A DNA stretch of 64,000 bases from Opitutaceae bacterium. GTDB lineage: Bacteria > Verrucomicrobiota > Verrucomicrobiia > Opitutales > Opitutaceae. The stretch lies in NCBI GenBank assembly GCA_030648295.1, contig JAUSID010000095.1, positions 1 through 64,000 of the forward strand, in the 5' to 3' direction. Positions 1 through 64,000 of the stretch are shown here, in pieces. How positions within the stretch are numbered: position 1 is the stretch's first letter; every line of letters begins with the position of its first letter. A program made the translations under genes and the position numbers. Below the pieces are notes generated by a model that was not told where the DNA came from, made no database searches, and worked only from the letters and a program-made list of their open reading frames with translations.

Positions 1-136
1 ATACCGGAATCTCGCCGCAGACCCGGCCCGCGCCGCCGACGTGACGGCGCTGAAACGTTTGCTGGAAAAAAATCCCCGGCTCGCCGGGCCGGTGCCGGCG
101 GACGCGCAGGCGGAACGCAAGAACAGGAAAAAATGA
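1..136 (+). CDS. C-terminal end of a sulfatase (partial, runs off the window)
   Basis: An open frame enters from the left edge (first full codon at base 2) and stops with TGA at 134-136. The visible 44 residues begin YRNLAADPARAADVTALKRL and end in a basic lysine-rich tail. An NLA(A/E)DP-type motif followed by a leucine-rich helix is usual at the C-terminus of the alkaline-phosphatase-fold sulfatases, and the next gene has the same motif near its end. Its TGA overlaps the ATG of the next sulfatase gene as ATGA, so the two are probably translationally coupled. The family call rests on this short tail and on the neighbour; the catalytic part lies outside the window. Confidence 0.55.
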   Translation, partial: YRNLAADPARAADVTALKRLLEKNPRLAGPVPADAQAERKNRKK

Positions 137-1584
137 ACCGCCGACATCGCCCCGCTTTCCTTCAAGTTGTCCGCCTCGGCTGCCTGGGCTTCGCCGCCGT
201 CCTCGTGGCCCGCGCGGCGGTGCCGGCCGCACCGCGGCCGAATATCGTGTTCATCCTCTCCGACGACCAGGGCTTCGCCGACATCGGCTATCACGGCTCG
301 GAAATCGCGACGCCGCATCTCGATCGACTTGCGGCGTCAGGCGTGAAGCTCGAGTCGTTCTATGTGCAGCCGGTCTGCACGCCCACGCGGGCGGCGCTGA
401 TGACGGGGCTTTATCCGATGCGGCTGGGGCTGCAGCTCGGCGTGATTAAACCGGAGTCGCAGCACGGATTGCCGCTGACCGCACGGACGTTGCCGCAGGC
501 GTTGCGGGAGGCGGGTTACTTTACCGCGATTACGGGCAAGTGGCACCTGGGTAACGGCGGCCCTGCCTATCTGCCAACGGCGCGTGGATTCAATCACCAG
601 CACGGGTTTTATCTCGGCTCGACGGATTACTTCACGCACGAGCGCGACGGGGGACTGGACTGGCACCGCCAGGATCGCGCGTTGCGACAGGAGGGATACA
701 CGACGGATCTGATTGCCGCCGAGGCGGTCCAGATCATCGAAGCGCACGGCGGCCAGCGGCCGATTTTCCTGTATGTCGCCTTCAATGCTCCGCACACGCC
801 GCTGCAGGCGACCGAGCCGTACCTCGCGCGTTACGCCAAGCTCCCGGAGAAGCGTCGCGCCTACGCGGCGATGGTCACGCAAATGGACGACGCGGTGGGG
901 CGAGTCGTCGCCGCGCTGGACCGGAAGAGGCTGCGCGAAAACACACTCATTGTTTTCTCCAGCGACAACGGCGGGAATCTGCCGGCCGCGAGCAATTCGC
1001 CGCTGCGCGATCAAAAGGGCAGCGTGTATGAGGGCGGCGTGCGCGTGCCTGCGTTCGCCACGTGGCCCGGACGGCTGCCGGCGGGCACAACCGTGACGCA
1101 GCCGCTGCACATGACGGACTGGCACGCCACGCTGCTGCGTCTCGCCGGCGCCAAGGCGGCGGCCGGGGTCACGCTCGATGGGCGCGACTTGTGGCCGGCG
1201 CTCAACGGCGATCCGCGTGCAATCCACGACGAGATCCTGATCAACGCCGCGCCGGGCACCGGCGCACTTCGTCGCGGCGACTGGAAGCTGATCGTCAATG
1301 GCCACCTGCGTTTCAAGGGTGGGACGCCCGACGCGAAGTTTTCGTGGGCGGATTTGTTGCGTGAATCGAAACTGCCGGTGGAGGACGCGAAGCGGCAGCA
1401 GGTGGAACTGTTCAATCTCGCCGACGATCCCGCGGAAAGCCGCAACCTCGCGGCGGAGAAGCCGGAATTACTCCGCGAGTTGATGGCGCGCTACGAGTCC
1501 TACGCGCGACAGGCGGCGCCACTCGTGGGCGGCGACAAGCCGGGCGATTTCAAAGTGCCCGCCGTCTGGGGCGAAACCCGCTGA
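133..1584 (+). CDS. Secreted arylsulfatase-type sulfatase
   Basis: 483 residues with a hydrophobic N-terminal export signal (about residues 13-32). The mature part opens with the sulfatase metal motif PNIVFILSDDQG (D44, D45). The formylglycine motif C-x-P-x-R is present as CTPTR, with Cys82 as the residue expected to be converted to formylglycine. ITGKWHLG (about 133-140) and SSDNGG (D278, N279) supply further active-site and metal ligands. Length and motif order fit a complete type I sulfatase that removes sulfate esters from carbohydrates or other substrates in the periplasm. The substrate cannot be read from the sequence. The ATG overlaps the stop of the upstream sulfatase gene. No anaerobic sulfatase-maturating enzyme is visible nearby, so maturation must be encoded elsewhere. 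Confidence 0.92.
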   Translation: MNRRHRPAFLQVVRLGCLGFAAVLVARAAVPAAPRPNIVFILSDDQGFADIGYHGSEIATPHLDRLAASGVKLESFYVQPVCTPTRAALMTGLYPMRLGLQLGVIKPESQHGLPLTARTLPQALREAGYFTAITGKWHLGNGGPAYLPTARGFNHQHGFYLGSTDYFTHERDGGLDWHRQDRALRQEGYTTDLIAAEAVQIIEAHGGQRPIFLYVAFNAPHTPLQATEPYLARYAKLPEKRRAYAAMVTQMDDAVGRVVAALDRKRLRENTLIVFSSDNGGNLPAASNSPLRDQKGSVYEGGVRVPAFATWPGRLPAGTTVTQPLHMTDWHATLLRLAGAKAAAGVTLDGRDLWPALNGDPRAIHDEILINAAPGTGALRRGDWKLIVNGHLRFKGGTPDAKFSWADLLRESKLPVEDAKRQQVELFNLADDPAESRNLAAEKPELLRELMARYESYARQAAPLVGGDKPGDFKVPAVWGETR

Positions 1585-1819
1585 GCGGACGCCGCGTTGA
1601 TCGCCACTGCCGTTCAGGGCGGACCTGATGGCTCGCTGCGCTCTCGCCGCTACGAAACGGGCAGAAGAAGTGGTCTGAGAACGCCCTTTGCCTGCGCATG
1701 AGGATCAGCCCGTGATATCGTCGCAGCTATCATTTCACTACGTCGCGGATGAATGTTACAACCGGTTATTATTAAGTTGAATAATATACAGATATTGCAT
1801 CTAGTATCTTTTCACTACG
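1585..1819. other. Intergenic AT-rich region with a direct repeat before the hipA-like gene
   Basis: This 235-bp gap holds an island much richer in A+T than its surroundings (about 1745-1815). Near-identical 15-mers, TATCATTTCACTACG at 1728-1742 and TATCTTTTCACTACG at 1805-1819, lie 77 bp apart, and the second ends directly at the ATG of the next gene. Promoter-like hexamers (TTGAAT 1777-1782, TAATAT 1782-1787) occur but do not make a clean spaced pair. The repeats may be operator sites for the downstream HTH-HipA protein. That is inference. Confidence 0.4.
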
Positions 1820-3205
1820 ATGCCACGTCCGCCGCTCGATCCCAACCGGGTTGCCCTGCGACTTCAGACGGAGGGCGTTACATCGGCGCGTTCGATCGCC
1901 ACGGCGCTGCGCATCAGTCCGGCGACATTGAATCGGTGTATTGGATTGCTGGGACCGGCGGTCGAACGGATTGGGGCGGCACGGTCGACCCGTTACGCGT
2001 TGCGCCGGACGGTGAGGAATCTAGGCGACCGGTGGCCGATTTATCGGATCGGAAATGCTGGCCGGCCGCGGGTGTGGGGAGAGTTGCGAGCGCTGCACCG
2101 CGGCTTTCGCTTTGTGCCGGCCGAGCCAGCGCCCGCGTGGATGCAACGCGAGTACATGGATGGCCTGTTTTCCGGGCTGCCGTTCTTTTTGCAGGACATG
2201 CGGCCGCAGGGATACATGGGTCGGGCGATCGCCCGTGACGTGGCGGCGCGCCTTATGGTGCCGCCGGATGTCCGCCAATGGAACGACGACGACGTACTTT
2301 CGTACCTGTTGATCGAGGGCTTCGACTTGCCGGGAGATTTCGTCGTGGGCGATCGCGCGCTGGAGCGAGCGGTCCGGCTGGCAGACGATCCGGCGGCCGG
2401 TGCGGTCGCGGAGGCGAACCGATCGCGCTCGTATCTGGAGCAGGCCGCGGCGGCACAGCGCGGCGAAGTGGTGGGATCTTCGGCCGGCGGTGAGCAGCCG
2501 AAATTCCTGACCACCGTGCAGCGGGCAGGCGGCGGGGTTGCGTCGGTCATGGTCAAGTTTTCCGCGGCCGAGGCGTCATTGGTGTCGCAGCGTTGGGCCG
2601 ATCTGTTGAGGTGCGAGCATCTGGCGGCTGAAACAATGCGGGCGCGGGGAATTACGTGCGCAGCGACACAGGTGATCGAAGCGGGCGGCCGTTGTTTCCT
2701 GGAGATCGAGCGTTTCGACCGGGTGGCCGTGGCAGGTCGCCGCGGCGTGATCAGCTTGGGGACAATCGAAGACGCGCTCCTGGAGAGGAGCTCGGCGGAC
2801 TGGGCTGCGGGGGCCGGGATGCTGGAAGAGGGCGAATGGATCACGAGCGCCGAGGCTCGCGCTCTCCGTTGGATTTGGTGTTTCGGCGACCTGATTGCGA
2901 ACACCGACATGCACCGCGCGAATGCGAGCTTCTGGTTTGGCGATGAGTTGCCGTACCGGCTGACGCCATTTTACGACATGCTGCCGATGCTGTACGCGCC
3001 GGGGAGTCAGGGCGAACTCGGTGCGCGTAATTTCGCGCCCAAGCCGCCGCTGGCGCATGTGGCCGAGGTGTGGAGCGACGCCGCGGCGGGTGCCGTCCAG
3101 TTCTGGCAGCGCGTCGCCGACGATGAGTGGGTGTCGGAGCCGTTCCGGCTGATCGCCGCGACGAACCGTGAGATTGTGCGCAGGCTGGCGGAGCGATTGG
3201 GGTGA
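1820..3205 (+). CDS. Solo HipA-family kinase with fused N-terminal HTH (YjjJ/HipH type)
   Basis: 461 residues. Residues about 10-60 form a winged/HTH-like DNA-binding segment (SARSIATALRISPATLNRCI), and the rest is a HipA-type serine/threonine kinase. Visible kinase elements are the Ser/Gly-rich loop SSAGGEQPKF (220-229), a lysine in VMVKFS (about 246), the catalytic segment GDLIANTDMHRAN (N361, D363) and the metal-binding YDMLP (D386). HipA toxins phosphorylate aminoacyl-tRNA synthetases such as GltX and cause growth arrest. The layout, a DNA-binding domain in the same polypeptide and no separate hipB, resembles E. coli YjjJ (HipH). There is no antitoxin ORF on either side, and no convincing Shine-Dalgarno before the ATG. 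It lies beside the tRNA-His cassette. The family is clear; toxicity is inferred. Confidence 0.85.
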   Translation: MPRPPLDPNRVALRLQTEGVTSARSIATALRISPATLNRCIGLLGPAVERIGAARSTRYALRRTVRNLGDRWPIYRIGNAGRPRVWGELRALHRGFRFVPAEPAPAWMQREYMDGLFSGLPFFLQDMRPQGYMGRAIARDVAARLMVPPDVRQWNDDDVLSYLLIEGFDLPGDFVVGDRALERAVRLADDPAAGAVAEANRSRSYLEQAAAAQRGEVVGSSAGGEQPKFLTTVQRAGGGVASVMVKFSAAEASLVSQRWADLLRCEHLAAETMRARGITCAATQVIEAGGRCFLEIERFDRVAVAGRRGVISLGTIEDALLERSSADWAAGAGMLEEGEWITSAEARALRWIWCFGDLIANTDMHRANASFWFGDELPYRLTPFYDMLPMLYAPGSQGELGARNFAPKPPLAHVAEVWSDAAAGAVQFWQRVADDEWVSEPFRLIAATNREIVRRLAERLG

Positions 3206-3278
3206 GGGTCGGCGGCGAAGACGCGCTGCGCACCCATGCTGAACCACGGCCCCACCTCCGCTCGCGTTGCTCGCTCCG

Positions 3279-3333
3279 TCGAACCCGCGACCCCCAGATC
3301 CATTCTGCTGGCCAGCAGAATGCTCTAACCAAC
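3279..3333 (-). pseudogene. tRNA-His-derived fragment (D-arm to T-loop) with palindrome in place of the anticodon region
   Basis: Read on the minus strand, this matches the intact tRNA-His at 3608-3685 from the D-arm (GTTGGTTAGAGCA) through the variable region and into the T-loop (GGGTTCGA). Where the real tRNA has the eight bases CCAGATTG, the fragment has the 18-bp palindrome TTCTGCTGGCCAGCAGAA. Both acceptor strands are absent. The stop codon of the GIY-YIG gene (TAG, 3325-3327) lies inside the D-arm part. Bases 3293-3333 are repeated exactly at 3767-3807. Confidence 0.8.
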
Positions 3334-3597
3334 CTGCGCCAATTGCCGAAGGCATTTGGCGACGATTTCACATTTTACGCGATGGCCCGACCCGGATTTG
3401 TAGTAGCGTTCCCGCCTCATCGCATCGGCTCGGGTGGGGTATGACTCCCAATGAGCGACATAGGGTTCGCGAATCTTCTCTCTTGTCGTGCGCGTCGTTC
3501 CTTCGCCGTGCATCCGATAGCGTCGAATGAGATTATCCGTGTGCCCGACATACGACCGGCCCGTGCGCAGGCAAACCAGCACGTAGACGAAATACAT
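3325..3597 (-). CDS. Small GIY-YIG nuclease family protein embedded in the tRNA-His locus
   Basis: 90 residues that make up a stand-alone GIY-YIG domain: VYVL (4-7) and SYVGHT (15-20) are the two signature strands, R25 in NLIRRYRMH is the expected catalytic arginine, and a Glu in MRRERYY follows near residue 64. The family includes homing endonucleases and many short stand-alone nucleases of unknown role. The ATG lies only 10 nt beyond the encoded CCA of tRNA-His on the same strand, so both probably come from one transcript and tRNA 3' processing would leave an almost leaderless mRNA. The last codons and the stop run into the tRNA-derived fragment at 3279-3333. The fold call is strong; a mobile or homing role is inferred from position. 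Confidence 0.8.
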   Translation of the reverse strand: MYFVYVLVCLRTGRSYVGHTDNLIRRYRMHGEGTTRTTREKIREPYVAHWESYPTRADAMRRERYYKSGSGHRVKCEIVAKCLRQLAQVG

Positions 3598-3607
3598 GAG
3601 CTAAAAT

Positions 3608-3685
3608 TGGGGCGGCCAACGGGACTCGAACCCGCGACCCCCAGATCCACAATCTGGTGCTCTAACCAACTGAGCTATGACCGCC
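3608..3685 (-). tRNA. tRNA-His (GTG), with encoded G-1 and CCA
   Basis: On the minus strand the gene starts G-1 then GCGGTCA, has a GCTC D-stem, anticodon stem-loop CCAGATTGTGGATCTGG with anticodon GTG, T-arm CGGGTTCGAGTCCCG and an acceptor 3' strand TGGCCGC, then C73 and CCA. All seven acceptor pairs form (one T-G). The extra G-1 opposite C73 is the identity element of bacterial tRNA-His. The intact gene lies between two tRNA-derived fragments. Confidence 0.97.
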
Positions 3686-3698
3686 GTAAGGGTTGGGC

Positions 3699-3727
3699 AA
3701 ATTCGTCGCCGGTTTCATGGCTGTCAA
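3699..3727 (-). promoter_or_regulatory. Probable promoter of tRNA-His
   Basis: On the minus strand TTGACA (3727-3722) is followed after 17 bp by GAATTT (3704-3699), about 13 bp before the tRNA 5' end. The same pair with the same 17-bp spacing is conserved in the diverged duplicate at 3837-3865, which supports function. Confidence 0.6.
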
Positions 3728-3765
3728 ACCCTTCTTCATTGCTCAAGCGCGGCTCCGTTTTCAGG

Positions 3766-3822
3766 ACCCAGATCCATTCTGCTGGCCAGCAGAATGCTCT
3801 AACCAACTGAGCTATGATCGCC
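3766..3822 (-). pseudogene. 5' half of tRNA-His with the anticodon region replaced by the palindrome
   Basis: On the minus strand the sequence begins GGCGATCATAGCTCAG (one change from the intact tRNA) and continues through the D-arm to GAGCA. It then carries the palindrome TTCTGCTGGCCAGCAGAA instead of CCAGATTG, followed by TGGATCTGGG, after which similarity ends. No T-arm or 3' acceptor strand is present. It keeps its own TTGACA-17-GAATTT promoter at 3837-3865, so a short tRNA-like hairpin RNA could be made. Confidence 0.8.
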
Positions 3823-3836
3823 GTATAGGGTCGGGG

Positions 3837-3865
3837 AAATTCGCGTCCGTGATCTGCGGTGTCAA
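3837..3865 (-). promoter_or_regulatory. Duplicate tRNA-His-type promoter
   Basis: On the minus strand TTGACA (3865-3860), a 17-bp spacer and GAATTT (3842-3837) mirror the promoter of the intact tRNA gene. The bases between promoter and tRNA 5' end are also related, so this is a diverged duplication of promoter plus 5' half. Confidence 0.5.
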
Positions 3866-3967
3866 CCTGATCTTCACGATCGCGTCGCGCCGCGTGCCAT
3901 CATCGCGCTTCGCTCACGCATTCGCACCTTTCGTGCGGCGTTCTCGCGCTGCGTCAGCCGCCGCGGA

Positions 3968-3995
3968 CAAAAAAAGCGCGCCTCGCGGGCGCGCT
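3968..3995 (-). terminator. Rho-independent terminator of the tatA transcript
   Basis: On the minus strand an 8-bp stem, AGCGCGCC with GGCGCGCT and a 5-nt loop, is followed directly by seven T residues. It lies just past the tatA stop. Confidence 0.85.
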
Positions 3996-4021
3996 GGAAG
4001 TTCGCTGAATCGATCTCGAAA

Positions 4022-4285
4022 TCAGTGCGTGCCCTGCGTCTTCGCGGACTCGATTTCCTTCGCGGGCGTGGCGGCGGGGACCGCCGGAGCCGCCGGCGTC
4101 GTTTTCACGGGCTCGTTCTCGGCTTCCTGCTGGGCCTTCTTGAACTCCTTGACGGATTGACCGAGGCCTTTGGCCAGCGACGGCAGTTTCGAACCGCCGA
4201 AGAGCACGAGGAGGATGATCAGAATGACGATCAGCTCAGTCGGACCGAGGCCGAAGACGGCAAAAACTTGGGTCGAATACGCCAT
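4022..4285 (-). CDS. tatA: Twin-arginine translocase subunit TatA/E
   Basis: 87 residues. The N-terminal transmembrane helix (FGLGPTELIVILIILLVLFG, about 11-30) is followed by the hinge and amphipathic helix GGSKLPSLAKGLGQSVKEFKK, which defines TatA/TatE. The tail is a proline/alanine-rich soluble extension ending in His. TatA multimers form the conducting element that lets folded proteins with twin-arginine signals cross the inner membrane. tatB and tatC are not in the window. It is the last gene of the minus-strand run dnaG-rpoD-lipoprotein-tatA and has its own strong terminator downstream. Confidence 0.93.
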   Translation of the reverse strand: MAYSTQVFAVFGLGPTELIVILIILLVLFGGSKLPSLAKGLGQSVKEFKKAQQEAENEPVKTTPAAPAVPAATPAKEIESAKTQGTH

Positions 4286-4339
4286 AGCGGGTGCAACGTA
4301 GGCTCGCCGGAGGGGCTGTAAAGAGGGAAAGCGTTTTCT

Positions 4340-4729
4340 TCAGGGGGCGTGCCACACAACCTCATCGCCGGGCGACGGTTGCCCGGAAATGACTGTGGCC
4401 CCGAGCGTGCGACCGCGCAGCTGGCGCGAAGCGCGGAGTTGCGCCGTGTCCCGCAGATCAAGCGTGCGCGACGTCAGCTCCGTTCCTTCCGCCAACGCCG
4501 CGGGCGGAGCATCGGAACCGAGGTCGACGAACGCGAACCCGCGCGCCGGATCGACCGCGAGGACGCGGCCGACAATCAGCCGCGGACTGGGCGAGAAGGT
4601 CCGGGTCGCCGCCGGTGTCGCGGTCGCGGCCCGCGGTGGCGATGAACGCCGGACGATCCGGATGTGCTGGCAGCCGTACGCGAAAACAGAAACCGCCAGC
4701 AGCGTGAGCAGTCTGGCGGTCGTGTTCAT
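4340..4729 (-). CDS. Predicted small lipoprotein
   Basis: 129 residues from the chosen ATG. The N-terminus MNTTARLLTLLAVSVFAYGC is a short lipoprotein signal with a lipobox-like end (FAYGC), so Cys20 is the likely lipidated residue. An in-frame GTG at 4771 overlaps the rpoD stop and would add 14 residues that do not resemble a signal peptide, so the ATG is preferred. The mature part (LIVGRVLAVDPARGFAFVDL and onward) looks like a small beta-rich domain with alanine/arginine-rich stretches. I do not recognise a family. It follows rpoD closely and is probably cotranscribed. Confidence 0.6.
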   Translation of the reverse strand: MNTTARLLTLLAVSVFAYGCQHIRIVRRSSPPRAATATPAATRTFSPSPRLIVGRVLAVDPARGFAFVDLGSDAPPAALAEGTELTSRTLDLRDTAQLRASRQLRGRTLGATVISGQPSPGDEVVWHAP

Positions 4730-4767
4730 CAATTCGCGGCGCGGGGATAAACGCCGCGCGTCCCGGC

Positions 4768-6642
<1,875 letters not shown>

Positions 6643-6683
6643 GTGTAGGGAGAGACCGGAGGGAACGAGGAACCCGGGAATGG

Positions 6684-8555
6684 TCAAACCGCCGGCGTCA
6701 AAACGAGCGGCTGGCGCAACTGTCGGTGTAGCTCCGAGCGTTCTTTCAAGAGTGAAATTGGGTCAGATTCAATGTCCGCACGGGTATTGGCCAAAGCAAG
6801 TTCTATTTCCCGCAGCCGCGGCTCGAGCGCACGGGTGCGGAGTTGGCGCAATCCCTCCTGTGCGATTTTCCTCGGATCCTCGATGGCCGGCGTCTCGAAC
6901 AGGAGCGCGGCGACAAGTGCTCGCTCCTCCGGCGTTTCCAACAATGTATCCAGATGATCACGTCCGGGCCACGCGTCATGTTCGAACTCGCCCAGGAACC
7001 GATTCAACAGCACGCCGGCCGTGTGGCCCATGTCGATCCAATCGTGCTGGAGCGCATGGCTGAGCGGTTTGCCCAGCGCTTCGAAATGGAGGCAGAGGAG
7101 CAACAGGTGCTGTTCCGATGTCTGCGCGCCGGTGGGTAGCGGCACCGGCTGGGTGGGCGATTCGGAATTGGGCGCCGGACGCGCGGCGCTCTGACGATAC
7201 TGGCGGGCCAGGAAGGATTCGAACTCGCGCTGCAGGACATTCGGCAGCAGCCCGAGGTTGCCGGATGCCTCACGCAGAAGGTTCGCGCGGCCGACGTCGC
7301 TTTCGTTGGCGGCGATGATCTCGACGACCTGTTGCGCGGCGCGGGCGCGCTGCTCAGCGCTTGCCTTCGCCGGCGCCGGCAGAAACGCGCGGCAGGCAAA
7401 CTCCACGGCGGACTGACTTTGCCGCCGGACCTCCTCGTAGGCGGCCAGCCCGCGTTCCAGGAAGAGCAAATCAGGATCCATTTTCTCGACGCCCGCGAGC
7501 GTGAGGAAGCGCACCTCGAGCCCGGCCTTCAGCGCCATGGGCAGGAACCTGAGCGCGGCTTTCTGGCCGGCCGTGTCACTGTCGAAGAAACATTCGACCT
7601 GCGAATGATAACGCCGGAGGAGGGCGAGCTGTGACTCGGTGATCGACGTACCCTGCGGCGCGATCGCGGTCTTGAGCCCGGCGCTCCAGCAACGCAGCGC
7701 GTCGAGCTGGCCCTCGACCAGCACGAACGGCCTGCCCTCGCCCACGGAGGTTCGCGCCCGGTCCAGGTTGAAGAGCAGGTTGCCCTTCGTGAAAATCGGC
7801 GTCTCGGGCGAATTGACGTATTTCGCCTCGCGCGCCGGATCGTCCGCCGGCGTCAGCTCCGTCTGCCGCGCCGTGAACGCGACCACCCGGCCCTGATGAT
7901 CGCGGATCGGGATCATCAACCGGCCGCGAAACCGCGAACGCAAGGAACCGAGCGTGAGCGCCGCACCCTCGTGGATGAAGAACAGCCCGCAGCGGCGCAG
8001 CGCCTCTTCCGAGAATTTCTTGCGCAGGAGCAGCGCACCCAGCCCGCTGCCCGCCGCATCCGCCGCGCCAATCTTGAATTCGTCCGCCACCTCGATCGGG
8101 AACCGCCGCTTCTCGAGCCAATACTGCCGGAAGAACGTACCCGTCGCGTCGTTCGCCTTCAACGCCTGGTGGAAATGCTCCGCCGCCTGATCGTGCAAAT
8201 CGAATATTTCCTGCCGCAGCGACCGTTCCGCCGGACTCGGACCGCCCGTTCCCTCCTCGTATTCGATCACGATCCCGAAACGTTTGCCGAGCGCTTCGAC
8301 TGCCTCGCTGAAATTCAGCTGTTCAGTCTCACGGACGAACGTGATGAGATCGCCCGCCTTGCCGCACCCGAAACATTTGTAGAACCCCTTGTCCGCATCG
8401 ACGTGGAACGAGGGCGTCTTTTCGTTGTGGAACGGGCACAAACCCTTCAGCCGGGCGCCGCCCGCCTTGCGCAAGGTCACCACGCGCGAAACGACGTCGG
8501 CGAGATTCACCCGCAGCTTCAGGTCGCGGACACACGTGGGCTTGATGCTGGGCAT
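6684..8555 (-). CDS. dnaG: DNA primase DnaG
   Basis: About 623 residues. The N-terminal zinc-binding domain is clear: [18 protein letters not shown] followed by [12 protein letters not shown]. The catalytic core includes [20 protein letters not shown] and the TOPRIM-like [11 protein letters not shown] and [15 protein letters not shown]. The C-terminus is helical, as expected for the helicase-binding region. DnaG makes RNA primers at the replication fork. The start [13 protein letters not shown] aligns with the usual family start; an ATG at 8588 would add 11 residues. rpoD follows with almost no gap, giving a dnaG-rpoD pair as in the classical macromolecular synthesis operon, but rpsU is absent. 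Confidence 0.95.
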
Positions 8556-8588
8556 GGAGCTGGCAGGCGCTGCCGACCCGTGCCGCAT

Positions 8589-8914
8589 GCGTTTCGTGGC
8601 TCTTCAACCAAGACCGAACCGAAGCCTTGCCGCGCGCGCCGAAAAGGGGTGCTGCAGGAATTCGTTTACGACTCGGACGAAAAAGCCGGATGGAGAGAAA
8701 CGCGATGCGGCAATTGTGCCGGCGAAGAATGCACTTTCAACTGGCGCACCCGGGTGTCAAGTTTCGCGCCCCTCCTGGCGGTCCCACCTTCTCATCCCGG
8801 TCATTGCGAGCCACGAACAACAAACCAAATCCGGCGCTGCCTCGCGGCCGACGGCTCCCACCGATGATGTCGCAATCGATGAAACTTCACTCGCTGCCAG
8901 GCGACAAATCAGCC
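8589..8914. other. Intergenic region between divergent dnaG and a DUF362-like gene
   Basis: 326 bp that must hold the promoters of both divergent genes. An open frame from 8627 runs in phase into the downstream gene but reads as low-complexity Arg/Pro-rich sequence, so it is taken as noncoding. I see no consensus promoter pair, repeat or RNA structure that I would stand behind. Confidence 0.4.
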
Positions 8915-9967
8915 ATGCGCTTGCTTACGCTCCTGTTCCTTTGCTCGGTCGGCTTCGTTTCCCCGCTTCTCGTCGCCGCGACTGCCGGCCAAGCGGGATC
9001 GAAGGGTGCACCGCAGGAACCGGTTTGGGAAGCGCTGCTGCCCCGAATCGACGAGGAGTCGTATGTGGCGAAGGTCGAGGCGCTGATTTCCGCGTTCGAA
9101 CGCTCCACCGGCCGGAAGCTGCTTCCCGGTGAGAAGAAAAAGGTCGGCGTGAAGGTTTACACCGATTCCGGGCCGGGGATGGCCACGCCGGTGCCTCTGG
9201 TCAAGGCCGTGATCGCATCGCTCGAGCGCCGCGGGTTTGACCACAAGAACATTTTTCTCGTCGGCCTCAACGCGCTCCGGCTGCGGATGACCGGCTACCT
9301 GCCCTCACTCGTGTCCGGCTCCACGCCGTTCGCCGGCAATCCCGTCTATGTCCTCGAGTCGGGCCGCTACTACGACCCGGTCTGGTTCTACGATTCGCCG
9401 CTCCCGCAGCGCTTCGATCCGATCTTTGCCACTCCCGATGCGGGCGGCGTCAAGGGTGTCTCGCCCGACTCGACGAAGGACGAGGATCGAAAGAGTTTCC
9501 TGGCGACGCCCCTGTTTCTCGACGCGGACTTCTGGATCAACCTGCCAGTTTACACCGATCATCCAACGCTCGCGATCAACGGCGCGCTGGTGAATGCGAC
9601 ACTCTGGAATGCATCGAACACGGCGCGGTTTTTCCGTTCGCCGGCCAACGCGCCGGCGGCGGTCGCCGAGATGAGCGCGATTCCCGAGTTGCGGCAGACC
9701 TGGATGTTCACGCTCGCGAGCCTCGAACATTATCAGTTCATCGGCGGTCCGTTCTTCAACTCGCTTTACACCGTCAGTGAGCCGCTCGTGTGGCTCAGCA
9801 ATGATCCCGTGCTGATGGACGCATTGATGCGCGACCGGATGAATGAGCGCCGCAAGAAGAATGGCTTCGAACCGATCAACGAGGAGATCCGCACGCTGGA
9901 ATTCGCGGAGACGCTCGGCGTCGGTTCGACGCGAACCAAGGACGCAAAGATCGTCCGGGTCGAGTAG
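8915..9967 (+). CDS. Exported DUF362-like protein
   Basis: About 350 residues from ATG 8915. This start gives a clear signal peptide (MRLLTLLFLCSVGFVSPLLV); in-frame ATGs at 8863 and 8880 lie upstream and lack it. The segments VGVKVYTDSGPGMATPVPLV and VIASLERRGFDHKNIFLVGL resemble the DUF362 fold, in which a protein handles an iron-sulfur or metal-dependent reaction of unknown chemistry. FWINLPVYTDHPTLAINGAL is also typical of that family. No Cys-rich ferredoxin domain is present. The protein is probably periplasmic. The neighbours dnaG and nuoA do not suggest a role. The family call is from memory of the motif pattern. Confidence 0.55.
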   Translation: MRLLTLLFLCSVGFVSPLLVAATAGQAGSKGAPQEPVWEALLPRIDEESYVAKVEALISAFERSTGRKLLPGEKKKVGVKVYTDSGPGMATPVPLVKAVIASLERRGFDHKNIFLVGLNALRLRMTGYLPSLVSGSTPFAGNPVYVLESGRYYDPVWFYDSPLPQRFDPIFATPDAGGVKGVSPDSTKDEDRKSFLATPLFLDADFWINLPVYTDHPTLAINGALVNATLWNASNTARFFRSPANAPAAVAEMSAIPELRQTWMFTLASLEHYQFIGGPFFNSLYTVSEPLVWLSNDPVLMDALMRDRMNERRKKNGFEPINEEIRTLEFAETLGVGSTRTKDAKIVRVE

Positions 9968-10236
9968 CACCCCGTCGGGACGTGTGCCAAAGGTCTGGGG
10001 GGCGCGAACAATTTCTTGCGTACTCGAGTCCCGTCCCCGACGGGCTGCTGGATCGCGCTGCGCGCGATCAGGGCCGAGGTCGGGCTTCCGCACACTACCT
10101 GAGGGCGGGGCATTCTTCTATTCTCGACCGGCTAATTTCGCCGCGACCGCAACGCGCATGGACGAAAACAGACAAACTCCTGGCAACTTCCCACTTGCCG
10201 GATGCTCGGACCTGCGCCCAATTGTCTCTGCCACCG
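9968..10236. other. Intergenic region upstream of nuoA
   Basis: 269 bp. It holds part of a dispersed repeat (CCGACGGGCTGCTGG near 10036-10050, related to the ends of the element at 42296-42381) and a short GC-rich hairpin around TCGCGCTGCGCGCGA. I see no coding capacity and no clear promoter. Confidence 0.35.
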
Positions 10237-10611
10237 ATGGGTTCATCCGCGTATCTCCCTTTTCTGATTCAGGCCGTACTGGCCGCCGGCATCACGGGCG
10301 GCGTGATTGGCGCGAGCCATCTGCTTGGCCAGCGGTTCAAGAAGAATAAGATCAAGGATTCGGCCTACGAGTGCGGTATCGCGGCCGAAGGCTTGGTGCA
10401 CACGCGGTTCTCGGTGAAATTCTACCTCACGGCGCTGCTCTTCATGCTGTTCGACCTCGAGGTCGTGATCCTGATCCCGTGGACATTCATCTACCGCGAA
10501 TTTCTGGCCAACCAGATCGCGATTCTCGGTCCCATTATGTTCTTCCTCTTCGTGCTCGTTCTCGGACTTTTCTACGAGATCAAGAAGGGCGCGCTGCAGT
10601 GGGAGAAGTAA
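10237..10611 (+). CDS. nuoA: NADH-quinone oxidoreductase subunit A (NuoA)
   Basis: 124 residues with three transmembrane helices. The family signature is present: DSAYECGIAAEGL, then FSVKFYLTALLFMLFDLEVV and ILIPWTFIYREF. NuoA is a small membrane subunit of respiratory complex I in the inner membrane. The ATG at 10237 (MGSSAYLPF) gives the normal family length; an upstream in-frame start adds unrelated sequence. None of nuoB-N is adjacent. The next gene is a PTS-IIA/diadenylate cyclase fusion, so nuoA is separated from the rest of complex I, which is uncommon. Confidence 0.92.
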   Translation: MGSSAYLPFLIQAVLAAGITGGVIGASHLLGQRFKKNKIKDSAYECGIAAEGLVHTRFSVKFYLTALLFMLFDLEVVILIPWTFIYREFLANQIAILGPIMFFLFVLVLGLFYEIKKGALQWEK

Positions 10612-10632
10612 GCCGCCGGCAAACACCAGAAC

Positions 10633-10772
10633 GGTGAAACGGCAAAAAGAAGAAACGCCGCCAAACGGCAAAGAGAAGAAACCGCAAAAAGAAGAAACTT
10701 CGCCTGCCCCTGCATTGAGGTGTCGAGCCGCTGGTTTCTTATTTCCGTCCTTTCTCCTTTTTGCGGTTTTCT
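10633..10772. repeat. Word-tandem inverted repeat (site A)
   Basis: Left arm (10633-10698): about three degenerate copies of AAACGGCAAAAAGAAGAAAC. Right arm (10732-10772): the reverse complement of the same word, including CTCCTTTTTGCGGTTTTC. The whole lies between nuoA and the next gene and could fold as a long imperfect hairpin. Confidence 0.7.
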
Positions 10773-10777
10773 GAATC

Positions 10778-12121
10778 ATGCGGCTCGATCGGATCATTGC
10801 CCGCAGCCGGATTGTTGACCTGCGCAGCCTCGACCTCGAGGGCGCGTTGCAGGAACTGCTCGACGTCTGCGTCAAAAATTTTCCGGACCTCAAGCCGGAG
10901 ACGCTGCTCAAGGGCCTGCTCGCGCGCGAAAGCACGATGACGACGTACCTCGGGTACGGCGTCGCGCTGCCGCACGTGCGGGTCAAGATGAGCCGCCGGT
11001 ACATTCTCGCCATCGGCCGCAGCCGCGTCGGCATCCGCCACGACGGCGCGATGGCCGACGAGCGTGTGCACCTGATCGTGATGCTGATCGCGGGCGAAAA
11101 CGCGCGCGACTACCTCCAGGTGCTGGCGTCCCTCGCGCGGCAGGTGAAGGATCAGGAACTCGTCGACAACCTGGTCAACGCCCCCGATCTCGATGCGCTC
11201 TACGAGCGGCTGATCGGCGGTTTCGGCGGCTTGCGCGCCGTGCAGGCCCAGCAGAACCGCGTCAACCGGCTGATGTTTCGGGAGGCCGAGCGCGTGGCGC
11301 ATGGCGCCGATTGCAGCGCGATCATCGTATTCGGCGACACCTTCATCGGCGGCATCCAGCCCGGCGTGCTGCGCTCGAAGTTGAAGACCATTCTCGTCAC
11401 GCGCACGTCGCTCGAGACGAGCGATGACGAGCGCGAATTCAGCGAGACGATCCAGGTGCGCTCGTTTTCGAACCAGCGGCTGGCGCAGCTGCGCAGCGCG
11501 ATGCTGGTGGCGCTAACGCGCGGCATCGTGACTTTCACCGATCGGATTTGCGGCGTGGGCGGCATCACCGGCAGCAACCAGTTCGACACGCTCGTGGTCG
11601 TCGACATCGAGCGCGAATTCCAGACGCTGCTCACCGGTTCGACGGCGGACCTGCTGCCCGAGGACGTGAAGCCCGAGGTGCTGGAACGGGTGATCGCGGT
11701 GGCGACCGAGCTCGCGGTCGAGGGCCGCGAGGGCCGCCCGGTCGGCTGCCTGTTCGTCGTGGGTGACACGGACAAGGTGGGTTCGCTTTCCAAGCCGCTC
11801 GTCTTGAATCCATTTTATGGTTACAAGGAGGAGGATCGCAACATCCTGAATCCGTTCATGGACGAGACGGTGAAGGAGTTCTCCTCGATCGACGGCGCAT
11901 TCATCATCCGCGGCGATGGCGTGGTTGAATCGGCCGGCAGCCTGATCCAGGCGACGGACAGCACGCACGAACTCCCGAGCGGGCTGGGCAGCCGGCACGC
12001 CGCGGCCGCGGCGATCAGCGTGGCTGCCAATTGCATTTCCATCGTGGTGTCATCGAGCACCGGCCAGGTGACGCTTTTCCGCCGCGGCGTCATGCTGCCG
12101 TTGACGGAAAAACGCCGCTAA
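10778..12121 (+). CDS. PTS EIIA-like domain fused to a diadenylate cyclase (DAC) domain
   Basis: 447 residues in three parts. Residues about 1-148 are a PTS EIIA (fructose/nitrogen type) domain: TYLGYGVALPHVRVK has the expected phosphorylatable His66. Residues about 165-320 are an alpha/beta domain (CSAIIVFGDTFIGG and KLKTILVTRT) resembling the pyruvate-kinase-C-like domain in front of archaeal DacZ cyclases. Residues about 325-447 are a DisA_N/DAC domain with the DGA motif (IDGAFIIRGDG, D372-A374) and an RHR-type motif as GSRHAAA (405-407, Ala where the second Arg usually is). DAC enzymes condense two ATP into cyclic di-AMP, a regulator of potassium, osmotic and wall homeostasis. No membrane segment is seen. 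The fusion suggests PTS phosphorylation controls c-di-AMP synthesis; that is inference. Confidence 0.88.
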   Translation: MRLDRIIARSRIVDLRSLDLEGALQELLDVCVKNFPDLKPETLLKGLLARESTMTTYLGYGVALPHVRVKMSRRYILAIGRSRVGIRHDGAMADERVHLIVMLIAGENARDYLQVLASLARQVKDQELVDNLVNAPDLDALYERLIGGFGGLRAVQAQQNRVNRLMFREAERVAHGADCSAIIVFGDTFIGGIQPGVLRSKLKTILVTRTSLETSDDEREFSETIQVRSFSNQRLAQLRSAMLVALTRGIVTFTDRICGVGGITGSNQFDTLVVVDIEREFQTLLTGSTADLLPEDVKPEVLERVIAVATELAVEGREGRPVGCLFVVGDTDKVGSLSKPLVLNPFYGYKEEDRNILNPFMDETVKEFSSIDGAFIIRGDGVVESAGSLIQATDSTHELPSGLGSRHAAAAAISVAANCISIVVSSSTGQVTLFRRGVMLPLTEKRR

Positions 12122-12125
12122 GGCG

Positions 12126-12280
12126 GCGTTTTCGGTTTCGCGTTTCGGGTTTCGCGTTTCGCGTTTCGCGTTTCGCGTTGGTCCATCGGATTCCGGGATT
12201 TGCGTCGGTTCCAAGTATCTGGCATTTGGCCGGCACAAACGTCTTGCCGAACGCGAAACTCGAAACCGGGAACCCGAAAC
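12126..12280. repeat. Word-tandem inverted repeat (site B)
   Basis: Left arm (12126-12179): tandem GTTTCGCG/GTTTCGGG words just after the cyclase stop. Right arm (12249-12280): the complement, as AACGCGAAACTCGAAACC and following bases. The bases between carry no evident gene. Confidence 0.7.
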
Positions 12281-12350
12281 TTTTGCCGCCAAGATTCCTA
12301 TTGCACCGCACTGACGAGTGTCTTTCCTGACCCCTCAACCCATTTCATTC

Positions 12351-12515
12351 ATGCAAGAACAAGTCATCCTGGAGTGCACCGAGGCCCGCAAAGAGGGGAA
12401 GCCGGTGTCCCGTTACCTCACGAAGCGCAACAAGAAGACCGTCACGGAGCGGATTGAAAAGAAGAAGTACAACCCGCACTTGAAGCGACACACGCTGCAC
12501 AAGGAAATCAAGTAA
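12351..12515 (+). CDS. rpmG: 50S ribosomal protein bL33
   Basis: 54 residues, the normal size for bL33. [20 protein letters not shown] and the C-terminus [17 protein letters not shown] match the family. It is the cysteine-free (C-minus) type: the zinc-binding CxxC pairs of the C-plus paralog are missing. It is a component of the large ribosomal subunit near the E site. A strong terminator follows 40 bp downstream. Confidence 0.95.
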
Positions 12516-12553
12516 CACGAGTTGCAGCGGCGATATCCGTCGCGCTTCCTCCG

Positions 12554-12583
12554 ATGCCGGGCTGCACGCCCGGCATTTTTATT
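12554..12583 (+). terminator. Rho-independent terminator after rpmG
   Basis: A 9-bp perfect stem, ATGCCGGGC with GCCCGGCAT and loop TGCAC, is followed by TTTTATTT. Confidence 0.85.
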
Positions 12584-12902
12584 TGGGTTGGAGGTGAGGG
12601 CGTCCCGTCGAACGACGTCGCGATTTTCGAACGAAGACGGGCTATACAGGGACGGGCTGCATGTCCGAACCAGCCATGATTGCGGGCGAGACGCCCGCGC
12701 TCCCAGGACGAGCCACTCGACACCCGCAACTGAATCACCGCCTCACCGCGCCACTGTCTCACCCCCTCACCGATCATCCGACCATCTGTTCATCTGACCA
12801 TCGCATGCAGGCGAGGACCCGCCTTCGCCGGAGGCTACGGCGGGCAGGCTGCCCGCGCTGCCAGGACGGACTGAAGGTGACCGCGCTGCCCGCAGCGACC
12901 GG
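12584..12902. repeat. Intergenic region with dispersed GC hairpin repeats
   Basis: No supported gene. Contains two members of a dispersed hairpin family: GCGGGCGAGACGCCCGC at about 12687-12703 followed by GCTCCCAGGACG, and GCGGGCAGGCTGCCCGC at about 12840-12856 followed by GCTGCCAGGACG. Related hairpins recur at 4795-4822, 25868-25895 and 26050-26270. A tract of CACC/ATCTG-like words lies at about 12728-12800. Confidence 0.6.
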
Positions 12903-13169
12903 CTAACTCGTTTTCCGATCGTGACCCGGGCCGTGATGGCCCGGGTGCTGGCCCTGCTGTTGCTGCCGCCGGGCGGCCCGCCAGCTTTCGCGATGCTTCC
13001 GAATCCAATCGAGCAAGGCGCGTTCGAAACCGATGTCATACCCCAAACGCTCCGACTCGAGCCACTTGTGCTTTAGGATCTCCTCACGCTCGGCCAAAAA
13101 TTCTTGGTAGAGGCTGGACTGTTTTACGAACTCCCGGGAAGCCGAAGGCTCTTGGGCAGGATGCGTCAT
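12903..13169 (-). CDS. Conserved small acidic/basic protein of unknown function
   Basis: 88 residues, predicted helical and soluble. The centre (YQEFLAEREEILKHKWLESE then GYDIGFERALLDWIRKHRE) is rich in Glu, Lys and Trp and looks like a conserved core, possibly of the DUF4032 type; I am not certain of that name. The C-terminus is Gln/His/Gly-rich low complexity (QQQQGQHPGHHGPGHD). There is no signal peptide or membrane segment. It is downstream of mrp on the same strand with a gap of about 60 bp, so they may be cotranscribed. Confidence 0.6.
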   Translation of the reverse strand: MTHPAQEPSASREFVKQSSLYQEFLAEREEILKHKWLESERLGYDIGFERALLDWIRKHRESWRAARRQQQQGQHPGHHGPGHDRKTS

Positions 13170-13231
13170 GCTTCAGCGGTGTAAAATGGGAGCGCTGCCA
13201 TGCCTGTCAATGCCCGCAATTTATCCTAACT

Positions 13232-14326
13232 TCACATGCGGACCGCAGCCGTCCGACTCAACTGCTCGAGGAGGGTTGCAGCGATTTCGCGAAAAACCTG
13301 CGCGGCGACACTCTCCGGTGCGGTCACGACGATGGGCGCGCCGGCATCTCCACCCTCGCGAATTTCCGGAATGAGCGGCACCTGGCCGAGCAGCGAAGTG
13401 CCGAGTTTTTCCGCCGTGATCATCCCGCCACCGCTGCCGAACAGCATGTGTTTTTTCCCCGCCGGGTCCGTGAAGTAACTCATGTTCTCCGCGACGCCGA
13501 GGAGCGGCACGTTGACTTTTTGGAACATGAGCCCGCCCTTGCGCGCGACGTTGGTGGCCGCTGGCTGCGGGGTGGTGACGATTACGGCGCCGTCGAGAGG
13601 CAGCGTCTGCACGAGCGAAAGCTGCGCGTCGCCGGTGCCGGGCGGCAGGTCGATCAGAAGCACGTCAAGTTCGCCCCAGCGCACGTTCTGAACGAACTGC
13701 TGGACTGTTTTCATGATCATCGGTCCCCGCCACACGACCGGTGTGTTGTCATCAACCAGAAACCCCATGCTCATCACCTTCACACCATATCTCTCCATCG
13801 GGAGCAGCATCGCTTCGGGACCATTGCCCTCCACTTCAGGGCGCCCCGAGATGCCCATCATCAGTGGAACGCTGGGGCCGTAGATATCGCAATCCATCAA
13901 GCCAACCCGGCCGGATCGACCGGCCTGCTCGAACACCTGCGCGAGCGCGCATGCCAGATTGACCGCGAACGTGCTCTTGCCGACGCCACCCTTGCCCGAG
14001 GCGATTGCGACCGCGTGCTTGATCGTGCGCGGCGCTGCGGTTGTGCCCGCGATGTTGCCGCCGGCCGGCGCAGCCGGCGTTTTGGCGGGCGCGACGGAGA
14101 TCTCCACGATGGTGTCCTTCACGCCCGGGATCGCCCGGAGGCATTGCTCCACCTCGTTCTTCAACTGTACCGGCATTTTCGGATCACTGCTCGTCAGTGC
14201 GAGTGACACCTTGACCGTGCCGTCGACGAAGCCCGCGGAGCGTACCAGGCCGAACGAGACGATGTCGCGGCTGAAGCCGGGGTACTTCACCTGTTTGAGA
14301 TGCTCTTTGATTTGTTCGGGCGTCAC
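13232..14326 (-). CDS. mrp: Mrp/ApbC-type Fe-S cluster carrier ATPase
   Basis: 364 residues. An N-terminal MIP18/DUF59-like domain (about 1-80) is followed by a ParA/MinD-type P-loop ATPase with Walker A ASGKGGVGKST (about 109-119), MDCDIYGPSVPLMMG and LLIDLPPGTGDAQLS. The family loads or carries Fe-S clusters to apo-proteins in the cytoplasm. In the well-studied members a CxxC pair near the C-terminus holds the bridging cluster; here the equivalent stretch reads AENMSYFTDPAGKKHMLFG with no cysteine. Cluster transfer may therefore be altered. No isc or suf genes are nearby. Confidence 0.9.
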   Translation of the reverse strand: MTPEQIKEHLKQVKYPGFSRDIVSFGLVRSAGFVDGTVKVSLALTSSDPKMPVQLKNEVEQCLRAIPGVKDTIVEISVAPAKTPAAPAGGNIAGTTAAPRTIKHAVAIASGKGGVGKSTFAVNLACALAQVFEQAGRSGRVGLMDCDIYGPSVPLMMGISGRPEVEGNGPEAMLLPMERYGVKVMSMGFLVDDNTPVVWRGPMIMKTVQQFVQNVRWGELDVLLIDLPPGTGDAQLSLVQTLPLDGAVIVTTPQPAATNVARKGGLMFQKVNVPLLGVAENMSYFTDPAGKKHMLFGSGGGMITAEKLGTSLLGQVPLIPEIREGGDAGAPIVVTAPESVAAQVFREIAATLLEQLSRTAAVRM

Positions 14327-14524
14327 GAGGAGGGAGTAAGATTGTGAGCAAATAAGAGTTGTTATGCCGCGGCGCGGAGCAAATAGAAATGCGGTCTCGC
14401 TGTTCTTCGTGTCATCACGCGGGGGCAGCGCGGCGGCGGAGATCGAGTTCCCGGACTTGAGTTGCGTCGTCGCGCGTCCGCCGCGATGACAACGTCCATC
14501 ATCGCCGTCCGCCGTTTACCACCC

Positions 14525-15712
14525 ATGACCCGTCTACTCCGCCTTTTCCTGTTCGCCGTGTTGAGTGCCACCGCCGTCGTCGCCCAGCGCGACATCGGTC
14601 GCGTCGATGTTCTCGTGGATAAGAACACGCTCCCGGTGCGCGTCTCCGCGAACACGCCCGAGTTGAACACGCTGGCGCTGCTGGCGTTCAACTCGCATGG
14701 CCGCTACAAGCTCGTGGCGAGCGGCTTTACGTTCGACATCAAATTCAGCGCCATGAGCGCCAACCAGGTGCGCGTCGACATCAGCCGGGCGCCGTCCGGG
14801 ACGGCGGTGTCATCCGATATCGCGTCAGGTTCGACGGCGCGAAATGCGCTGCTCCGTGCCGCGGACATCGCCGTGGCAAAGACGAACGGGATGGGGCTCG
14901 GCGGATTTTTCGCCGCCAAGCTCGCGTTCGTGGCCGAGGCCACGGGCAAGAAGGAGGTTTACGTGTCGGATCTTTTCCTCGGCGAAATGAAGCGGCTGAC
15001 CAGCGATCGTGCGCCGGTCCTGATGCCGCGGTGGGCGCCCGATGGCACGCGGCTGCTTTACACGAGCTATTTCAAATCGGGGTTTCCGGATGTGTATCAG
15101 CACGATCTCAACACGTATCAGCGCACCGAGTTCGCCCGCTTCCGCGGTACGAACATGGGTGCGCGTTTCAGCCCGAACGGCCGGCAGGTCGCAATGGTTC
15201 TCACCGGCGAAGGTCAGCCGGAAATTTATGTCAGCGACGCGCAGGGCCGGCAGGTTGCGCGCAAGACCCGATCCGACGCGGTCAAATCATCGCCGTGCTG
15301 GTCACCGGATGGCAGCCAGCTGGTGTTCGCCATGGAACCGGGCCCGCAGCTATACGTGATGTCGGCCGCCGGCGGCGCGCCGCGGAAGCTGCCGGTCGGA
15401 TTCACTTATTCCGCCGAACCGGACTGGAGCCGGGCGAAGCCGAACAAAATCGCGTGCACGGTCCGGGTACCGGGAGGCAAGTATCAGATTGCGGTCTACG
15501 ATTCTTCGATTGGCAAGACGGAGGTCGTGTCGAAGGCCGCGTTTGACGGCATCGAACCCTCCTGGCTCGCCGATGGCCGCCACCTGGTTTACACCGCGCG
15601 AAGCCGCAGCACCAGCGTCGTGTGTATCCTCGATACGGAGACGGGCAAGAGCACGCCGATCACCCCGGCGAGTTTCATCGGCGCGCAGCAGGCGAGCGTC
15701 TGGAACCCCTAG
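14525..15712 (+). CDS. tolB: TolB-like periplasmic beta-propeller protein
   Basis: About 395 residues from ATG 14525, which begins a clear signal peptide (MTRLLRLFLFAVLSATAVVA). An N-terminal alpha/beta domain (to about 150) precedes a six-bladed WD40-like propeller made of PD40 repeats. Repeated units such as MPRWAPDGTRLLYTSYF, GARFSPNGRQVAMVL, SPCWSPDGSQLVFAM and EPSWLADGRHLVYTA are easily seen. TolB belongs to the Tol-Pal system that keeps the outer membrane attached during division. pal, tolA, tolQ and tolR are not in the window, so the symbol rests on domain layout. Its TAG stop is part of an inverted-repeat element. Confidence 0.85.
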   Translation: MTRLLRLFLFAVLSATAVVAQRDIGRVDVLVDKNTLPVRVSANTPELNTLALLAFNSHGRYKLVASGFTFDIKFSAMSANQVRVDISRAPSGTAVSSDIASGSTARNALLRAADIAVAKTNGMGLGGFFAAKLAFVAEATGKKEVYVSDLFLGEMKRLTSDRAPVLMPRWAPDGTRLLYTSYFKSGFPDVYQHDLNTYQRTEFARFRGTNMGARFSPNGRQVAMVLTGEGQPEIYVSDAQGRQVARKTRSDAVKSSPCWSPDGSQLVFAMEPGPQLYVMSAAGGAPRKLPVGFTYSAEPDWSRAKPNKIACTVRVPGGKYQIAVYDSSIGKTEVVSKAAFDGIEPSWLADGRHLVYTARSRSTSVVCILDTETGKSTPITPASFIGAQQASVWNP

Positions 15713-15801
15713 CCGGGAAATCTCATCCGCGGCGGTGCGACGCCAGCGCAGCGCGGGTGGATGTTCATTCCGCCGCTGCGGCCTCGGCGATTTCCCGGCT
15801 A
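15710..15801. repeat. TAGC/GCTA inverted-repeat element at the tolB stop
   Basis: Arms TAGCCGGGAAATC (15710-15722) and GATTTCCCGGCTA (15789-15801) are perfect complements 92 bp end to end. The first three bases are the tolB stop codon. It shares its layout with the elements at 41917-41988 and 42296-42381. Confidence 0.65.
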
Positions 15802-15806
15802 ATGGC

Positions 15807-15827
15807 AAAACCGGCGGCCGGTTTTTG
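15807..15827. terminator. Terminator-like hairpin between tolB and sodA
   Basis: AAAACCG and CGGTTTT pair around GCGGC and are followed by T on the plus strand; the A-run also gives T on the minus strand. It could stop transcription from tolB and from the convergent sodA. Confidence 0.6.
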
Positions 15828-15890
15828 CTTCCCGGCGGGGAGAACCAATCGTCGCGGCCGAACCGACCGCGACGGTTATTTGCCGATGAA

Positions 15891-15911
15891 GAAAACCGCT
15901 TCCCGGTTTTC
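15891..15911 (-). terminator. Hairpin just downstream of sodA
   Basis: GAAAACCG and CGGTTTTC form an 8-bp stem with a 5-nt loop, 17 bp past the sodA stop. On the minus strand the T-rich stem end is followed by only a weak T tract, so it is a modest terminator candidate. Confidence 0.45.
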
Positions 15912-15927
15912 GCCTGACGTCGCGCTC

Positions 15928-16557
15928 TTAGCGCGCCGCCTGGAAATTCTTCTCGGCTGCGTCCCAATCGACCACGTTCCACCAGGCGGTGACGTAGTCG
16001 GGACGGCGATTCTGGTAATTCAGGTAGTAGGCGTGCTCCCAGACATCGAGGCCGATGACGGGTTTGCCTTCGAAGCCGGCGACCGCCTTGCCCATCAGCG
16101 GGCTGTCCTGATTCGCCGTTGAACCGATTGCGAGTTTCTTGTCCGCGCCCACGACGAGCCACGCCCAGCCCGAACCGAACCGGGTTGCGGCGGCCTTGGC
16201 GAACTCCTCCTTGAATTTATCGAACGAACCCCAGGTCGAGGTGATCGCATCGGCCAGCTTGCCCTTCGGCGCGCCGCCCTTGCCCGGGCCCATGATTTTC
16301 CAGAAGAACGAATGGTTGCTGTGTCCGCCCGCGTTGTTGCGCACGGGACCGCGAATGTTCTCCGGCACCTTGCTCAGGTCCGCAATGAGCGCGTTCACGT
16401 CGAGGTTCGCGAGCGCCGGCTGGTCCTTCAGCGCGTTGTTCGCGTTCGTCACGTACGCCTGGTGGTGTTTGCCGTGATGGATTTCCATCGTCTTGGCGTC
16501 GATGTGGGGCTCGAGCGCATTGGAAGGGTAGGGCAACTGTGGAAGTTCGAATGCCAT
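15928..16557 (-). CDS. sodA: Superoxide dismutase, Mn-type signature
   Basis: 209 residues from [11 protein letters not shown], the normal family start; an upstream ATG at 16608 adds 17 unrelated residues. The four metal ligands are H27 (MEIHHGKHH), H82 ([10 protein letters not shown]), D171 and H175 ([19 protein letters not shown]). GGH at 78-80 and Gln150 in TANQDSP are the pattern of manganese rather than iron enzymes. It converts superoxide to oxygen and hydrogen peroxide. There is no signal peptide, so it is cytoplasmic. It is monocistronic and convergent with tolB. The metal assignment from these residues is good but not absolute. Confidence 0.95.
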
Positions 16558-16862
16558 GGGAGGTGTGAGTTTCTGGTTGGAAGGAACGAGGAAGGGCAAC
16601 TGATGCACTGTCGCGCGGTTAGGTCAAATTTGTGACACAGCATTCCCAATTGCGGATTTCGGATTGCGGATTGCGGATTGGGCAATTTCGGTAACCGGAC
16701 CGTGAATACAGGATACCGAATACCGGAAACCGGAAACCGGATTTCGGATCGGGTCGCCTCCATCAGTTATCACGGTGCCGACCGAAATCCTACGCTGGTT
16801 GGCGCCCGTGCCGCCCACATGGCTAGCAGTATCCGGTCTCCGGTCTCCGGTATCCGGTATCA
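16558..16862. repeat. Intergenic word-tandem inverted repeat (site C)
   Basis: 305 bp between sodA and tadA (both minus). It contains tandem GGATTGCGGATT words (about 16650-16680), then ATACCGGAAACCGGAAACCGG-like words (16711-16740) whose complement (TCCGGTCTCCGGTATCCGG and neighbours) lies at 16830-16861. No gene is supported. The promoter of sodA must lie at its left end. Confidence 0.65.
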
Positions 16863-17402
16863 CTACACCTCTGGCGCCGCGCCCCGCTTCAACCGAAAAA
16901 AAGCTTGGAGCAGCTCGCGGCACTCGGACTCGAGCACCCCACCGGCGGTGAGCTCCACGTGGTGGTTCACTCGGGGCAAGTCGTTGAGGTTCGTCGCTCC
17001 GCCCAGGCAGCCCATCTTTGGGTCGGGCACGGCGTAACACACGCGTTTCACCCGCGACATCAACATGGCGCCGGAACACATCGGGCATGGCTCCTTCGTC
17101 ACGTAAATCGTGGCGCCCTCGAGCCGCCAGTCGCCAATCGCCGACGCCGCCTGCGTAATGGCCAGCATCTCGGCATGGGCGGTGGGGTCGTTGACGTTTT
17201 CGACCGTGTTGTGCGCCGACGCCACCACTTCGCCCCCAATCTCGATGACCGCGCCAATGGGAACCTCGTCCTGACGCCAGGCGTCGATTGCCTGGTTGAA
17301 CGCCAGGCTCATGAAAAACACATCATCCCGCACGAGCTGCGAGGGAAACCGCTTGTCGAACGGACAAGGCGGCAAGTGAGCGGATGAGTCCGGCATGTTC
17401 AT
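16863..17402 (-). CDS. tadA: tRNA-specific adenosine deaminase TadA
   Basis: About 179 residues from ATG 17402. The cytidine/deoxycytidylate-deaminase fold is marked by TAHAEML (zinc ligand His and catalytic Glu) and PCPMCSGAM (two zinc-binding cysteines). The MSRVKRVCYAVPDPKMGCLG segment is typical of TadA, which converts A34 of tRNA-Arg(ACG) to inosine. In-frame ATGs at 17474 and 17396 are alternatives; 17474 would leave only 35 bp to the divergent infA and no room for its promoter. The N-terminal 25-30 residues before DKRFPSQL are longer than usual. Confidence 0.93.
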   Translation of the reverse strand: MNMPDSSAHLPPCPFDKRFPSQLVRDDVFFMSLAFNQAIDAWRQDEVPIGAVIEIGGEVVASAHNTVENVNDPTAHAEMLAITQAASAIGDWRLEGATIYVTKEPCPMCSGAMLMSRVKRVCYAVPDPKMGCLGGATNLNDLPRVNHHVELTAGGVLESECRELLQAFFRLKRGAAPEV

Positions 17403-17420
17403 GGACACGGGAGTGAATCC

Positions 17421-17450
17421 TTGACTAAGGCTGCCCAATTCTGCCTTACA
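17421..17450 (+). promoter_or_regulatory. Candidate infA promoter
   Basis: TTGACT (17421-17426) is followed after 18 bp by CTTACA (17445-17450), preceded by TG. The -10 match is weak, but the position, about 60 bp before the infA ATG, is right. Confidence 0.3.
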
Positions 17451-17509
17451 AGGTGGTTTTGACGAAGCACTCATGACCTACCGCCGCGCGCACGAAATCC
17501 GCGTTTCTC

Positions 17510-17773
17510 ATGTCGACTGACAACAACGCGATTGAGGTGGAGGGGAAGGTCGTTGCGGTGCTGCCGGGGACAATGTTCAAGGTGCAACTGGCGAATGGAC
17601 ACGTCGTGCTCGCACACATCTCCGGCAAGTTGCGGAAGAACTTCATCAAGATTGCCGCGGGCGACACGGTGAAGATGGAGATGAGTCCCTACGATTTGGA
17701 GAAGGCGCGGATTACCTTCCGCATGAAGGAAAGTTCGTCGACCTACAAGCCGCCGCCCCGCCGGCGCTATTGA
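17510..17773 (+). CDS. infA: Translation initiation factor IF-1
   Basis: 87 residues, slightly longer than the usual 72. The OB-fold reads [40 protein letters not shown] and [21 protein letters not shown], which is the IF-1 pattern. It binds the 30S A site with IF-2 and IF-3 during initiation. The extra C-terminal residues ([16 protein letters not shown]) are basic. It is divergent from tadA and no ribosomal protein genes follow, so it is detached from the usual rpmJ/rpsM neighbourhood. Confidence 0.95.
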
Positions 17774-17803
17774 GCGACCAGGCATCCTGGCTTGGGCGCG
17801 CGA

Positions 17804-18676
17804 TCACGTGTCGCTGTCGGCCGGGCACATTACGCGGAGGCTCGCGGGCCGTACGACAAACTCGAGCCGCGTTCCGCCCTCGTGCGTTTCCCCATCGGTG
17901 TGGAGCAGGCCCGGCGCCGCTCGTTCCACCACAAAACGATCGCCGCGGCGAAGCGTTGCGTTGGATGAGCCCGCGAGCGTGCCGGCGAAGAGGCGGCCCA
18001 CCAGCGGCACCGCGTTCCAGAGCGTGACGGGCGCGAGTACACACAGGTCGAGCAACCCGTCGTCGATTTGGGCGCCCGGGGCCACGCGCACGCCGTTGCC
18101 GTATTGTGCGCAGTTCGCCACGGCGAGCGTGAACGCGCGGAGGGTTTCGGTCCCGCCGGAATGAGTGATGACGAAGTCCTGCGGTTCCCACGTCCGTAGC
18201 GTCTGCGCGATGGTCGTCACGTAGCGCCAGAATCCGCGGTGCGCGAGGCGATTGAACCGGCTCGAGATTTCCGCTTCGAATCCCAGCCCGGCCACGGTGA
18301 AAAACGGATGGCCGTCGGCCCGCCCGGTGTCGATGTGTTGCGGCTGACCGTCGCGCAGGATGCCGAGCGCCCGTGTCACCGAACCGTGAATGCGGAGATG
18401 GCGGCCAAGGCCGTCGCCCGAGCCGCACGGGATCAAACCGAGGGTCGCGGGCGTGTCGATCAACGCCGAGGCGGTTTCGTTCATCGTGCCGTCGCCACCG
18501 ACGGCGACGATGAGCTCGCAACCATCGGCAATCGCCTGCTGCGCGAGTTCACTGGCGTGTCGCGCGCGTTCGGTCAGGACGACACCGGCGCCGTGGGCGG
18601 CGGCATGAGTTCTGACTTCCGCCAGCGCGCGCGCGGCGTGGCCGGAGCGGAGATTGACGATGAACCGGGTTTTCAA
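17804..18676 (-). CDS. Diacylglycerol kinase family lipid kinase
   Basis: About 290 residues if translation starts at the TTG at 18676 (LKTRFIVNLRSG), where homology-like sequence begins. The open frame runs upstream to 18967 but has no credible start and reads as repeat-derived sequence. DAGK catalytic motifs are clear: FIVNLRSG, VAVGGDGTMNETASAL and GLIPCGSGDGLGRHL. The C-terminal domain has GVRVAPGAQIDDGLLDLCVL and a HTDGE motif. Members phosphorylate diacylglycerol or related lipids at the inner membrane. The start is uncertain; the family is not. Confidence 0.85.
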   Translation of the reverse strand: MKTRFIVNLRSGHAARALAEVRTHAAAHGAGVVLTERARHASELAQQAIADGCELIVAVGGDGTMNETASALIDTPATLGLIPCGSGDGLGRHLRIHGSVTRALGILRDGQPQHIDTGRADGHPFFTVAGLGFEAEISSRFNRLAHRGFWRYVTTIAQTLRTWEPQDFVITHSGGTETLRAFTLAVANCAQYGNGVRVAPGAQIDDGLLDLCVLAPVTLWNAVPLVGRLFAGTLAGSSNATLRRGDRFVVERAAPGLLHTDGETHEGGTRLEFVVRPASLRVMCPADSDT

Positions 18677-18849
18677 TGCAGCGGGCCGAGCGATTGCATG
18701 CGCGGTGGCGATTGGCAATCGCGGAGCCCGCGGCTGGTGTGGCCGCCACCGAGCCTGCGGCTGGAAGCCACACCCGATCCGATCGAAACGACGAACTCCG
18801 TTACCTCTGTGCGCTCTGTGTCCCAAGGATTGGCCGCTCAAAATCGTCG

Positions 18850-18867
18850 TTCTGCTGGCCAGCAGAA
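18850..18867. repeat. Third copy of the palindrome TTCTGCTGGCCAGCAGAA
   Basis: Identical to the 18-bp palindrome at 3303-3320 and 3777-3794; identity continues for three more bases (TGC) on one side. Here it is not inside tRNA-like sequence, so the palindrome is a separate unit. Confidence 0.85.
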
Positions 18868-18917
18868 TGCACGAATCGATATTAGCACACCCCGAATGAG
18901 CGGTCGAAGGCGCTGTC

Positions 18918-18979
18918 GTAGCGGAACGCGTGAGCGTTTCGCCGAAACTCGGTCGCGAAAGCCTCACGGCTTCCGCTAC
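18918..18979. repeat. Imperfect inverted repeat GTAGCGGAA...TTCCGCTAC
   Basis: Left arm GTAGCGGAACGCGTGAGCG and right arm CCTCACGGCTTCCGCTAC are near complements (roughly 19 of 24 positions). It has the look of a small dispersed hairpin repeat. No coding sequence overlaps it. Confidence 0.55.
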
Positions 18980-19170
18980 GGTGAGCTGATATCGATCCGG
19001 ATCGTGCAGGATTGCGACGATTTCAAAGTCCAGGATTTAGCCGCGAAAGAACACATGGAGCACAAAGACGAGTTCGATTCTCTGCACTTTTTGCGTTCTC
19101 TTGCGGCTAATCAGATGTCTCAAACACTCCTCGCTCGCGCCGGCGGCGGCGGTCGATTTGTTTCAGCCGC

Positions 19171-20076
19171 ATGCCAGCCGTATTGCATGTGCTCACCGGA
19201 CCGACCGCGGTGGGGAAAACCGAGTGGGCGTTGCGCTGGGCGGAGGCGAACGGCGCCGAAATCGTCTCGTGCGACTCGCTCCTGTTCTATCGCGGCATGG
19301 ACGTGGGCACCGCGAAGCCGACACCGGCCGAGCTGGCGCGCGTGCGTCACCATTTGGTGGATATTCAGGACGTGACGCAGCCAATCGATGTGACGGGATA
19401 TGTCGCGAAGGCGAAGGCGGCCGTGGAAGACATCCGGCAGCGGAACCGGCAGATCCTTGTCGTGGGGGGCAGCGGGTTTTACCTGCGGGCGTACTTCGCC
19501 GCCGTCGCTGACGACGTGGAGGTGTCACCCGCGCTTCGCGCCGAGGTGGCGGGACTGGCCGACGCGGAGGCGCTGGAGCGGCTGGCGGGACTGAACCCCG
19601 CCGGTCTCGGGAGCCTCGATACGGCCAATCCGAGACGCGTGGTGCGGGCGTTGGAGCGCTGTCTGGCTTCCCGGCTTACCGTTGCGGATCTCGCGCGCAA
19701 CTTCGCGGCGTTGCGGCCACCCTTTGCCGAATACACCGTTGTCCTCACGCGGCTCGACCGAACGGCGGAGGACCTCGCCAAACGCATCGAACAACGCGTC
19801 GCCGCGATGCTGCGCGCCGGGCTCGTGGAGGAAGTGCGGGGATTGCGGGCGGCAGGGCTGGAACAAAATCCGAGTGCGGCCAAGGCAATCGGCTACCGGG
19901 AGGTCATTGCCATGCTCGACGGATTGCTGCCGGAATCGCAGCTCGCCGCCGAGATCGCGAAGAACACCCGCGCGCTGGTGAAGAAACAACGCACCTGGTT
20001 CAGGACCCAGTTGCCGCCGCACCGCGTAATCATGGCGGATGTCGTGCGAACCGCGGCGGAATTGTTCAGCTCGTGA
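19171..20076 (+). CDS. miaA: tRNA dimethylallyltransferase MiaA
   Basis: 301 residues. The P-loop GPTAVGKT (10-17) is followed by SCDSLLFYRGMDVGTAKPT, the family's substrate-binding DSxxxYxxMxIGTAKP motif, then HHLVDIQDVTQPIDVTGYV and VVGGSGFYLRAYF. The C-terminus NTRALVKKQRTWFRTQLP is the usual KRQRTWFR tRNA-binding element. MiaA transfers an isopentenyl group to A37 of tRNAs that read U-starting codons. The length is normal. It stands alone on the plus strand; the next gene is convergent. Confidence 0.96.
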   Translation: MPAVLHVLTGPTAVGKTEWALRWAEANGAEIVSCDSLLFYRGMDVGTAKPTPAELARVRHHLVDIQDVTQPIDVTGYVAKAKAAVEDIRQRNRQILVVGGSGFYLRAYFAAVADDVEVSPALRAEVAGLADAEALERLAGLNPAGLGSLDTANPRRVVRALERCLASRLTVADLARNFAALRPPFAEYTVVLTRLDRTAEDLAKRIEQRVAAMLRAGLVEEVRGLRAAGLEQNPSAAKAIGYREVIAMLDGLLPESQLAAEIAKNTRALVKKQRTWFRTQLPPHRVIMADVVRTAAELFSS

Positions 20077-20137
20077 TGTGATGCAGTTCGAATGGCGTTG
20101 CGCGACAAGCGCGCAACCTACGGCGGCCGCGCCGCGC

Positions 20138-20593
20138 TTACTTGGTCCGGCGGTACGTGTCGCCGCCGTACACCATCGTATCGATATTCACGATATCGAT
20201 GAGTCCGCTGGCCGCGGTCGTGAGGCAAAACGTTTTGCCGCGCCGCGCGATTCGATAGGTGTCCTTGATCCGTCCACTGGCCGGATCAGCTCCGATTTCG
20301 ACAAACTCCACCGTTCCATCGGCGGCCACCGCGAGGGTGCGGTCGCCCGGGGCGGGACCGGTGGCGAAAGTGCCGATGACGTCGTGCTGGCGCGCCACGA
20401 GTTCCGCCGGCTCGGTGAGGGGAGTGACGGCCACGCGTTCGCCCACCGGGTCGATCCGTTGGTACGAATACACTGCATACATCGCCAATGCTGCCGCACC
20501 GCCGAATAGAATCAGCGAGAGCGCGCGGCGCTGCGGTTGGCGTGCCGTGGCTGGTGGAACCTCGGGTTCGAGCGATGGAGTGGAATTCGCCAT
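20138..20593 (-). CDS. Membrane-anchored protein of unknown function
   Basis: 151 residues from ATG 20593; a GTG at 20605 directly after the upstream stop is the alternative. After a short polar N-terminus one transmembrane helix (LSLILFGGAAALAMYAVYSY) anchors a periplasmic domain of about 100 residues (TLAVAADGTVEFVEIGADPA and DTYRIARRGKTFCL). I recognise no family. It directly follows the pseudopilin-like gene and is almost certainly cotranscribed with it. Confidence 0.6.
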   Translation of the reverse strand: MANSTPSLEPEVPPATARQPQRRALSLILFGGAAALAMYAVYSYQRIDPVGERVAVTPLTEPAELVARQHDVIGTFATGPAPGDRTLAVAADGTVEFVEIGADPASGRIKDTYRIARRGKTFCLTTAASGLIDIVNIDTMVYGGDTYRRTK

Positions 20594-20605
20594 GGCTGGT
20601 CGCAC

Positions 20606-21154
20606 TCAGTTTTCGACCACGAACACCGGCTGATCGCGGAACCCGAGCCGAAACTTACCCGTTGTCAGATCGCCGTCGTCGATTTTGCGATCGATGGCCT
20701 CGAGTTGATTGCGATCGCGGGTGACCTTCTCCGGTCCGATGTCGCTGATCACGATGGCGGCTTCGTAGCGCACGCCTTGTTGGAGCGTGCGGCGGGTCCA
20801 GCGATATTTTCCGCCAATTGGCGAGGGTTGCTGCCACAACGTCGACGCGAGCCGGACTTCCATCCCGCTGGGAATTGTTCCCGGCGCCGTGTGGCCGGGC
20901 GGCCAGTCGCCGCGTTCATGAGCGTGCGCCTGGAAGGCACCCGCGAATGCCCGCAAGTCGCCGATCACCGCCGCCGACCGCCGCTCGATGATCTGCTGCC
21001 GTAGCAGCGGCGCAGTGACGGCGGCTGCGACGGCAACAATGAAGACGACCACCGCCAACCCGAAGAGTGCGAAACCGGCCTCGTCCATGGCCACTCGTCC
21101 GGGACGTTGGCGGCCCGGATGCAGCGGGTTCGGTCTGGAGCGGCGAAAACGCAT
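20606..21154 (-). CDS. Pseudopilin-like protein of unknown function
   Basis: 182 residues. After a basic leader the segment DEAGFALFGLAVVVFIVAVA starts a long hydrophobic helix that leads into an amphipathic helix (RSAAVIGDLRAFAGAFQAHA), the layout of type IV pilin and type II secretion pseudopilins. The Gly-Phe cleavage pair is present, but position +5 after it is Gly, not the conserved Glu, and the leader is long. The C-terminal part has GVRYEAAIVISDIGPE and FRDQPVFVVEN. Function is unknown; the pilin link is by architecture only. The stop and the next gene's GTG are adjacent. Confidence 0.6.
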   Translation of the reverse strand: MRFRRSRPNPLHPGRQRPGRVAMDEAGFALFGLAVVVFIVAVAAAVTAPLLRQQIIERRSAAVIGDLRAFAGAFQAHAHERGDWPPGHTAPGTIPSGMEVRLASTLWQQPSPIGGKYRWTRRTLQQGVRYEAAIVISDIGPEKVTRDRNQLEAIDRKIDDGDLTTGKFRLGFRDQPVFVVEN

Positions 21155-21173
21155 TACGGAAAGCAGCGGGAGT

Positions 21174-21755
21174 TCACTCGGCGGCCGCGAGAGCGCGTTC
21201 GCGGCTGGCGCGGATATGAATCACGATGTGACTCGCCACGATTATCGGGACGAGAAACGTCGGCAGCAAACTCAGCGGCAGCTGGGTGAACGGCCGCAGC
21301 TGGACGGGATCAGTGAGGTTGATTCGGGTGATCGTCGCAATCACGAGCAGGATGTCGACGAGTCCGACGACGTTCCAAATCGTAATCGCGCGAAGCCGCG
21401 CAATCGCGTCGAGTGGTGCGAACACGACCGGCAGCACCATCGTGGCGACGGCGATGTCACCGATGCCGGCTGGAACCGCGAGTTCGCGCGGCAACTCGCC
21501 TCGTTGATGCAGGACCAGAAAGTACACGCCGACGAACCTGGTGAGGTGCAGCAGGACCAGCGAGCGGAGCGGCAGCGCATCGATCCATGACCGGACGGCT
21601 GCGACGCGAAAATAAACGAGCACGAGCAGTCCGGTCAGCCCGAGCACGATGCCCTGCACGCCAAACGGGTGAATCCGCTGAAGCAGCAGCGATTGTCCGG
21701 CAAAAACCGCCGCCCCAAACCACACCCAGAATACGAGCCGCGCCAGCAATGCCAT
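21174..21755 (-). CDS. Multi-pass membrane protein of unknown function
   Basis: About 193 residues from ATG 21755 with five or six transmembrane helices, e.g. LLARLVFWVWFGAAVFAGQS, GIVLGLTGLLVLVYFRVAAV and IGDIAVATMVLPVVFAPLDA. The open frame extends to 21827 through a purine-rich word repeat, so the ATG is preferred. I do not recognise a family. It lies 19 bp upstream of the pseudopilin-like gene on the same strand, suggesting one transcript of three small envelope proteins. Confidence 0.65.
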   Translation of the reverse strand: MALLARLVFWVWFGAAVFAGQSLLLQRIHPFGVQGIVLGLTGLLVLVYFRVAAVRSWIDALPLRSLVLLHLTRFVGVYFLVLHQRGELPRELAVPAGIGDIAVATMVLPVVFAPLDAIARLRAITIWNVVGLVDILLVIATITRINLTDPVQLRPFTQLPLSLLPTFLVPIIVASHIVIHIRASRERALAAAE

Positions 21756-21951
21756 ACGGGCCGACGCAAGCACGAGCTGAGGCGAGGAGCAAGGAGCAGG
21801 AGGCAGAAGCCAGAGGCCAGAGGACAAGGCCAGACGTCAGATGTCAGAAGCCAGAGGACACAACAGAACAAACGATCCGATCCTCAGGGAGGCGGCGCAA
21901 AAACTTCCGCCTCGTTACCTCGGCTGCTACGGAACCGAACCCGGCCGGAAC
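21756..21951. repeat. Word-rich region upstream of the membrane protein gene
   Basis: Degenerate tandem words of the type GAGGCCAGAGGACAAG and GTCAGATGTCAGAAGCC run from about 21778 to 21865. A 24-bp unit at 21909-21932 (contains ACCTCGGCTGCTACGG) recurs inverted at 56052-56075 with one mismatch. Confidence 0.5.
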
Positions 21952-23523
21952 TCAGTAGGGCAGCTGGACGCGGAAGCGCTCGATCGACGTGCCCTCGAGG
22001 CGGCGCAACTCGGAGACGGCGCGCCGCAGCGCGAGCTTCGCGTTCAATTCCTGGAGCCGCGTGTTCTCCAGATCCTCCTGGAATTGCAGCACCACGCGGC
22101 TGGTCGAGAGCCCCGCATCGTAACGCGCCTTCTGCTGCTCGAACTGCCGCGCGGCCAGCTCGGTCGCGCGGCTCTGGACCTGCACGGCGGCGACCTGCGT
22201 TTCGATCGCGCGAACCTGGCCGCGCACAAGGACGATCAGTTGCTGTTCCAGCCGGTCGAGTTCGATCTTCTGCGAACCGAGATCGTTGTTCGCCCGACGA
22301 AATGCGGAGCGGTCGGCCCGTTTGCCCCACGGCATCGAGTAATTCAGGCTGACGTTCCAGTTGTTGCCGTGGTCATTCGGCAGGTTGGCGATCGTCTGCT
22401 GGTAATTCGCGCTCGTCGCGCGCGCCGTGTAGCCGAGCGACGCGTCGAGATTCAGCGTTGGCCGCAGGTTGCGCCGGGCGACCGCGAGCGTGATCTCCAG
22501 GCTGCGAATCGTTTCCTGCGCGGACAGTGTGTCCGGGAAGTTCTCGCGGGCGAGCTTGTACGACTGGGCAAAATTTGGCGTGCCTTCGCGGTAATCGTCG
22601 AAAGCGACGGGACCCAGGCGGGCATCGAACGTCGGCACGTTGATCAGGTTGAGCAACGCATCCTCCGCGTCATGCACCACCTGCTCCTGCTGGATGACGG
22701 CGCGGCGGGCATTGGCGAGGCCGACCTCGGAGGTGAGCACATCGAGGTCGGTGGCAACGCCGCTGGTGCGGCGGGCGGTGTTCTCATCGACCAGCAGCTG
22801 GCTGCGCTCCTGCGTCATCTGGCGGATGCGAAGCGTCTCGCGTGCGGCCACGACGTTGAAGTAGGCGTTCTCGACGTTCTCGATCAGCTGCAGGACGTTG
22901 TTCTTGTAATTATGCTGGCTGATGGTGAGCGCGATTTTAGCGCGCTCGCGAACCGCGGTGGCGTTGAGCCGGCCGGAATTGCGGAGCAGCGGCTGGTTCA
23001 AGTTGGCCGAAATGCCGTTGCCGTAGGCCGGGTTCAGCAGCGCATTGGTCGAGTTCGTGGCCTGCCGGGTGAGATTGGCCGAGACGCTTACGGTGCCGTT
23101 CGTCTGCTCCAGCCGCTGGTTGGCGCCGACGCGCATGGTGGTATTGTCGCTCCGCGGGCCCTGCTGCGCCGTGCCTTCCAGCCGGCTCGTGGTCGAGGCC
23201 GCCTGGTTGACGGAACGAATGGCCGTGGCCGTGAGCGTCGGGTCGAAATCCGCATCCGCCGAGATGACCGTTTCCTTGGCGTTCTCGAGCGTCAGCGTCT
23301 GGCGCTGGAGCCCAAAATTCTTCTGCAACGCCCACCCCACCGCCTCGTCGAGGGTGAGCGGCTTGTCCGGCGCGATGATGGGCTGCTGTGCTTGCGGCTG
23401 CGCCGGCGGTGGCACGACCGGCTGCGCTTGCGGCTGCTGGGCGAAGGCGGCGCGACTCAGGGCGAGAAGAGCGAACAGGGCAACACGGGGCAGTAACGTA
23501 GCGCGGACAGATGGACGTGACAT
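21952..23523 (-). CDS. TolC-family outer-membrane efflux protein
   Basis: About 523 residues from ATG 23523, giving a signal peptide (ATLLPRVALFALLALSRAAFA). A Gln/Pro-rich linker precedes two repeats of the long coiled-coil OEP domain (LTLDEAVGWALQKNFGLQRQ starts the first). The family forms trimeric channels through the outer membrane for export of drugs, toxins or proteins. No RND or MacAB partner gene is adjacent, so the exported substrate is unknown. An ATG at 23571 would place 16 extra residues before the signal. Confidence 0.9.
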   Translation of the reverse strand: MSRPSVRATLLPRVALFALLALSRAAFAQQPQAQPVVPPPAQPQAQQPIIAPDKPLTLDEAVGWALQKNFGLQRQTLTLENAKETVISADADFDPTLTATAIRSVNQAASTTSRLEGTAQQGPRSDNTTMRVGANQRLEQTNGTVSVSANLTRQATNSTNALLNPAYGNGISANLNQPLLRNSGRLNATAVRERAKIALTISQHNYKNNVLQLIENVENAYFNVVAARETLRIRQMTQERSQLLVDENTARRTSGVATDLDVLTSEVGLANARRAVIQQEQVVHDAEDALLNLINVPTFDARLGPVAFDDYREGTPNFAQSYKLARENFPDTLSAQETIRSLEITLAVARRNLRPTLNLDASLGYTARATSANYQQTIANLPNDHGNNWNVSLNYSMPWGKRADRSAFRRANNDLGSQKIELDRLEQQLIVLVRGQVRAIETQVAAVQVQSRATELAARQFEQQKARYDAGLSTSRVVLQFQEDLENTRLQELNAKLALRRAVSELRRLEGTSIERFRVQLPY

Positions 23524-23587
23524 GACAAGAAAGTTGAAGCTCGAGCCGGCGTAAAGTGCTGGGAAGAACACAGGTCGGGAGTGAAAG

Positions 23588-23836
23588 TTACTGCCTTTCG
23601 TATTCGCCCCCGGATGTGCGCTTCAGCACGGTGAAGCCGGCTTGTCTGGCGCGCGAGACGGCGAGCGGCGCGGAAAGTTTCGGGGAATTTACCGGCTGGG
23701 CTCCGACGCGATGTACGGCCTGTCCGCAAGTGGGACACGCAGTTAGATCGGGTGTGCCGCCGCCCTGCCGATGCTCGAAACCCGCTCCGCACAAGCGGCA
23801 AGGAGGGGCGAGTGGAGCATAGAATCGGAGCGGCAT
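23588..23836 (-). CDS. FmdB-like zinc-ribbon protein
   Basis: 82 residues. Two cysteine pairs, CRLCGAGFE and ACPTCGQAVHRV, make a single zinc ribbon of the FmdB (CxxC-CxxC-SSSS) type. A polar C-terminal tail (AGFTVLKRTSGGEYERQ) follows. Such small proteins are often called putative regulators but have no established role. The ATG at 23836 (MPLRFYAPL) is preferred over 23845. It lies between the PpiD-like and TolC-like genes on the same strand. Confidence 0.7.
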   Translation of the reverse strand: MPLRFYAPLAPPCRLCGAGFEHRQGGGTPDLTACPTCGQAVHRVGAQPVNSPKLSAPLAVSRARQAGFTVLKRTSGGEYERQ

Positions 23837-23933
23837 TGGGGGCATTAATGCACACCGGTGTGCCGAAAGGGAAGCACGCGTTGCAGTCGAAGGTGAACGC
23901 TGGGATCTACACCGGAGGCGTCCGCGCCGACGG

Positions 23934-25631
23934 CTATTCGGATTTCCCCTCGGAGCGTTTCAGCTCCTTCTCGACGAGTTCGGCGATGTAGGCCTGTGTC
24001 CCCATGCGCGAATTGTACGTCGCGATCTGGCTCCGCGTCTCGGCATATCGCGGGTTCGATTCGCTGGTATCCGGCACCTTCTTTTCGGCCGCGAAGACGA
24101 AGATGCCCTTGTCCGCCGTGATGACCATGTCGGAGACCTGGCCCTTTTCGAGCCGGTCGAGGGACCCGAGAACCGAATAATCGAGTTCCGGCGGACGATC
24201 GCGGTGGCTGAATGCCGGAAGGCTCTTCGTTTCCAGCTTGAGACCCGTGCTGCTGGCGACCGTCTCGGCGGCTTTCTCGAACGTGTCGCCGGCCTTCAGC
24301 CGCGCCTCGACCTGGCCTTTCATCGTTTTGCCAAGCTCGACGAAGCGTTTGCGCTTCTCACCCTCGGTAAAATCCGCCGCGACCTTTTCACGAACCTGGC
24401 TGAACAGCGGTTTCTGCGCCGGCAGCGTTTCCTTCCAGAACAACACTGCCACTCCATTCGCGGTCGTCACCGCCTCGGAGACGAAACGATCCTTGTTCAA
24501 CCGGAACGCCTCGTCCGCGGTTTGGCGGGAACCGCCAAGCTCCGTCGGACCGGTCTCACGGGTGAAGGGTGCGAGCGGACGGGCGGTGAGTTTGCGTCCG
24601 GAAAGGAATGTCTGGAGTGCCGCTTCGTTTTTCACTTTGCCTTCGAACGCCGCCAGCGCGACGTCGCTCGCCGTTTTCGCCGCCAGCCGCTGGGCACGCT
24701 CGCGTTTGAGCTCGGCCTCGACCGTCGGGCGGACGGCGGCGAAATCGGCCGCGGGATCGGAAGGCTTCGTCACGTCGGGTGCCGGTTTGCCGGCCTCCGC
24801 GGCGGGCTTGGCCTCGGCTGGCTTCGGGAAACGCGCCGGATTGGCGTCATAGAAGGCGCGCACCTCGGCCTCGGTCACATTGACGTTGACCATGAAGTTG
24901 CTGGACGGGAACTCCACGTAGCTCGCGACGACGCGCGGCGGAATCTCGTAGCGGAAGGAATTCTCCTCGAAAAATTTCGTGAGCTCCGCGTCCGTCGGCT
25001 TCAGGTCCGGCTTGTAGGCGGCATAATCGGCCGTCGCGGTGGCGAGCGTCCACGTCGTGTCTGCGCGCACCAGTTGCGCCTTGACGTCCGCGGGTGAGAC
25101 ATAGCCGGGACCGGCGAGCAGCTTGTTCACCTTGGCGACACGGACGTCGTCACCGAGCACGCGCACGATGTCGGCCTCGGACATGCCGCGCGGGTTCGTC
25201 TTCAGGTTGTCACGGAAAGTAGAATACGCCTTGGGGTCGAACTGGCCGTCCTGGCCGGTGAAAATGCGCAGGTTTTTGATCGCCTGCGTGACTTCATCCG
25301 GGGTCGCGGCCGGGATATGCCACTTTTCAGCCAGGTGGAGCGAGGCCGCGCGTTGGAACGCGTAGTTCTGGACCTGCTCCGGCTCGAGACCGGAGAACGC
25401 GCCGAATTGCAGCCCAACGCTCAGTTGCGCGTCACCCATCAGCCGCTGCTGGTCGCCAGCGAGCCCCAGGTTGTAACCGAAAAACTCACGCTCGACGTTG
25501 CGGTGGTCGGCGCCGCTCACACCCGACGACGGGTTGAAGACCCAGATCAATGGAATCACCATCATCAACAGCAGGATCGCGAAGATCGTTTTGAAGTGGT
25601 GCTGAAAATAGCGCTGAATCCAGGAAATCAT
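23934..25631 (-). CDS. PpiD/SurA-like membrane-anchored peptidyl-prolyl isomerase
   Basis: 565 residues. An N-terminal membrane anchor (HFKTIFAILLLMMVIPLIWV) is followed by a SurA_N/PpiD-type helical chaperone region (FFGYNLGLAGDQQRLMGDAQ and similar) and a C-terminal region with PPIase-like segments (DKGIFVFAAEKKVPDT). Such proteins assist folding of exported outer-membrane proteins at the periplasmic side of the inner membrane. The parvulin domain is divergent, so isomerase activity is not assured. It is about 90 bp upstream of the zinc-ribbon gene. Confidence 0.8.
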   Translation of the reverse strand: MISWIQRYFQHHFKTIFAILLLMMVIPLIWVFNPSSGVSGADHRNVEREFFGYNLGLAGDQQRLMGDAQLSVGLQFGAFSGLEPEQVQNYAFQRAASLHLAEKWHIPAATPDEVTQAIKNLRIFTGQDGQFDPKAYSTFRDNLKTNPRGMSEADIVRVLGDDVRVAKVNKLLAGPGYVSPADVKAQLVRADTTWTLATATADYAAYKPDLKPTDAELTKFFEENSFRYEIPPRVVASYVEFPSSNFMVNVNVTEAEVRAFYDANPARFPKPAEAKPAAEAGKPAPDVTKPSDPAADFAAVRPTVEAELKRERAQRLAAKTASDVALAAFEGKVKNEAALQTFLSGRKLTARPLAPFTRETGPTELGGSRQTADEAFRLNKDRFVSEAVTTANGVAVLFWKETLPAQKPLFSQVREKVAADFTEGEKRKRFVELGKTMKGQVEARLKAGDTFEKAAETVASSTGLKLETKSLPAFSHRDRPPELDYSVLGSLDRLEKGQVSDMVITADKGIFVFAAEKKVPDTSESNPRYAETRSQIATYNSRMGTQAYIAELVEKELKRSEGKSE

Positions 25632-26286
25632 GGGCGAAAACCGGGGACGCTAGGTTTGAGCACGGGGGTGGCAAGGCGAATCCGGGTTTCGCGCCCGTGC
25701 GAAATATCGCGGGGCTTTTACCCGCGGGATTGAAGTGATTTCCGACCCGGAACCGGGGCCGGACGAAACCGCCCAACGGGCCAGGACTGATTAACCGCGA
25801 ATGGACGCGAATCGACGCGAATGAAAACGAAGGCCGTGAACGAAATATTCGCAGGGGCCGTCGGTTTTCCCCGGGAGCGCGGGCGTCTCGCCCGCAAAGG
25901 ATCCCGGCTCTTTCTCATTCCTCTTTCTCGTTCTCTTTCTCCCTCCGGGATCGATCCGATCCGGGGAGAAAGAGGAAGATTAAGAGAAAGATAAAGAGAT
26001 TGATGAGGGCCAAGTGGCACAGGCGTCCCGCCAGGCGTCTCTCCCATGATGATGGAGTGGCACGGGCATCTTGCCCGTGATGAGCGTTTCCAAATTCCAA
26101 CACGGCCGGGACGGCCGTGCCACACCAGCAGCCGGTTGTCCGAAGTGGCATGGGCGTCCCGTCCGGGCGTCTCATCCATGATCCCCGGGCGCCGCGCTTC
26201 GCGCCGTCCACGGGCAAGATGCCCGTGCCACTCCCAAACCTTCACGCCCTCGCGCGCCCGAGCTTCGCTGCGCCGCCCGAACCGTT
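25632..26286. repeat. Repeat-rich intergenic region (site D hairpin and GGCACGGGC family)
   Basis: 655 bp with no supported gene. At 25868-25895 lies a GCGGGCGTCTCGCCCGC hairpin. At 25909-25999 is a word-tandem inverted repeat (CTTTCTC-type words, a GATCGATCCGATC centre, then GAGAAAGA-type words). From 26050 to 26270 several hairpins of the form GGCACGGGCATCTTGCCCGTG alternate in both orientations, with CACGGCCGGGACGGCCGTGCC between them. Confidence 0.7.
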
Positions 26287-27798
26287 TCACTTCAATTCGC
26301 CGGTGGCCGGCTGGGCGGTGCGCGAGCCCATCGCGAAGGGAGGCCGCGACTCGTCGAACGGGATTTCGTCGAACAACTGGTCGAGGTTCTTCTGGAAAAA
26401 CTCCTGCTCGCCGAGCCGGCTGATCGCGATGTCGTAGCGGGTGAGCAACGGATCGATCCGCTCCAGCGACGCGCCGATTGGGTCCTCGCCGAAATTGTCG
26501 TCCAGGGTTTTGAAATCGAGCAGCGTCAACCGATTCAAGGGACGCGCCGGCTGATAGAGGTAATCGGTCGAGTCGGCGTTTGGGTCCGGCCGCACAGTCG
26601 CGATGAGGTTGAGCAGGACCAGCCGGTTTACGCACTCGTTCAGCAGTTGGGTCGGCACCTTCAACAACTCGCCGAGCTGCGAGGAGGAAATCGGTGGCAG
26701 ACATTCACGGAATCGCCGGCAGATGGTCATGAAAACGACCAGCGCGAGCCGTTCGCGCATCGCGTGGGTTAGCGAACTCCAGGCGACCTGGCTGTTGCGG
26801 AAATGCACGTTCTGGACGGCGTAGCTGACGATTCCGCCGATAAGGACGCACAGCCAGAAGATATAAAGCCCGAACATGAGCACCGGCAGGATGGCCAGCG
26901 ATCCATAGAGGCTGCGTTCGAGTACGACTCGCTTCACGTAGAGGAACTGCACGAACTGGTTCATCACCACGAGCGTCGCCGCGACCATGGCGCCGACGAA
27001 GGCCGCACTCCAGCTGACGCGGGTATTGGGAATGACCCGGTAAAAGAGCATCAGCATGATCGCGAGCAGCACGAGCGACAGCAGAGGCAGTAATCCGCCC
27101 AGCGAAGCGGCCATCTCCGGACCGCCCGGGAGGATTTCACCGAAAACGATTCCGAAGGTGCCGGCGCTCAGCAGCGCGACCGAGCTGAAGAAGAGTACCG
27201 CGCCCAGCGTGAGGACCGTCCAGTAAAGCACGATTCGCATCAGCACGGACCGGCCCTGCCGCACGCCCCAGATGTCGTTGAACGCGTCCTCGATCGACTT
27301 GAACAGCAGGAGGACGATCAAGATCAGCGAGGTGCCGCCGAGGGCCCCGGCGGAGCCCGACTGGGCCGCGGCAATGATCCCGTTGATGATGTTGACCAGG
27401 TCCGGATTGATGTCGGTCGGGCTCTGCGTGAGATATTCGTATTGCTGGAGCTGGGGCGCGACGAACTTCAGGATCTTCGTCAGCGTGTTCGCGACGAGAT
27501 TGGGCTCATCCTTGCCGAGGGCGAAACCGGCGACGAGAAAGGCGATCGCGAGCAATGGGCCGAGGCCAAGCAGCGAACTGAAGCTCAACGCCGCCGCACG
27601 GCTCGCGAGCCGCGATTTGTCGAAAACCAGGACCGTGATCGAGAGGACGCGAAGGACGGCGTAAACCCCACCGCGCAGCGAGCGCTCCTTCAGCGAGCTG
27701 CTCTTCCAGATTTCCTTCTGGTAAATGTGAGCGAAACGCGCCCAGGCGTCGGAAGGGCGTAGGCGGGACGGACTTGTCGTTTGGACGGGACGCGGCAC
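26287..27798 (-). CDS. YihY/BrkB-family inner-membrane protein
   Basis: About 503 residues from GTG 27798, four bases after the stop of the upstream gene; an ATG at 27879 would overlap that gene by 77 bp. The core (SRLASRAAALSFSSLLGLGP, SIEDAFNDIWGVRQGRSVLM and FGLYIFWLCVLIGGIVSYAV) with six transmembrane helices is the YihY (formerly tRNA-processing RNase BN) family. The C-terminal 150 residues (VFMTICRRFRECLPPISSSQ onward) are soluble and helical, an extension seen in part of the family. The function of the family is not settled. Confidence 0.88.
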   Translation of the reverse strand: MPRPVQTTSPSRLRPSDAWARFAHIYQKEIWKSSSLKERSLRGGVYAVLRVLSITVLVFDKSRLASRAAALSFSSLLGLGPLLAIAFLVAGFALGKDEPNLVANTLTKILKFVAPQLQQYEYLTQSPTDINPDLVNIINGIIAAAQSGSAGALGGTSLILIVLLLFKSIEDAFNDIWGVRQGRSVLMRIVLYWTVLTLGAVLFFSSVALLSAGTFGIVFGEILPGGPEMAASLGGLLPLLSLVLLAIMLMLFYRVIPNTRVSWSAAFVGAMVAATLVVMNQFVQFLYVKRVVLERSLYGSLAILPVLMFGLYIFWLCVLIGGIVSYAVQNVHFRNSQVAWSSLTHAMRERLALVVFMTICRRFRECLPPISSSQLGELLKVPTQLLNECVNRLVLLNLIATVRPDPNADSTDYLYQPARPLNRLTLLDFKTLDDNFGEDPIGASLERIDPLLTRYDIAISRLGEQEFFQKNLDQLFDEIPFDESRPPFAMGSRTAQPATGELK

Positions 27799-27802
27799 AG
27801 CG

Positions 27803-28552
27803 TCAATGCGACAGTAAATACCACGCCAGCGTTCCCATGCCGCCGACCGCCGCAACGGCGGCGACAATGGCGGGAACAAGGCTTACCACGACTGTGCAGA
27901 GGTATAGGCCAATCGAACCCGCCGCGACCTGCGCGAGCGGAATCGTCAGGCCCTCGGCATAAAACATGAAACCAATCAGCCCCAGGCCGAGGGCCGCCCG
28001 AAAACGCACGATGGGATAAATCGTCGACATCCCGAGCCCCAGGAGGACCGCCAGCGCGAGGTCGACGATACCCAGGAACACGAGCGGTTGCTGCATCATC
28101 TTTGCCGTGTCCATCGTCGTCAGTGCCTCGACCGCGGGCAGTGCTTCGCCGGCGGCCGCCACGAGCAGCGCGGCCATGGCCGCGAGCATTCCGATTTTCG
28201 CGGCCCGGGCCATCGCTTGCTCGGGGTCGCGTTTGTCCTTGGTATCGTCCGTCCGGCCCTCGGCGGCGGCCAACATTTCGTTGACCGTGATCGGCTTCGA
28301 GGTGGCGTCCGGCTTGTTCAGCGTTTTGATTTCCTTGGCCTTGAGCGCGAGTTTTCGCTTCTCCGGAAAAACCACCGCCATCAGCTCGGCGTTGGTGTTG
28401 AGGGCGACCCACTGTTCGGTCCCGGCATCATAAATCAACGTCTCTCCGTCAACCTGACCGGCTTCGGCGAGATCGGCGACCTGTTGGGCACTGAACGGCC
28501 CGCGGGCCTCGGTCTCGGTCGCGTTGCGGATGTAGATTTCCTGCGTGGCCAT
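27803..28552 (-). CDS. GYF-like domain membrane protein
   Basis: 249 residues. Residues about 4-55 match the GYF_2/DUF4339 domain (ARGPFSAQQVADLAEAGQVD then LIYDAGTEQWVALN), a small fold often placed before membrane segments. A charged linker follows, then four hydrophobic helices (IGMLAAMAALLVAAAGEALP, FLGIVDLALAVLLGLGMSTI, GLGLIGFMFYAEGLTIPLAQ and a last one near the C-terminus). The role is unknown. It is translationally linked to the YihY-family gene downstream. Confidence 0.7.
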   Translation of the reverse strand: MATQEIYIRNATETEARGPFSAQQVADLAEAGQVDGETLIYDAGTEQWVALNTNAELMAVVFPEKRKLALKAKEIKTLNKPDATSKPITVNEMLAAAEGRTDDTKDKRDPEQAMARAAKIGMLAAMAALLVAAAGEALPAVEALTTMDTAKMMQQPLVFLGIVDLALAVLLGLGMSTIYPIVRFRAALGLGLIGFMFYAEGLTIPLAQVAAGSIGLYLCTVVVSLVPAIVAAVAAVGGMGTLAWYLLSH

Positions 28553-28728
28553 ACGCGGCAGGGTGCAGAGAGTGAAAGTGAAAGTGAAGGTGAAAGTGGG
28601 AGGGGTCGAGGGGGCCGAGGGGTGTTAATCTGCGACAGGATGGCGACGTTATCCGGAATTCGCACGCTCGCGTTCCTACCGAGGTCTCCAGGATTTCCGT
28701 GTCTTCCGCGTCTTCCAAGTCTTCCCGC
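28553..28728. repeat. Short intergenic tract with GTGAAA words
   Basis: 176 bp between argS and the GYF-like gene. Tandem GTGAAAGTGAAAGTGAAGG words lie at about 28573-28600 and TCTTCCGCGTCTTCCAAG words at about 28700-28722. No gene seen. Confidence 0.4.
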
Positions 28729-30483
28729 CTACATTCGCGTCAGCGTCCGCAGTCCGAGCAATTGCAGGCCGGTATCGAGGATCAGAAGGGTTCGGGCGCA
28801 CAGCAGCAGCCGGCGCGCGCGAATCGGCGGGTCCTCGACCAGCACCTTGTCGGCGTTGTTAAACGAGCTGTAATCGCCCGCCAGCTCGAACAAAAACAGG
28901 CACAGGTAATGCGGTCGCAGCGACTCGGTCGCGAGCCGGATGGCATCCGGGAATTTCGTCAATTTTCGCGCCAGCGCGATTTCCGTTGGTGTTTCGGGTA
29001 TGATCGCGATGCCCTCGATCGCGGGGTCATCCGGCCGGACAGCTGCCTTCCGGAAAATCGAGTGAATCCGCGCGACGGCGTACAACAGATACGGCGCCGT
29101 ATTGCCCTCGAGCGCCAGCATCTTGTCCCAGGAGAACAAGTAATTGCTGCTGCGGTTCTGCGCGAGGTCGGCGTATTGCACCGCGCCGATCCCGACGATC
29201 CGCGCGATGTCGCGGCGATCGGACTCGGGCAGGTCGGGATTTTTCTCGGTGACGATGGCAAAGGCCCGTTCCTCGGCCTCGTCGAGCAGCGCCTTCAGCC
29301 GGATCACATCGCCACTGCGGGTCTTGAGCGCCTTGCCGTCCTCGCCGGTGACGGCACCAAAGCTGACGTGATGCAGCTCCGGCACCCGGTAGGCTTTGGC
29401 GGTGAACCATTTTTTCACCGTGAGAAACAGCTGCTCGAAGTGATCGGCCTGGCGGAAGTCGGTCACGATCACGATTCCGTCGGCGTGGAGGTGCTCGGCG
29501 CGATACAGCGCCGTCGCGAGGTCGGTGGAGGCGTAGTTGCTCGCGCCATCGGCCTTGCGGACGATGAAGGGCTGGGTCTTGAAACGCGGATGCTCCGGGT
29601 GGAACACGACGAGCGCGCCTTCGCTCTCCTGCGCAATCCCCGTTTCGCCGAGCTCGCGATAGACGCGGTCGACCTTGTCGTTGTAGAAGCTTTCGCCGAG
29701 GAAATGATCGAAACGGATGCCGAGCCGGTCGTAGATTTGCTGGAACGCGAGCCGGCTCTCCTCGGTGAATTTCTGCCACAGCCGGACATTTTCCGGATCG
29801 CCGTTCTGCAGCTTCACCAGCTCGCGGCGCGCTTCGTCGAGCTCGGGCGAACCGTCGGGTGTGGCGTTGTGGCCCAGCTTGTAGAGTCGCTCGAGTTCCT
29901 CGATCGGATCCGCGGCCAGCGCGGCGGGATTGGCCCACCGCTTGTAGCCATGGATGAGCTTGCCGAATTGCGTGCCCCAGTCGCCGAGGTGGTTGTCACG
30001 GATCACGCGCGCGCCGGTGAACGCGAGCGTCCGGCAAATCGCTTCGCCAATCACGGCCGAGCGAAGGTGGCCGACATGCATTTGTTTCGCCGTGTTCGGC
30101 GAACTGTAATCAACCAGCCACGTCTGGCCGGCGTGGGCGGCGGCCGCGCCGGCGGCCAGCGCCTCGCGGGTGGAAAATGTCCGCAACCATTCGAGCAGCG
30201 CCGCTGGTTTCAGCGTGAAGTTGATGAACCCGGGTCCCGCAATCGTGATCTCGCAGCGATCGCGCACCTCGCCGGAAAGTTGCGCCACGATCTTCTCGCT
30301 GGTGGCCCGCGGGTTCAGCTTCCGGGCCTTGGCGTATCCGAGAACTCCATTCGCCTGAAAATCACCGTGCCGCGCGTCGGCGGTCCGGACCTCGGGGACA
30401 AAGTCCGACGCGTCTTCCAGCCCGGCGGCCGCGGCCGCAGCCTTGAGGGCACGGTCGAAGTCGGAGGCGAGATTGAAGGCCAT
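28729..30483 (-). CDS. argS: Arginyl-tRNA synthetase
   Basis: 584 residues from MAFNLASDFD. The Add-1 N-terminal domain recognises the tRNA D-loop; the class I HIGH motif is SSPNTAKQMHVGHLRS; the KMSKS-equivalent region is GKALKTRSGDVIRLK; the C-terminal DALR anticodon-binding domain ends LQLLGLRTLTRM. It charges tRNA-Arg and, like its family, needs the tRNA for activation. The frame extends upstream to 30525, but MAFNLAS is the natural family start. It is divergent from puuD. Confidence 0.96.
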   Translation of the reverse strand: MAFNLASDFDRALKAAAAAAGLEDASDFVPEVRTADARHGDFQANGVLGYAKARKLNPRATSEKIVAQLSGEVRDRCEITIAGPGFINFTLKPAALLEWLRTFSTREALAAGAAAAHAGQTWLVDYSSPNTAKQMHVGHLRSAVIGEAICRTLAFTGARVIRDNHLGDWGTQFGKLIHGYKRWANPAALAADPIEELERLYKLGHNATPDGSPELDEARRELVKLQNGDPENVRLWQKFTEESRLAFQQIYDRLGIRFDHFLGESFYNDKVDRVYRELGETGIAQESEGALVVFHPEHPRFKTQPFIVRKADGASNYASTDLATALYRAEHLHADGIVIVTDFRQADHFEQLFLTVKKWFTAKAYRVPELHHVSFGAVTGEDGKALKTRSGDVIRLKALLDEAEERAFAIVTEKNPDLPESDRRDIARIVGIGAVQYADLAQNRSSNYLFSWDKMLALEGNTAPYLLYAVARIHSIFRKAAVRPDDPAIEGIAIIPETPTEIALARKLTKFPDAIRLATESLRPHYLCLFLFELAGDYSSFNNADKVLVEDPPIRARRLLLCARTLLILDTGLQLLGLRTLTRM

Positions 30484-30603
30484 GGGCATCCGGCGAGGAA
30501 ACCGGAACGCGCATGCCGCGGGCAAGCGCGGAGTTGAGTCGCGCTCCGGGCTTGCGGCGGGTGCGACACACGCATGGCATCACGCCAGCTTGCCCCTGGC
30601 CTG

Positions 30604-31800
30604 ATGGACGCCCACCTCGTCGACTTCCTGAGCCTGCTTGTTCGCTGGCTGCACGTAATTGCCGGGATCGCATGGATCGGCTCGTCGTTTTATTTCATCT
30701 GGCTGGACAACAGCCTCGAACCGCCGCCACCGGGGTCGGAGGCCGCGAAGAAAGGCGTCGCGGGCGAGTTGTGGGCGGTGCATGGCGGTGGATTTTATAA
30801 TCCGCAAAAGTATGCGGGGGCTCCGCCTTCCCTGCCGGACCGGTTGCATTGGTTCAAATGGGAGGCCTACACGACGTGGCTGTCAGGCACGGCGCTGCTG
30901 GCCGTGGTCTACTGGCTGCACGCGGGAACCATGATGCTCGATCCGACCCGCGCCGTGCTCAGCGCGGCCGCGGCGGTCGGCATCGGCATCGCGAGCATGG
31001 TCGGTTCGTGGGTGGTGTACGACGGATTGTGCCGCTCACCGCTGGGACGTCGCGACGAAGTGCTCGGGCTGGTCGTCTTCGGATTGCTCACGCTGCTCGC
31101 GTGGGGCCTGCAACACGCGTTCAACGGTCGCGCCGCATTCATTCACATTGGCACCGCCATTGGCACGATCATGACGGCGAACGTATTTTTCGTCATCATA
31201 CCCGGCCAGAAGCGGATGGTGGCGGCGATGCGTTCCGGCGAGCGGCCGGATCCGGCAGACGGCCGGAGGGGCAAGCAGCGCAGCGTCCACAACAACTATT
31301 TCACGCTGCCGGTCGTGTTCCTGATGATCAGCAATCATTATGCCTCGACCTACTCGCACCGGCATGCCTGGGTCGTGCTCGCGCTGATTTCGGCGGCGGG
31401 CGTCGCCATCCGGCATTTTTTCAACCGCCGGCATAAAGGCGAATTCGCCTGGCCCTATCCGGCCGTCGGCGCGGTGTTGCTGGCGGGGACCGCGTGGTGG
31501 ACGACTCCCCGGATTCCACCGCTGCCGAAACTCGAGGGCGAGGCAACCTTTGATCGCGTGCGTGCGATCGTCGGCCAGCGCTGCCTGGCATGCCATTCGC
31601 GCGTGCCGACGTTTCCCGGCGTCCCGCAACCGCCCGGCGGGGTGATCCTTGAAAGCGCCGACGGCATCACTCAAAACGCCCAGCGTATCTATAATCAGGT
31701 GGTCGCCACTCGCGTCATGCCGCTCGGCAATGTCACGCAGATGACCGACCAGGAGCGCGCCGTTTTGTCGGCTTGGATTATGTCCGGCGCAAAACGCTAG
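30604..31800 (+). CDS. puuD: Urate hydroxylase PuuD with C-terminal cytochrome c domain
   Basis: About 398 residues from ATG 30604. Seven or eight transmembrane helices form the Urate_ox_N domain (LVRWLHVIAGIAWIGSSFYF, LWAVHGGGFYNPQKY and AFIHIGTAIGTIMTANVFFV). The C-terminal 90 residues hold a c-type cytochrome domain with the haem motif CLACH (GQRCLACHSR). PuuD oxidises urate to 5-hydroxyisourate and passes electrons to the respiratory chain through the cytochrome. No genes for hydroxyisourate hydrolase, OHCU decarboxylase or xanthine dehydrogenase are near, so its place in purine breakdown here is unsupported by context. Confidence 0.88.
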   Translation: MDAHLVDFLSLLVRWLHVIAGIAWIGSSFYFIWLDNSLEPPPPGSEAAKKGVAGELWAVHGGGFYNPQKYAGAPPSLPDRLHWFKWEAYTTWLSGTALLAVVYWLHAGTMMLDPTRAVLSAAAAVGIGIASMVGSWVVYDGLCRSPLGRRDEVLGLVVFGLLTLLAWGLQHAFNGRAAFIHIGTAIGTIMTANVFFVIIPGQKRMVAAMRSGERPDPADGRRGKQRSVHNNYFTLPVVFLMISNHYASTYSHRHAWVVLALISAAGVAIRHFFNRRHKGEFAWPYPAVGAVLLAGTAWWTTPRIPPLPKLEGEATFDRVRAIVGQRCLACHSRVPTFPGVPQPPGGVILESADGITQNAQRIYNQVVATRVMPLGNVTQMTDQERAVLSAWIMSGAKR

Positions 31801-31830
31801 CAGGTAACCAGTTGGTTCCCAAACTACCCC

Positions 31831-31859
31831 TTGTTTTCGGGCGAGTGATCACGTAACAT
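31831..31859 (+). promoter_or_regulatory. Candidate promoter of the thymidine phosphorylase gene
   Basis: TTGTTT (31831-31836) and TAACAT (31854-31859) are separated by exactly 17 bp, about 110 bp before the ATG. Both hexamers are partial matches. Confidence 0.3.
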
Positions 31860-31969
31860 GGCGCGCGTCGCACGCCTGTTTAAACTCGACTTTCGCGGGG
31901 AAATTCATTGGCTCGCAAACTTTTCCGCCAGCGGGAGAAACGCCTTCCGCCTTCGCCTATAACCACACA

Positions 31970-33340
31970 ATGACCAGCAAACGCAACATACCGACGCGTC
32001 GTTTCATCAAGCCTACCTTCAACTTCTTAATCGAGAAAAAGCGGGATGGCGGCGAATTCAGCCAGGAGGAGATTCGCTATATTATCGATAGCACACTGGA
32101 CGGAGAAATGCCGCGGCACCAGCTCGCGGCTCTGGCCATGGCGATTTACTTCTCCGGCATGTCCGCGCAGGAGACGGCGGACCTAACGGAAGAAATGATG
32201 CTTTCCGGCGAGGTGATCGACCTCTCGCATATCGCGAAACCGAAGATCGACAAGTACTCGACCGGCGGCGTGGGCGACAAGACTTCGCTCGTGCTGGTGC
32301 CGCTCGCGATGGCATCCGGCGTCGTGGTGCCGATGATGTGCGGCGTCGAGCACGATTACATCATCAATACGCTCGAGAAACTGGCCGCGATTCCGGGCTT
32401 CAAGAGCCACATGACGAACGAGCATTTCGCGGGTCAGCTCGCGCGCATCGGCGGCGCCATCGTCGCCCAGACTGCGGATCTTGCGCCGGCCGATGCCAAG
32501 TTCTACGAACTCCGCCGGGACACCGGCACGATTCCGAGTTTGCCGCTGATCACCGGGAGCGTTCTTTCCAAGAAACTGGCCGAGGGATCCGAAGGCCTCG
32601 TGATCGACGTGAAGTGGGGCAACGGCTCCTTCATCAAGGATCTCGAACAGGCCAAGCAACTCGCCCGCTCGATGACTCGCGTCGGCCGGTCGATGAAGCG
32701 CCGCTGCGTCGCGCTCGTCACGGACATGAACCAGCCGCTGGGCGACACGGTCGGCACCGCCCTCGAAGTGAAGGAGGCGATCCAGCTGCTCAAGGGCGAG
32801 GGGCCGGAGGACATGAAGGAACTCGTCCTCAAGCTCGGCATGGAGATTGTGCGGCTGGCCGGCGTCGCGGGTTCGACGTTGTCCGCCAAGCAGACGGTGC
32901 AACGTCATCTCACCGACGGTTCAGCGCTCGAGAAGTTCAAGGATCTGGTGAAGGCGCAGGGCGGCGACACTTCTTACATCGATCATCCGGAGAAATTTCC
33001 GCAGGCGCGGCACATTCGGAAGCTGCCGGCGCCAAAGCGCGGGTATGTTCACACGATCAATGCGGCGATGATCGCGCGAGGTGTGCACCTGCTCGGGGCC
33101 GGCATCGAGCCCGCCGGTCATGGCAGCCACAGTCACAACCACAACAAGGTCGATCACTCGGTCGGCGTCTCGGAAATCAAGAAGGTCGGCACGCAGGTGA
33201 AGCAGGGCGAGCCGCTCATGATGATCCATTATAACGACGAGGCGAAGCTCGAGCAGGCGCTCGAGTACTTCAAGAACGCGTATCGCCTGGCGCCGAAGCG
33301 GCCGACGCCGCCGCCGCTAATCGTCGAGCGTGTCGCGTAA
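31970..33340 (+). CDS. deoA: Divergent thymidine phosphorylase family protein
   Basis: 456 residues. The family framework is plain: FSQEEIRYIIDSTLDGEMPR, KYSTGGVGDKTSLVLVPLAM, the RRDTGTIPSLPLITGSVLSK segment with Arg, Ser and Lys expected to bind the base, LVIDVKWGNGSFIK and VTDMNQPLGDTVG. Thymidine phosphorylases split pyrimidine deoxynucleosides with phosphate in the cytoplasm. Two features are odd. The usual SGRGLGHTGGTLDKLE motif is replaced by CGVEHDYIINTLEKLA, losing the Gly-rich loop and His, and a His-rich segment GHGSHSHNHNKVDH lies where others have a short Gly-rich turn. The substrate may differ. Two strong hairpins follow the stop. Confidence 0.85.
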   Translation: MTSKRNIPTRRFIKPTFNFLIEKKRDGGEFSQEEIRYIIDSTLDGEMPRHQLAALAMAIYFSGMSAQETADLTEEMMLSGEVIDLSHIAKPKIDKYSTGGVGDKTSLVLVPLAMASGVVVPMMCGVEHDYIINTLEKLAAIPGFKSHMTNEHFAGQLARIGGAIVAQTADLAPADAKFYELRRDTGTIPSLPLITGSVLSKKLAEGSEGLVIDVKWGNGSFIKDLEQAKQLARSMTRVGRSMKRRCVALVTDMNQPLGDTVGTALEVKEAIQLLKGEGPEDMKELVLKLGMEIVRLAGVAGSTLSAKQTVQRHLTDGSALEKFKDLVKAQGGDTSYIDHPEKFPQARHIRKLPAPKRGYVHTINAAMIARGVHLLGAGIEPAGHGSHSHNHNKVDHSVGVSEIKKVGTQVKQGEPLMMIHYNDEAKLEQALEYFKNAYRLAPKRPTPPPLIVERVA

Positions 33341-33362
33341 GGAAATCGCTGCTGCGATTTCC
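33341..33362 (+). terminator. Hairpin immediately after the thymidine phosphorylase stop
   Basis: GGAAATCGC and GCGATTTCC pair perfectly around TGCT, starting at the base after the stop codon. There is no T tract, so it may protect the mRNA end or add to the next hairpin. Confidence 0.5.
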
Positions 33363-33378
33363 TCCGGATAAGGCAAAA

Positions 33379-33405
33379 GCCGACCGCGGTGCGGTCGGTT
33401 TTTTT
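33379..33405 (+). terminator. Strong rho-independent terminator
   Basis: CCGACCGC and GCGGTCGG form an 8-bp stem with loop GGT followed by seven T residues. Confidence 0.92.
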
Positions 33406-33410
33406 GTGCG

Positions 33411-33788
33411 TCAACGGGGCAGCTTCGCTACGAGTTTCCGCCAATAAACGATCACCAGCGATGCAGCCGTGGTGATGAGCGCGAGCCCAACGGATGGGTC
33501 GCTCAGCGGACTGAACGCGGCCTGCAGTGCGGCGACGATATTCGGGAATTGATTGGCGGCGCCGGCTTCACCGGAATGGATCGCCACGATGGAGCCGATT
33601 AACGCGGCTGCCACGCATAGCCACGGACGGATTGAAGGCTTCGCCGGGGCGACCGGCGGCGGCAGTGCCGCGAGTACCCGATGCGAAAAACCATCATCCG
33701 AGAGTGGCGCGATCGCCGAGTTGGCGTGAAGCCAGGCTTCGAGCTGCGCGTCGTCGGGCGAATTTGATTTCAGGTCTGCGGATTCCAT
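33411..33788 (-). CDS. Small membrane protein, probable anti-sigma partner
   Basis: 125 residues. The N-terminal half is soluble (DDAQLEAWLHANSAIAPLSD, GFSHRVLAALPPP), as in small zinc-less anti-sigma factors, and is followed by two transmembrane helices (IRPWLCVAAALIGSIVAIHS and SVGLALITTAASLVIVYWRK). Its start overlaps the end of the sigma-like gene by 19 bp, so they are translationally coupled. The pairing suggests it binds that protein. I do not recognise a named family with confidence. Confidence 0.65.
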   Translation of the reverse strand: MESADLKSNSPDDAQLEAWLHANSAIAPLSDDGFSHRVLAALPPPVAPAKPSIRPWLCVAAALIGSIVAIHSGEAGAANQFPNIVAALQAAFSPLSDPSVGLALITTAASLVIVYWRKLVAKLPR

Positions 33789-34390
33789 GACGCGAGGAGG
33801 GAGCGAAGTTTTTCTTTGCTGCGGGCGAGGTGCGTTTTGACGGTGCCGAGCGGCCAGCCAAGCACATCGGCGATTTCACGGTGGGAAAGTCCCTGTTGAT
33901 AGCAAAGGTGCACGGCGGTTTGTTCATCCGGCGCGAGTCGCTGCAAAGCGCGAGAAAGGTCCTGCTGCAGATCGCTGAGCCGACTGGCGCTTGGCGTCGT
34001 CTCCTCCACCTCGAGTTGCTTCGGGTCGAGCGGCACAGCCTCATGGCGGCGGCGGGCGTTGCGCCAATGATTGTGGGCGAAGCTCACGCCAGGGGGCGGG
34101 CGATTTTCCCGCTCTTCATCTTCGTGCGGTAGGGCGGGGAGCGGTTGCCCTTTTTCGAGGGCGAGGCGCGCGGTCTCGTGCCAGAGCTGACGCTTGCGAT
34201 GCTGGAAGTAAAACGTGCTCACGATGACGAACGCAGTGAAGCTGAGCCCACCGACGACACCGATGATTCCCATCACGTTACCGTTGCCGAGAGTGGCCGC
34301 AAAGTGTGGTGCGAAGAACGTGGGGCACATCGCTTCCAGAGCCGGATCGAGGCCGGCGAGACCGATGAGGCTGGATGGGGAGAGTTGCAT
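33770..34390 (-). CDS. Membrane-anchored fusion of a DUF6249-like segment with ECF sigma region 4
   Basis: 206 residues. Residues about 1-100 carry a transmembrane helix (IIGVVGGLSFTAFVIVSTFY) and the following FQHRKRQLWHETARLALEKG stretch, as in DUF6249-type membrane proteins that are often encoded beside ECF sigma factors. Then the tail of sigma region 2 appears (AHNHWRNARRRHEAVPLD), followed by a full region 4: LSRALQRLAPDEQTAVHLCY, then GLSHREIADVLGWPLGTVKT and HLARSKEKLRSLL. The core-binding part of region 2 is absent. No stop codon or frame change marks the junction near residue 103. The protein could bind DNA from the membrane but should not act as a normal sigma factor. Confidence 0.75.
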   Translation of the reverse strand: MQLSPSSLIGLAGLDPALEAMCPTFFAPHFAATLGNGNVMGIIGVVGGLSFTAFVIVSTFYFQHRKRQLWHETARLALEKGQPLPALPHEDEERENRPPPGVSFAHNHWRNARRRHEAVPLDPKQLEVEETTPSASRLSDLQQDLSRALQRLAPDEQTAVHLCYQQGLSHREIADVLGWPLGTVKTHLARSKEKLRSLLASWNPQT

Positions 34391-34888
34391 AATGAGTTGG
34401 TTTCAGCCGTGAGTGTCGCGGCGCGCGCGTTTGGATTCAAAAAAAACGATGGCGACCTTTTTCTTTGCGATTCGGATTATCGCGGCTTTGCGTGCCACGC
34501 AATGGATGAGTCCGCCAAGCCCGTTCCTCCCCGACCGGCGCCAAACCCTCCGGTCGACCGGTCCTCGTGACCGCGGCCGTGGGCGCAGCTGAAATACTTC
34601 ACGTTTCAGCCGGCAATCTTTCCGCGCCTGCTGGGTCACGTTTCGCCCGACGCGCGGCCGGGCGACTTCGTCAGGCGCACGTCATCAAGGCGGCCCACCG
34701 GCAGGACCGCCGGCTCCAGTTCCTCGACCGCACCTCCGCCGGACCCGACCACCCGGTGTATTCAAACTGCCCCGAGAGCCGCTACCTGAAGGTCCTTTGG
34801 GGGCGGGTGGTCTGACCTGTCCAAGATATCTGAATGCAAGTTCGGCATTGATGTGGCCGCGAGGATGCCGCAAACCTTTGGCCGAATC
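34391..34888. other. Intergenic region with a possible degraded gene
   Basis: About 500 bp upstream of two divergent genes. The left part (34391-34560) is noncoding and includes an A-run and a T-run around 34440-34465. The right part holds the frameshifted remnant listed separately (34571-34815). I see no clear promoters. Confidence 0.35.
34571..34815 (+). pseudogene. Possible frameshifted gene remnant
   Basis: Two adjacent stretches look like coding sequence in different frames: 34586-34670 encodes QLKYFTFQPAIFPRLLGHVS and onward, while about 34677-34815 in another frame encodes a plausible C-terminus (HPVYSNCPESRYLKVLWGRV) ending in TGA with strong GC at third positions. This fits one short gene broken by a frameshift. 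I do not recognise the protein. Confidence 0.3.
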
Positions 34889-36451
34889 ATGCGATCCACG
34901 ATTGGAGCCGGCGTGCGTGCATGCTGCGTCGCGTTAACCCTGGTGCTGGCGTCTGCGTTTGCAGCGGACGAGAAGCCGTCGATTGCGGTGGGAGCCACAC
35001 GCGACCAGGTGCTGCGGCGTTACGGAGAACCGCGCAGTATCATCGCGGCCGGCGGCCGTGAAATTTATTTTTACGAGCAGGAGCGAATCGTTTTTCGCAA
35101 CGGCGTCGTCACCGAGATCGAGCCGTTGGCCGCAGAGCGTCGCGGCGCATCGCCGACCGCACCGGCTCCCGCGGCTACGACCACACCGGCGGCGCCGCCC
35201 GCTGCGCCGGATACGGCGGCTGCGCCCGAAACGGCGACGCCAACCGAGCCGGCTGTGACCCCGCCATCCGGGACGGCTCCAGCCGCTGCGGCCGCGGAGA
35301 CCGCCACGGCTCCGCGCCCCGCAGACGCCGCTCTTTCGGCATCCCAATCGAAGGTGTCAATTAAACTGGTTCGTCCGCCCACGGGCGCCTACGTGCGTCC
35401 GCCGGTGGTCAAGAAAGAAGCCACTCCGAAAGCAACCGAGGCTGCTGCCGCCCCGGCCACCGCCGCGACGGAACGCCCGTCCCCGACCGCGTCGCCCGCC
35501 GCCCGTGATGCGGTCAACGACCCGCGGGCGAACATGCCGGCCCGCGACGGCGTGCCCGCCCGTCAGGGCGTGGCCGTATCCGCGCCAGAAACGACCACGA
35601 CTGCGACGCCGGCAGCCGAATCCGTCGCCACCGTGGTCGCGCCCAGTGAGGCTTCCGTCGCGCCGGCGGCTGAGCCGAAAACCACCGTTGCGTCCAACGA
35701 GCCGGCGACGGCGGAGACCGTCAGGCCGAAAAAGAAACGTCCGGCAGACGCGGATACGCCGCCGGCCACTGGCCTTGCCACCCGCTCGTATGTCATCATC
35801 GGGGTCATCGCCGCGGCGGTGGTATTTTTGATTTGGCGGTTGTGGCAGCGGCAGCTCGAACTCGTCGCGACCTCGGTTTCCCATACTCCGTTCACGCCCA
35901 CGGCGGCCGCCGCCGAAAACGGCGCGCGATTCACCCCCGAGCTCCTCTCGAAGCTGGAGTGGAAACGCTTCGAGGAACTCGTGGCCGCCTATTACGGCAA
36001 GACGGGCGTCGTGGCGACGCGCACGAAAACCGGACCGGCGAGTCCCGTGCACATCAACATTTCGTGGAAGGGCGAGACGCGGCCGTTCGCGCTCGTGCAG
36101 TGCATCGCGCAACGACAGGGGTTGGTCGACGTGAAACCACTCCAGGAGCTCTACAGCGCGCTCGAGTCGCAGGACATCCGCCGCGGTTACGTGGTGACGA
36201 GCGCCAAGTTCAACATTCCGGCGCGCGATTTTGCGGAGGAGAAGCACCTCACGTTGCTGCCCGGCGACATGCTGCTGGAAAAGCTGAACGCGTTGCCCGA
36301 TTCCGCGCGCGCGGAAATCATGCAGGAAATTACCACGGGCGACCTCACCACTCCAAGCTGTCCGAAGTGCGAAGCGAAAATGGTGCCGTCACCCGAGGAT
36401 CCGGAGACGTGGCAGTGCCCGACCCATCGGGACGTCAAGCTTCCGCGCTGA
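34889..36451 (+). CDS. Membrane protein with periplasmic N-domain and degenerate Mrr-like restriction-endonuclease domain
   Basis: About 520 residues. A signal peptide (RACCVALTLVLASAFAADEK region) leads to a short SmpA/OmlA-like module (VGATRDQVLRRYGEPRSIIA then REIYFYEQERIVFRNGVVTE). About 200 residues of Ala/Pro/Thr-rich linker follow, then a transmembrane helix (YVIIGVIAAAVVFLIWRLW, about 301-319). The C-terminal part resembles an Mrr/PD-(D/E)xK fold (WKRFEELVAAYYGKTGVVAT at about 358), but the usual Asp is lost and the QxK strand reads LVQCIAQR. A zinc ribbon (CPKCEAKMVP, then CPTH) ends the protein. Nuclease activity is unlikely. A start at GTG 34853 or ATG 34865 is possible. Confidence 0.7.
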   Translation: MRSTIGAGVRACCVALTLVLASAFAADEKPSIAVGATRDQVLRRYGEPRSIIAAGGREIYFYEQERIVFRNGVVTEIEPLAAERRGASPTAPAPAATTTPAAPPAAPDTAAAPETATPTEPAVTPPSGTAPAAAAAETATAPRPADAALSASQSKVSIKLVRPPTGAYVRPPVVKKEATPKATEAAAAPATAATERPSPTASPAARDAVNDPRANMPARDGVPARQGVAVSAPETTTTATPAAESVATVVAPSEASVAPAAEPKTTVASNEPATAETVRPKKKRPADADTPPATGLATRSYVIIGVIAAAVVFLIWRLWQRQLELVATSVSHTPFTPTAAAAENGARFTPELLSKLEWKRFEELVAAYYGKTGVVATRTKTGPASPVHINISWKGETRPFALVQCIAQRQGLVDVKPLQELYSALESQDIRRGYVVTSAKFNIPARDFAEEKHLTLLPGDMLLEKLNALPDSARAEIMQEITTGDLTTPSCPKCEAKMVPSPEDPETWQCPTHRDVKLPR

Positions 36452-36453
36452 GC

Positions 36454-36484
36454 CAATAAAAAAGCCCGCGGCACGCGCGGGCTT
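36454..36484 (-). terminator. Rho-independent terminator of efp
   Basis: On the minus strand AAGCCCGCG and CGCGGGCTT form a 9-bp stem with a 5-nt loop, followed by a T-rich run ending TTATT. It also ends the convergent plus-strand gene. Confidence 0.85.
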
Positions 36485-36507
36485 GAAAGTGGTGAAGTCG
36501 CGCCGGG

Positions 36508-37065
36508 TCAGAAGCGGCCGAGATAGCTGCCATCTACGGTCGAAACACGGATGACTTCGCCTTCCTTGATGAACAGCGGCACCTGCACGATTAGCCCGGT
36601 CTCCAGCCTGGCGGGTTTTTGAACATTGCTCGCGGTATCACCCTTGATGCCTTCAGCCGACTCGATGACCTTCAGCGCCACGGTCGAGGGCAAATCCACC
36701 GACAGCGGACGCTCATCGACAAAGAGCACGTCGACTTTGCCGCCGGGTGCGAGGTAGTGCTTCACATCGCCAAGCTGCGTCGCGGTGAGTTCGATTTGCT
36801 CGAATGATTCCGGGTCCATGAACGCGAACGCATCGCGATCCGCGTAGCTGAACTCGAGGGTCTTCCGATCGGTGGGAAGCACTTCAATCGTTTCGGTCGA
36901 TGCGAACCGCTGGTCGAGCGCTTTGCCATAACGGAGGTTCCGCATCTTGATCTGCACGAACGCGCGGAGATTTCCCGGCGTGCGATGCTGGGTTTCCATG
37001 ACGAGATGAGCCTCGCCGTTGAACTTGATGACTTGGCCTCTGCGGATGTCGTTGGCTGCGGGCAT
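36508..37065 (-). CDS. efp: Elongation factor P
   Basis: 185 residues with the three beta-barrel domains of EF-P (DIRRGQVIKFNGEAHLVMET, FAFMDPESFEQIEL and the C-terminal GLIVQVPLFIKEGEVIRVST DGSYLGRF). EF-P enters the E site and relieves ribosomes stalled at polyproline. The domain I loop tip, where other bacteria have the modified Lys of PGKG or an Arg, reads RTPGNLRAF with Asn at the tip, so lysylation is not possible at that position. No epmA, epmB or earP gene is near. Proline-rich proteins elsewhere in the window would be natural clients. Confidence 0.93.
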   Translation of the reverse strand: MPAANDIRRGQVIKFNGEAHLVMETQHRTPGNLRAFVQIKMRNLRYGKALDQRFASTETIEVLPTDRKTLEFSYADRDAFAFMDPESFEQIELTATQLGDVKHYLAPGGKVDVLFVDERPLSVDLPSTVALKVIESAEGIKGDTASNVQKPARLETGLIVQVPLFIKEGEVIRVSTVDGSYLGRF

Positions 37066-37277
37066 GACGAAGGGTCTTTGCGGGGTCGCGTATGTCTGTC
37101 TAGAAAAGGTCCATTAGTTGGGAGCGCGCCGCGAGGGTGTCAAGCCACGCGGCGGGGCGCGGGCGATTCGGGGAAAAAAATCCGGCAATGGGTTGGCGGT
37201 GTTCGCTGCTTGGCTCCGCGACCAGTCTTCTCCACGCTTGCGCTCGCCTGCAGCGGTTGCCGAAACTGCGAAACACA

Positions 37278-38618
37278 ATGAAACAACGCACCCTCGCACG
37301 GGAAGTATCGATCAAGGGCAGCGCGCTGCATACTGGCGATGCGGTCACCCTGACGATGAAGCCCGCGCCGGTCGACCACGGCATCGTCTTCAAGCGCATG
37401 GATATCCATGGCACGCCGGAATTGCGGCCGCGGATCGACCAGGTGACCGATTTGGTCCGGGCCACGACGATTCAATCCGGCCATGCCAAGATCCACACCG
37501 TGGAGCACATCCTCAGCGCCTTGCACGGCTGCGGGATTGACAATGTCCTCCTCGAAATGGACGGGTCGGAACCGCCGATCCTGGACGGGTCGGCGCGGCC
37601 TTTCGTGAACCTGATTCTCAAGGGCGAGCCGATCGAGCAGGACAAGGACCGGGTCTATTTCGAACTCGACGCGCCCATTTCCGTGACCCGCGGCAATTCG
37701 TCGATCATCGCGCTGCCATCGGACGAATTCAAAATCTCGTGCACCTCGGCGGACGATCGCGGGATCCATACGCAGCATCTTTCCCTCACGATTGATCCCG
37801 AGGTTTACCAGACGCAGATCGCGGCGGCGCGGACATTCACGATCTACGAGGACATCGAGGAGTTGTTGAAACTCGGGAAAATCCGCGGCGGCTCGCTCGA
37901 CTGCGCGGTGGTGATCCGGGGCGACAAGATCATCTCGAAGGAACCGTTGCGGTTCAAAGACGAGTTCGTTCGTCACAAGATTCTGGATATCGTGGGCGAC
38001 GTGATGCTGCTCGGGATGCCGCTCAAGGCGCACATCGTGGCGACGCGTCCCGGCCATGCGATCAACGCGGAGCTGACCAAGGTGCTGTTCGCCAAGCTCC
38101 AGGAGCGGAAAAACGGCGGTGTGAAAAAGAAGGAGCGCGCGCCGATTCCCTCGATGGTGCTGCAAACCGAGACCGCCCTCGATATCCGCCGCATCCTCGA
38201 CATGATGCCCCACCGGTACCCGTTCCTGATGATCGATCGCGTGGTGGAGCTGAAGAGCGACGATGAGCTCACGGCGTTGAAGAACGTCACGATCAACGAG
38301 CCCTTTTTTCAGGGCCACTATCCCGGCAATCCGGTCATGCCCGGCGTATTGCAGATCGAGGCCATGGCGCAGGCGGCCGGGCTCCTGATGCTGCGCAGGA
38401 TTTCGACCGAGGGTAAGACCGCGCTTTTCATGAGCTGCGACAAGGTGAAGTTCCGCCGCGCGGTGCGGCCCGGCGATCAGCTCATCATCGAGGTCAAAAT
38501 GACCAAAAGCCGCGGCAACAAGATCGGCGTGGCCGAGGGCCAGTGCCTCGTTAACGGGCAAGTGGCCTCGTCGGCGGAGTTGATGTTCGCCGTCGTCGAC
38601 AACGTGGACGTTGAGTAG
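37278..38618 (+). CDS. lpxC/fabZ: Fused LpxC-FabZ: UDP-3-O-acyl-GlcNAc deacetylase / 3-hydroxyacyl-ACP dehydratase
   Basis: 446 residues from [20 protein letters not shown]. The LpxC half (1 to about 290) has the zinc motif [28 protein letters not shown] and [19 protein letters not shown]. The FabZ half (about 300-446) has [16 protein letters not shown] and the catalytic [20 protein letters not shown]. LpxC commits UDP-acyl-GlcNAc to lipid A; FabZ dehydrates hydroxyacyl-ACP, competing for the same acyl pool. The fusion is known from Bacteroidota and related phyla and supports the taxonomic inference. An upstream frame start at 37137 adds unrelated sequence. lpxA follows after 3 bp. Confidence 0.95.
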
Positions 38619-38621
38619 CGC

Positions 38622-39410
38622 ATGGCGGCCCGCATTCATCCAACCGCCATGGTCGAACCCGGCGCGCAACTGGGCGCCGAGGTCGAGCTGGGCGCCTATG
38701 CTTTCGTCGGTGCGGGCGTGACCCTTGGCGCCGGCACGCGGCTCCACCATCACGCGTCAGTCGAGGGCAACACCGTGCTCGGCGAACGGTGCGAAGTGTT
38801 TCCGTATGCGTGCATCGGCGGGAAAACCCAGGATCTGAAGTTCCAGGGCGGCAATCCCGGGCTGCGGATTGGCGACCGGAATGTCTTTCGCGAATACGTC
38901 ACCGTCCATTGCTCGACCAACGATGGCGACGTGACGCGGGTCGGTTCGGACAACGTGTTCCTGGCATCCTGCCACGTCGCGCATGACTGCGTGATCGGGA
39001 ATCATATCGTGATGAGCAATGGCGCCATGCTCGCGGGACACGTGGGCATTGAGGATTACGCGATCATCGGCGGCTATGGCGGCATTCATCAGTTCTGCCG
39101 CGTTGGCGCGTATGCCATGCTGTCGGCCACCGCGAAGCTCGTTCACGACCTGCCGCCGTATTTCATTGCGGATGGGAAACCGGCCGAGGTTCGCGCGATC
39201 AATCGCGTGGGACTCGAGCGGCGCGGATTCACGGTCGAGCAACTCGACCGCGTGAAGCAAATCCACCGGATCCTCTATCGCGATGGATTGAACCGCACCC
39301 AGGCGCTCGAAAAACTCGCCTCCCATGCCGCTTCCGGGACGGCGGAGTTCCAGCGCATGCTGACGTTCGCGCAGACCAGTGAGCGCGGCCTGGCCCCGGG
39401 CGGACGGTGA
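38622..39410 (+). CDS. lpxA: UDP-N-acetylglucosamine acyltransferase LpxA
   Basis: 262 residues. A left-handed beta helix of hexapeptide repeats starts at IHPTAMVEPGAQLGAEVELG and runs through NGAMLAGHVGIEDYAIIGGY (catalytic His in AGHV) to GGIHQFCRVGAYAMLSATAK; a C-terminal helical domain (VGLERRGFTVEQLDRVKQIH) closes it. It puts the first 3-hydroxyacyl chain on UDP-GlcNAc, the step before LpxC. The ATG is 3 bp after the lpxC-fabZ stop, so both are one operon. Length matches the family. Confidence 0.95.
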   Translation: MAARIHPTAMVEPGAQLGAEVELGAYAFVGAGVTLGAGTRLHHHASVEGNTVLGERCEVFPYACIGGKTQDLKFQGGNPGLRIGDRNVFREYVTVHCSTNDGDVTRVGSDNVFLASCHVAHDCVIGNHIVMSNGAMLAGHVGIEDYAIIGGYGGIHQFCRVGAYAMLSATAKLVHDLPPYFIADGKPAEVRAINRVGLERRGFTVEQLDRVKQIHRILYRDGLNRTQALEKLASHAASGTAEFQRMLTFAQTSERGLAPGGR

Positions 39411-39541
39411 GTCGGTGCGTCGGTGAAGCGGTGAAGCGGTGAATCGGTGAATCGGTATTCGGTGAATCGGTGAGGCGGTTGTTGGTGATACCGTGAAATT
39501 GGGCACACTTGACAGCTTCACTGATTCACCGTCGCACCGAA
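39408..39541. repeat. Word-tandem inverted repeat (site E)
   Basis: Left arm (39408-39480): GGTGAATCGGTGAAGCGG-type words starting at the lpxA stop. Right arm (39514-39541): the complement (CACTGATTCACCGTCGCACC). It separates the convergent lpxA and hisI. Confidence 0.7.
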
Positions 39542-39545
39542 CTGG

Positions 39546-40007
39546 TCAGCGTTTCTTGTACACGGTCGCGGGATCGAAAATCCGGCGTGCCGCAAACTCG
39601 AGTGTCATCGAGGCGGGGTCGCCCGCATCGGCTGACGGCGCGAGTTTCCGATAGAAGCACGACTTGTACCCGTTGTGACACGCGGCGCCACCGACGTTTT
39701 CCACCTTCAGCATGATCACGTCCTGATCGCAGTCGACGAGCAGCTCCTTCACCAGTTGCGCGTGGCCGGACTCCTCGCCCTTCACCCAGAGCTTGCCGCG
39801 GGAACGGCTCCAATACGTGGCCTTCTTGGTCTGAATCGTGTGCGCCAGCGCCTCCGCGTTCATGAACGCGAACATCAGCACCTCGTTCGTCACGTGGTCG
39901 CACGTGATGCAGGGAATGAGCCCGTCCGGGCCGAACTTCGGCTGGAGGCGGGTGCCGAGTTCGATCTCGGCCGTCTGGGTGCGAGCGGGGAAGACGTAAG
40001 TGGACAT
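39546..40007 (-). CDS. hisI: Phosphoribosyl-AMP cyclohydrolase HisI
   Basis: 153 residues from [12 protein letters not shown]; an in-frame TTG at 40046 is less likely. Motifs: [55 protein letters not shown] and [12 protein letters not shown], the last with zinc-binding cysteines. It opens the purine ring of PR-AMP in the third step of histidine synthesis. It is the cyclohydrolase only; the HisE pyrophosphohydrolase domain found fused in enterics is absent. No other his gene is adjacent. Confidence 0.95.
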
Positions 40008-40057
40008 CAGGTTTGAAGATTTCCTGCCGCGACATGAAAGCCGCAACCCAAGAGATG

Positions 40058-40161
40058 GAAATCGTGAAATCGGTCATCTGTCATCGGTAATCTCGAAATT
40101 TCCAAGCCGTTGGATTTCCGATGACAGATTTTAGATGTCCGATGACCGGTTTCACGATTTG
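40058..40161. repeat. Word-tandem inverted repeat (site F)
   Basis: Left arm (40058-40100) reads GAAATCGTGAAATCGGTCAT and similar words; right arm (40112-40161) gives the complement, ending GACCGGTTTCACGATTTG. It lies upstream of hisI. Confidence 0.65.
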
Positions 40162-40219
40162 TTTTCCGCGGATTCGGGTGCGAAAATTCCGGCGACCACG
40201 CGTAAAACTTCCGCGGTTC

Positions 40220-40519
40220 CTACGTCATCGCGAGCGCGCGGAGGTAGTCGTAACTGTACAATCCGGAATTGTGGCCGTCGCTGAAATCGAAACGGATCGC
40301 GTAATTCCCCACGCGCTCCCAGCCGAGCACGGTCACGCCCGGAAATTTCTTGCTGCCGCCACCGCCATATTGGGTCCCGAAAATGTCGCGCTCCCCCTGG
40401 TTCGACGCACTGGGCGACGCGGCGCGCAGCTTTTCGAAGGGCAGGTAGCTTTCGAGCCCGTCCTCCCATCGAATCGCGACTTCTTCGCCAATCAACTGGA
40501 TGTCCACTGGTGCAAGCAT
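40220..40519 (-). CDS. DUF971 (GBBH-like N-terminal) family protein
   Basis: 99 residues from ATG 40519 (MLAPVDIQLIGEEVAIRWED); a TTG at 40537 is in frame. ESYLPFEKLRAASPSASNQG, GWERVGNYAIRFDFSDGHNS and GLYSYDYLRALA are the DUF971 pattern, a small fold shared with the N-terminus of gamma-butyrobetaine hydroxylase. Stand-alone members are often near Mrp-type or Fe-S genes; here neighbours are hisI and ndh. The biochemical role is not known. It diverges from ndh. Confidence 0.8.
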   Translation of the reverse strand: MLAPVDIQLIGEEVAIRWEDGLESYLPFEKLRAASPSASNQGERDIFGTQYGGGGSKKFPGVTVLGWERVGNYAIRFDFSDGHNSGLYSYDYLRALAMT

Positions 40520-40620
40520 GAGGGAATCTGCGAGCAAGAATTCATCCGCCGCCGAAGAACAGCAAATTTCGCACCCGGGTGCATTGCGATTCCCGCAGAC
40601 GCCCGCACGTTGCGCGCTTA

Positions 40621-41919
40621 ATGAAAGGCTCCGCCCCCGCTCCGTTGCCGCACATCGTCGTGATTGGCGCGGGCTTCGCGGGCATCGCTTTCGTCCGCGC
40701 GTTCGATCCGGAACACGGCCGCATTACCATCATCGATCGGCAGAATCATCATCTGTTTCAGCCGCTGCTCTATCAGGTCGCGACCGCCGGGTTGTCCGCG
40801 ATCGACATCGCCCAGCCGGTGCGGGGACTGTTCGGGGCGCGGCCGAATTTCCAGGTGTTGATGAGCGAGGTGGAGGAGGTCGATCTCGCCGCGCGGCGGG
40901 TGAAGCATCGGCGGGGCGAACTCACGTATGACTATCTCGTGCTCGCGGCGGGCGCGCGCACGACTTACTTCGGCAACGAGCAATGGGAGCAGTTTGCGCC
41001 GGGGCTGAAGTCGCTCGACGACGCGCTGCGCATCCGTCGGATGATCCTCTGTTCGCTGGAACGGGCGGAGACGGAGACGGATTCCGCCAAACGCGAGGCC
41101 GCGATGACGATCGTGGTCGTCGGCGGCGGACCGACCGGGGTCGAACTGGCCGGTGCCTTTGCCGAGCTGACCCGCACGGTGCTGCACAAGGATTTCGACC
41201 ATATCGACCCGCAGCAGGTACGCGTTATCCTGATACAGGGCGGGCCGCGCGTGCTGCCCACGTTTGTGCCGGAGCTGTCCCAGCGCGCCCGGGAGCAGCT
41301 GGAAAGTCTGGGAGTGGAGGTGCGGACCGAATTGCGCGTCGAGCAAATCCGCGAGGGTGAGTTGGTCGCGGGTGGCCGGACGATTCGGGCGGACAACATC
41401 ATCTGGGCCGCGGGCGTCGGCGCTGTGCCGCTGACGAAAAAACTCGGGGTGGAGATGGATCGCACCGGCCGGCTCAAGGTGCTGCCCGACCTGAGTGTGC
41501 CTGGCCATCCCGAGGTGTTTGCGGTCGGCGATGTCTCGACCGTGGTGGATGTGAATGGCGTCGAGGTTCCGGGCGTGGCGCAGGCTGCGATCCAGATGGG
41601 CCGGCATGTCGCGCACGTGATCACGTGCGAGCTGCGCGACGAGAAATTTTCCCCGGCTGGTCGCGAACCATTCGCTTACAAGGACAAGGGCTCGATGGCG
41701 ACGATCGGCCGCTCTGCGGCGGTCGCGGAGATGGGGCGGATCAAGCTAAGCGGATATCCCGCGTGGCTCGCCTGGCTCGTCGTCCACCTGCTCTTCCTGG
41801 CCGGATTTCGAAACAAGTTCTCCGTCCTGATGCAGTGGATATATTCGTATTTCACCTACAAACGCGGCGCGCGGATCATCACCGGCGTCTCCGGCGAGCA
41901 ATCTGCCGGTTCGGCATAG
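40621..41919 (+). CDS. ndh: Type II NADH dehydrogenase (NDH-2)
   Basis: 432 residues from MKGSAPAPLPHIVVIGAGFA. Two dinucleotide folds are seen: the FAD site IGAGFAGIAFVRAF near the start with NHHLFQPLLYQVATAGLS, and the NADH site TIVVVGGGPTGVELAGAFAE. The FAD-binding FAVGDVSTVVD and C-terminal membrane-associating helix (WLAWLVVHLLFLAGFRNKFS) are typical. It oxidises NADH and reduces quinone at the inner membrane without pumping. The frame opens upstream at 40579, but the ATG at 40621 fits the family. The TAG stop lies in an inverted-repeat element. Confidence 0.93.
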   Translation: MKGSAPAPLPHIVVIGAGFAGIAFVRAFDPEHGRITIIDRQNHHLFQPLLYQVATAGLSAIDIAQPVRGLFGARPNFQVLMSEVEEVDLAARRVKHRRGELTYDYLVLAAGARTTYFGNEQWEQFAPGLKSLDDALRIRRMILCSLERAETETDSAKREAAMTIVVVGGGPTGVELAGAFAELTRTVLHKDFDHIDPQQVRVILIQGGPRVLPTFVPELSQRAREQLESLGVEVRTELRVEQIREGELVAGGRTIRADNIIWAAGVGAVPLTKKLGVEMDRTGRLKVLPDLSVPGHPEVFAVGDVSTVVDVNGVEVPGVAQAAIQMGRHVAHVITCELRDEKFSPAGREPFAYKDKGSMATIGRSAAVAEMGRIKLSGYPAWLAWLVVHLLFLAGFRNKFSVLMQWIYSYFTYKRGARIITGVSGEQSAGSA

Positions 41920-41988
41920 CAGCGTGTCGGACTTAGGAACTGCCGATTGCTGAGTTCGGAAAGCAGAACCAGCTTCGACACGCTGCTA
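41917..41988. repeat. TAGC/GCTA inverted-repeat element at the ndh stop
   Basis: Arms TAGCAGCGTGTCG (41917-41929) and CGACACGCTGCTA (41976-41988) are perfect complements spanning 72 bp. The first TAG is the stop codon of ndh. Confidence 0.75.
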
Positions 41989-42295
41989 AGCCGTATCGAT
42001 TCAGAGGAAAACCGCGAATGAACGCGAATGGACGCAAATTCCAGAGGAGGAGGAGGCGGAGGATTGCCCAAGTGAAACCATGGTCACCGTTTGGTCGATC
42101 GTTTCCTTGCTCCACAAAGACGCGCTCTCCATTCGCGTGAATTGGCGTCTATTCGCGGTTGAACTGAATTGTTCCGGCTAAGGGTAAAGGCTTCGGGCAT
42201 CTTCAGCGATTTCGGATGATAAGTGCCTACCGAGCCCGCGTGCGACGTTCTGGCGGTGGAAACCGTGGCAATTGGGCTCCGCGCGCAGCGCGATC
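41989..42295. other. Intergenic sequence between the ndh and gltD repeat elements
   Basis: 307 bp with no supported gene. It contains GCGAATGAACGCGAATGGAC (about 42014) and an inverted counterpart of the same words (ATTCGCGTGAATTGGCGTCT region, about 42132), a GAGGAGGAGG tract, and otherwise nothing I can name. Short ORFs here lack any conserved look. Confidence 0.35.
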
Positions 42296-42381
42296 TAGCA
42301 GCCCGTCGGGGAAAAGCGTGAGTTGGAAAAAAAACGCGCGTCGAATCCGCGGCGCGATTATGCAAGACCGACGGGCTGCTA
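42296..42381. repeat. TAGC/GCTA inverted-repeat element at the gltD stop
   Basis: Arms TAGCAGCCCGTCGG (42296-42309) and CCGACGGGCTGCTA (42368-42381) are perfect complements spanning 86 bp. On the minus strand the last arm provides the TAG stop of gltD. The arm word recurs as a fragment near 10036-10050. Confidence 0.75.
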
Positions 42382-43809
42382 ACGGACTGCCGTCCGGCTC
42401 GCGACGAAACGGTCAATCGCTTCGGCCGCTTTCCGCGCGTCGCGGACGGCATGCACGACGAGGCTCGGGCCGCGAACGGAATCGCCGCCGGCAAACACGC
42501 CCGGCACGCTCGTCATCTGCTGCTCGTCGACAATCACGCCGCCCCATTCGTTCGTCGCCACGACGGCGAATTCGCTGTCCTTCGGGATTGGCACGGGATC
42601 GAATCCGTACGCAACGAGAACAATGTCGACCGCGACTTGGAACTCGGAGCCGGCGACCGGCCGCGGCTTGCGCCGCCCCGAGGCGTCGGCCGCGCCGAGT
42701 TCCATCCGCACGCACCGCACGGACGCAACGTCGCCGTTCGCCCCCGCGATGATTTCCGTCGGGTTGGTGAGAAATTCGAATTCAGCGCCTTCCTCGACGG
42801 CGTTGGCGTATTCCTTCCGGCTGCCCGGCATGTTCGCCAGATCGCGACGATACAGGCACACCGCGCGTGCGGCGCCGGCGCGCAGGGCGGTCCGCAGGCA
42901 ATCCATGGCTGTGTCGCCACCGCCGAGCACGGCGACCCGCTTCCCCTTCACATCGACGGGCGGCAGATCGACCAGCGCCGAGTGCACGTTCTTCTGAATC
43001 AGGAACGGCAGCGCCGGCAGGACGCCGCCGGCGTTGGCACCGGGAACATCGGCCGGCTTCGGCTGCTGCGCGCCGAACCCGAGAAAAACCGCGTCGTGCG
43101 ACCGGCACAATTCGGCAAACGAAACGTCGCGGCCGACCTGCTCGCCAAGGCGAAACACGACGCCGCGTTTGGCCAGCAGATCGATGCGGCGCTCGACGAT
43201 CCCCTTCTCCAGCTTGAACGACGGGATTCCGTTCACCAGCAATCCGCCGGGAATGAGCTGCGATTCGAAAACGGTGACGGCATAGCCGCGCTTCGCGAGT
43301 TCGTCGGCGCAGGCGAGCCCGCCCGGGCCCGAGCCGATGACGGCGACACGGTGGCCGTTGGGCGCCGCCTGGATCACCTCGGTGGTGTCGTGGCGGAAGG
43401 CGTATTCGTTAATGAACCGTTCGATTGCGCCAATTGAAACCGGGTCCGAGCGCGCATTGAGGATGCACGAACCTTCGCAGAGCCGCTCCTGCGGACAAAC
43501 GCGGGAGCAAATCTCGGGCATGTTGCTCGTCGCGCGGGACACGGCGGCGGCTTCGAGAAACTCGCCCTGGGCCGCGAGCCCAATCCATTCCGGGATGCGG
43601 TTCGCGAGCGGGCAGCCCTGGGCACAAAGCGGTTCGGGGCACTGGATGCACCGGCGCGCCTGCGCCTTCACTGTCGCTTCGTCGAAGTTCGCGTAGATCT
43701 CGCGGAAATCGGCGACGCGTTCGGCGGCGGTGCGTTTGGGCGGTGTCGTGCGCTCGATCAATCGCCAGCCGTATTTCGCGGGTGAGTAGACGAGCGGGGG
43801 CGTGGGCAT
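42379..43809 (-). CDS. gltD: Glutamate synthase small subunit-type oxidoreductase (GltD)
   Basis: 476 residues from MPTPPLVYSPAKYGW. The N-terminal Fe-S domain has the cysteine sets CIQCPEPLCAQGCPL and CSRVCPQERLCEGSC. Then come FAD-binding VAVIGSGPGGLACADELAKR, GGLLVNGIPSFKLEK, NADPH-binding VAVLGGGDTAMDCLRTALRA and GVFAGGDSVRGPSLVVHAVR. It feeds NADPH electrons to the large subunit for glutamate formation from glutamine and 2-oxoglutarate. gltB is not next to it, so the partner is elsewhere or the protein serves another electron-bifurcating complex. The frame opens upstream at 43869. Confidence 0.9.
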   Translation of the reverse strand: MPTPPLVYSPAKYGWRLIERTTPPKRTAAERVADFREIYANFDEATVKAQARRCIQCPEPLCAQGCPLANRIPEWIGLAAQGEFLEAAAVSRATSNMPEICSRVCPQERLCEGSCILNARSDPVSIGAIERFINEYAFRHDTTEVIQAAPNGHRVAVIGSGPGGLACADELAKRGYAVTVFESQLIPGGLLVNGIPSFKLEKGIVERRIDLLAKRGVVFRLGEQVGRDVSFAELCRSHDAVFLGFGAQQPKPADVPGANAGGVLPALPFLIQKNVHSALVDLPPVDVKGKRVAVLGGGDTAMDCLRTALRAGAARAVCLYRRDLANMPGSRKEYANAVEEGAEFEFLTNPTEIIAGANGDVASVRCVRMELGAADASGRRKPRPVAGSEFQVAVDIVLVAYGFDPVPIPKDSEFAVVATNEWGGVIVDEQQMTSVPGVFAGGDSVRGPSLVVHAVRDARKAAEAIDRFVASRTAVR

Positions 43810-43978
43810 GGCATGGAAGCGGCGTGGCCGCGGCGGAGGATTGACGGCCGCCATGATGGCGATCCCCACCGCAAGCGACTCGGCACTTCTTGCGAATCCA
43901 TCCGCACTGCTTGCAAAGGATCGCGCGGGCGCGGGCGGAGTCGCGCGATCCGCAGCTAACTACGCGTGGTGGCGCGGT

Positions 43979-45727
43979 TTAACGCGCCTTGGCGGGCCGG
44001 CCGCGGAGTCGCTCGGCCTCGAGGAAGTGGAGTGCCGCCTCTTCGCGCTGGTGAAGAAGCGTCAACGCCTTGGCCCAGTTTTCCTGGATGTTGGGTGAGG
44101 TCGGATTGAGTGCTGCGGCCTGGCGAAAAAAGCCCAAGGCGGCATCGACGCGGCCATTGCTCGCCAGCGCGATGGCGAGATTGTTGTGCGCCTGATGCGA
44201 ATTCGGCTTCAACCCCACCGCACGCTCCAGGTGAGGAATGGCTTCGCCGGCCCGGCCAAGTTGGGTGAGAACGAGGCCGAGGTTGTTGCTGGCTTCGTAG
44301 TAGAACGGGCGCAACGCAAGTGCCGCTTCGAAGCAGCGGACCGCTTCATCCCGCCGCGATGGGTCGACCATCAACTCGCGACCGAGATTGTTGTGGGCCA
44401 TCCAGGCGCCGGGGTTCCGCGCAATCGTCGCGCGGAAAAGCGTTTCGTTGTTCCGGAAATCTTTGGCGTGATTTGCCGTTGCGGTGGCGAGCGCCCCAAT
44501 CGACAACGCCAGCACAGGCGTGAGCGCACGACGCCATATCGGAGTGGCGGCGTTCGCCAGCTTCGTCACGGCCGTCGCCGCTAGCGCGAAAACGGCCGCG
44601 CTGGCGAGATACTGAAAATGATCCGCGACGAACGAATACTGGAAGGGATAAACGTCCAGAAAACCGAGCACGGGGAACAGCGTGCCGATGAAGATCAGCA
44701 TCGCGCTGAGCACGCCCCGCGAGCGAATCCTCCACAGCACGAACAGCAGCGCCAACACCGCGACGAGCGGCAGCCAGTTCAACCACGCCGTGATATCGAG
44801 CTGCCAGCGCGGATAGATGAACGTGAGACCGGCCGGCCAGATCAGTTTTGCGAGATAGAACCAAATTACGTGCCCGGCGAGCAGGCAGCGCTGCAACCAC
44901 GTGAGCGCGAAGTCGGGCCCCTCGGCCCCAATCACGACGGATTCCATTTGGGCGGTGAAAAGTCCGGCGGCTGCGGCCACGACCAGCCAGGGCAGCAACG
45001 GCACGCCATCGCGCCGCCATTCGATTCGACCGCGACGCCACCAGAAGAGCACCAGCAGCGCGCCGGGCAGGGTGGCGACGACCGTTTTCGTCAGCAATCC
45101 GGCGAAGAAGAGGAGGGTGGCCAACGCATATTCGCCTTGCCGCCGGGACTCGCTGAATCGCGAAAACGCGAGGGCGGCACCGAAATAAAAAATGGCGGAC
45201 AGCGTGTTCTTTTGCTCGCTGATCCAGGCCACGCTTTCCGCGTGCACGGGGTGGACAGCGAAAAGGAGCGCGGCCGGGACAGCGCCCGTGATCCCGATTC
45301 GCCGCAGCAACAGGGCGAGGAGGCACACCGCCGTGGCATGCAGCACGATGTTGACGACGTGATAACCGCGCGGATTCCGGCCAAAAACAAGGTGTTCGAT
45401 CCAGAATGCCGAGTGTAGCAGCGGATAGTACTGTTGCGTGGCGCCGACGTCGGACCAGATGCGCGCCAGGCCCGCCGGCGACGCCAACGCGGGGGAGGTG
45501 AGGTGCGCGTCATCATCCCAGATGAAGCCGTTGTCCAAGGCCGGCAGATACGCGAAGAATACCAGGGCGAAGATCGCCGCCCACCATCCCGGCGAAATCG
45601 TCGGCCGCGTCACCCCTCCTCCGGTCCCGGTCGCCTCGTGGCTGGGCGCGGCTGGCATGGGTGCGTCGGGAACAGGATCCTTCGCGCTGGAAACGACAGG
45701 AGGCATCGATGGAGCGGGCCGCGCCAT
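43979..45727 (-). CDS. Multi-pass membrane protein with C-terminal TPR repeats (glycosyltransferase-39/DUF1736-like)
   Basis: 582 residues. About ten transmembrane helices begin at WWAAIFALVFFAYLPALDNG. FIWDDDAHLTSP with acidic residues in the first loop and AVHPVHAESVAWISEQKNTL are typical of the DUF1736/Tmtc-like and GT-C protein O-mannosyltransferase-like group. The last 150 residues are four TPR units (AWMAHNNLGRELMVDPSRRD, YYEASNNLGLVLTQLGRAGE, SHQAHNNLAIALASNGRVDA, SPNIQENWAKALTLLHQREE). It may glycosylate exported proteins; that is inference. The next gene on the strand is gltD, 170 bp away. Confidence 0.85.
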   Translation of the reverse strand: MARPAPSMPPVVSSAKDPVPDAPMPAAPSHEATGTGGGVTRPTISPGWWAAIFALVFFAYLPALDNGFIWDDDAHLTSPALASPAGLARIWSDVGATQQYYPLLHSAFWIEHLVFGRNPRGYHVVNIVLHATAVCLLALLLRRIGITGAVPAALLFAVHPVHAESVAWISEQKNTLSAIFYFGAALAFSRFSESRRQGEYALATLLFFAGLLTKTVVATLPGALLVLFWWRRGRIEWRRDGVPLLPWLVVAAAAGLFTAQMESVVIGAEGPDFALTWLQRCLLAGHVIWFYLAKLIWPAGLTFIYPRWQLDITAWLNWLPLVAVLALLFVLWRIRSRGVLSAMLIFIGTLFPVLGFLDVYPFQYSFVADHFQYLASAAVFALAATAVTKLANAATPIWRRALTPVLALSIGALATATANHAKDFRNNETLFRATIARNPGAWMAHNNLGRELMVDPSRRDEAVRCFEAALALRPFYYEASNNLGLVLTQLGRAGEAIPHLERAVGLKPNSHQAHNNLAIALASNGRVDAALGFFRQAAALNPTSPNIQENWAKALTLLHQREEAALHFLEAERLRGRPAKAR

Positions 45728-45789
45728 TCCTACCGCGCGGTCGTGGTAACGAAAGACCTATTGTGCCGGGGTTGGCGGGTCGCGCGGTC

Positions 45790-45827
45790 CGCCAAAACTA
45801 AAACCGCCGGCCCTGCTGAGGGCCGGC
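45790..45827 (-). terminator. Strong terminator after the TonB-dependent receptor
   Basis: On the minus strand CCGCCGGCCCT and AGGGCCGGCGG form an 11-bp stem around a 4-nt loop, followed by TTTTAGTTTTGG. Confidence 0.85.
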
Positions 45828-45854
45828 GGGGTAAGCGCGGGCGGGCGGGCGGAC

Positions 45855-48800
45855 TCAGAACGTCCCCTCGAGCCCAATCGCGTAGACGACGCCGAACGTG
45901 TTCGAGGAATTCAGCCAGGTGAACGTTGGGCTCTCCTTGTACTGATTTTCGCGCGCGCGCAGCTCGTCGGTGATATTGCGGCCGGACAGGTGCAGGCTCG
46001 CCCATTTGGTCAGCCGGATGGCGATGTTGAAGTCGACCATGTGCTGCGGAACGGTGACCTGCTCGGCGCTAATGCCGTTCGAGGTGACGATGCTGTTCAC
46101 CTGCTGGCCATTCATCGTGTAGTTCACATTGGCGGAGAACCGCCGGTTGCTGTAGCCGATGCTCGCGGTGTGGCGCCAGTCGCGGATGCCGCTGAGGTCG
46201 CCACCGCCGGGCCGGCCCTTCAGGTTGTTGTACGCCGAGGTGCCGCGGACCGAGAAGCCGCGCGCCCAGCCGGGCAGGAACTGATCCAGCCGCTGCCGGA
46301 ACTCCAGCTCGGTGCCGTCCAGCCGGGCCGACCCCGAATTGTAGTAGACGTTGACATCATACCCCGCGTGCTCCGCGCCGAGGCCCCAGTTTTCGGGAAC
46401 CGGAATGATCGTTCCATCCTCGAACCGCACCTGACCTTTCGCGATGTCATCCGCGGTCAGGATCTCGGACTGGTCCTGGACCTGGTAGTCATGGATGTTC
46501 TTGCGATAAACGCCGAGGCCGAAGCTGCCGCCGCTGCCGGTGTAATAGGAGACTCGCGTCTCGAAATTATCGGCGACCCATGGCTCGAGGTCGGGATTGC
46601 GGACGTTGATCCGCCCGACCGCGCCGCTGCTCTGGATGGTGTCGACGATGTCGTTGTGCGGAATGACGGTGCGGTCGAAGCGATTCCGCGCCTGCGTCCG
46701 GGCGTAGCCGGCCTGCCACTGCAGACTGTCGGTGACGTTGAAGCTCGCATGCAGGCTGGGGAAGTAATTGTCGTTTTCACCCTCCGCGTACGCGGCCTTG
46801 TCCCGGTAGACCGCGGCGGTGTGGGCGAGGGTGGCGCGACCGAGGTCCTGGTTTTGATCCGTCGTGGCGCCGGCGGCGCGGGCGGCGTTGCCGGCGGACT
46901 GGATCGCCGGGAGGAAGACGGGACCGCCGGAACGGGTGCGCGGCACGACGGCCGCGTTGGCAAGCTGGTAGTTCACATTTGTCGCGGTGCCGAGGTTCAC
47001 CACCGTGCGCGCGCCGTTCGCGTCGACGTCATTCACGTGCACCACCGATCCGTCACGGTATTTCAAATACGCGGCGCTGCCGTCGATCAGCAGCCCGTGC
47101 GCGCTGGCCTCGTTTTTCTCGTAGCGGACCCCGCCGTTGAGCCGGAGCCGGTTGCGCAGGAGCTGCCAGTCGAACTGGAGGTACGGCGCCAGCGTCGACT
47201 CCTCCAAATCGTATGCCGCGTTCTGGCTGACGTTGAGCCGCGCCGACCGCGCCTCGTCGTATCGGAACCAGTCCGGATGCTGTTGATAGAGCTGGTAGAG
47301 CTTCGTCATGCTGATCCGCTCGATCGCCGGATAGTCGTAGATCGAGTCGCGCCGGGCCGGCAGGCTTTCGGCGGCGATCAGCGAGGCGGAGTCGTCCGCC
47401 GTGCCGGGCAGGCCATCGGCGCCGACGAAGCGCCAGGCGTAGGATTCGTATCGGCGCCACTTATACTGTTCCTTGTAGTCAAACCCAAGCTGGGCGGAGA
47501 GCGGGTTCTCGAAGTTGAACGCCCGCTTCACGAAGACCTTGGCCGCGCCAATCGTGTCCGCCGAGCGGCCGGGGCGGGCGCGCGCGCCACCGATGCGCGC
47601 CACGGAGTTTTTCCACCATTCGACCGGCTGGCCGGCACGGTAATTGTTGCCGTTGGCGGTGTAGTCGGCCGAGGCGTTCGCCGTGATTGTCAGCGGGGCC
47701 CAGTAGTTTTCGGCTCCGCCGAAAGTGAGCGTCATCGGGATGGGATTGCCCGAGCCCACCCCGACCCCGGTATGAGGGATGTTCACGAGTCCCGTCACAT
47801 TCTCCACGCTCGTGCTGTTAAAGAACCCGCGCTCGGTGTCGAAATACTGGTAGGTGCCGCGGGAGTAGCCAGCGCGTGCGCCGGCGGACCACGGGCCGTG
47901 GCGCCACCGCGCCTCGAACGTGTTGGTGAGCGTCCGTGACTGCACGTCGCGCCACAGCGGGCTTTCCTGTTGCGTCTGCCCGCCGCCAATCCGACCAACC
48001 GTGGTATAGTCGTCGTACGTTATTCCGGTCCGGGGATCCCGGCCGATGCCGACAAAGGTCGCAACATCGCCGCTGCCGGAACCGGCACCGTTCCAGCGAT
48101 AGCGAACGTCATCCGCGTTTTGCACCCAGCCCCGGATCATGCTGAGCGACCACCCGAGCGTGAGGTCCGGAGTCGGACGCCAGTCGAGTCGCGCGCTCCC
48201 GTAATCTTTGCCCTGCAACTTCGGCGCGTTGTGATTGAGCGGATTCTGCATCGCGGGAAAATAAATGCTCGCCGCGGTGTCAAACGTGCCGCCCGCATCC
48301 TTGATCGCCTTGGCGGCGGGATTACGGTTGTTCGCGCCGCCCTGGCCGAGATTCCAGCCGAAGGTGGACCAGTGCGTGTTCACCAGCGTGTCGTTCTGGC
48401 CGACGGTGACGGCGAATCCGAGGTTGCGGTTGATTGGCTCGGTCCAGGCGACCTCCCAATTGGGCCGCCAGCGCGAGCGCGTGCGATCCTTGGGTCCGTC
48501 CATGGCTTTCGTCGTGAGTTCCTCGCCGTCGGATTGCAGGAACGCACGATAGGCCACCCGCCGCTTGCTGTATTCGAAGGCGGAGCGGCGGATCATGTTG
48601 ATTGAGCCACCGAGAGCATTAGCGCTGTCCTCCGGCAGTGGCAGCTTGCGCACTTCAACGCGCGCGATGTCCGCGGCGGAAGCGTATTGAATTTCAAACG
48701 CGCGGCCGACCGTCTCGGCGTTCGCGCTCGCCGTCGGCATGCCGTCGAAATTCACCTCGGTGTTCACGGCGCCGAGCCCGCGCACGCTGACGCCCGTGAT

Positions 48801-49406
48801 GTTGTTCGCGAAATATTCGACGTCGACACCGGGCAGCAGCTTCAGGAATTCCCCGGGATTGCGGTCGACGATCGTGCCGAACTCTTCGGTGGAAACGACG
48901 CTGACGATGTTCGGGGCGACACGCTGCTCGTGCACCGCGATCGCCGCCGCGTTGGTTTCCTTCGTCGACTGCACGACATAGGCGTCGAGCTTCACCGTTT
49001 CCGCATCGGCACCATACCGCGAGCGACTGGTCAGGGCGAAGTCCTGCTGCGCGGCGCGATCCGTCGCGACGCTGATGCTCGCCTCCTGCTCGTCGAGCCC
49101 GGTGAAGAACACGCGCAGGGTGACGACACCGGGAGGAACGTTTTCGAGCCGATAGAAACCCGATTCATCGGTGAAAGTGGAGCGGGTGCTGTCCTTCACC
49201 ACGACGCGGACGTTGTTGAGGTATTCGCCGGTAACGGCGTTTTTGACGCGTCCTTCGATCGCACCGGCATTTGACTGGGCGTGGGTCACAGCGAGCACGA
49301 CGCAGGTCGAAAAGGCGACGAGGCAACGGACAAGACGGGACAGCTTTCGCTGGAGCACCGACGACGCGGAAACGATCCGCCACTCAGCGCAAACGGGGGT
49401 TTTCAT
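45855..49406 (-). CDS. TonB-dependent receptor with carboxypeptidase-like N-terminal domain
   Basis: About 1183 residues from MKTPVCAEWRIV, which gives a signal peptide (LVAFSTCVVLAVTHA). A CarbopepD_reg-like domain (AIEGRVKNAVTGEYLNNVRV to LTSRSRYG) precedes a plug domain with EEFGTIVDRNPGEFLKLLPG, GVSVRGLGAVNTEVNFDGMP and ARVEVRKLPLPEDSANALGG, then a 22-strand-type barrel ending in aromatic NTFGVVYAIGLEGTF. It imports a large substrate through the outer membrane using TonB. The receptors of this oversized group are often linked to carbohydrates or siderophores; no adjacent gene shows the substrate. No anti-sigma signalling domain is seen. Confidence 0.93.
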   Translation of the reverse strand: MKTPVCAEWRIVSASSVLQRKLSRLVRCLVAFSTCVVLAVTHAQSNAGAIEGRVKNAVTGEYLNNVRVVVKDSTRSTFTDESGFYRLENVPPGVVTLRVFFTGLDEQEASISVATDRAAQQDFALTSRSRYGADAETVKLDAYVVQSTKETNAAAIAVHEQRVAPNIVSVVSTEEFGTIVDRNPGEFLKLLPGVDVEYFANNITGVSVRGLGAVNTEVNFDGMPTASANAETVGRAFEIQYASAADIARVEVRKLPLPEDSANALGGSINMIRRSAFEYSKRRVAYRAFLQSDGEELTTKAMDGPKDRTRSRWRPNWEVAWTEPINRNLGFAVTVGQNDTLVNTHWSTFGWNLGQGGANNRNPAAKAIKDAGGTFDTAASIYFPAMQNPLNHNAPKLQGKDYGSARLDWRPTPDLTLGWSLSMIRGWVQNADDVRYRWNGAGSGSGDVATFVGIGRDPRTGITYDDYTTVGRIGGGQTQQESPLWRDVQSRTLTNTFEARWRHGPWSAGARAGYSRGTYQYFDTERGFFNSTSVENVTGLVNIPHTGVGVGSGNPIPMTLTFGGAENYWAPLTITANASADYTANGNNYRAGQPVEWWKNSVARIGGARARPGRSADTIGAAKVFVKRAFNFENPLSAQLGFDYKEQYKWRRYESYAWRFVGADGLPGTADDSASLIAAESLPARRDSIYDYPAIERISMTKLYQLYQQHPDWFRYDEARSARLNVSQNAAYDLEESTLAPYLQFDWQLLRNRLRLNGGVRYEKNEASAHGLLIDGSAAYLKYRDGSVVHVNDVDANGARTVVNLGTATNVNYQLANAAVVPRTRSGGPVFLPAIQSAGNAARAAGATTDQNQDLGRATLAHTAAVYRDKAAYAEGENDNYFPSLHASFNVTDSLQWQAGYARTQARNRFDRTVIPHNDIVDTIQSSGAVGRINVRNPDLEPWVADNFETRVSYYTGSGGSFGLGVYRKNIHDYQVQDQSEILTADDIAKGQVRFEDGTIIPVPENWGLGAEHAGYDVNVYYNSGSARLDGTELEFRQRLDQFLPGWARGFSVRGTSAYNNLKGRPGGGDLSGIRDWRHTASIGYSNRRFSANVNYTMNGQQVNSIVTSNGISAEQVTVPQHMVDFNIAIRLTKWASLHLSGRNITDELRARENQYKESPTFTWLNSSNTFGVVYAIGLEGTF

Positions 49407-49539
49407 GGTTTGGTCCGGGCTGGGGAACAGGGGGGAGAACCGGCCCAAGTCATGGTGAGGCATCCGGCCGAGGAAAGAAGCGCAGAGCTTAAATCGTTAA
49501 GCCCGTGGCCGCGTCGCGAGGCGAAGGCATCGAAAACAT

Positions 49540-49705
49540 TTCACGATTCGGTTGGAGATGTTCAGCTGATACGTGAGCGAGCCGGCGCGAGCGGCTACCT
49601 GATCAAACGGGTGGCGACCGACAAGCTGCTCGAGGCGATCGACGACGTCTGCACGGGCGGCTCGCCGATGTCGTGTCACATTGCTCGCAAGGTCGTGCAG
49701 TTTTT
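49540..49705 (+). pseudogene. Response-regulator receiver fragment
   Basis: An open stretch encodes GASGYLIKRVATDKLLEAID, then DVCTGGSPMSCHIARKVVQF FHQAG. That is the last third of a NarL/LuxR-type receiver domain plus its linker (the GASGYLLK and GGSPMS motifs). The phosphoacceptor part and the HTH output are missing, and there is no start signal. It is a gene remnant. Confidence 0.6.
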
Positions 49706-49708
49706 CCA

Positions 49709-49930
49709 TCAGGCGGGGCCCTCCGATGAAGTTTCGGAGAACCTCTCGCGCCAGTCGTTCTTCGGCGGATTCACGAGCCGCAGCGACGCTTTGGGATAGA
49801 GGTCGAAATAGGCGTCGGGCGCCAGGAAGCGGATGTGCGGCTTGTGCAAGCTGACCGCGATCAGGAACGGCTTCTCACCGTGGCGCGCGTCGTGAGCCAC
49901 GAGGCGACGCGCCGCGCGCGTGAGCATGAG
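49709..49930 (-). pseudogene. Sulfatase fragment
   Basis: On the minus strand the frame encodes EKPFLIAVSLHKPHIRFLAP, then [47 protein letters not shown]-like sequence is a central piece of iduronate-sulfatase-type sulfatases. The formylglycine motif and both ends are absent, and sequence upstream in frame is unrelated. It is a remnant of a larger gene and lies convergent with the receiver remnant. Confidence 0.6.
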
Positions 49931-50218
49931 CAAAGGAACCGACAGAGTGTCAGAACTGCCGCCTTCACAATATCCCCAATAAGGGGGATGCGGCCCGAAG
50001 CGCGGCGATTGACAACGCGTTGTCGGCGGCGGGGCACTCACTGGGTCGGAAATCGCTTCTGGGGGCATCCGACTGCGCGCTCCACCCGATGACAACCGAG
50101 ACACGCTTTCGAGGGGCGCCGCGACCACCGAGCCCCACTCAAAACCGAATTCCCTTCCTGACGCCCACGTAAAACCCGCAGGAATACGCAATTTTGACGC
50201 ATCTTGGCTTGACCCGAG

Positions 50219-50253
50219 TGGGTGAAAAGGGGTGAAAATGGGGCACTTTGGGA
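50219..50253 (+). promoter_or_regulatory. MraZ box: four 10-bp direct repeats upstream of mraZ
   Basis: TGGGTGAAAA, GGGGTGAAAA, TGGGGCACTT and TGGGAGAAAC follow one another with an exact 10-bp period (starts 50219, 50229, 50239, 50249), ending 24 bp before the mraZ ATG. MraZ is known to bind TGGGN repeats of this spacing and repress its own operon; three repeats are usual, here there are four. A TTGACC at 50209-50214 may be part of the promoter they cover. Confidence 0.85.
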
Positions 50254-50276
50254 GAAACCCGTATTTCGCTGCCCAC

Positions 50277-50729
50277 ATGCCCCAAGCTGGCAAAACCTTT
50301 TATACCGGCCTTTTTAGGCACAACCTCGACGACAAGGGTCGGCTGACGATCCCATCGGCGTGGCGGTATGCCCATGCGGAAGCGGATACCTTCCTGGCGA
50401 CGCCACACCCGGATGGTTATGTGGCGGTGCTGCCGCCCGCCGAAGTCGACAAACTGCATGAGAAGATCGGGGCCATGAAGTTGAGCGACGCGGCGGCGCA
50501 GGCGTTTGCCGCGCGGTTTTTCTCCCAGACCCAAAGTTTTTCGTTCGATAAGGCCGGCCGAATCGGCCTCAGCGCCGATCTCCTCCGCCACGCCGGCGTC
50601 GAGAAAGAGGCCGTCCTGGTCGGCTCGCTCACCAAGTTCAATATCTACAACCCGAACCGCTGGCAGCAGGAGGAAGCGCGCACGGCGGGCGAAAACTTCG
50701 GCGACGTCATGCGTCGCCTCGATATCTGA
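50277..50729 (+). CDS. mraZ: Transcriptional regulator MraZ
   Basis: 150 residues from MPQAGKTFYTGLFRHNLDDK; the frame opens upstream at 50232 within the operator. Two SpoVT/AbrB-like swapped hairpins carry the DxKGR motifs: HNLDDKGRLTIPSAWR and SFSFDKAGRIGLSADLLRHA. It binds as a ring-shaped oligomer to the TGGG repeats in front of the gene and tunes dcw cluster expression. It is the first gene of the cluster. Length is normal. Confidence 0.95.
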   Translation: MPQAGKTFYTGLFRHNLDDKGRLTIPSAWRYAHAEADTFLATPHPDGYVAVLPPAEVDKLHEKIGAMKLSDAAAQAFAARFFSQTQSFSFDKAGRIGLSADLLRHAGVEKEAVLVGSLTKFNIYNPNRWQQEEARTAGENFGDVMRRLDI

Positions 50730-50730
50730 C

Positions 50731-50973
50731 ATGCGCAGCGCTGCCAAGACCAAGCCCATTGCCTCGCGACTCCGCGCCCGCAAATCCGCGCTGTCCGCCA
50801 CGGCGGCCGCGCGCCGGATTTTCCCGGCGTGGATCGACGCCGACGAACGCGTGGTTTCATTTGCCGCCGCGGCGGCCCAGCCGCGCGTGCGCGACGCGCT
50901 CGTATTGCGCAAGGTCGCGAAAAAGAAATCCGCCGGCCGGAAGGGAACCAACCATGGGTCCGACGCTCGATGA
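50731..50973 (+). CDS. Small basic protein between mraZ and rsmH
   Basis: 80 residues, starting 1 bp after the mraZ stop and overlapping the rsmH start by 20 bp. It is basic and alanine-rich (SRLRARKSALSATAAARRIF, ALVLRKVAKKKSAGRKG), probably helical, and has a short patch WIDADERVVSF. I recognise no family. The tight packing into the operon and the ATG position support a real gene, but composition alone could also arise by chance in GC-rich DNA. Confidence 0.5.
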   Translation: MRSAAKTKPIASRLRARKSALSATAAARRIFPAWIDADERVVSFAAAAAQPRVRDALVLRKVAKKKSAGRKGTNHGSDAR

Positions 50974-51946
50974 GTTGTCCCGGCCGGCCATGACCTCTGG
51001 TCACCAACCCGTGTTGCTGCGCGAGGTCCTCGACCTGTTCGTGTCGCGGCCGGGGGGGCGTTACCTGGATTGTACCTTTGGCGGTGGCGGCCACACGCGG
51101 GCCCTGCTCGAGTCTGCGCCCGGCATCAGCGTGCTCGCACTCGATCGGGATCCCGCTGCGGCGGATCGTGCTGCAAGCTTGCGCGAGGAATTCGCCGGGC
51201 GCTTCGCGCTGATCGATCGTGATTTTGGCCGGCTGGACGAAACGGCGGACGCGGGATTCGACGGCATACTTTTCGACCTGGGCGTGTCATCGTTCCAACT
51301 CGACGAGACCGGGCGTGGTTTCTCGTTCCGGCAGGACGCGCCCGCCGACATGAGAATGGATCCGCGCACAGGCGTGCCGGCCAGCCGCTGGCTCGAAACG
51401 GCGACCGAAGAGATGCTGGTCCGCGCCATTCGCGATTTTGGCGAGGAGGTGCACTGGAAGCGCGTTGTGCGCGCAATTCTCGCCGCCCGCGGATCCGGTG
51501 CGCTGGCGCGGACGGCGAGTCTTGCGGCGCTGATTGCCGGGGCAATTCCCGCGCGTGACCGGCACACGTCGAGGCTGCATCCGGCAACGCGGTCGTTTCA
51601 GGGGATCCGGATCGCGGTGAACGACGAGATCGGCGCGATCGAGCGCGCGCTGCCGGTCGCCTTCGAAAAACTCGCCGACGGCGGGGTGATGTGCGTCATC
51701 AGTTTTCACTCCCTGGAAGATCGGCCGGTGAAGCAGTTCTTCCGCCGGCTGTGCGGCCAGCCGGAAAGCGCGGACGATCACACGCCCCAGGACCTGCGGG
51801 TGAAGCGGGCGGAGCCGCTGACGCGGCGCCCGCTCACGCCCGGCGACGACGAGATCGCCGCCAATCCGCGCAGCCGTTCCGCGAAGCTGCGCGCGTTGCG
51901 CAAACTTCCCTCCGCCCCCCGCCCCAACTTCTCCGCCGCACCATGA
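50954..51946 (+). CDS. rsmH: 16S rRNA (cytosine-1402-N4)-methyltransferase RsmH
   Basis: 330 residues from MGPTLDELSRPAMTSGHQPV; an internal ATG at 50990 is an alternative. The family's HxPVLLxE start is GHQPVLLREVLDLF, the SAM-binding loop is YLDCTFGGGGHTRALLE, and DGILFDLGVSSFQLDETGRG, GFSFRQDAPADMRMDP and SFHSLEDRPVKQFFR are all present. It methylates C1402 in the decoding centre. It is a standard dcw member, and the stop overlaps the ftsL-like ATG (ATGA). Confidence 0.96.
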   Translation: MGPTLDELSRPAMTSGHQPVLLREVLDLFVSRPGGRYLDCTFGGGGHTRALLESAPGISVLALDRDPAAADRAASLREEFAGRFALIDRDFGRLDETADAGFDGILFDLGVSSFQLDETGRGFSFRQDAPADMRMDPRTGVPASRWLETATEEMLVRAIRDFGEEVHWKRVVRAILAARGSGALARTASLAALIAGAIPARDRHTSRLHPATRSFQGIRIAVNDEIGAIERALPVAFEKLADGGVMCVISFHSLEDRPVKQFFRRLCGQPESADDHTPQDLRVKRAEPLTRRPLTPGDDEIAANPRSRSAKLRALRKLPSAPRPNFSAAP

Positions 51947-52410
51947 AAAACAATTCCCGCGCCTTCGTGAACCAGTTCTTTGTCGGGCTGCTGGTGACAC
52001 TCTGCTTCGGCGGCACGGTCGGGCTCGGCACGGTGTGGATGCGTCACCAGATTTCAATTACGGCGAAAACCAACCGGATGCTCCTCGCCAGCATCGATGA
52101 ACTGGAGCGACACCTGGCGGAAAAGATTGCGCTGGTCGAGAGTGAGCAAAGCCCGGGGAACCTGCGCCACCGCAACGAGGACTTCCGGCTCGGGCTCGTC
52201 GCCATGAGCGATCCGCAGGTCGCGGTCATGCCGATCGCTGACGATCCCGTCCGCCGGATGGTGATGGCCGCGAATCGCCGGCGGATGAGCGATGGGCCGG
52301 AGCAGGTCGCGCTGACCTGGCGCGAGGGCGCGACGCGTGAGGCCGCGACCCGCGAGCCGCGAACCGAGAGCCCGGCCCGCGTCACCTTCTCGGTGGCGTT
52401 TCGCCGCTAA
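51943..52410 (+). CDS. ftsL: FtsL-like divisome protein
   Basis: 155 residues. A short cytoplasmic N-terminus leads into one transmembrane helix (FFVGLLVTLCFGGTVGLGTV) followed by a helical stretch with a coiled-coil look (SITAKTNRMLLASIDELERHLAEK). This topology and the place between rsmH and ftsI are those of FtsL, which forms a complex with FtsB and FtsQ and activates FtsWI. FtsL sequences are poorly conserved, so the call depends on topology and synteny. The C-terminus is longer than usual. Confidence 0.65.
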   Translation: MKNNSRAFVNQFFVGLLVTLCFGGTVGLGTVWMRHQISITAKTNRMLLASIDELERHLAEKIALVESEQSPGNLRHRNEDFRLGLVAMSDPQVAVMPIADDPVRRMVMAANRRRMSDGPEQVALTWREGATREAATREPRTESPARVTFSVAFRR

Positions 52411-52415
52411 CGCCG

Positions 52416-54407
52416 ATGTCCAGGGGCTTCGCATCCAGCTACCGGATTGTCCTGCTGAGCGCCGGACTTCTGCTGTGCTTTGGCGGATTCACGGTGCGGC
52501 TCGTGTGGCTGCATGTGGTCGAGCGCGATACGTTGCTGCGCTCGATCACCAAGGCGCGGCACCAGCTGAACGTCGAGCCCGCGCAGCGGGGCGACATTCT
52601 CGATTGGCGCGGCACCGTGCTCGCCACCAGTCGTTCGATGATCGTGCTCGGTGTCGATCCGATGTCGCTGCGGCCGCAGGACGCGGGCAAATGGCCGGAG
52701 CTGGCGCGGTTGATGGCGTTGCCCGAGCCCGAACTCCGCCGGATTTTCAACACGAAATATCGTCCCACGGCCCCGGCCGCGCGGCTCGGCGACGGCGCGA
52801 ACAACGCCGGCGGCATCGTCTTCAACGTCAGCGGCCTGGCGGCGGCGCCGCCAGCCGCCAGCCCGGCAGACGTGGAAGCAGAGGAGGGCGATGAGGCGTT
52901 CGAAGGCGCACCGGATAAGAAAGGCCGGCGGCCGATTCGCTGGGTGAAGTTGAGCGAAACGGTTTCCGAATCGCTCTACGACGAAATCGAGAAGCTGGGC
53001 ATTCATGGCGTCTACGGCCAGCGCGTTTACCGGCGCGTGTATCCAAATAATCAGCTCGCCGCGCACCTGGTCGGATATGTCGATCGCGAGCAGCGCGGCG
53101 TCGCCGGAATCGAGTACTACGCCGACTTTTATCTCCGGGGGCAGAATGGATGGCGCGAGGGCGAACGCGATGGCCGCAATCGCGAGCTCCCGCAGTTCAC
53201 CACGCGGCACGTGCCCGCCTCGGACGGTTACAACGTGACGCTCTCGATCAACGCGGCGGTGCAGGACCTGGTGGAGCAGGAACTCGCGGCGATTGCGGGG
53301 AAATTCAAGCCGCTGAAGGCGACGATCATCGTGAGCGATCCCAACAACGGGTTCATCCTCGGGATGGCGAATTATCCCACGTTCAACCTGAACGAATATA
53401 ACAAGGTCCCGAAAGACGAGATGGGCCGCATGCGCAACATTGCCGTCGCCGATGTGTACGAGCCCGGCTCCGCCTTCAAGATCGTGGCGGCGGCGGCTGC
53501 GCTGGAGGAAGGGCGCGTCACGCTGAACGAATCGTTCAACTGCTCGACGGACAAGATCACCTACAAGGGTCGGCTGCTGAGCCTGCCGGGCGAGGACCAC
53601 GAGTTCGATCACCCGCTGGCGCTGCCGGAGATCATCTCTCGCTCGAGCAATCGCGGCGCGGCGCAGCTCGGCATGCGGGTCGGTGAGGAGCGTTTTCATT
53701 TCTATGCGAGCGCGTTCGGTTTCGGCCGCACGCTCGGGTTTCCCGTGGGCGGGGAGGTGCCGGGTATTTTCGCGCCGTGGAAAAAGTGGAATGCGCTCGA
53801 CATCACGCGCATCCCGGCGGGCCACACCATCGCCGCGACCGCGCTCCAGATGCACCAGGCGATGAGCGTGATTGCGAGTGGCGGGGTTCTGTACCGCCCG
53901 CAGCTGATCCGGAAAATCCGCAACCAAAAGGGTGAGGTGGTTTTCGATCGCGAGGATGGCATCGAAATCAACCGGGTCGTCTCGACGCGCACGGCGCGGC
54001 TCGTGGCGGAGATGCTGGTCGGCGTGGCCTCGAAGGGCGGCACCGCCCCGCAGGCCGCCATTCGCGTCAACGGCGTCGACTACGAGGCGGCGGGGAAAAC
54101 CGGTACGACCCAGAAGCTCGAATCACAGATACTGTCCGACGGCAGCACGAAGCAGGTTTATTCGCGCCAACACCACGTCGCCTCCTTCATTGGATTTTTC
54201 CCGGCGAGCCGGCCGCAGGTTGCGATTTCAGTCATCGTCGACGACGCTGACGCGCACGCGCCGGGCGGAATCGCGTACGGAGGAACCGTGGCCGCGCCGT
54301 CGTTCCGAAGCCTCGGCGAAAAATTGATTCATATCCTTCCCATCAACCCTCCCAGCCAGCTCGCGCGCCCCCCGCTGCTCGCCGCCCACGAAGGAGCCCG
54401 CCAGTGA
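52416..54407 (+). CDS. ftsI: Peptidoglycan transpeptidase FtsI (PBP3 type)
   Basis: 663 residues. An N-terminal anchor (IVLLSAGLLLCFGGFTVRLV) precedes the dimerisation domain (QRGDILDWRGTVLATSRSMI) and a transpeptidase domain with S352-A-F-K355 (YEPGSAFKIV), S410-x-N412 (SRSSNRG) and K561-T-G (AAGKTGTTQK). It crosslinks septal peptidoglycan with FtsW. Between about residues 120 and 180 there is an unusual Ala/Glu-rich insert (SPADVEAEEGDEAFEGAPDK). The start follows the ftsL-like stop by 5 bp. Confidence 0.95.
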   Translation: MSRGFASSYRIVLLSAGLLLCFGGFTVRLVWLHVVERDTLLRSITKARHQLNVEPAQRGDILDWRGTVLATSRSMIVLGVDPMSLRPQDAGKWPELARLMALPEPELRRIFNTKYRPTAPAARLGDGANNAGGIVFNVSGLAAAPPAASPADVEAEEGDEAFEGAPDKKGRRPIRWVKLSETVSESLYDEIEKLGIHGVYGQRVYRRVYPNNQLAAHLVGYVDREQRGVAGIEYYADFYLRGQNGWREGERDGRNRELPQFTTRHVPASDGYNVTLSINAAVQDLVEQELAAIAGKFKPLKATIIVSDPNNGFILGMANYPTFNLNEYNKVPKDEMGRMRNIAVADVYEPGSAFKIVAAAAALEEGRVTLNESFNCSTDKITYKGRLLSLPGEDHEFDHPLALPEIISRSSNRGAAQLGMRVGEERFHFYASAFGFGRTLGFPVGGEVPGIFAPWKKWNALDITRIPAGHTIAATALQMHQAMSVIASGGVLYRPQLIRKIRNQKGEVVFDREDGIEINRVVSTRTARLVAEMLVGVASKGGTAPQAAIRVNGVDYEAAGKTGTTQKLESQILSDGSTKQVYSRQHHVASFIGFFPASRPQVAISVIVDDADAHAPGGIAYGGTVAAPSFRSLGEKLIHILPINPPSQLARPPLLAAHEGARQ

Positions 54408-54508
54408 TCGGCTATCTGACGTCCAACTATCCGCTCATCCACGCCTTCCGGCCTGCTGCTGCCCGTAGGACCCGGCGCGAAACCCTCGCGCTCAATCGCG
54501 TTTTCAAA

Positions 54509-56002
54509 ATGGCCCCCAAACTATCGGATTACTTTCACGACGACGAAATCCTCGGCGTGAAGGGCTCGCTCGACCGGCCCATCTCCGGGCTCGTGATCGA
54601 CAGCCGCCGCGTCGTACCGGGGACGCTGTTCTTCGCCCTGCCAGGTCTGCGGACCGACGGCGCCAGCTACATGGACGAGGCGATCAGCCGTGGTGCGGTC
54701 GCGATTGTCGCGCAAAAACTCCCGGTGCACCCGCCCGGCAAGGTGACGTTCATCCAGGTGGCTGACGCGCGCGCAACGCTCGCGGCGGTCGCCCAGCGTT
54801 TTTATAAATTCCCCGATCGCGAACTCGCGGTCGTGGGCGTGACGGGCACGAACGGCAAGACGACGGTCACGCACCTGCTCAAACATTTCCTCAACGGCGA
54901 CCAGCGCGTTGGCCTGCTCGGGACGATCAGTTACGATTTGGGGGCGCGCACGGTGCCGTCATTTCGCACCACGCCGGAGTCGCTCGATGTTTTTGGGTTG
55001 ATGGCGCAGATGCGCGACGCGGGGTGCCGGCAGGCGGTGATGGAGGTGAGCTCGCACGGGATCGATCAGCAGCGCGTGCGCGGCGTGCAGTTCGCCGCCG
55101 CGGTGTTCACGAACCTGACCCGCGATCATCTGGATTACCACAAGTCGATCGAGGCGTACTTCGAAGTGAAGACCCGGCTGTTCACCGGCGGGACCGGCGC
55201 GGTGCCGAAGGTTGCGGTGGTGAATGTCGACGATCCGCATGGTGAAAAACTGGCGGCGCACATCGGCGCCAGCGTGCCGGCGGCGCGGCTGGTGACATTC
55301 GGCGAGAATCCGGCGGCTTCGGTGCGGGCGGAAAACCTTGGTCTCAACTTCAAGAACACGACGTTCCGGCTGGTCTGGCCCGGCGGATCGCTCGAAATCG
55401 ATTCGCCGCTGATCGGGCGCTACAACGTGAGCAATCTTCTCGCCGCGGTGGCGACGGCGTGGGGCCTCGGCCGCGATCCGGTGGTGTTCCTGCCGCGGCT
55501 CCGCGGGTTCAAGGGCGTGCCCGGCCGCATGGAGCGAATCGACGAGGGCCAGCCGTTCAACGTACTGGTGGATTACGCGCACACCGACGATGCGCTGCGC
55601 AACGCGCTAGGCATGCTGCGCACGATCACGCCCGGCCGGCTGCTCGTCGTATTCGGCTGCGGCGGCAACCGCGATCGGACCAAGCGGCCGCTGATGACGC
55701 GCGCCGTGCAGGAGTTCGCCGACTTTGCGTTCGCCACGGCGGACAATCCGCGCACCGAGGCGGTGGCGCAGATTTTCGAGGACATGCGCGCGGGCGTGAC
55801 CGCGCCGGAAAAGATCACCTGGATCGATGATCGCCGCCGCGCCATCAGCCTGGCGCTCGATGTCGCGAAGCCGGGCGACTGCCTGCTGATCGCGGGCAAG
55901 GGACACGAGAGCTACCAGGAATTCGCCGACACCGTCTTCCCGTTCGACGACCGCCAGGTCGTGCGGGAACTGATCGGGATCAAGGCGCTGAAGACGGGAT
56001 GA
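54509..56002 (+). CDS. murE: UDP-MurNAc-tripeptide synthetase MurE (meso-DAP type)
   Basis: 497 residues from MAPKLSDYFHDDEI. The frame begins at GTG 54404 overlapping the ftsI stop, but its first 35 residues (Arg/Ala-rich) are not MurE-like. Motifs: ATP-binding GVTGTNGKTTVTHLLKHF, EVSSHGIDQQRVRGV, FTNLTRDHLDYH and the amino-acid-selecting DNPRTE (in FATADNPRTEAVAQIF), which marks meso-diaminopimelate use. It adds the third residue of the stem peptide in the cytoplasm. About 190 bp with a word-tandem inverted repeat separates it from murF. Confidence 0.96.
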   Translation: MAPKLSDYFHDDEILGVKGSLDRPISGLVIDSRRVVPGTLFFALPGLRTDGASYMDEAISRGAVAIVAQKLPVHPPGKVTFIQVADARATLAAVAQRFYKFPDRELAVVGVTGTNGKTTVTHLLKHFLNGDQRVGLLGTISYDLGARTVPSFRTTPESLDVFGLMAQMRDAGCRQAVMEVSSHGIDQQRVRGVQFAAAVFTNLTRDHLDYHKSIEAYFEVKTRLFTGGTGAVPKVAVVNVDDPHGEKLAAHIGASVPAARLVTFGENPAASVRAENLGLNFKNTTFRLVWPGGSLEIDSPLIGRYNVSNLLAAVATAWGLGRDPVVFLPRLRGFKGVPGRMERIDEGQPFNVLVDYAHTDDALRNALGMLRTITPGRLLVVFGCGGNRDRTKRPLMTRAVQEFADFAFATADNPRTEAVAQIFEDMRAGVTAPEKITWIDDRRRAISLALDVAKPGDCLLIAGKGHESYQEFADTVFPFDDRQVVRELIGIKALKTG

Positions 56003-56007
56003 AAACG

Positions 56008-56181
56008 AAGGACCAGAGACGAGAGACTAGAGACCAGGGACTACGGAATAACCGTAGCAGCCGAGGTCACGAGGCTGGTGCCTTTGCATGTTTTCCCGAG
56101 GCGCTGAAATCAGACTCCTTTCGTCGGCTGCTACGCGCGGCACTTTCAGTCCCTGGTCTTTGGTCCCTGGTCCCTGGTCCC
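56008..56181. repeat. Word-tandem inverted repeat (site G) between murE and murF
   Basis: Left arm (56008-56044): GAAGGACCAGAGACGAGAGA-type words. Right arm (56147-56181): their complement, TCCCTGGTCTTTGGTCCCTG and on. A nested inverted pair GTAGCAGCCGA (56054-56064) and TCGGCTGCTAC (about 56123-56133) lies between. The unit 56052-56075 repeats 21909-21932 in the opposite sense. It sits inside the co-directional dcw operon. Confidence 0.7.
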
Positions 56182-56194
56182 ATCCTTGCCTGAC

Positions 56195-57715
56195 ATGCCG
56201 ACGTTCGCGCCAGAACAACTTGCCCGATGGACGGGCGGCCGATGGACGATTCGACCGGCGACTCCACTTCGTGAATTCACGGTGGACACGCGGCAGCTGC
56301 GGCCCGGCCAGGTTTTTGTCGCGATCAAAACCGAAAAACGGGACGGTCACGATTTCCTGCGGGCGGCGGAAGCCGCCGGAGCGGCGGCTGCGCTCGTGGG
56401 CCGCGCGGACCCGTCGCTCGGGCTGCCGCAGCTGGTGGTGAGTGATCCGCTCGCCGCGTTCCAGGCCATTGCGCGTGAACACCGGCGGACGTTCCAGGGC
56501 CCGGTGGTCGGCATTTCCGGGAGCGCGGGCAAGACCTCGACGAAGGACTTGCTCGCGCTCCTCCTCGGTGGCGTGCCCTGTGATGCGACAAGCGAGCAGG
56601 GCCGCCCCCATTTCGCTGCGGCGGCGAATTCAGGCGGTTCGTGCGGCGTTCACGCCACCGAGGATAAACTTCCGGTCCGCCGCGGCGGCGGTGCCGGTCA
56701 GGGAGTGCTCGCGACGGAGGGCAACCTCAACAATCACCTCGGCGTGCCGCTCACGCTGACGCGGCTCGATCCGGATCGCCATGCCTTCGCCGTGATCGAG
56801 GCGGGAATCAGCGCGCCGGACGAGATGAAGCCGCTGGCGGAAATGATTCAGCCCGACGTGGCGTTGATCACGCTCGTCGCGCCCGCGCACACGGAGGAAC
56901 TCGGCAGCATCGAGGGCGTGGCGCGCGAAAAAGCGGTGCTGCCGGCCGCGTTGCGCGGCGCCGGCATCGCCGTATTTCCGCGGCAGACCGCAGAATTCGC
57001 GGCGTTTCGGGATCTGACGGTGCGCACGATGGTGGTGGAACGCGCCGACGTCATTCGCCCCGCCGAGCCGCCGAAGGACGTCGTTTATTTCACGGTCACG
57101 CAGCGTGACGACGAGACCGCAATCGCGCTGGCCTACGGTCCACCCCCGCCGCTCGTGTTCACTTGCCGGCGCGTCTCCGACGGCATGGCGCAAAACGCGA
57201 CGCTGGCGATCTGCACCGCGCTCTGGCTCGGCATCGGCCGCGATCAAATCCAGGCGCGCCTGGCGTGCTGGCAGCCGGCCAAACTCCGCGCCGAGATCCG
57301 CCGCGAGGAGGGCCGGATGCTGTATCTGGACTGTTACAACGCGAATCCCGCCGCGATGACCGATGCGCTCGGGACCTTTGTCGCGATTGCTCCGCCGGCC
57401 GAACCGCGGCTGTACGTCATCGGCTGCATGGAGGAACTGGGCGCAGACTCCGCCGCGCAGCATCGCGCGCTCGGCCGCCAGATCCCGCTGCGTGAAATCG
57501 ACCGGCTGTTCGTCATCGGGACACACGCGCACGTGGTGTGCGCCGGCGTGCTCGAGCGCGGCGACCTGACCCGGCAGATTCAAATCGTCTCGTCGCTCGA
57601 TCTCGTGACGCCGTGCGTGGCCGAGTGGAAGGGGGCGGTTTTCGTGAAGGGCAGCCGGCGCTACCAACTCGAAAAGGTCCTCGAGGTGCAGAGCTCGTTC
57701 CCGCTGCCATGCTGA
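56195..57715 (+). CDS. murF: UDP-MurNAc-tripeptide:D-Ala-D-Ala ligase MurF
   Basis: 506 residues from MPTFAPEQLARWTGG. The N-terminal substrate domain (FTVDTRQLRPGQVFVAI) is followed by the ATPase with GISGSAGKTSTKDLLALLLG and EGNLNNHLGVPLTLTRLD, FAVIEAGISAPDEM and the domain 3 YLDCYNANPAAMTDAL. It joins D-Ala-D-Ala to the tripeptide. Between the P-loop helix and the EGNLNN motif there is an extra stretch of about 45 residues (starting VPCDATSEQGRPHFAAAANS) not normally present, low in conserved look and perhaps derived from inserted DNA. The frame is open throughout. Confidence 0.95.
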   Translation: MPTFAPEQLARWTGGRWTIRPATPLREFTVDTRQLRPGQVFVAIKTEKRDGHDFLRAAEAAGAAAALVGRADPSLGLPQLVVSDPLAAFQAIAREHRRTFQGPVVGISGSAGKTSTKDLLALLLGGVPCDATSEQGRPHFAAAANSGGSCGVHATEDKLPVRRGGGAGQGVLATEGNLNNHLGVPLTLTRLDPDRHAFAVIEAGISAPDEMKPLAEMIQPDVALITLVAPAHTEELGSIEGVAREKAVLPAALRGAGIAVFPRQTAEFAAFRDLTVRTMVVERADVIRPAEPPKDVVYFTVTQRDDETAIALAYGPPPPLVFTCRRVSDGMAQNATLAICTALWLGIGRDQIQARLACWQPAKLRAEIRREEGRMLYLDCYNANPAAMTDALGTFVAIAPPAEPRLYVIGCMEELGADSAAQHRALGRQIPLREIDRLFVIGTHAHVVCAGVLERGDLTRQIQIVSSLDLVTPCVAEWKGAVFVKGSRRYQLEKVLEVQSSFPLPC

Positions 57716-58824
57716 GCTATTTGGCCGACTATTCAGACTACTTTGGTCCGCTTCGACTGCTGCGCTACATCACGCTGCGGACGGCCCTGGCTGCGCTCAC
57801 CTCGCTCGTCATCGGGTTTGCGCTCGGCCCGATCATGATCCGCAAGTTTCGCGAGCTGAAGTTCGGGCACGGCTACATCGACGACCGGACGGGCGCGCTC
57901 GGGGCGAGCTACTTCGACAAGAAGAACACGCCGACGATGGGCGGGTTGATCATCTTCATCTCCGTGTTTCTCAGCGCGGCCTTGTGGGCGACGCCCAACG
58001 TGTGGGTCTTCACCAGCCTGTTCGTATACGCCGCGCTGACCGTGCCCGGGTTTCGCGATGATTACCTGAAGGTGGTGCACAAGAACCGCAATGGCATCTC
58101 CTCCTGGGAAAAGATCGCGTGGCAAACCGCCGCGACCCTGGGCGCCCTGGCTCTGCTGATCATTCATCCGGACAGCGCGAAAAAAATCCGCGAGTTTTGG
58201 ATCCCGTTCATCAAGCACCCGATCATCACGCAAATGCCCTGGTGGCTGCTGCTGGCGTTGATTTACCTGTGGGTCGTCGGCTTCAGCAACGCGATCAACA
58301 TCACGGACGGCCTCGACGGGCTGGCGGTGGGATGCACGATCACGGTGGCGCTCGTGATGGGCGTGATGGCCTATGTCGCCGATCACGTTTTTCTCGCCGA
58401 ATACCTGCTGACGAGCCACGTGCCGAAGACCGGGGAGCTGACCGTGATCTGCGGCGCGTTGATTGGCGGCAGCATGGCCTTTCTCTGGTTCAACTCGCAC
58501 CCGGCGGAAGTGTTCATGGGCGACACCGGTTCGCTTGCACTCGGCGGGCTGATTGGTGTGATGGCTTTCATGATTCACCAGCCGCTCACGCTGGTGATCG
58601 CCGGCGGGGTGTTCGTGATGGAACTCGTTTCCGTTGTCATCCAGGTGAGCTGGTTCAAGTACACGCGGCGCCGGTTTGGCGAGGGCCGGAGGGTGTTCCT
58701 CATGGCGCCGATCCACCATCATTTTCAGAAGAAGGGCTGGCCCGAAACGAAGGTCGTCCTGCGTTTCTGGGTCCTCTCGCTCGGCTGCGCGCTGGCCAGC
58801 CTCGCGACGCTGAAGCTTCGCTGA
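57709..58824 (+). CDS. mraY: Phospho-MurNAc-pentapeptide transferase MraY
   Basis: 371 residues, ATG overlapping the murF stop. About ten transmembrane helices. Key motifs: YFDKKNTPTMGGLIIFISVF, the DDxxK site in FRDDYLKVVHKNRNGIS, NAINITDGLDGLAVG, FMGDTGSLALGG and the HHHFQKKGWPETKVV loop. It makes lipid I from UDP-MurNAc-pentapeptide and undecaprenyl phosphate at the cytoplasmic face of the inner membrane. Order and overlap match other dcw clusters. Confidence 0.97.
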   Translation: MLSYLADYSDYFGPLRLLRYITLRTALAALTSLVIGFALGPIMIRKFRELKFGHGYIDDRTGALGASYFDKKNTPTMGGLIIFISVFLSAALWATPNVWVFTSLFVYAALTVPGFRDDYLKVVHKNRNGISSWEKIAWQTAATLGALALLIIHPDSAKKIREFWIPFIKHPIITQMPWWLLLALIYLWVVGFSNAINITDGLDGLAVGCTITVALVMGVMAYVADHVFLAEYLLTSHVPKTGELTVICGALIGGSMAFLWFNSHPAEVFMGDTGSLALGGLIGVMAFMIHQPLTLVIAGGVFVMELVSVVIQVSWFKYTRRRFGEGRRVFLMAPIHHHFQKKGWPETKVVLRFWVLSLGCALASLATLKLR

Positions 58825-58826
58825 AC

Positions 58827-59060
58827 ATGAACCCCAACCCCGATCCCGACCGCGTGTTTCCGCTCTCGGGCGGCTCGTCTGAACGAGCGGCCCTTCGTCC
58901 GCCGCGTCTCAGTGTTTATCCCCGCTACGCCACCGTGCCCATCATGGGCCATCGCGCGTTTCTGCGTGCGTGGGCCGCCCGCCGCGCCGCGCGTCTCGCG
59001 TCTGCGCAGGCGGCGGGAAAACCCGCCGAAACCGCCGCGCTCGCCGGGTCGCTCGGTTGA
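58827..59060 (+). CDS. Small basic protein between mraY and murD
   Basis: 77 residues, starting 3 bp after the mraY stop and ending 4 bp before the murD ATG. It is Arg/Ala/Pro-rich (MGHRAFLRAWAARRAARLAS) without membrane segments and is not like any family I know. Perfect packing between two essential genes suggests it is translated. It is analogous in place and composition to the small gene between mraZ and rsmH. Confidence 0.5.
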   Translation: MNPNPDPDRVFPLSGGSSERAALRPPRLSVYPRYATVPIMGHRAFLRAWAARRAARLASAQAAGKPAETAALAGSLG

Positions 59061-59064
59061 ACCA

Positions 59065-60372
59065 ATGTCGCTCGTCGTCCCGAGCTTCCTCGCCCCGCTG
59101 CTCGCCGCGCCCGTCGCCGTTTTCGGCGGCGGCGTGAGCGGGGAGGGGCTGCGCGCGTTATTGGCCGCACTCGGGGCGGAGGCGACGATCTACGACGAGA
59201 AAACGGGACGCGGGGCGTTGTTCACGCTCGATGACGCGGCGCGACACCGTCTCGTCGTGTTTTCCCCGGGCTTCTCGCCGGAGCATCCGTGGCTGGCGGG
59301 TGCACGTTCGGTGGGAATCGAATGCCTCGGCGAACTCGATTTTGCGTCGCTCTTCTGGAGTGGTCGCCTCGTCGCGATTACGGGCACGAATGGGAAAACC
59401 ACCCTGACTGAGTTTCTCACCCACGCGCTGCGAACGGTCGGGCGCGATGCCCGCGCGACGGGCAACATCGGCGATCCGTTCTCGCGTCTCGTCGTGATGA
59501 CGGGCGGCGGCGCCAGGGACTCCATGGCGGTTTGCGAGGTAAGTTCGTTCCAGGCCGAAACGCTGAAGCACTTTCGCGCCGACGCGACGCTCTGGATCAA
59601 CTTCGCCGAGGACCACCTGGAGCGGCACGCCGGACTGGAAGGTTATTTCAGTGCGAAGTGGAAACTCGTGGCGCACACCGATCCGGACAATGTGTTTGTC
59701 GGCAGTTCGGTGCAGCGGTTTGCGCGCAAGTTCGACCGGCCGCTCACCACCGTCGCCGCGATCGCGACTGAGGACCAGCCGGCGGATCCGCGGCTGGCTC
59801 GTACGCCGTTCGCCGAATATCCGCAGCGGGAAAACTTCCTGCTCGCGGCAGCCTGGTGGCGCACGGCCGGATTTGACGAGGCCGCGCTCCATGCCGCGGC
59901 GCGGACGTTTCAGCTCGGGCGCCATCGCTTGGCGCGCGTCGCGGAGCGCGACGGCGTCACGTATTGGAACGATTCGAAGGCCACGAATTTTCATGCCGTG
60001 GAAGCGGCACTCGCGAGGTTCACCACGCCGGTCGTCCTCATCGCGGGCGGAAAATCCAAGGGGGGCGACCTGGCGGGTTTCGTCCACCGAATCGCGCCGC
60101 GGGTGAAGCACGCCGTCCTGATGGGCGAAACCGCCGCGGACCTCGCGTTCCACGGCTCCACCTTCCGCATGGCCCATTCAACCTGCGCGACGCTGGCGGA
60201 AGCCGTGCGTCGCGCGTCGGAACTGGCGGCCCCGGGCGAGCACGTGCTGCTGAGCCCGGGTTTCGCAAGCTTCGACATGTTCCGCAACTACGAGGATCGG
60301 GGCGAACAATTCGAACAGCTCGTCCGGACCGCCTTACGCGAAAGCGGCGCTCCGGCGGCGAGTTTGGGATAG
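59065..60372 (+). CDS. murD: UDP-MurNAc-L-Ala:D-Glu ligase MurD
   Basis: 435 residues from MSLVVPSFLAPLLAAPVAVF; the frame opens upstream at 58912 within the small gene. ATP-binding ITGTNGKTTLTEFLTHAL, CEVSSFQAETLKHFRADATL, WINFAEDHLERHAGLEGYFS and the C-terminal TYWNDSKATNFHAVEAAL, LIAGGKSKGGDL and LLSPGFASFDMFRNYEDRGE are the MurD set. It adds D-glutamate to UDP-MurNAc-L-Ala. The N-terminal Rossmann domain is slightly short but complete. Confidence 0.96.
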   Translation: MSLVVPSFLAPLLAAPVAVFGGGVSGEGLRALLAALGAEATIYDEKTGRGALFTLDDAARHRLVVFSPGFSPEHPWLAGARSVGIECLGELDFASLFWSGRLVAITGTNGKTTLTEFLTHALRTVGRDARATGNIGDPFSRLVVMTGGGARDSMAVCEVSSFQAETLKHFRADATLWINFAEDHLERHAGLEGYFSAKWKLVAHTDPDNVFVGSSVQRFARKFDRPLTTVAAIATEDQPADPRLARTPFAEYPQRENFLLAAAWWRTAGFDEAALHAAARTFQLGRHRLARVAERDGVTYWNDSKATNFHAVEAALARFTTPVVLIAGGKSKGGDLAGFVHRIAPRVKHAVLMGETAADLAFHGSTFRMAHSTCATLAEAVRRASELAAPGEHVLLSPGFASFDMFRNYEDRGEQFEQLVRTALRESGAPAASLG

Positions 60373-60418
60373 CATTCCCATCTCCGACCCTTCAAAACCC
60401 GACCAACCAATTCCTCCT

Positions 60419-61351
60419 ATGAAAATCCTGAAGATTTTCGGCATCGTCGCGGGCATCCATGTTTTTGCCCTCATCCTCATTTTCGCCAATCCGGGCTGCA
60501 GCTCGACGACGAAAACGACGCCGGCTCCGAGTGACACGATCACGCAGAGCCAGCCGCCAGCATCGACCACGGTCACGTTGCCCAACCCGCCGTCCCCGGC
60601 GGCCAGCGCGACGAGTGAGCCGATCACGTTCAATCCCGATGCGCCGGCGGTCGCGTCGAACAGCTCCGGTGGAGTGCGGTTCACGCCGACACGCCCCGGC
60701 TCGCCGGCTGCGACCACGCTGATCGTCGAACCGGTTGTCGACGTGACGCCCGCCACGACGTACACCGTCGTCAGCGGCGACAATCTCTGGAATCTCGCCA
60801 AGAGGCACCATGTGTCCGTCACGGAACTCGCCGCCACTAACAACATCAGCGCGAGCACGGTGCTGCGGCCCGGCCAGAAACTGATCATTCCGGGCAAACC
60901 CGCCTCGCCCACCGCGGCCGCGACGGCCAATCCCGCCGCGAGCGGCGGCGAGACTGCGAGAACCGTGGCGGTGAAACCGTCCTCCGGCGCCGCCCTGACG
61001 CATGTGGTCAAGGCGGGCGAGACGCTCGGCATCATTGCGCGTCGGTATGGCGTGAAGCAGGGCGACATCGCCGTGGCCAACAACATTTCCGATCCGCAAA
61101 AAATCCTGGCCGGCACGGAACTGATCATCCCGGGCTGGCAGTCACCGGGCGCGGGGAAGTCCGGCAAGGCGGGCGCCAAGTCCTCGGAAAGCGCCGCGAA
61201 ATCCTCCTCCGGCAAGTCCGGTGAGTCGCGGCCGGCCTTCAAGGTGGAGGACGAACAAAATGCGCCCAAGCCGCCCGTTCCTCCCGCGGAGGTTCCCGTG
61301 ATCCGCGTCGACGATAGCCCGAGCCCAATCTCACCAGCGCCGAGGAACTGA
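60419..61351 (+). CDS. LysM-domain lipoprotein inserted in the dcw cluster
   Basis: 310 residues. A signal with lipobox-like FANPGC (Cys27) is followed by Thr/Pro/Ala-rich sequence and two LysM modules: TYTVVSGDNLWNLAKRHHVS to LRPGQKLIIP (about 118-162) and THVVKAGETLGIIARRYGVK to LAGTELIIP (about 197-241). LysM modules bind peptidoglycan GlcNAc chains. The C-terminal tail is Lys/Ser-rich then Pro-rich. No catalytic domain is present. Its place between murD and ftsW suggests a wall-binding role in septation; that is inference. A protein of this kind is not a standard dcw member. Confidence 0.85.
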   Translation: MKILKIFGIVAGIHVFALILIFANPGCSSTTKTTPAPSDTITQSQPPASTTVTLPNPPSPAASATSEPITFNPDAPAVASNSSGGVRFTPTRPGSPAATTLIVEPVVDVTPATTYTVVSGDNLWNLAKRHHVSVTELAATNNISASTVLRPGQKLIIPGKPASPTAAATANPAASGGETARTVAVKPSSGAALTHVVKAGETLGIIARRYGVKQGDIAVANNISDPQKILAGTELIIPGWQSPGAGKSGKAGAKSSESAAKSSSGKSGESRPAFKVEDEQNAPKPPVPPAEVPVIRVDDSPSPISPAPRN

Positions 61352-61370
61352 GCCGCGCGGCATCGAATCC

Positions 61371-62519
61371 ATGAACAGCCATCGCGTCACCGATCTCGCG
61401 CCTCCGCGGTTTTTGCTCAATCCCGCCACCGTCATCGCGGTGTGCGCGATTGGCCTCACGCTGCTGGGACTGTCGATTCTCTTCAGCGCCAGCGCATCTT
61501 TTCGGCAGGGGCCTTACTTCTATCTCAACAAGCAGATCGTCGGTGTCGTCGCGGCGACCGGGCTCTGCTTGTTGATGAGCCGCGTCGATCTCGACTATCT
61601 GCGCCGCTACGCGTGGTGGATCGGAGGTGCGTTGCTGGTACTGCTGGTGCTGGTGGCGATTCCGCACATCGGCATCGCCGTCAAAGGCAGTCGCCGCTGG
61701 CTCGGGTTCGGCAGCGTGCGCGTGCAGATCTCGGAGTTCGCGAAACTCGGGCTCGTGTTCTGCCTCGCGCATTATCTCGCGCAGAACCAGACGCGGATCG
61801 GCGAATTTCGGCGCGGCTTCCTGTGGCCGCTCGCGCTGGTGGGCGCATGTGCCGCGCCGGTTTTGCTCGAGCCCGACTTCGGCACGTCGGCGCTGATGGT
61901 CGCGGTTGGTCTCGTCCTTGTTTTCATCGCGGGCGCAAAATGGCGGCATATCCTGCCGGCAATTGCCCTGGTCGGCGGCGCGTTCGCCTTGCTCGTCGTC
62001 TACAATCCCAACCGGCTGCACCGGATACTGGAATTCCTGAGCGAGCAAAAATCGTATCAGCTCCGCCAGGCGCTGGCGGCTTATGCGGCGGGTGGCATCG
62101 AGGGCTCCGGGTTGGGGCAGGGGCGCCAGCAGCTCAGCTACCTGCCGGAGGCTCACACCGATTTCATTTTTTCCGTCATCGGCGAGGAACTTGGCCTCAT
62201 CTTCACGCTTGCAGTCGTGGTGCTGTTCACGACGATCCTCGTGGCCGGATTGATCCACCTGCGTCGCGCGCCGAACCTTTTTCAATTTCTGCTCGTGCTC
62301 GGCTGCCTGACGCTGATCTCGCTGCAGGCGATCATCAACATCGGCGTCGTCACCGGGGTATTCCCGACCAAGGGCATGTCGCTCCCGTTCATCAGCGCCG
62401 GGTTGTCGAATCTCATGCTGATGGGACTGCTGTTGGGCATCATCCTCAACACGCAGCGCACGTGGGGCCGGGCTACGCTCCCGGACGACGGGCGGACGAT
62501 GAGGGAAGTTTTGGCATGA
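61371..62519 (+). CDS. ftsW: Lipid II polymerase FtsW
   Basis: 382 residues with ten transmembrane helices of the SEDS family. SILFSASASFRQGPYFYLNK, IGIAVKGSRRWLGFGSVRVQ, SEFAKLGLVFCLAHYL and the late INIGVVTGVFPTKGMSLPFI (then SAGLSNLMLMGLLLGI) are family signatures. It polymerises lipid II into septal glycan together with FtsI. It starts 19 bp after the LysM gene. A word-rich inverted repeat separates it from murG. Confidence 0.95.
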   Translation: MNSHRVTDLAPPRFLLNPATVIAVCAIGLTLLGLSILFSASASFRQGPYFYLNKQIVGVVAATGLCLLMSRVDLDYLRRYAWWIGGALLVLLVLVAIPHIGIAVKGSRRWLGFGSVRVQISEFAKLGLVFCLAHYLAQNQTRIGEFRRGFLWPLALVGACAAPVLLEPDFGTSALMVAVGLVLVFIAGAKWRHILPAIALVGGAFALLVVYNPNRLHRILEFLSEQKSYQLRQALAAYAAGGIEGSGLGQGRQQLSYLPEAHTDFIFSVIGEELGLIFTLAVVVLFTTILVAGLIHLRRAPNLFQFLLVLGCLTLISLQAIINIGVVTGVFPTKGMSLPFISAGLSNLMLMGLLLGIILNTQRTWGRATLPDDGRTMREVLA

Positions 62520-62525
62520 TAGCCA

Positions 62526-62623
62526 GTGTGACCAGTGACGAGTGGCGAGTGACCGGCGGCCGATCGGCCGGCGCTGCCGGTGCGCTCGCTCTTCCTCGTC
62601 ACTCATCACTTGTCACTCGTCAC
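62526..62623. repeat. Word-tandem inverted repeat (site H) between ftsW and murG
   Basis: Left arm (62526-62553): GTGACCAGTGACGAGTGGCG and following. Right arm (62598-62623): GTCACTCATCACTTGTCACT and following, its complement. It fills most of the ftsW-murG gap. Confidence 0.7.
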
Positions 62624-62634
62624 CCGGTTTGCGC

Positions 62635-63762
62635 ATGAGCCGGTACATCATTTCGTGCGGCGGCACGGGCGGGCATCTTTCGCCCGGCATCTCCCTGGCC
62701 GAAGGACTCAACGCGCGCGGCCACGAGACCCGGCTGCTGATCAGCCAGAAGAAGGTCGATACGAGGCTGAGTGAAAAATATCCGCAGCTGAAATTCCAGC
62801 GGATGCCCGGAACCGGATTTTCGTTCCAGCCCTTGAAGCTGCTGCGGTGCGCGATTTCCCAAACCCAGGCCTTGCTCTTCTGCCTGCGTCTGCTGCGTGA
62901 AAGCCGGCCGGACGCGCTCGTGGGCTTCGGCGGGTTCACCTCCGCCCCGCTGGTTGCGGCGGGATGGTTGACCGGAATTCCCGTGGCCCTGCACGAGTCC
63001 AATCGCGTGCCGGGCATGGCGATTCGAACCCTCGGCCGGCTCGCGCATCGCGTCTACCTGCCGCCCGGCATCAAGGTGGCCGGTATCCGTCCTTCCGCGA
63101 CGCGGCATGTCGGGCTGCCGGTCCGCCGCGAGATCGTCCGGCACCCGCAGGTGGCGGCACGCGCCGCGCTCGGCATGGATTCCAACCAGCGTCTGCTGGT
63201 CATTCTCGGCGGCAGCCAGGGCGCTTCGTCGCTCAACGACTGGGCGCGCCAAAACCTGCCCGCGTTCGCGGCCGAGGGCATCCAGGTGTACTGCGTGACC
63301 GGCATGGGCAAGGGCGCCGATGGCATCGTCGAGCTGAAAACGCGCGACGGCGCGCCCATTCGTTCGGTTTTCATGTCGTTCTGTGATCAGATGGCCGAGC
63401 TGATGTCGGCGGCTGATCTGGTGATTTCCCGCGCCGGCGCCGGAACGCTCGCCGAGCTGATCCGCTGCGAGACGCCCGCCATCCTGGTGCCGTATCCGCA
63501 GGCGGCGGACGATCACCAGCGCGCGAATGCGGCGTTTTTCGAGCGTCAGGGCGGTGGGATTATCATCAGCCAGACGCAGCTGGGGCAGCTGCACGCGGAG
63601 GTACTCGATATGATTTTCAACGACTGGCTGCTGCGAAAGTTTCGCGGCAACCTCCAGCGCATGGATCGCGCCAACTCGCTCGAAGTGATGCTGGCCGACC
63701 TCGAGGATATTGCGGGAACACCGCGAACATCCGCCCGCATGGGGGACCCGCGGCCGGCGTGA
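62635..63762 (+). CDS. murG: Lipid II synthase MurG
   Basis: 375 residues from MSRYIISCGGTGGHLSPGIS; the frame opens upstream at 62542 through the repeat. GGTGGHLSPG (9-18), GFGGFTSAPLVAAGWL, ALHESNRVPGMAIR, LLVILGGSQGASSLND, and the UDP-GlcNAc-binding ISRAGAGTLAELIRC with PYPQAADDHQRANA are the MurG motifs. It adds GlcNAc to lipid I at the inner membrane. It is the last complete gene; murC and ddl would be expected beyond the window. Confidence 0.96.
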   Translation: MSRYIISCGGTGGHLSPGISLAEGLNARGHETRLLISQKKVDTRLSEKYPQLKFQRMPGTGFSFQPLKLLRCAISQTQALLFCLRLLRESRPDALVGFGGFTSAPLVAAGWLTGIPVALHESNRVPGMAIRTLGRLAHRVYLPPGIKVAGIRPSATRHVGLPVRREIVRHPQVAARAALGMDSNQRLLVILGGSQGASSLNDWARQNLPAFAAEGIQVYCVTGMGKGADGIVELKTRDGAPIRSVFMSFCDQMAELMSAADLVISRAGAGTLAELIRCETPAILVPYPQAADDHQRANAAFFERQGGGIIISQTQLGQLHAEVLDMIFNDWLLRKFRGNLQRMDRANSLEVMLADLEDIAGTPRTSARMGDPRPA

Positions 63763-64000
63763 GATAAAAGGACTAAAAGACTAAAGGACTAAGGGACCAA
63801 GGGACCACGGAGGAAATACCAGAGACTAGAGACCAGAGACCACGGACCACTGACCACCGATTACCGACCACCGATTACCGAAAAACGACCACGGACCACG
63901 AATGCGGAGAGCGATTACATTTCATTTTCGAGCAATGGCAGACGGGGGCACCGATTACTGCGGGTCCTCGGTGGTCCTTTCGCCTTTTGGTCCCTTAGCC
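63763..64000. repeat. Word-tandem inverted repeat (site I) at the right edge
   Basis: Left arm (63765-63811): GGACTAAAGGACTAAGGGAC-type words, then GACCACGGACCACTGACCAC-like words to about 63900. Right arm (63965-63998): the complement (GGTGGTCCTTTCGCCTTTTG and on). No gene is seen; the next gene begins outside the window. Confidence 0.65.

Follow-up and report, generated by a model that had tools for sequence, protein, structure and literature searches.

A dispersed 18-bp palindrome associated with tRNA-linked GIY-YIG nuclease genes in Opitutaceae and in a Kazan genome

Rickettsia palindromic elements are palindromic repeats inserted in frame in genes. The cyanobacterial SDRs, 21-27 nt long and confined to one coherent group, are said to have been described by Elhai et al. 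in 2008 as very short hairpin repeats that are nested in other repeats and show compensatory changes. We know of no enzyme for the very short mobile palindromes described to date. SDR5 has a precise insertion site (PMC4390886, available part of the text), and for the dispersed short palindromes of the REP/REPIN type the RAYT transposase has been proposed as the mover (PMC3116915, likewise the available part). According to the accessible portion of PMC2800124, repetitive hairpin-forming elements have invaded sponge mitochondrial genomes several times. SegB of phages T4 and T6 is a free-standing GIY-YIG homing endonuclease encoded among tRNA genes; the T6 enzyme makes its breaks inside such genes and thereby amplifies tRNA/segB (PMC13096335). 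The available parts of PMC13096335 and PMC2988022 describe tandem tRNA/segB repeats and microhomology that the tRNA, at its 5' end, shares with the 3' end of segB.

Anatomy of a tRNA-His locus and its empty sites

We analysed a stretch of 64,000 nucleotides from an Opitutaceae bacterium (assembly GCA_030648295.1, contig JAUSID010000095.1, positions 1 to 64,000), referred to here as the window. Two perfect 41-bp repeats at 3293-3333 and 3767-3807, with a spacing of 474 bp, bracket a tRNA-His gene and a GIY-YIG nuclease gene, and each repeat is a piece of tRNA-His in which eight bases (nt 27-34; CCAGATTG in the window) are swapped for the palindrome TTCTGCTGGCCAGCAGAA. On the minus strand, on which all features of the locus are read, a promoter-like pair and the tRNA-His 5' half (to nt 26) lead into the palindrome and ten bases of the anticodon 3' side, followed by a spacer that contains a second promoter-like pair, the intact tRNA-His, the GIY-YIG gene, the D-arm, the palindrome again, and tRNA nt 35 to the T-loop (Table 1). 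The TAG stop codon of the nuclease gene lies within the displaced D-arm (GGTTAGAGC) of the second broken copy. This anatomy had been proposed in a sequence-only reading of the same DNA and was found as described, including the perfect repeats with the genes they enclose, the exchange of eight anticodon-stem bases for an 18-bp palindrome in both copies, and the division into an upstream fragment with promoter and 5' half and a downstream one from D-arm to T-loop; the promoter was read by eye. The locus is real and unusual.

Table 1. Coordinates of the features of the locus and of palindrome copies elsewhere (window positions unless a locus is named)
Feature	Position	Strand	Basis
-35-like TTGACA of the broken upstream tRNA-His	3860-3865	-	read by eye
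-10-like GAATTT of the broken upstream tRNA-His	3837-3842	-	read by eye
Same promoter-like pair of the intact tRNA-His	3722-3727, 3699-3704	-	read by eye
Whole upstream broken piece	3767-3822	-	tRNA 5' half + palindrome + nt 35-44
Broken tRNA-His copy 1, 5' half (nt -1 to 26)	3795-3822	-	tRNA match 3795-3821, query 1-27, 96%
Palindrome TTCTGCTGGCCAGCAGAA copy 1, in place of tRNA nt 27-34	3777-3794	.	
Broken copy 1, tRNA-His nt 35-44 (TGGATCTGGG); tRNA identity stops after	3767-3776	-	
Intact tRNA-His (GTG)	3608-3684	-	ARAGORN
GIY-YIG nuclease gene, 90 aa, catalytic motifs retained	3325-3597	-	ORF + PF01541 match
Whole downstream broken piece, D-arm to T-loop	3279-3333	-	
Broken tRNA-His copy 2, D-arm portion GTTGGTTAGAGCA	3321-3333	-	
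Palindrome copy 2, in place of tRNA nt 27-34	3303-3320	.	
Broken copy 2, tRNA-His nt 35 to T-loop	3279-3302	-	24 bp, 100%
Solo palindrome copy inside an unrelated repeat	18850-18867	.	
Kazan palindrome places besides L153	L337 1837-2331; L338 2061-2078, 3783-3800; L339 1990-2007		

The 474-bp span holds the tRNA-His and the GIY-YIG gene; the other ORFs there are overlapping frames, and no recombinase gene was recognised. The sequence common to the two repeats runs from the D-arm to the anticodon arm and is not the tRNA 3' end, which sets the locus apart from a tRNA-integrating island. Within the window, the surroundings of the solo palindrome included, we found no related GIY-YIG gene other than that of the locus. 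A gene with a HipA_C domain (1820-3205) adjoins the locus.

One tRNA-His was found in the source genome, that of the window, which is the only close full-length match; ARAGORN called no other GTG anticodon in stretches spanning all 71 tRNA places of this 96.6% complete assembly, two weak places giving no call at all. The sequence-only reading had made addiction to the element depend on the lack of a second tRNA-His, and neither the full-length matches nor the ARAGORN calls revealed one. Since the window's copy is the only one found, a deletion from repeat to repeat would remove the sole tRNA-His. Among 27 genomes of the genus, 22 had a listed full-length tRNA-His, and 17 of these had no related nuclease at E<=1e-12, so that the empty sites on which a mobile element would depend do exist in relatives. 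A nuclease is present in four of the 22 (the source genome G000, G162, G164 and G081), and G157 has only a decayed remnant. G162 carries both states: a resident tRNA-His with a CAAGA/TCTTG stem on one contig and, on another, a different intact tRNA-His (CCAGA/TCTGG) and the nuclease, after which come the palindrome and the 3' portion of the resident gene. Between the resident and filled alleles, the flank downstream is 96.8% identical over 156 bp, and the two alleles may come from two strains binned together. Present and absent alleles at one site, which characterise homing, are thus found both in the genus and in G162.

The palindrome as a dispersed nano-repeat

The source genome (9.12 Mb, 294 contigs) contains 49 exact copies of the palindrome and 74 at <=2 mismatches, compared to 0 for the palindrome read backwards, which shows that its abundance is not due to chance. 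The contexts of these copies are widely different, and the palindrome is a dispersed nano-repeat, neither tRNA sequence nor specific to tRNA-His. This nature had escaped the sequence-only reading, which suggested that the locus may be a minimal mobile element; that interpretation stands in part, as empty sites exist and the sole tRNA-His lies inside, but the palindrome is not a private boundary of the element, since 49 exact copies exist and, in the loci examined, only those at tRNA loci are near a related GIY-YIG gene. No such gene was found within 600 bp of the dispersed copies away from tRNA genes (Opitutaceae loci examined).

The general form of the palindrome is TTCTGC-n6-GCAGAA. Cores altered on both sides while the arms are constant (TGGCCA, CGTACG, TGTACA) indicate that the hairpin is maintained via paired changes, as in the SDRs, and one-sided core variants such as TGGACA are also present. 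Exact copies occur in 18 of 150 family genomes, ranging from 1 to 49 per genome. None was found in the six further members of the source genome's genus that the sample includes; G162, a member outside the sample, has a single copy, located at its tRNA-His. In GTDB contigs at least 93 stretches with the palindrome were recovered, of which, going by record titles, at least 88 come from Verrucomicrobia (mainly Opitutia, with one from Victivallales) and at least 5, among the matches listed, from outside. Viral contigs gave 0 matches for the window's form and one for the TGTACA form, with no tRNA gene, which we took as chance. The possibility that the palindrome represents two joined ends of a larger transposon was rejected because whole sites far outnumber half-sites (386 vs 37, counting both strands and overlapping loci). 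A shared transposase near the dispersed copies was likewise rejected: none was recognised among the 25 largest protein clusters, which were mostly frames of repeats, GIY-YIG at tRNA-His, or unrecognised neighbours. No tagged doublet of the REP/REPIN type was seen, the flanks being common only in CR before and YG after the palindrome.

A similar place without the palindrome was found for 47 of 128 contexts, a few of the matches being weak or trivial. Where the palindrome-free version is known, the palindrome stands for 5-17 bp, often a hairpin loop together with part of one arm; this loss is clearest in the hairpins GGCACGGGCGTCTCGCCCGTG, CCGGAGCAAGCTCCGG, GGCGCTGACGGAGCAGCGCC and GGACGACACGGAGGTCGTCC. 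The native tip of the source genome's main repeat family, AAACCGCTCTGCGGTTT, is swapped for the palindrome exactly between CA and TG, and by exact flanks 21 copies have the palindrome or a one-base variant compared to 4 with the native tip, diverged copies bearing native-type tips. One repeat carries either the native tip AAACCGCnnnGCGGTTT or the palindrome, which is therefore both nested and exchangeable. In 38 of 40 contexts independent by flank similarity a purine precedes and a pyrimidine follows the palindrome (151 of 157 rows used; L114, L129, L138, L153, L171 and L172 dropped). One of the six rows left out, L153 from the Kazan genome, later proved informative. That the flanks always extend the hairpin was rejected, pairing beyond position 2 being equal to that of shuffled sequence (108 vs 111 ± 8).

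The palindrome is also found in coding sequence. In sucD (succinate-CoA ligase alpha, NCBIfam) of the relative Ga0077533 (L190) it lies in frame, with 18 bp gained and 6 bp lost, leaving the product a net four residues longer than in six relatives; further in-frame palindromes, including those in CobW and HlyD family genes, were seen by ORF only. A different kind of junction appeared when L035 (2850-3020) was compared with L017 (2984-3160): at the palindrome, half of a gene gives way to half of the main dispersed repeat, whereas a homologue runs on past that point, reflecting either a palindrome-mediated rearrangement or a misassembly.

Nuclease loci in relatives, at other tRNAs and in a Kazan genome

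The 90-aa protein of the window matches PF01541 (E 1e-10) and retains in alignment the GIY, YIG, Arg and Glu positions, which we take to be catalytic. Its scores with Seg-family models are below the curated cut-offs (PF19835 SegE, 20.2 bits, cut-off 25; TIGR01453, 19.1 bits, cut-off 56), PHROG homing models match at E 0.03 only, and the nearest solved chains by sequence are the UPF0213 proteins 1ywl and 1zg2. With presence defined by protein search at E<=1e-12, a related nuclease occurs in 16 of 252 family genomes and 7 of 49 genera. Three of four genera form one group each in the nuclease tree and the fourth (g37) is not grouped, support being weak (2 of 14 inner branches). Lateral transfer of the nuclease between genera was unsupported, and because the tree largely follows genus we do not claim movement across genera; old residence with many losses would fit the distribution as well as lateral homing.

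All 16 related nuclease loci contain an intact tRNA-His, and 13 have in addition a broken tRNA-His, with the palindrome or a variant of it at the break, the copies of G068 being decayed. The three others are at contig ends (G081, G124) or have a decayed gene and no palindrome (G183). Identical eight bases (nt 27-34) are missing from the anticodon-broken tRNA-His across several lineages; the displaced right-hand copies of G125 and G060 have lost about six more bases, and the displaced copy in each has a second palindrome in its T-loop. The kept 3' arm is mostly that of the local tRNA-His (TGGATCTGG in the source genome, TGATTCTAG in G064, TGATTCTTG in G037 and G217, TGAATCTTG in G027), a match with each genome's own gene that speaks for separate events. 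It departs by single changes from the intact tRNA-His of the same genome in G128 and G145, and equals the resident's arm in G162. G164, G165 and G160 have TTCTGCCGTACGGCAGAA in place of TTCTGCTGGCCAGCAGAA, altered on both sides. The order of the parts varies from broken copy, nuclease and intact tRNA in G064 to broken copy, intact tRNA and nuclease in G037, and G214 and G027 have only the downstream broken copy in the stretch examined.

Several further arrangements were seen around these tRNA genes. At L086 (G170), L215 (G214) and L078 (G164) a second GIY-YIG gene start, decayed or shortened, is repeated after the broken tRNA, as if successive waves had reached one tRNA. Perfect 25-bp copies of the tRNA-His 3' end (nt 53-77), apart from the listed tRNA-His genes, occur in G154, G152, G155, G167 and G195 and look like attachment sites of integrated elements. 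The source genome also has tRNA genes packed into two dense arrays, with 14 called in each and a similar order (L363, G000:C17:200-2200; L366, G000:C181:25390-27860), which sit outside the ordinary scattered tRNA genes; neither contains tRNA-His.

Many of the GIY-YIG genes recovered in relatives with the window protein as query adjoin tRNA or tmRNA genes. We compared 19 such loci with their own tRNA, and read nine tRNA/GIY-YIG loci by eye, several of which showed no hairpin. A hairpin was found in the anticodon region of the broken copy at tRNA-Met (L091, both sides), tRNA-Asn (L086) and tRNA-Pro (L093 and L100, overlapping stretches of one locus), and inspection by eye added a hairpin-broken copy at tRNA-fMet (L096). 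These hairpins differ from the window's palindrome, and by eye the Asn and fMet copies are missing eight bases. The stem of the Asn hairpin, CCCGAC/GTCGGG, is dispersed in its own genome (36 vs 2 for the control), while the Met hairpin is not dispersed in G054 (5 vs 3). The other compared loci, and Ser, Ala, Phe and Asp loci read by eye, showed no hairpin in a broken tRNA; loci without a hairpin-broken tRNA have tRNA 3'-end copies, other direct repeats, or nothing. A second locus type (L089, L090, L095, L097, L098, L101, L102) has the GIY-YIG gene downstream of the tRNA or tmRNA, with direct repeats at L102, tRNA 3'-end copies at L089 and L095, and no hairpin-broken tRNA seen.

A MAG of candidate division Kazan, a CPR lineage, carries tRNA-Pro twice at one locus (L153, 7292-7650), as a fragment (nt 1-10) with the exact palindrome and as an intact gene, together with a GIY-YIG gene. 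Its nuclease (PF01541, E 4e-16) is 38% identical to that of the window (E 2e-14), and the stop codon lies in the D-arm of the intact tRNA-Pro. The 1.1-Mb genome has seven TTCTGC-n6-GCAGAA sites compared to 0 for the control. One is the tip of a GTCATTGCGAG..CGAAGCAATC repeat adjoining a second GIY-YIG gene (PF01541, E 5e-14), two are in the 23S rRNA gene, one of these bordering a group I intron, and another is 100 bp after 16S. Judged from this one Kazan genome, the cross-phylum case among the matches listed, the nano-palindrome spans at least two phyla and is associated with tRNA-linked GIY-YIG nucleases.

Candidate mechanism, rival explanations and known systems

The exact palindrome is present in 7 of 11 nuclease-bearing genomes and in 11 of 139 others (150 genomes; Fisher p = 2.7e-5, shared ancestry uncorrected). 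Eleven of the 18 palindrome-bearing genomes have no GIY-YIG gene at E<=1e-12, including G136 (14 copies), G142 (16) and G003 (6), which indicates that copies are maintained or spread where no nuclease of the window's type is detectable. We consider the chances about even that the locus is a SegB-like homing tRNA/GIY-YIG element: breaks in its targets would be repaired with a mobile hairpin, and the cell would come to depend on the element's tRNA. Comparison of sequences documents the empty and filled sites, the loss of the same eight nucleotides, the exchange of tips, the broken copies at 13 of the 16 loci and the dispersal. According to this proposal, a free-standing GIY-YIG nuclease would travel with a working tRNA-His, and the resident tRNA-His would be displaced and split in its anticodon arm. 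Unprotected tRNA copies may be cut by the nuclease or its homing cycle in the anticodon or T arm, as may other DNA that forms hairpins; a few bases would be lost at such a cut, which would then be filled by the 18-bp TTCTGC-n6-GCAGAA palindrome, itself dispersed elsewhere as a nano-repeat in place of hairpin loops and of other short stretches. If a circular or ectopic donor with the palindrome served for gap repair, the presence of the palindrome in both flanking copies would be explained. Filling would inactivate the tRNA copy and end its use as a target, and the host would stay dependent because its only working tRNA-His sits within the element. More tentatively, and short of even chances, TTCTGC-n6-GCAGAA palindromes and small tRNA-linked GIY-YIG nucleases may form one two-part mobile system of Verrucomicrobiota and CPR, in which hairpin DNA, be it in tRNA arms, repeats, rRNA or intron helices, would be cut by the nuclease and would receive the palindrome at that point.

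The main rival holds that the palindrome is a passive nano-repeat, like the cyanobacterial SDRs, that lands in hairpins through an unrelated process, for example template switching or a step via RNA, and that it is seen at tRNA/GIY-YIG loci only because the spare tRNA copies there tolerate hits. Many copies do lie in genomes without a related GIY-YIG gene, sites include sucD, not established as a hairpin, as well as old repeat families with other native tips, and the GIY-YIG at tRNA loci is the only DNA enzyme recognised in the 25 largest clusters (repeat frames aside, others unrecognised). We nevertheless find a purely passive repeat rather doubtful, given the association between nuclease and exact palindrome (kinship uncorrected), the same eight nucleotides struck in several lineages, other hairpins in a like position at other tRNA/GIY-YIG loci, and the same trio in the Kazan genome.

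A minimal mobile unit bounded by the 41-bp direct repeats, which would integrate and excise by their recombination and be addictive via the sole tRNA-His, agrees with the perfect repeats, the single tRNA-His and the empty sites in the genus. It is unlikely, because the differing order and number of parts (G064 and G037; only the downstream copy in the examined stretches of G214 and G027) means that a fixed repeat-bounded unit is not general, and 474 bp is too short for a recombinase gene beside the nuclease. Alternatively, the hairpin could be a regulatory RNA feature that blocks processing of the broken tRNA or controls nuclease translation, as proposed for T4 segB, a gene listed among those with such RNA structures in the available part of PMC2988022; in G064, G128, G145 and Kazan the nuclease start is preceded by the palindrome at a distance of about 30-55 bp. 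However, a palindrome follows the stop codon in the window, G162, G027 and G214, and no related nuclease accompanies the dispersed copies, which makes this explanation very unlikely. We give hardly any credence to an assembly artefact: many palindromes of the source genome are within about 120 bp of a contig end, but independent assemblies have the palindrome as well, among them G064, assembled as one contig of 5.93 Mb, and G003, on a contig of 5.96 Mb.

The dispersed nano-palindrome associated with tRNA-linked GIY-YIG nucleases is a bigger finding than the tRNA-His element itself. Should the two-part system be true, it would rank with the smallest known mobile DNAs, present as solo copies or as a tRNA-replacing addictive element, and to our knowledge the first mobile DNA of that size with a candidate enzyme. 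The recurrent physical link to a 90-aa nuclease gene offers a testable candidate enzyme for mobile palindromes. The locus also shows how a nuclease element could enforce dependence: it destroys the one copy of an essential tRNA gene and brings in the only copy that works. Because a replacement by the hairpin stays visible as a scar, genomes could be mapped for earlier attacks, on tRNA genes and even in sucD.

Our literature search, covering titles and abstract openings with subscription journals mostly outside it, returned neither hairpin-broken tRNAs by GIY-YIG genes nor such a palindrome. Compared to the hairpins of sponge mitochondria, as far as the available text describes them, the window's palindrome is likewise a repetitive hairpin, but those are organellar. 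It shares in-frame insertion with Rickettsia palindromic elements and is far shorter. Like REP/REPIN sequences it is short and dispersed and has a proposed partner enzyme; unlike them it has no REP tag or doublet, its candidate partner is a GIY-YIG nuclease, and insertions are also found in coding sequence and tRNA. As in SDRs, it nests in other repeats and its hairpin is kept by compensatory changes, whereas it is a perfect palindrome of 18 bp, outside their 21-27 nt, replaces target bases, occurs beside GIY-YIG/tRNA loci, and is found in two phyla (Opitutaceae and Kazan) and not in one coherent group. The locus resembles T4/T6 SegB in its small GIY-YIG gene adjoining a tRNA, with the stop codon in tRNA sequence and tandem copies, and differs from SegB, as presented in the available parts of the sources, in being chromosomal, with a single tRNA-His, hairpin-broken tRNA copies and a dispersed palindrome.
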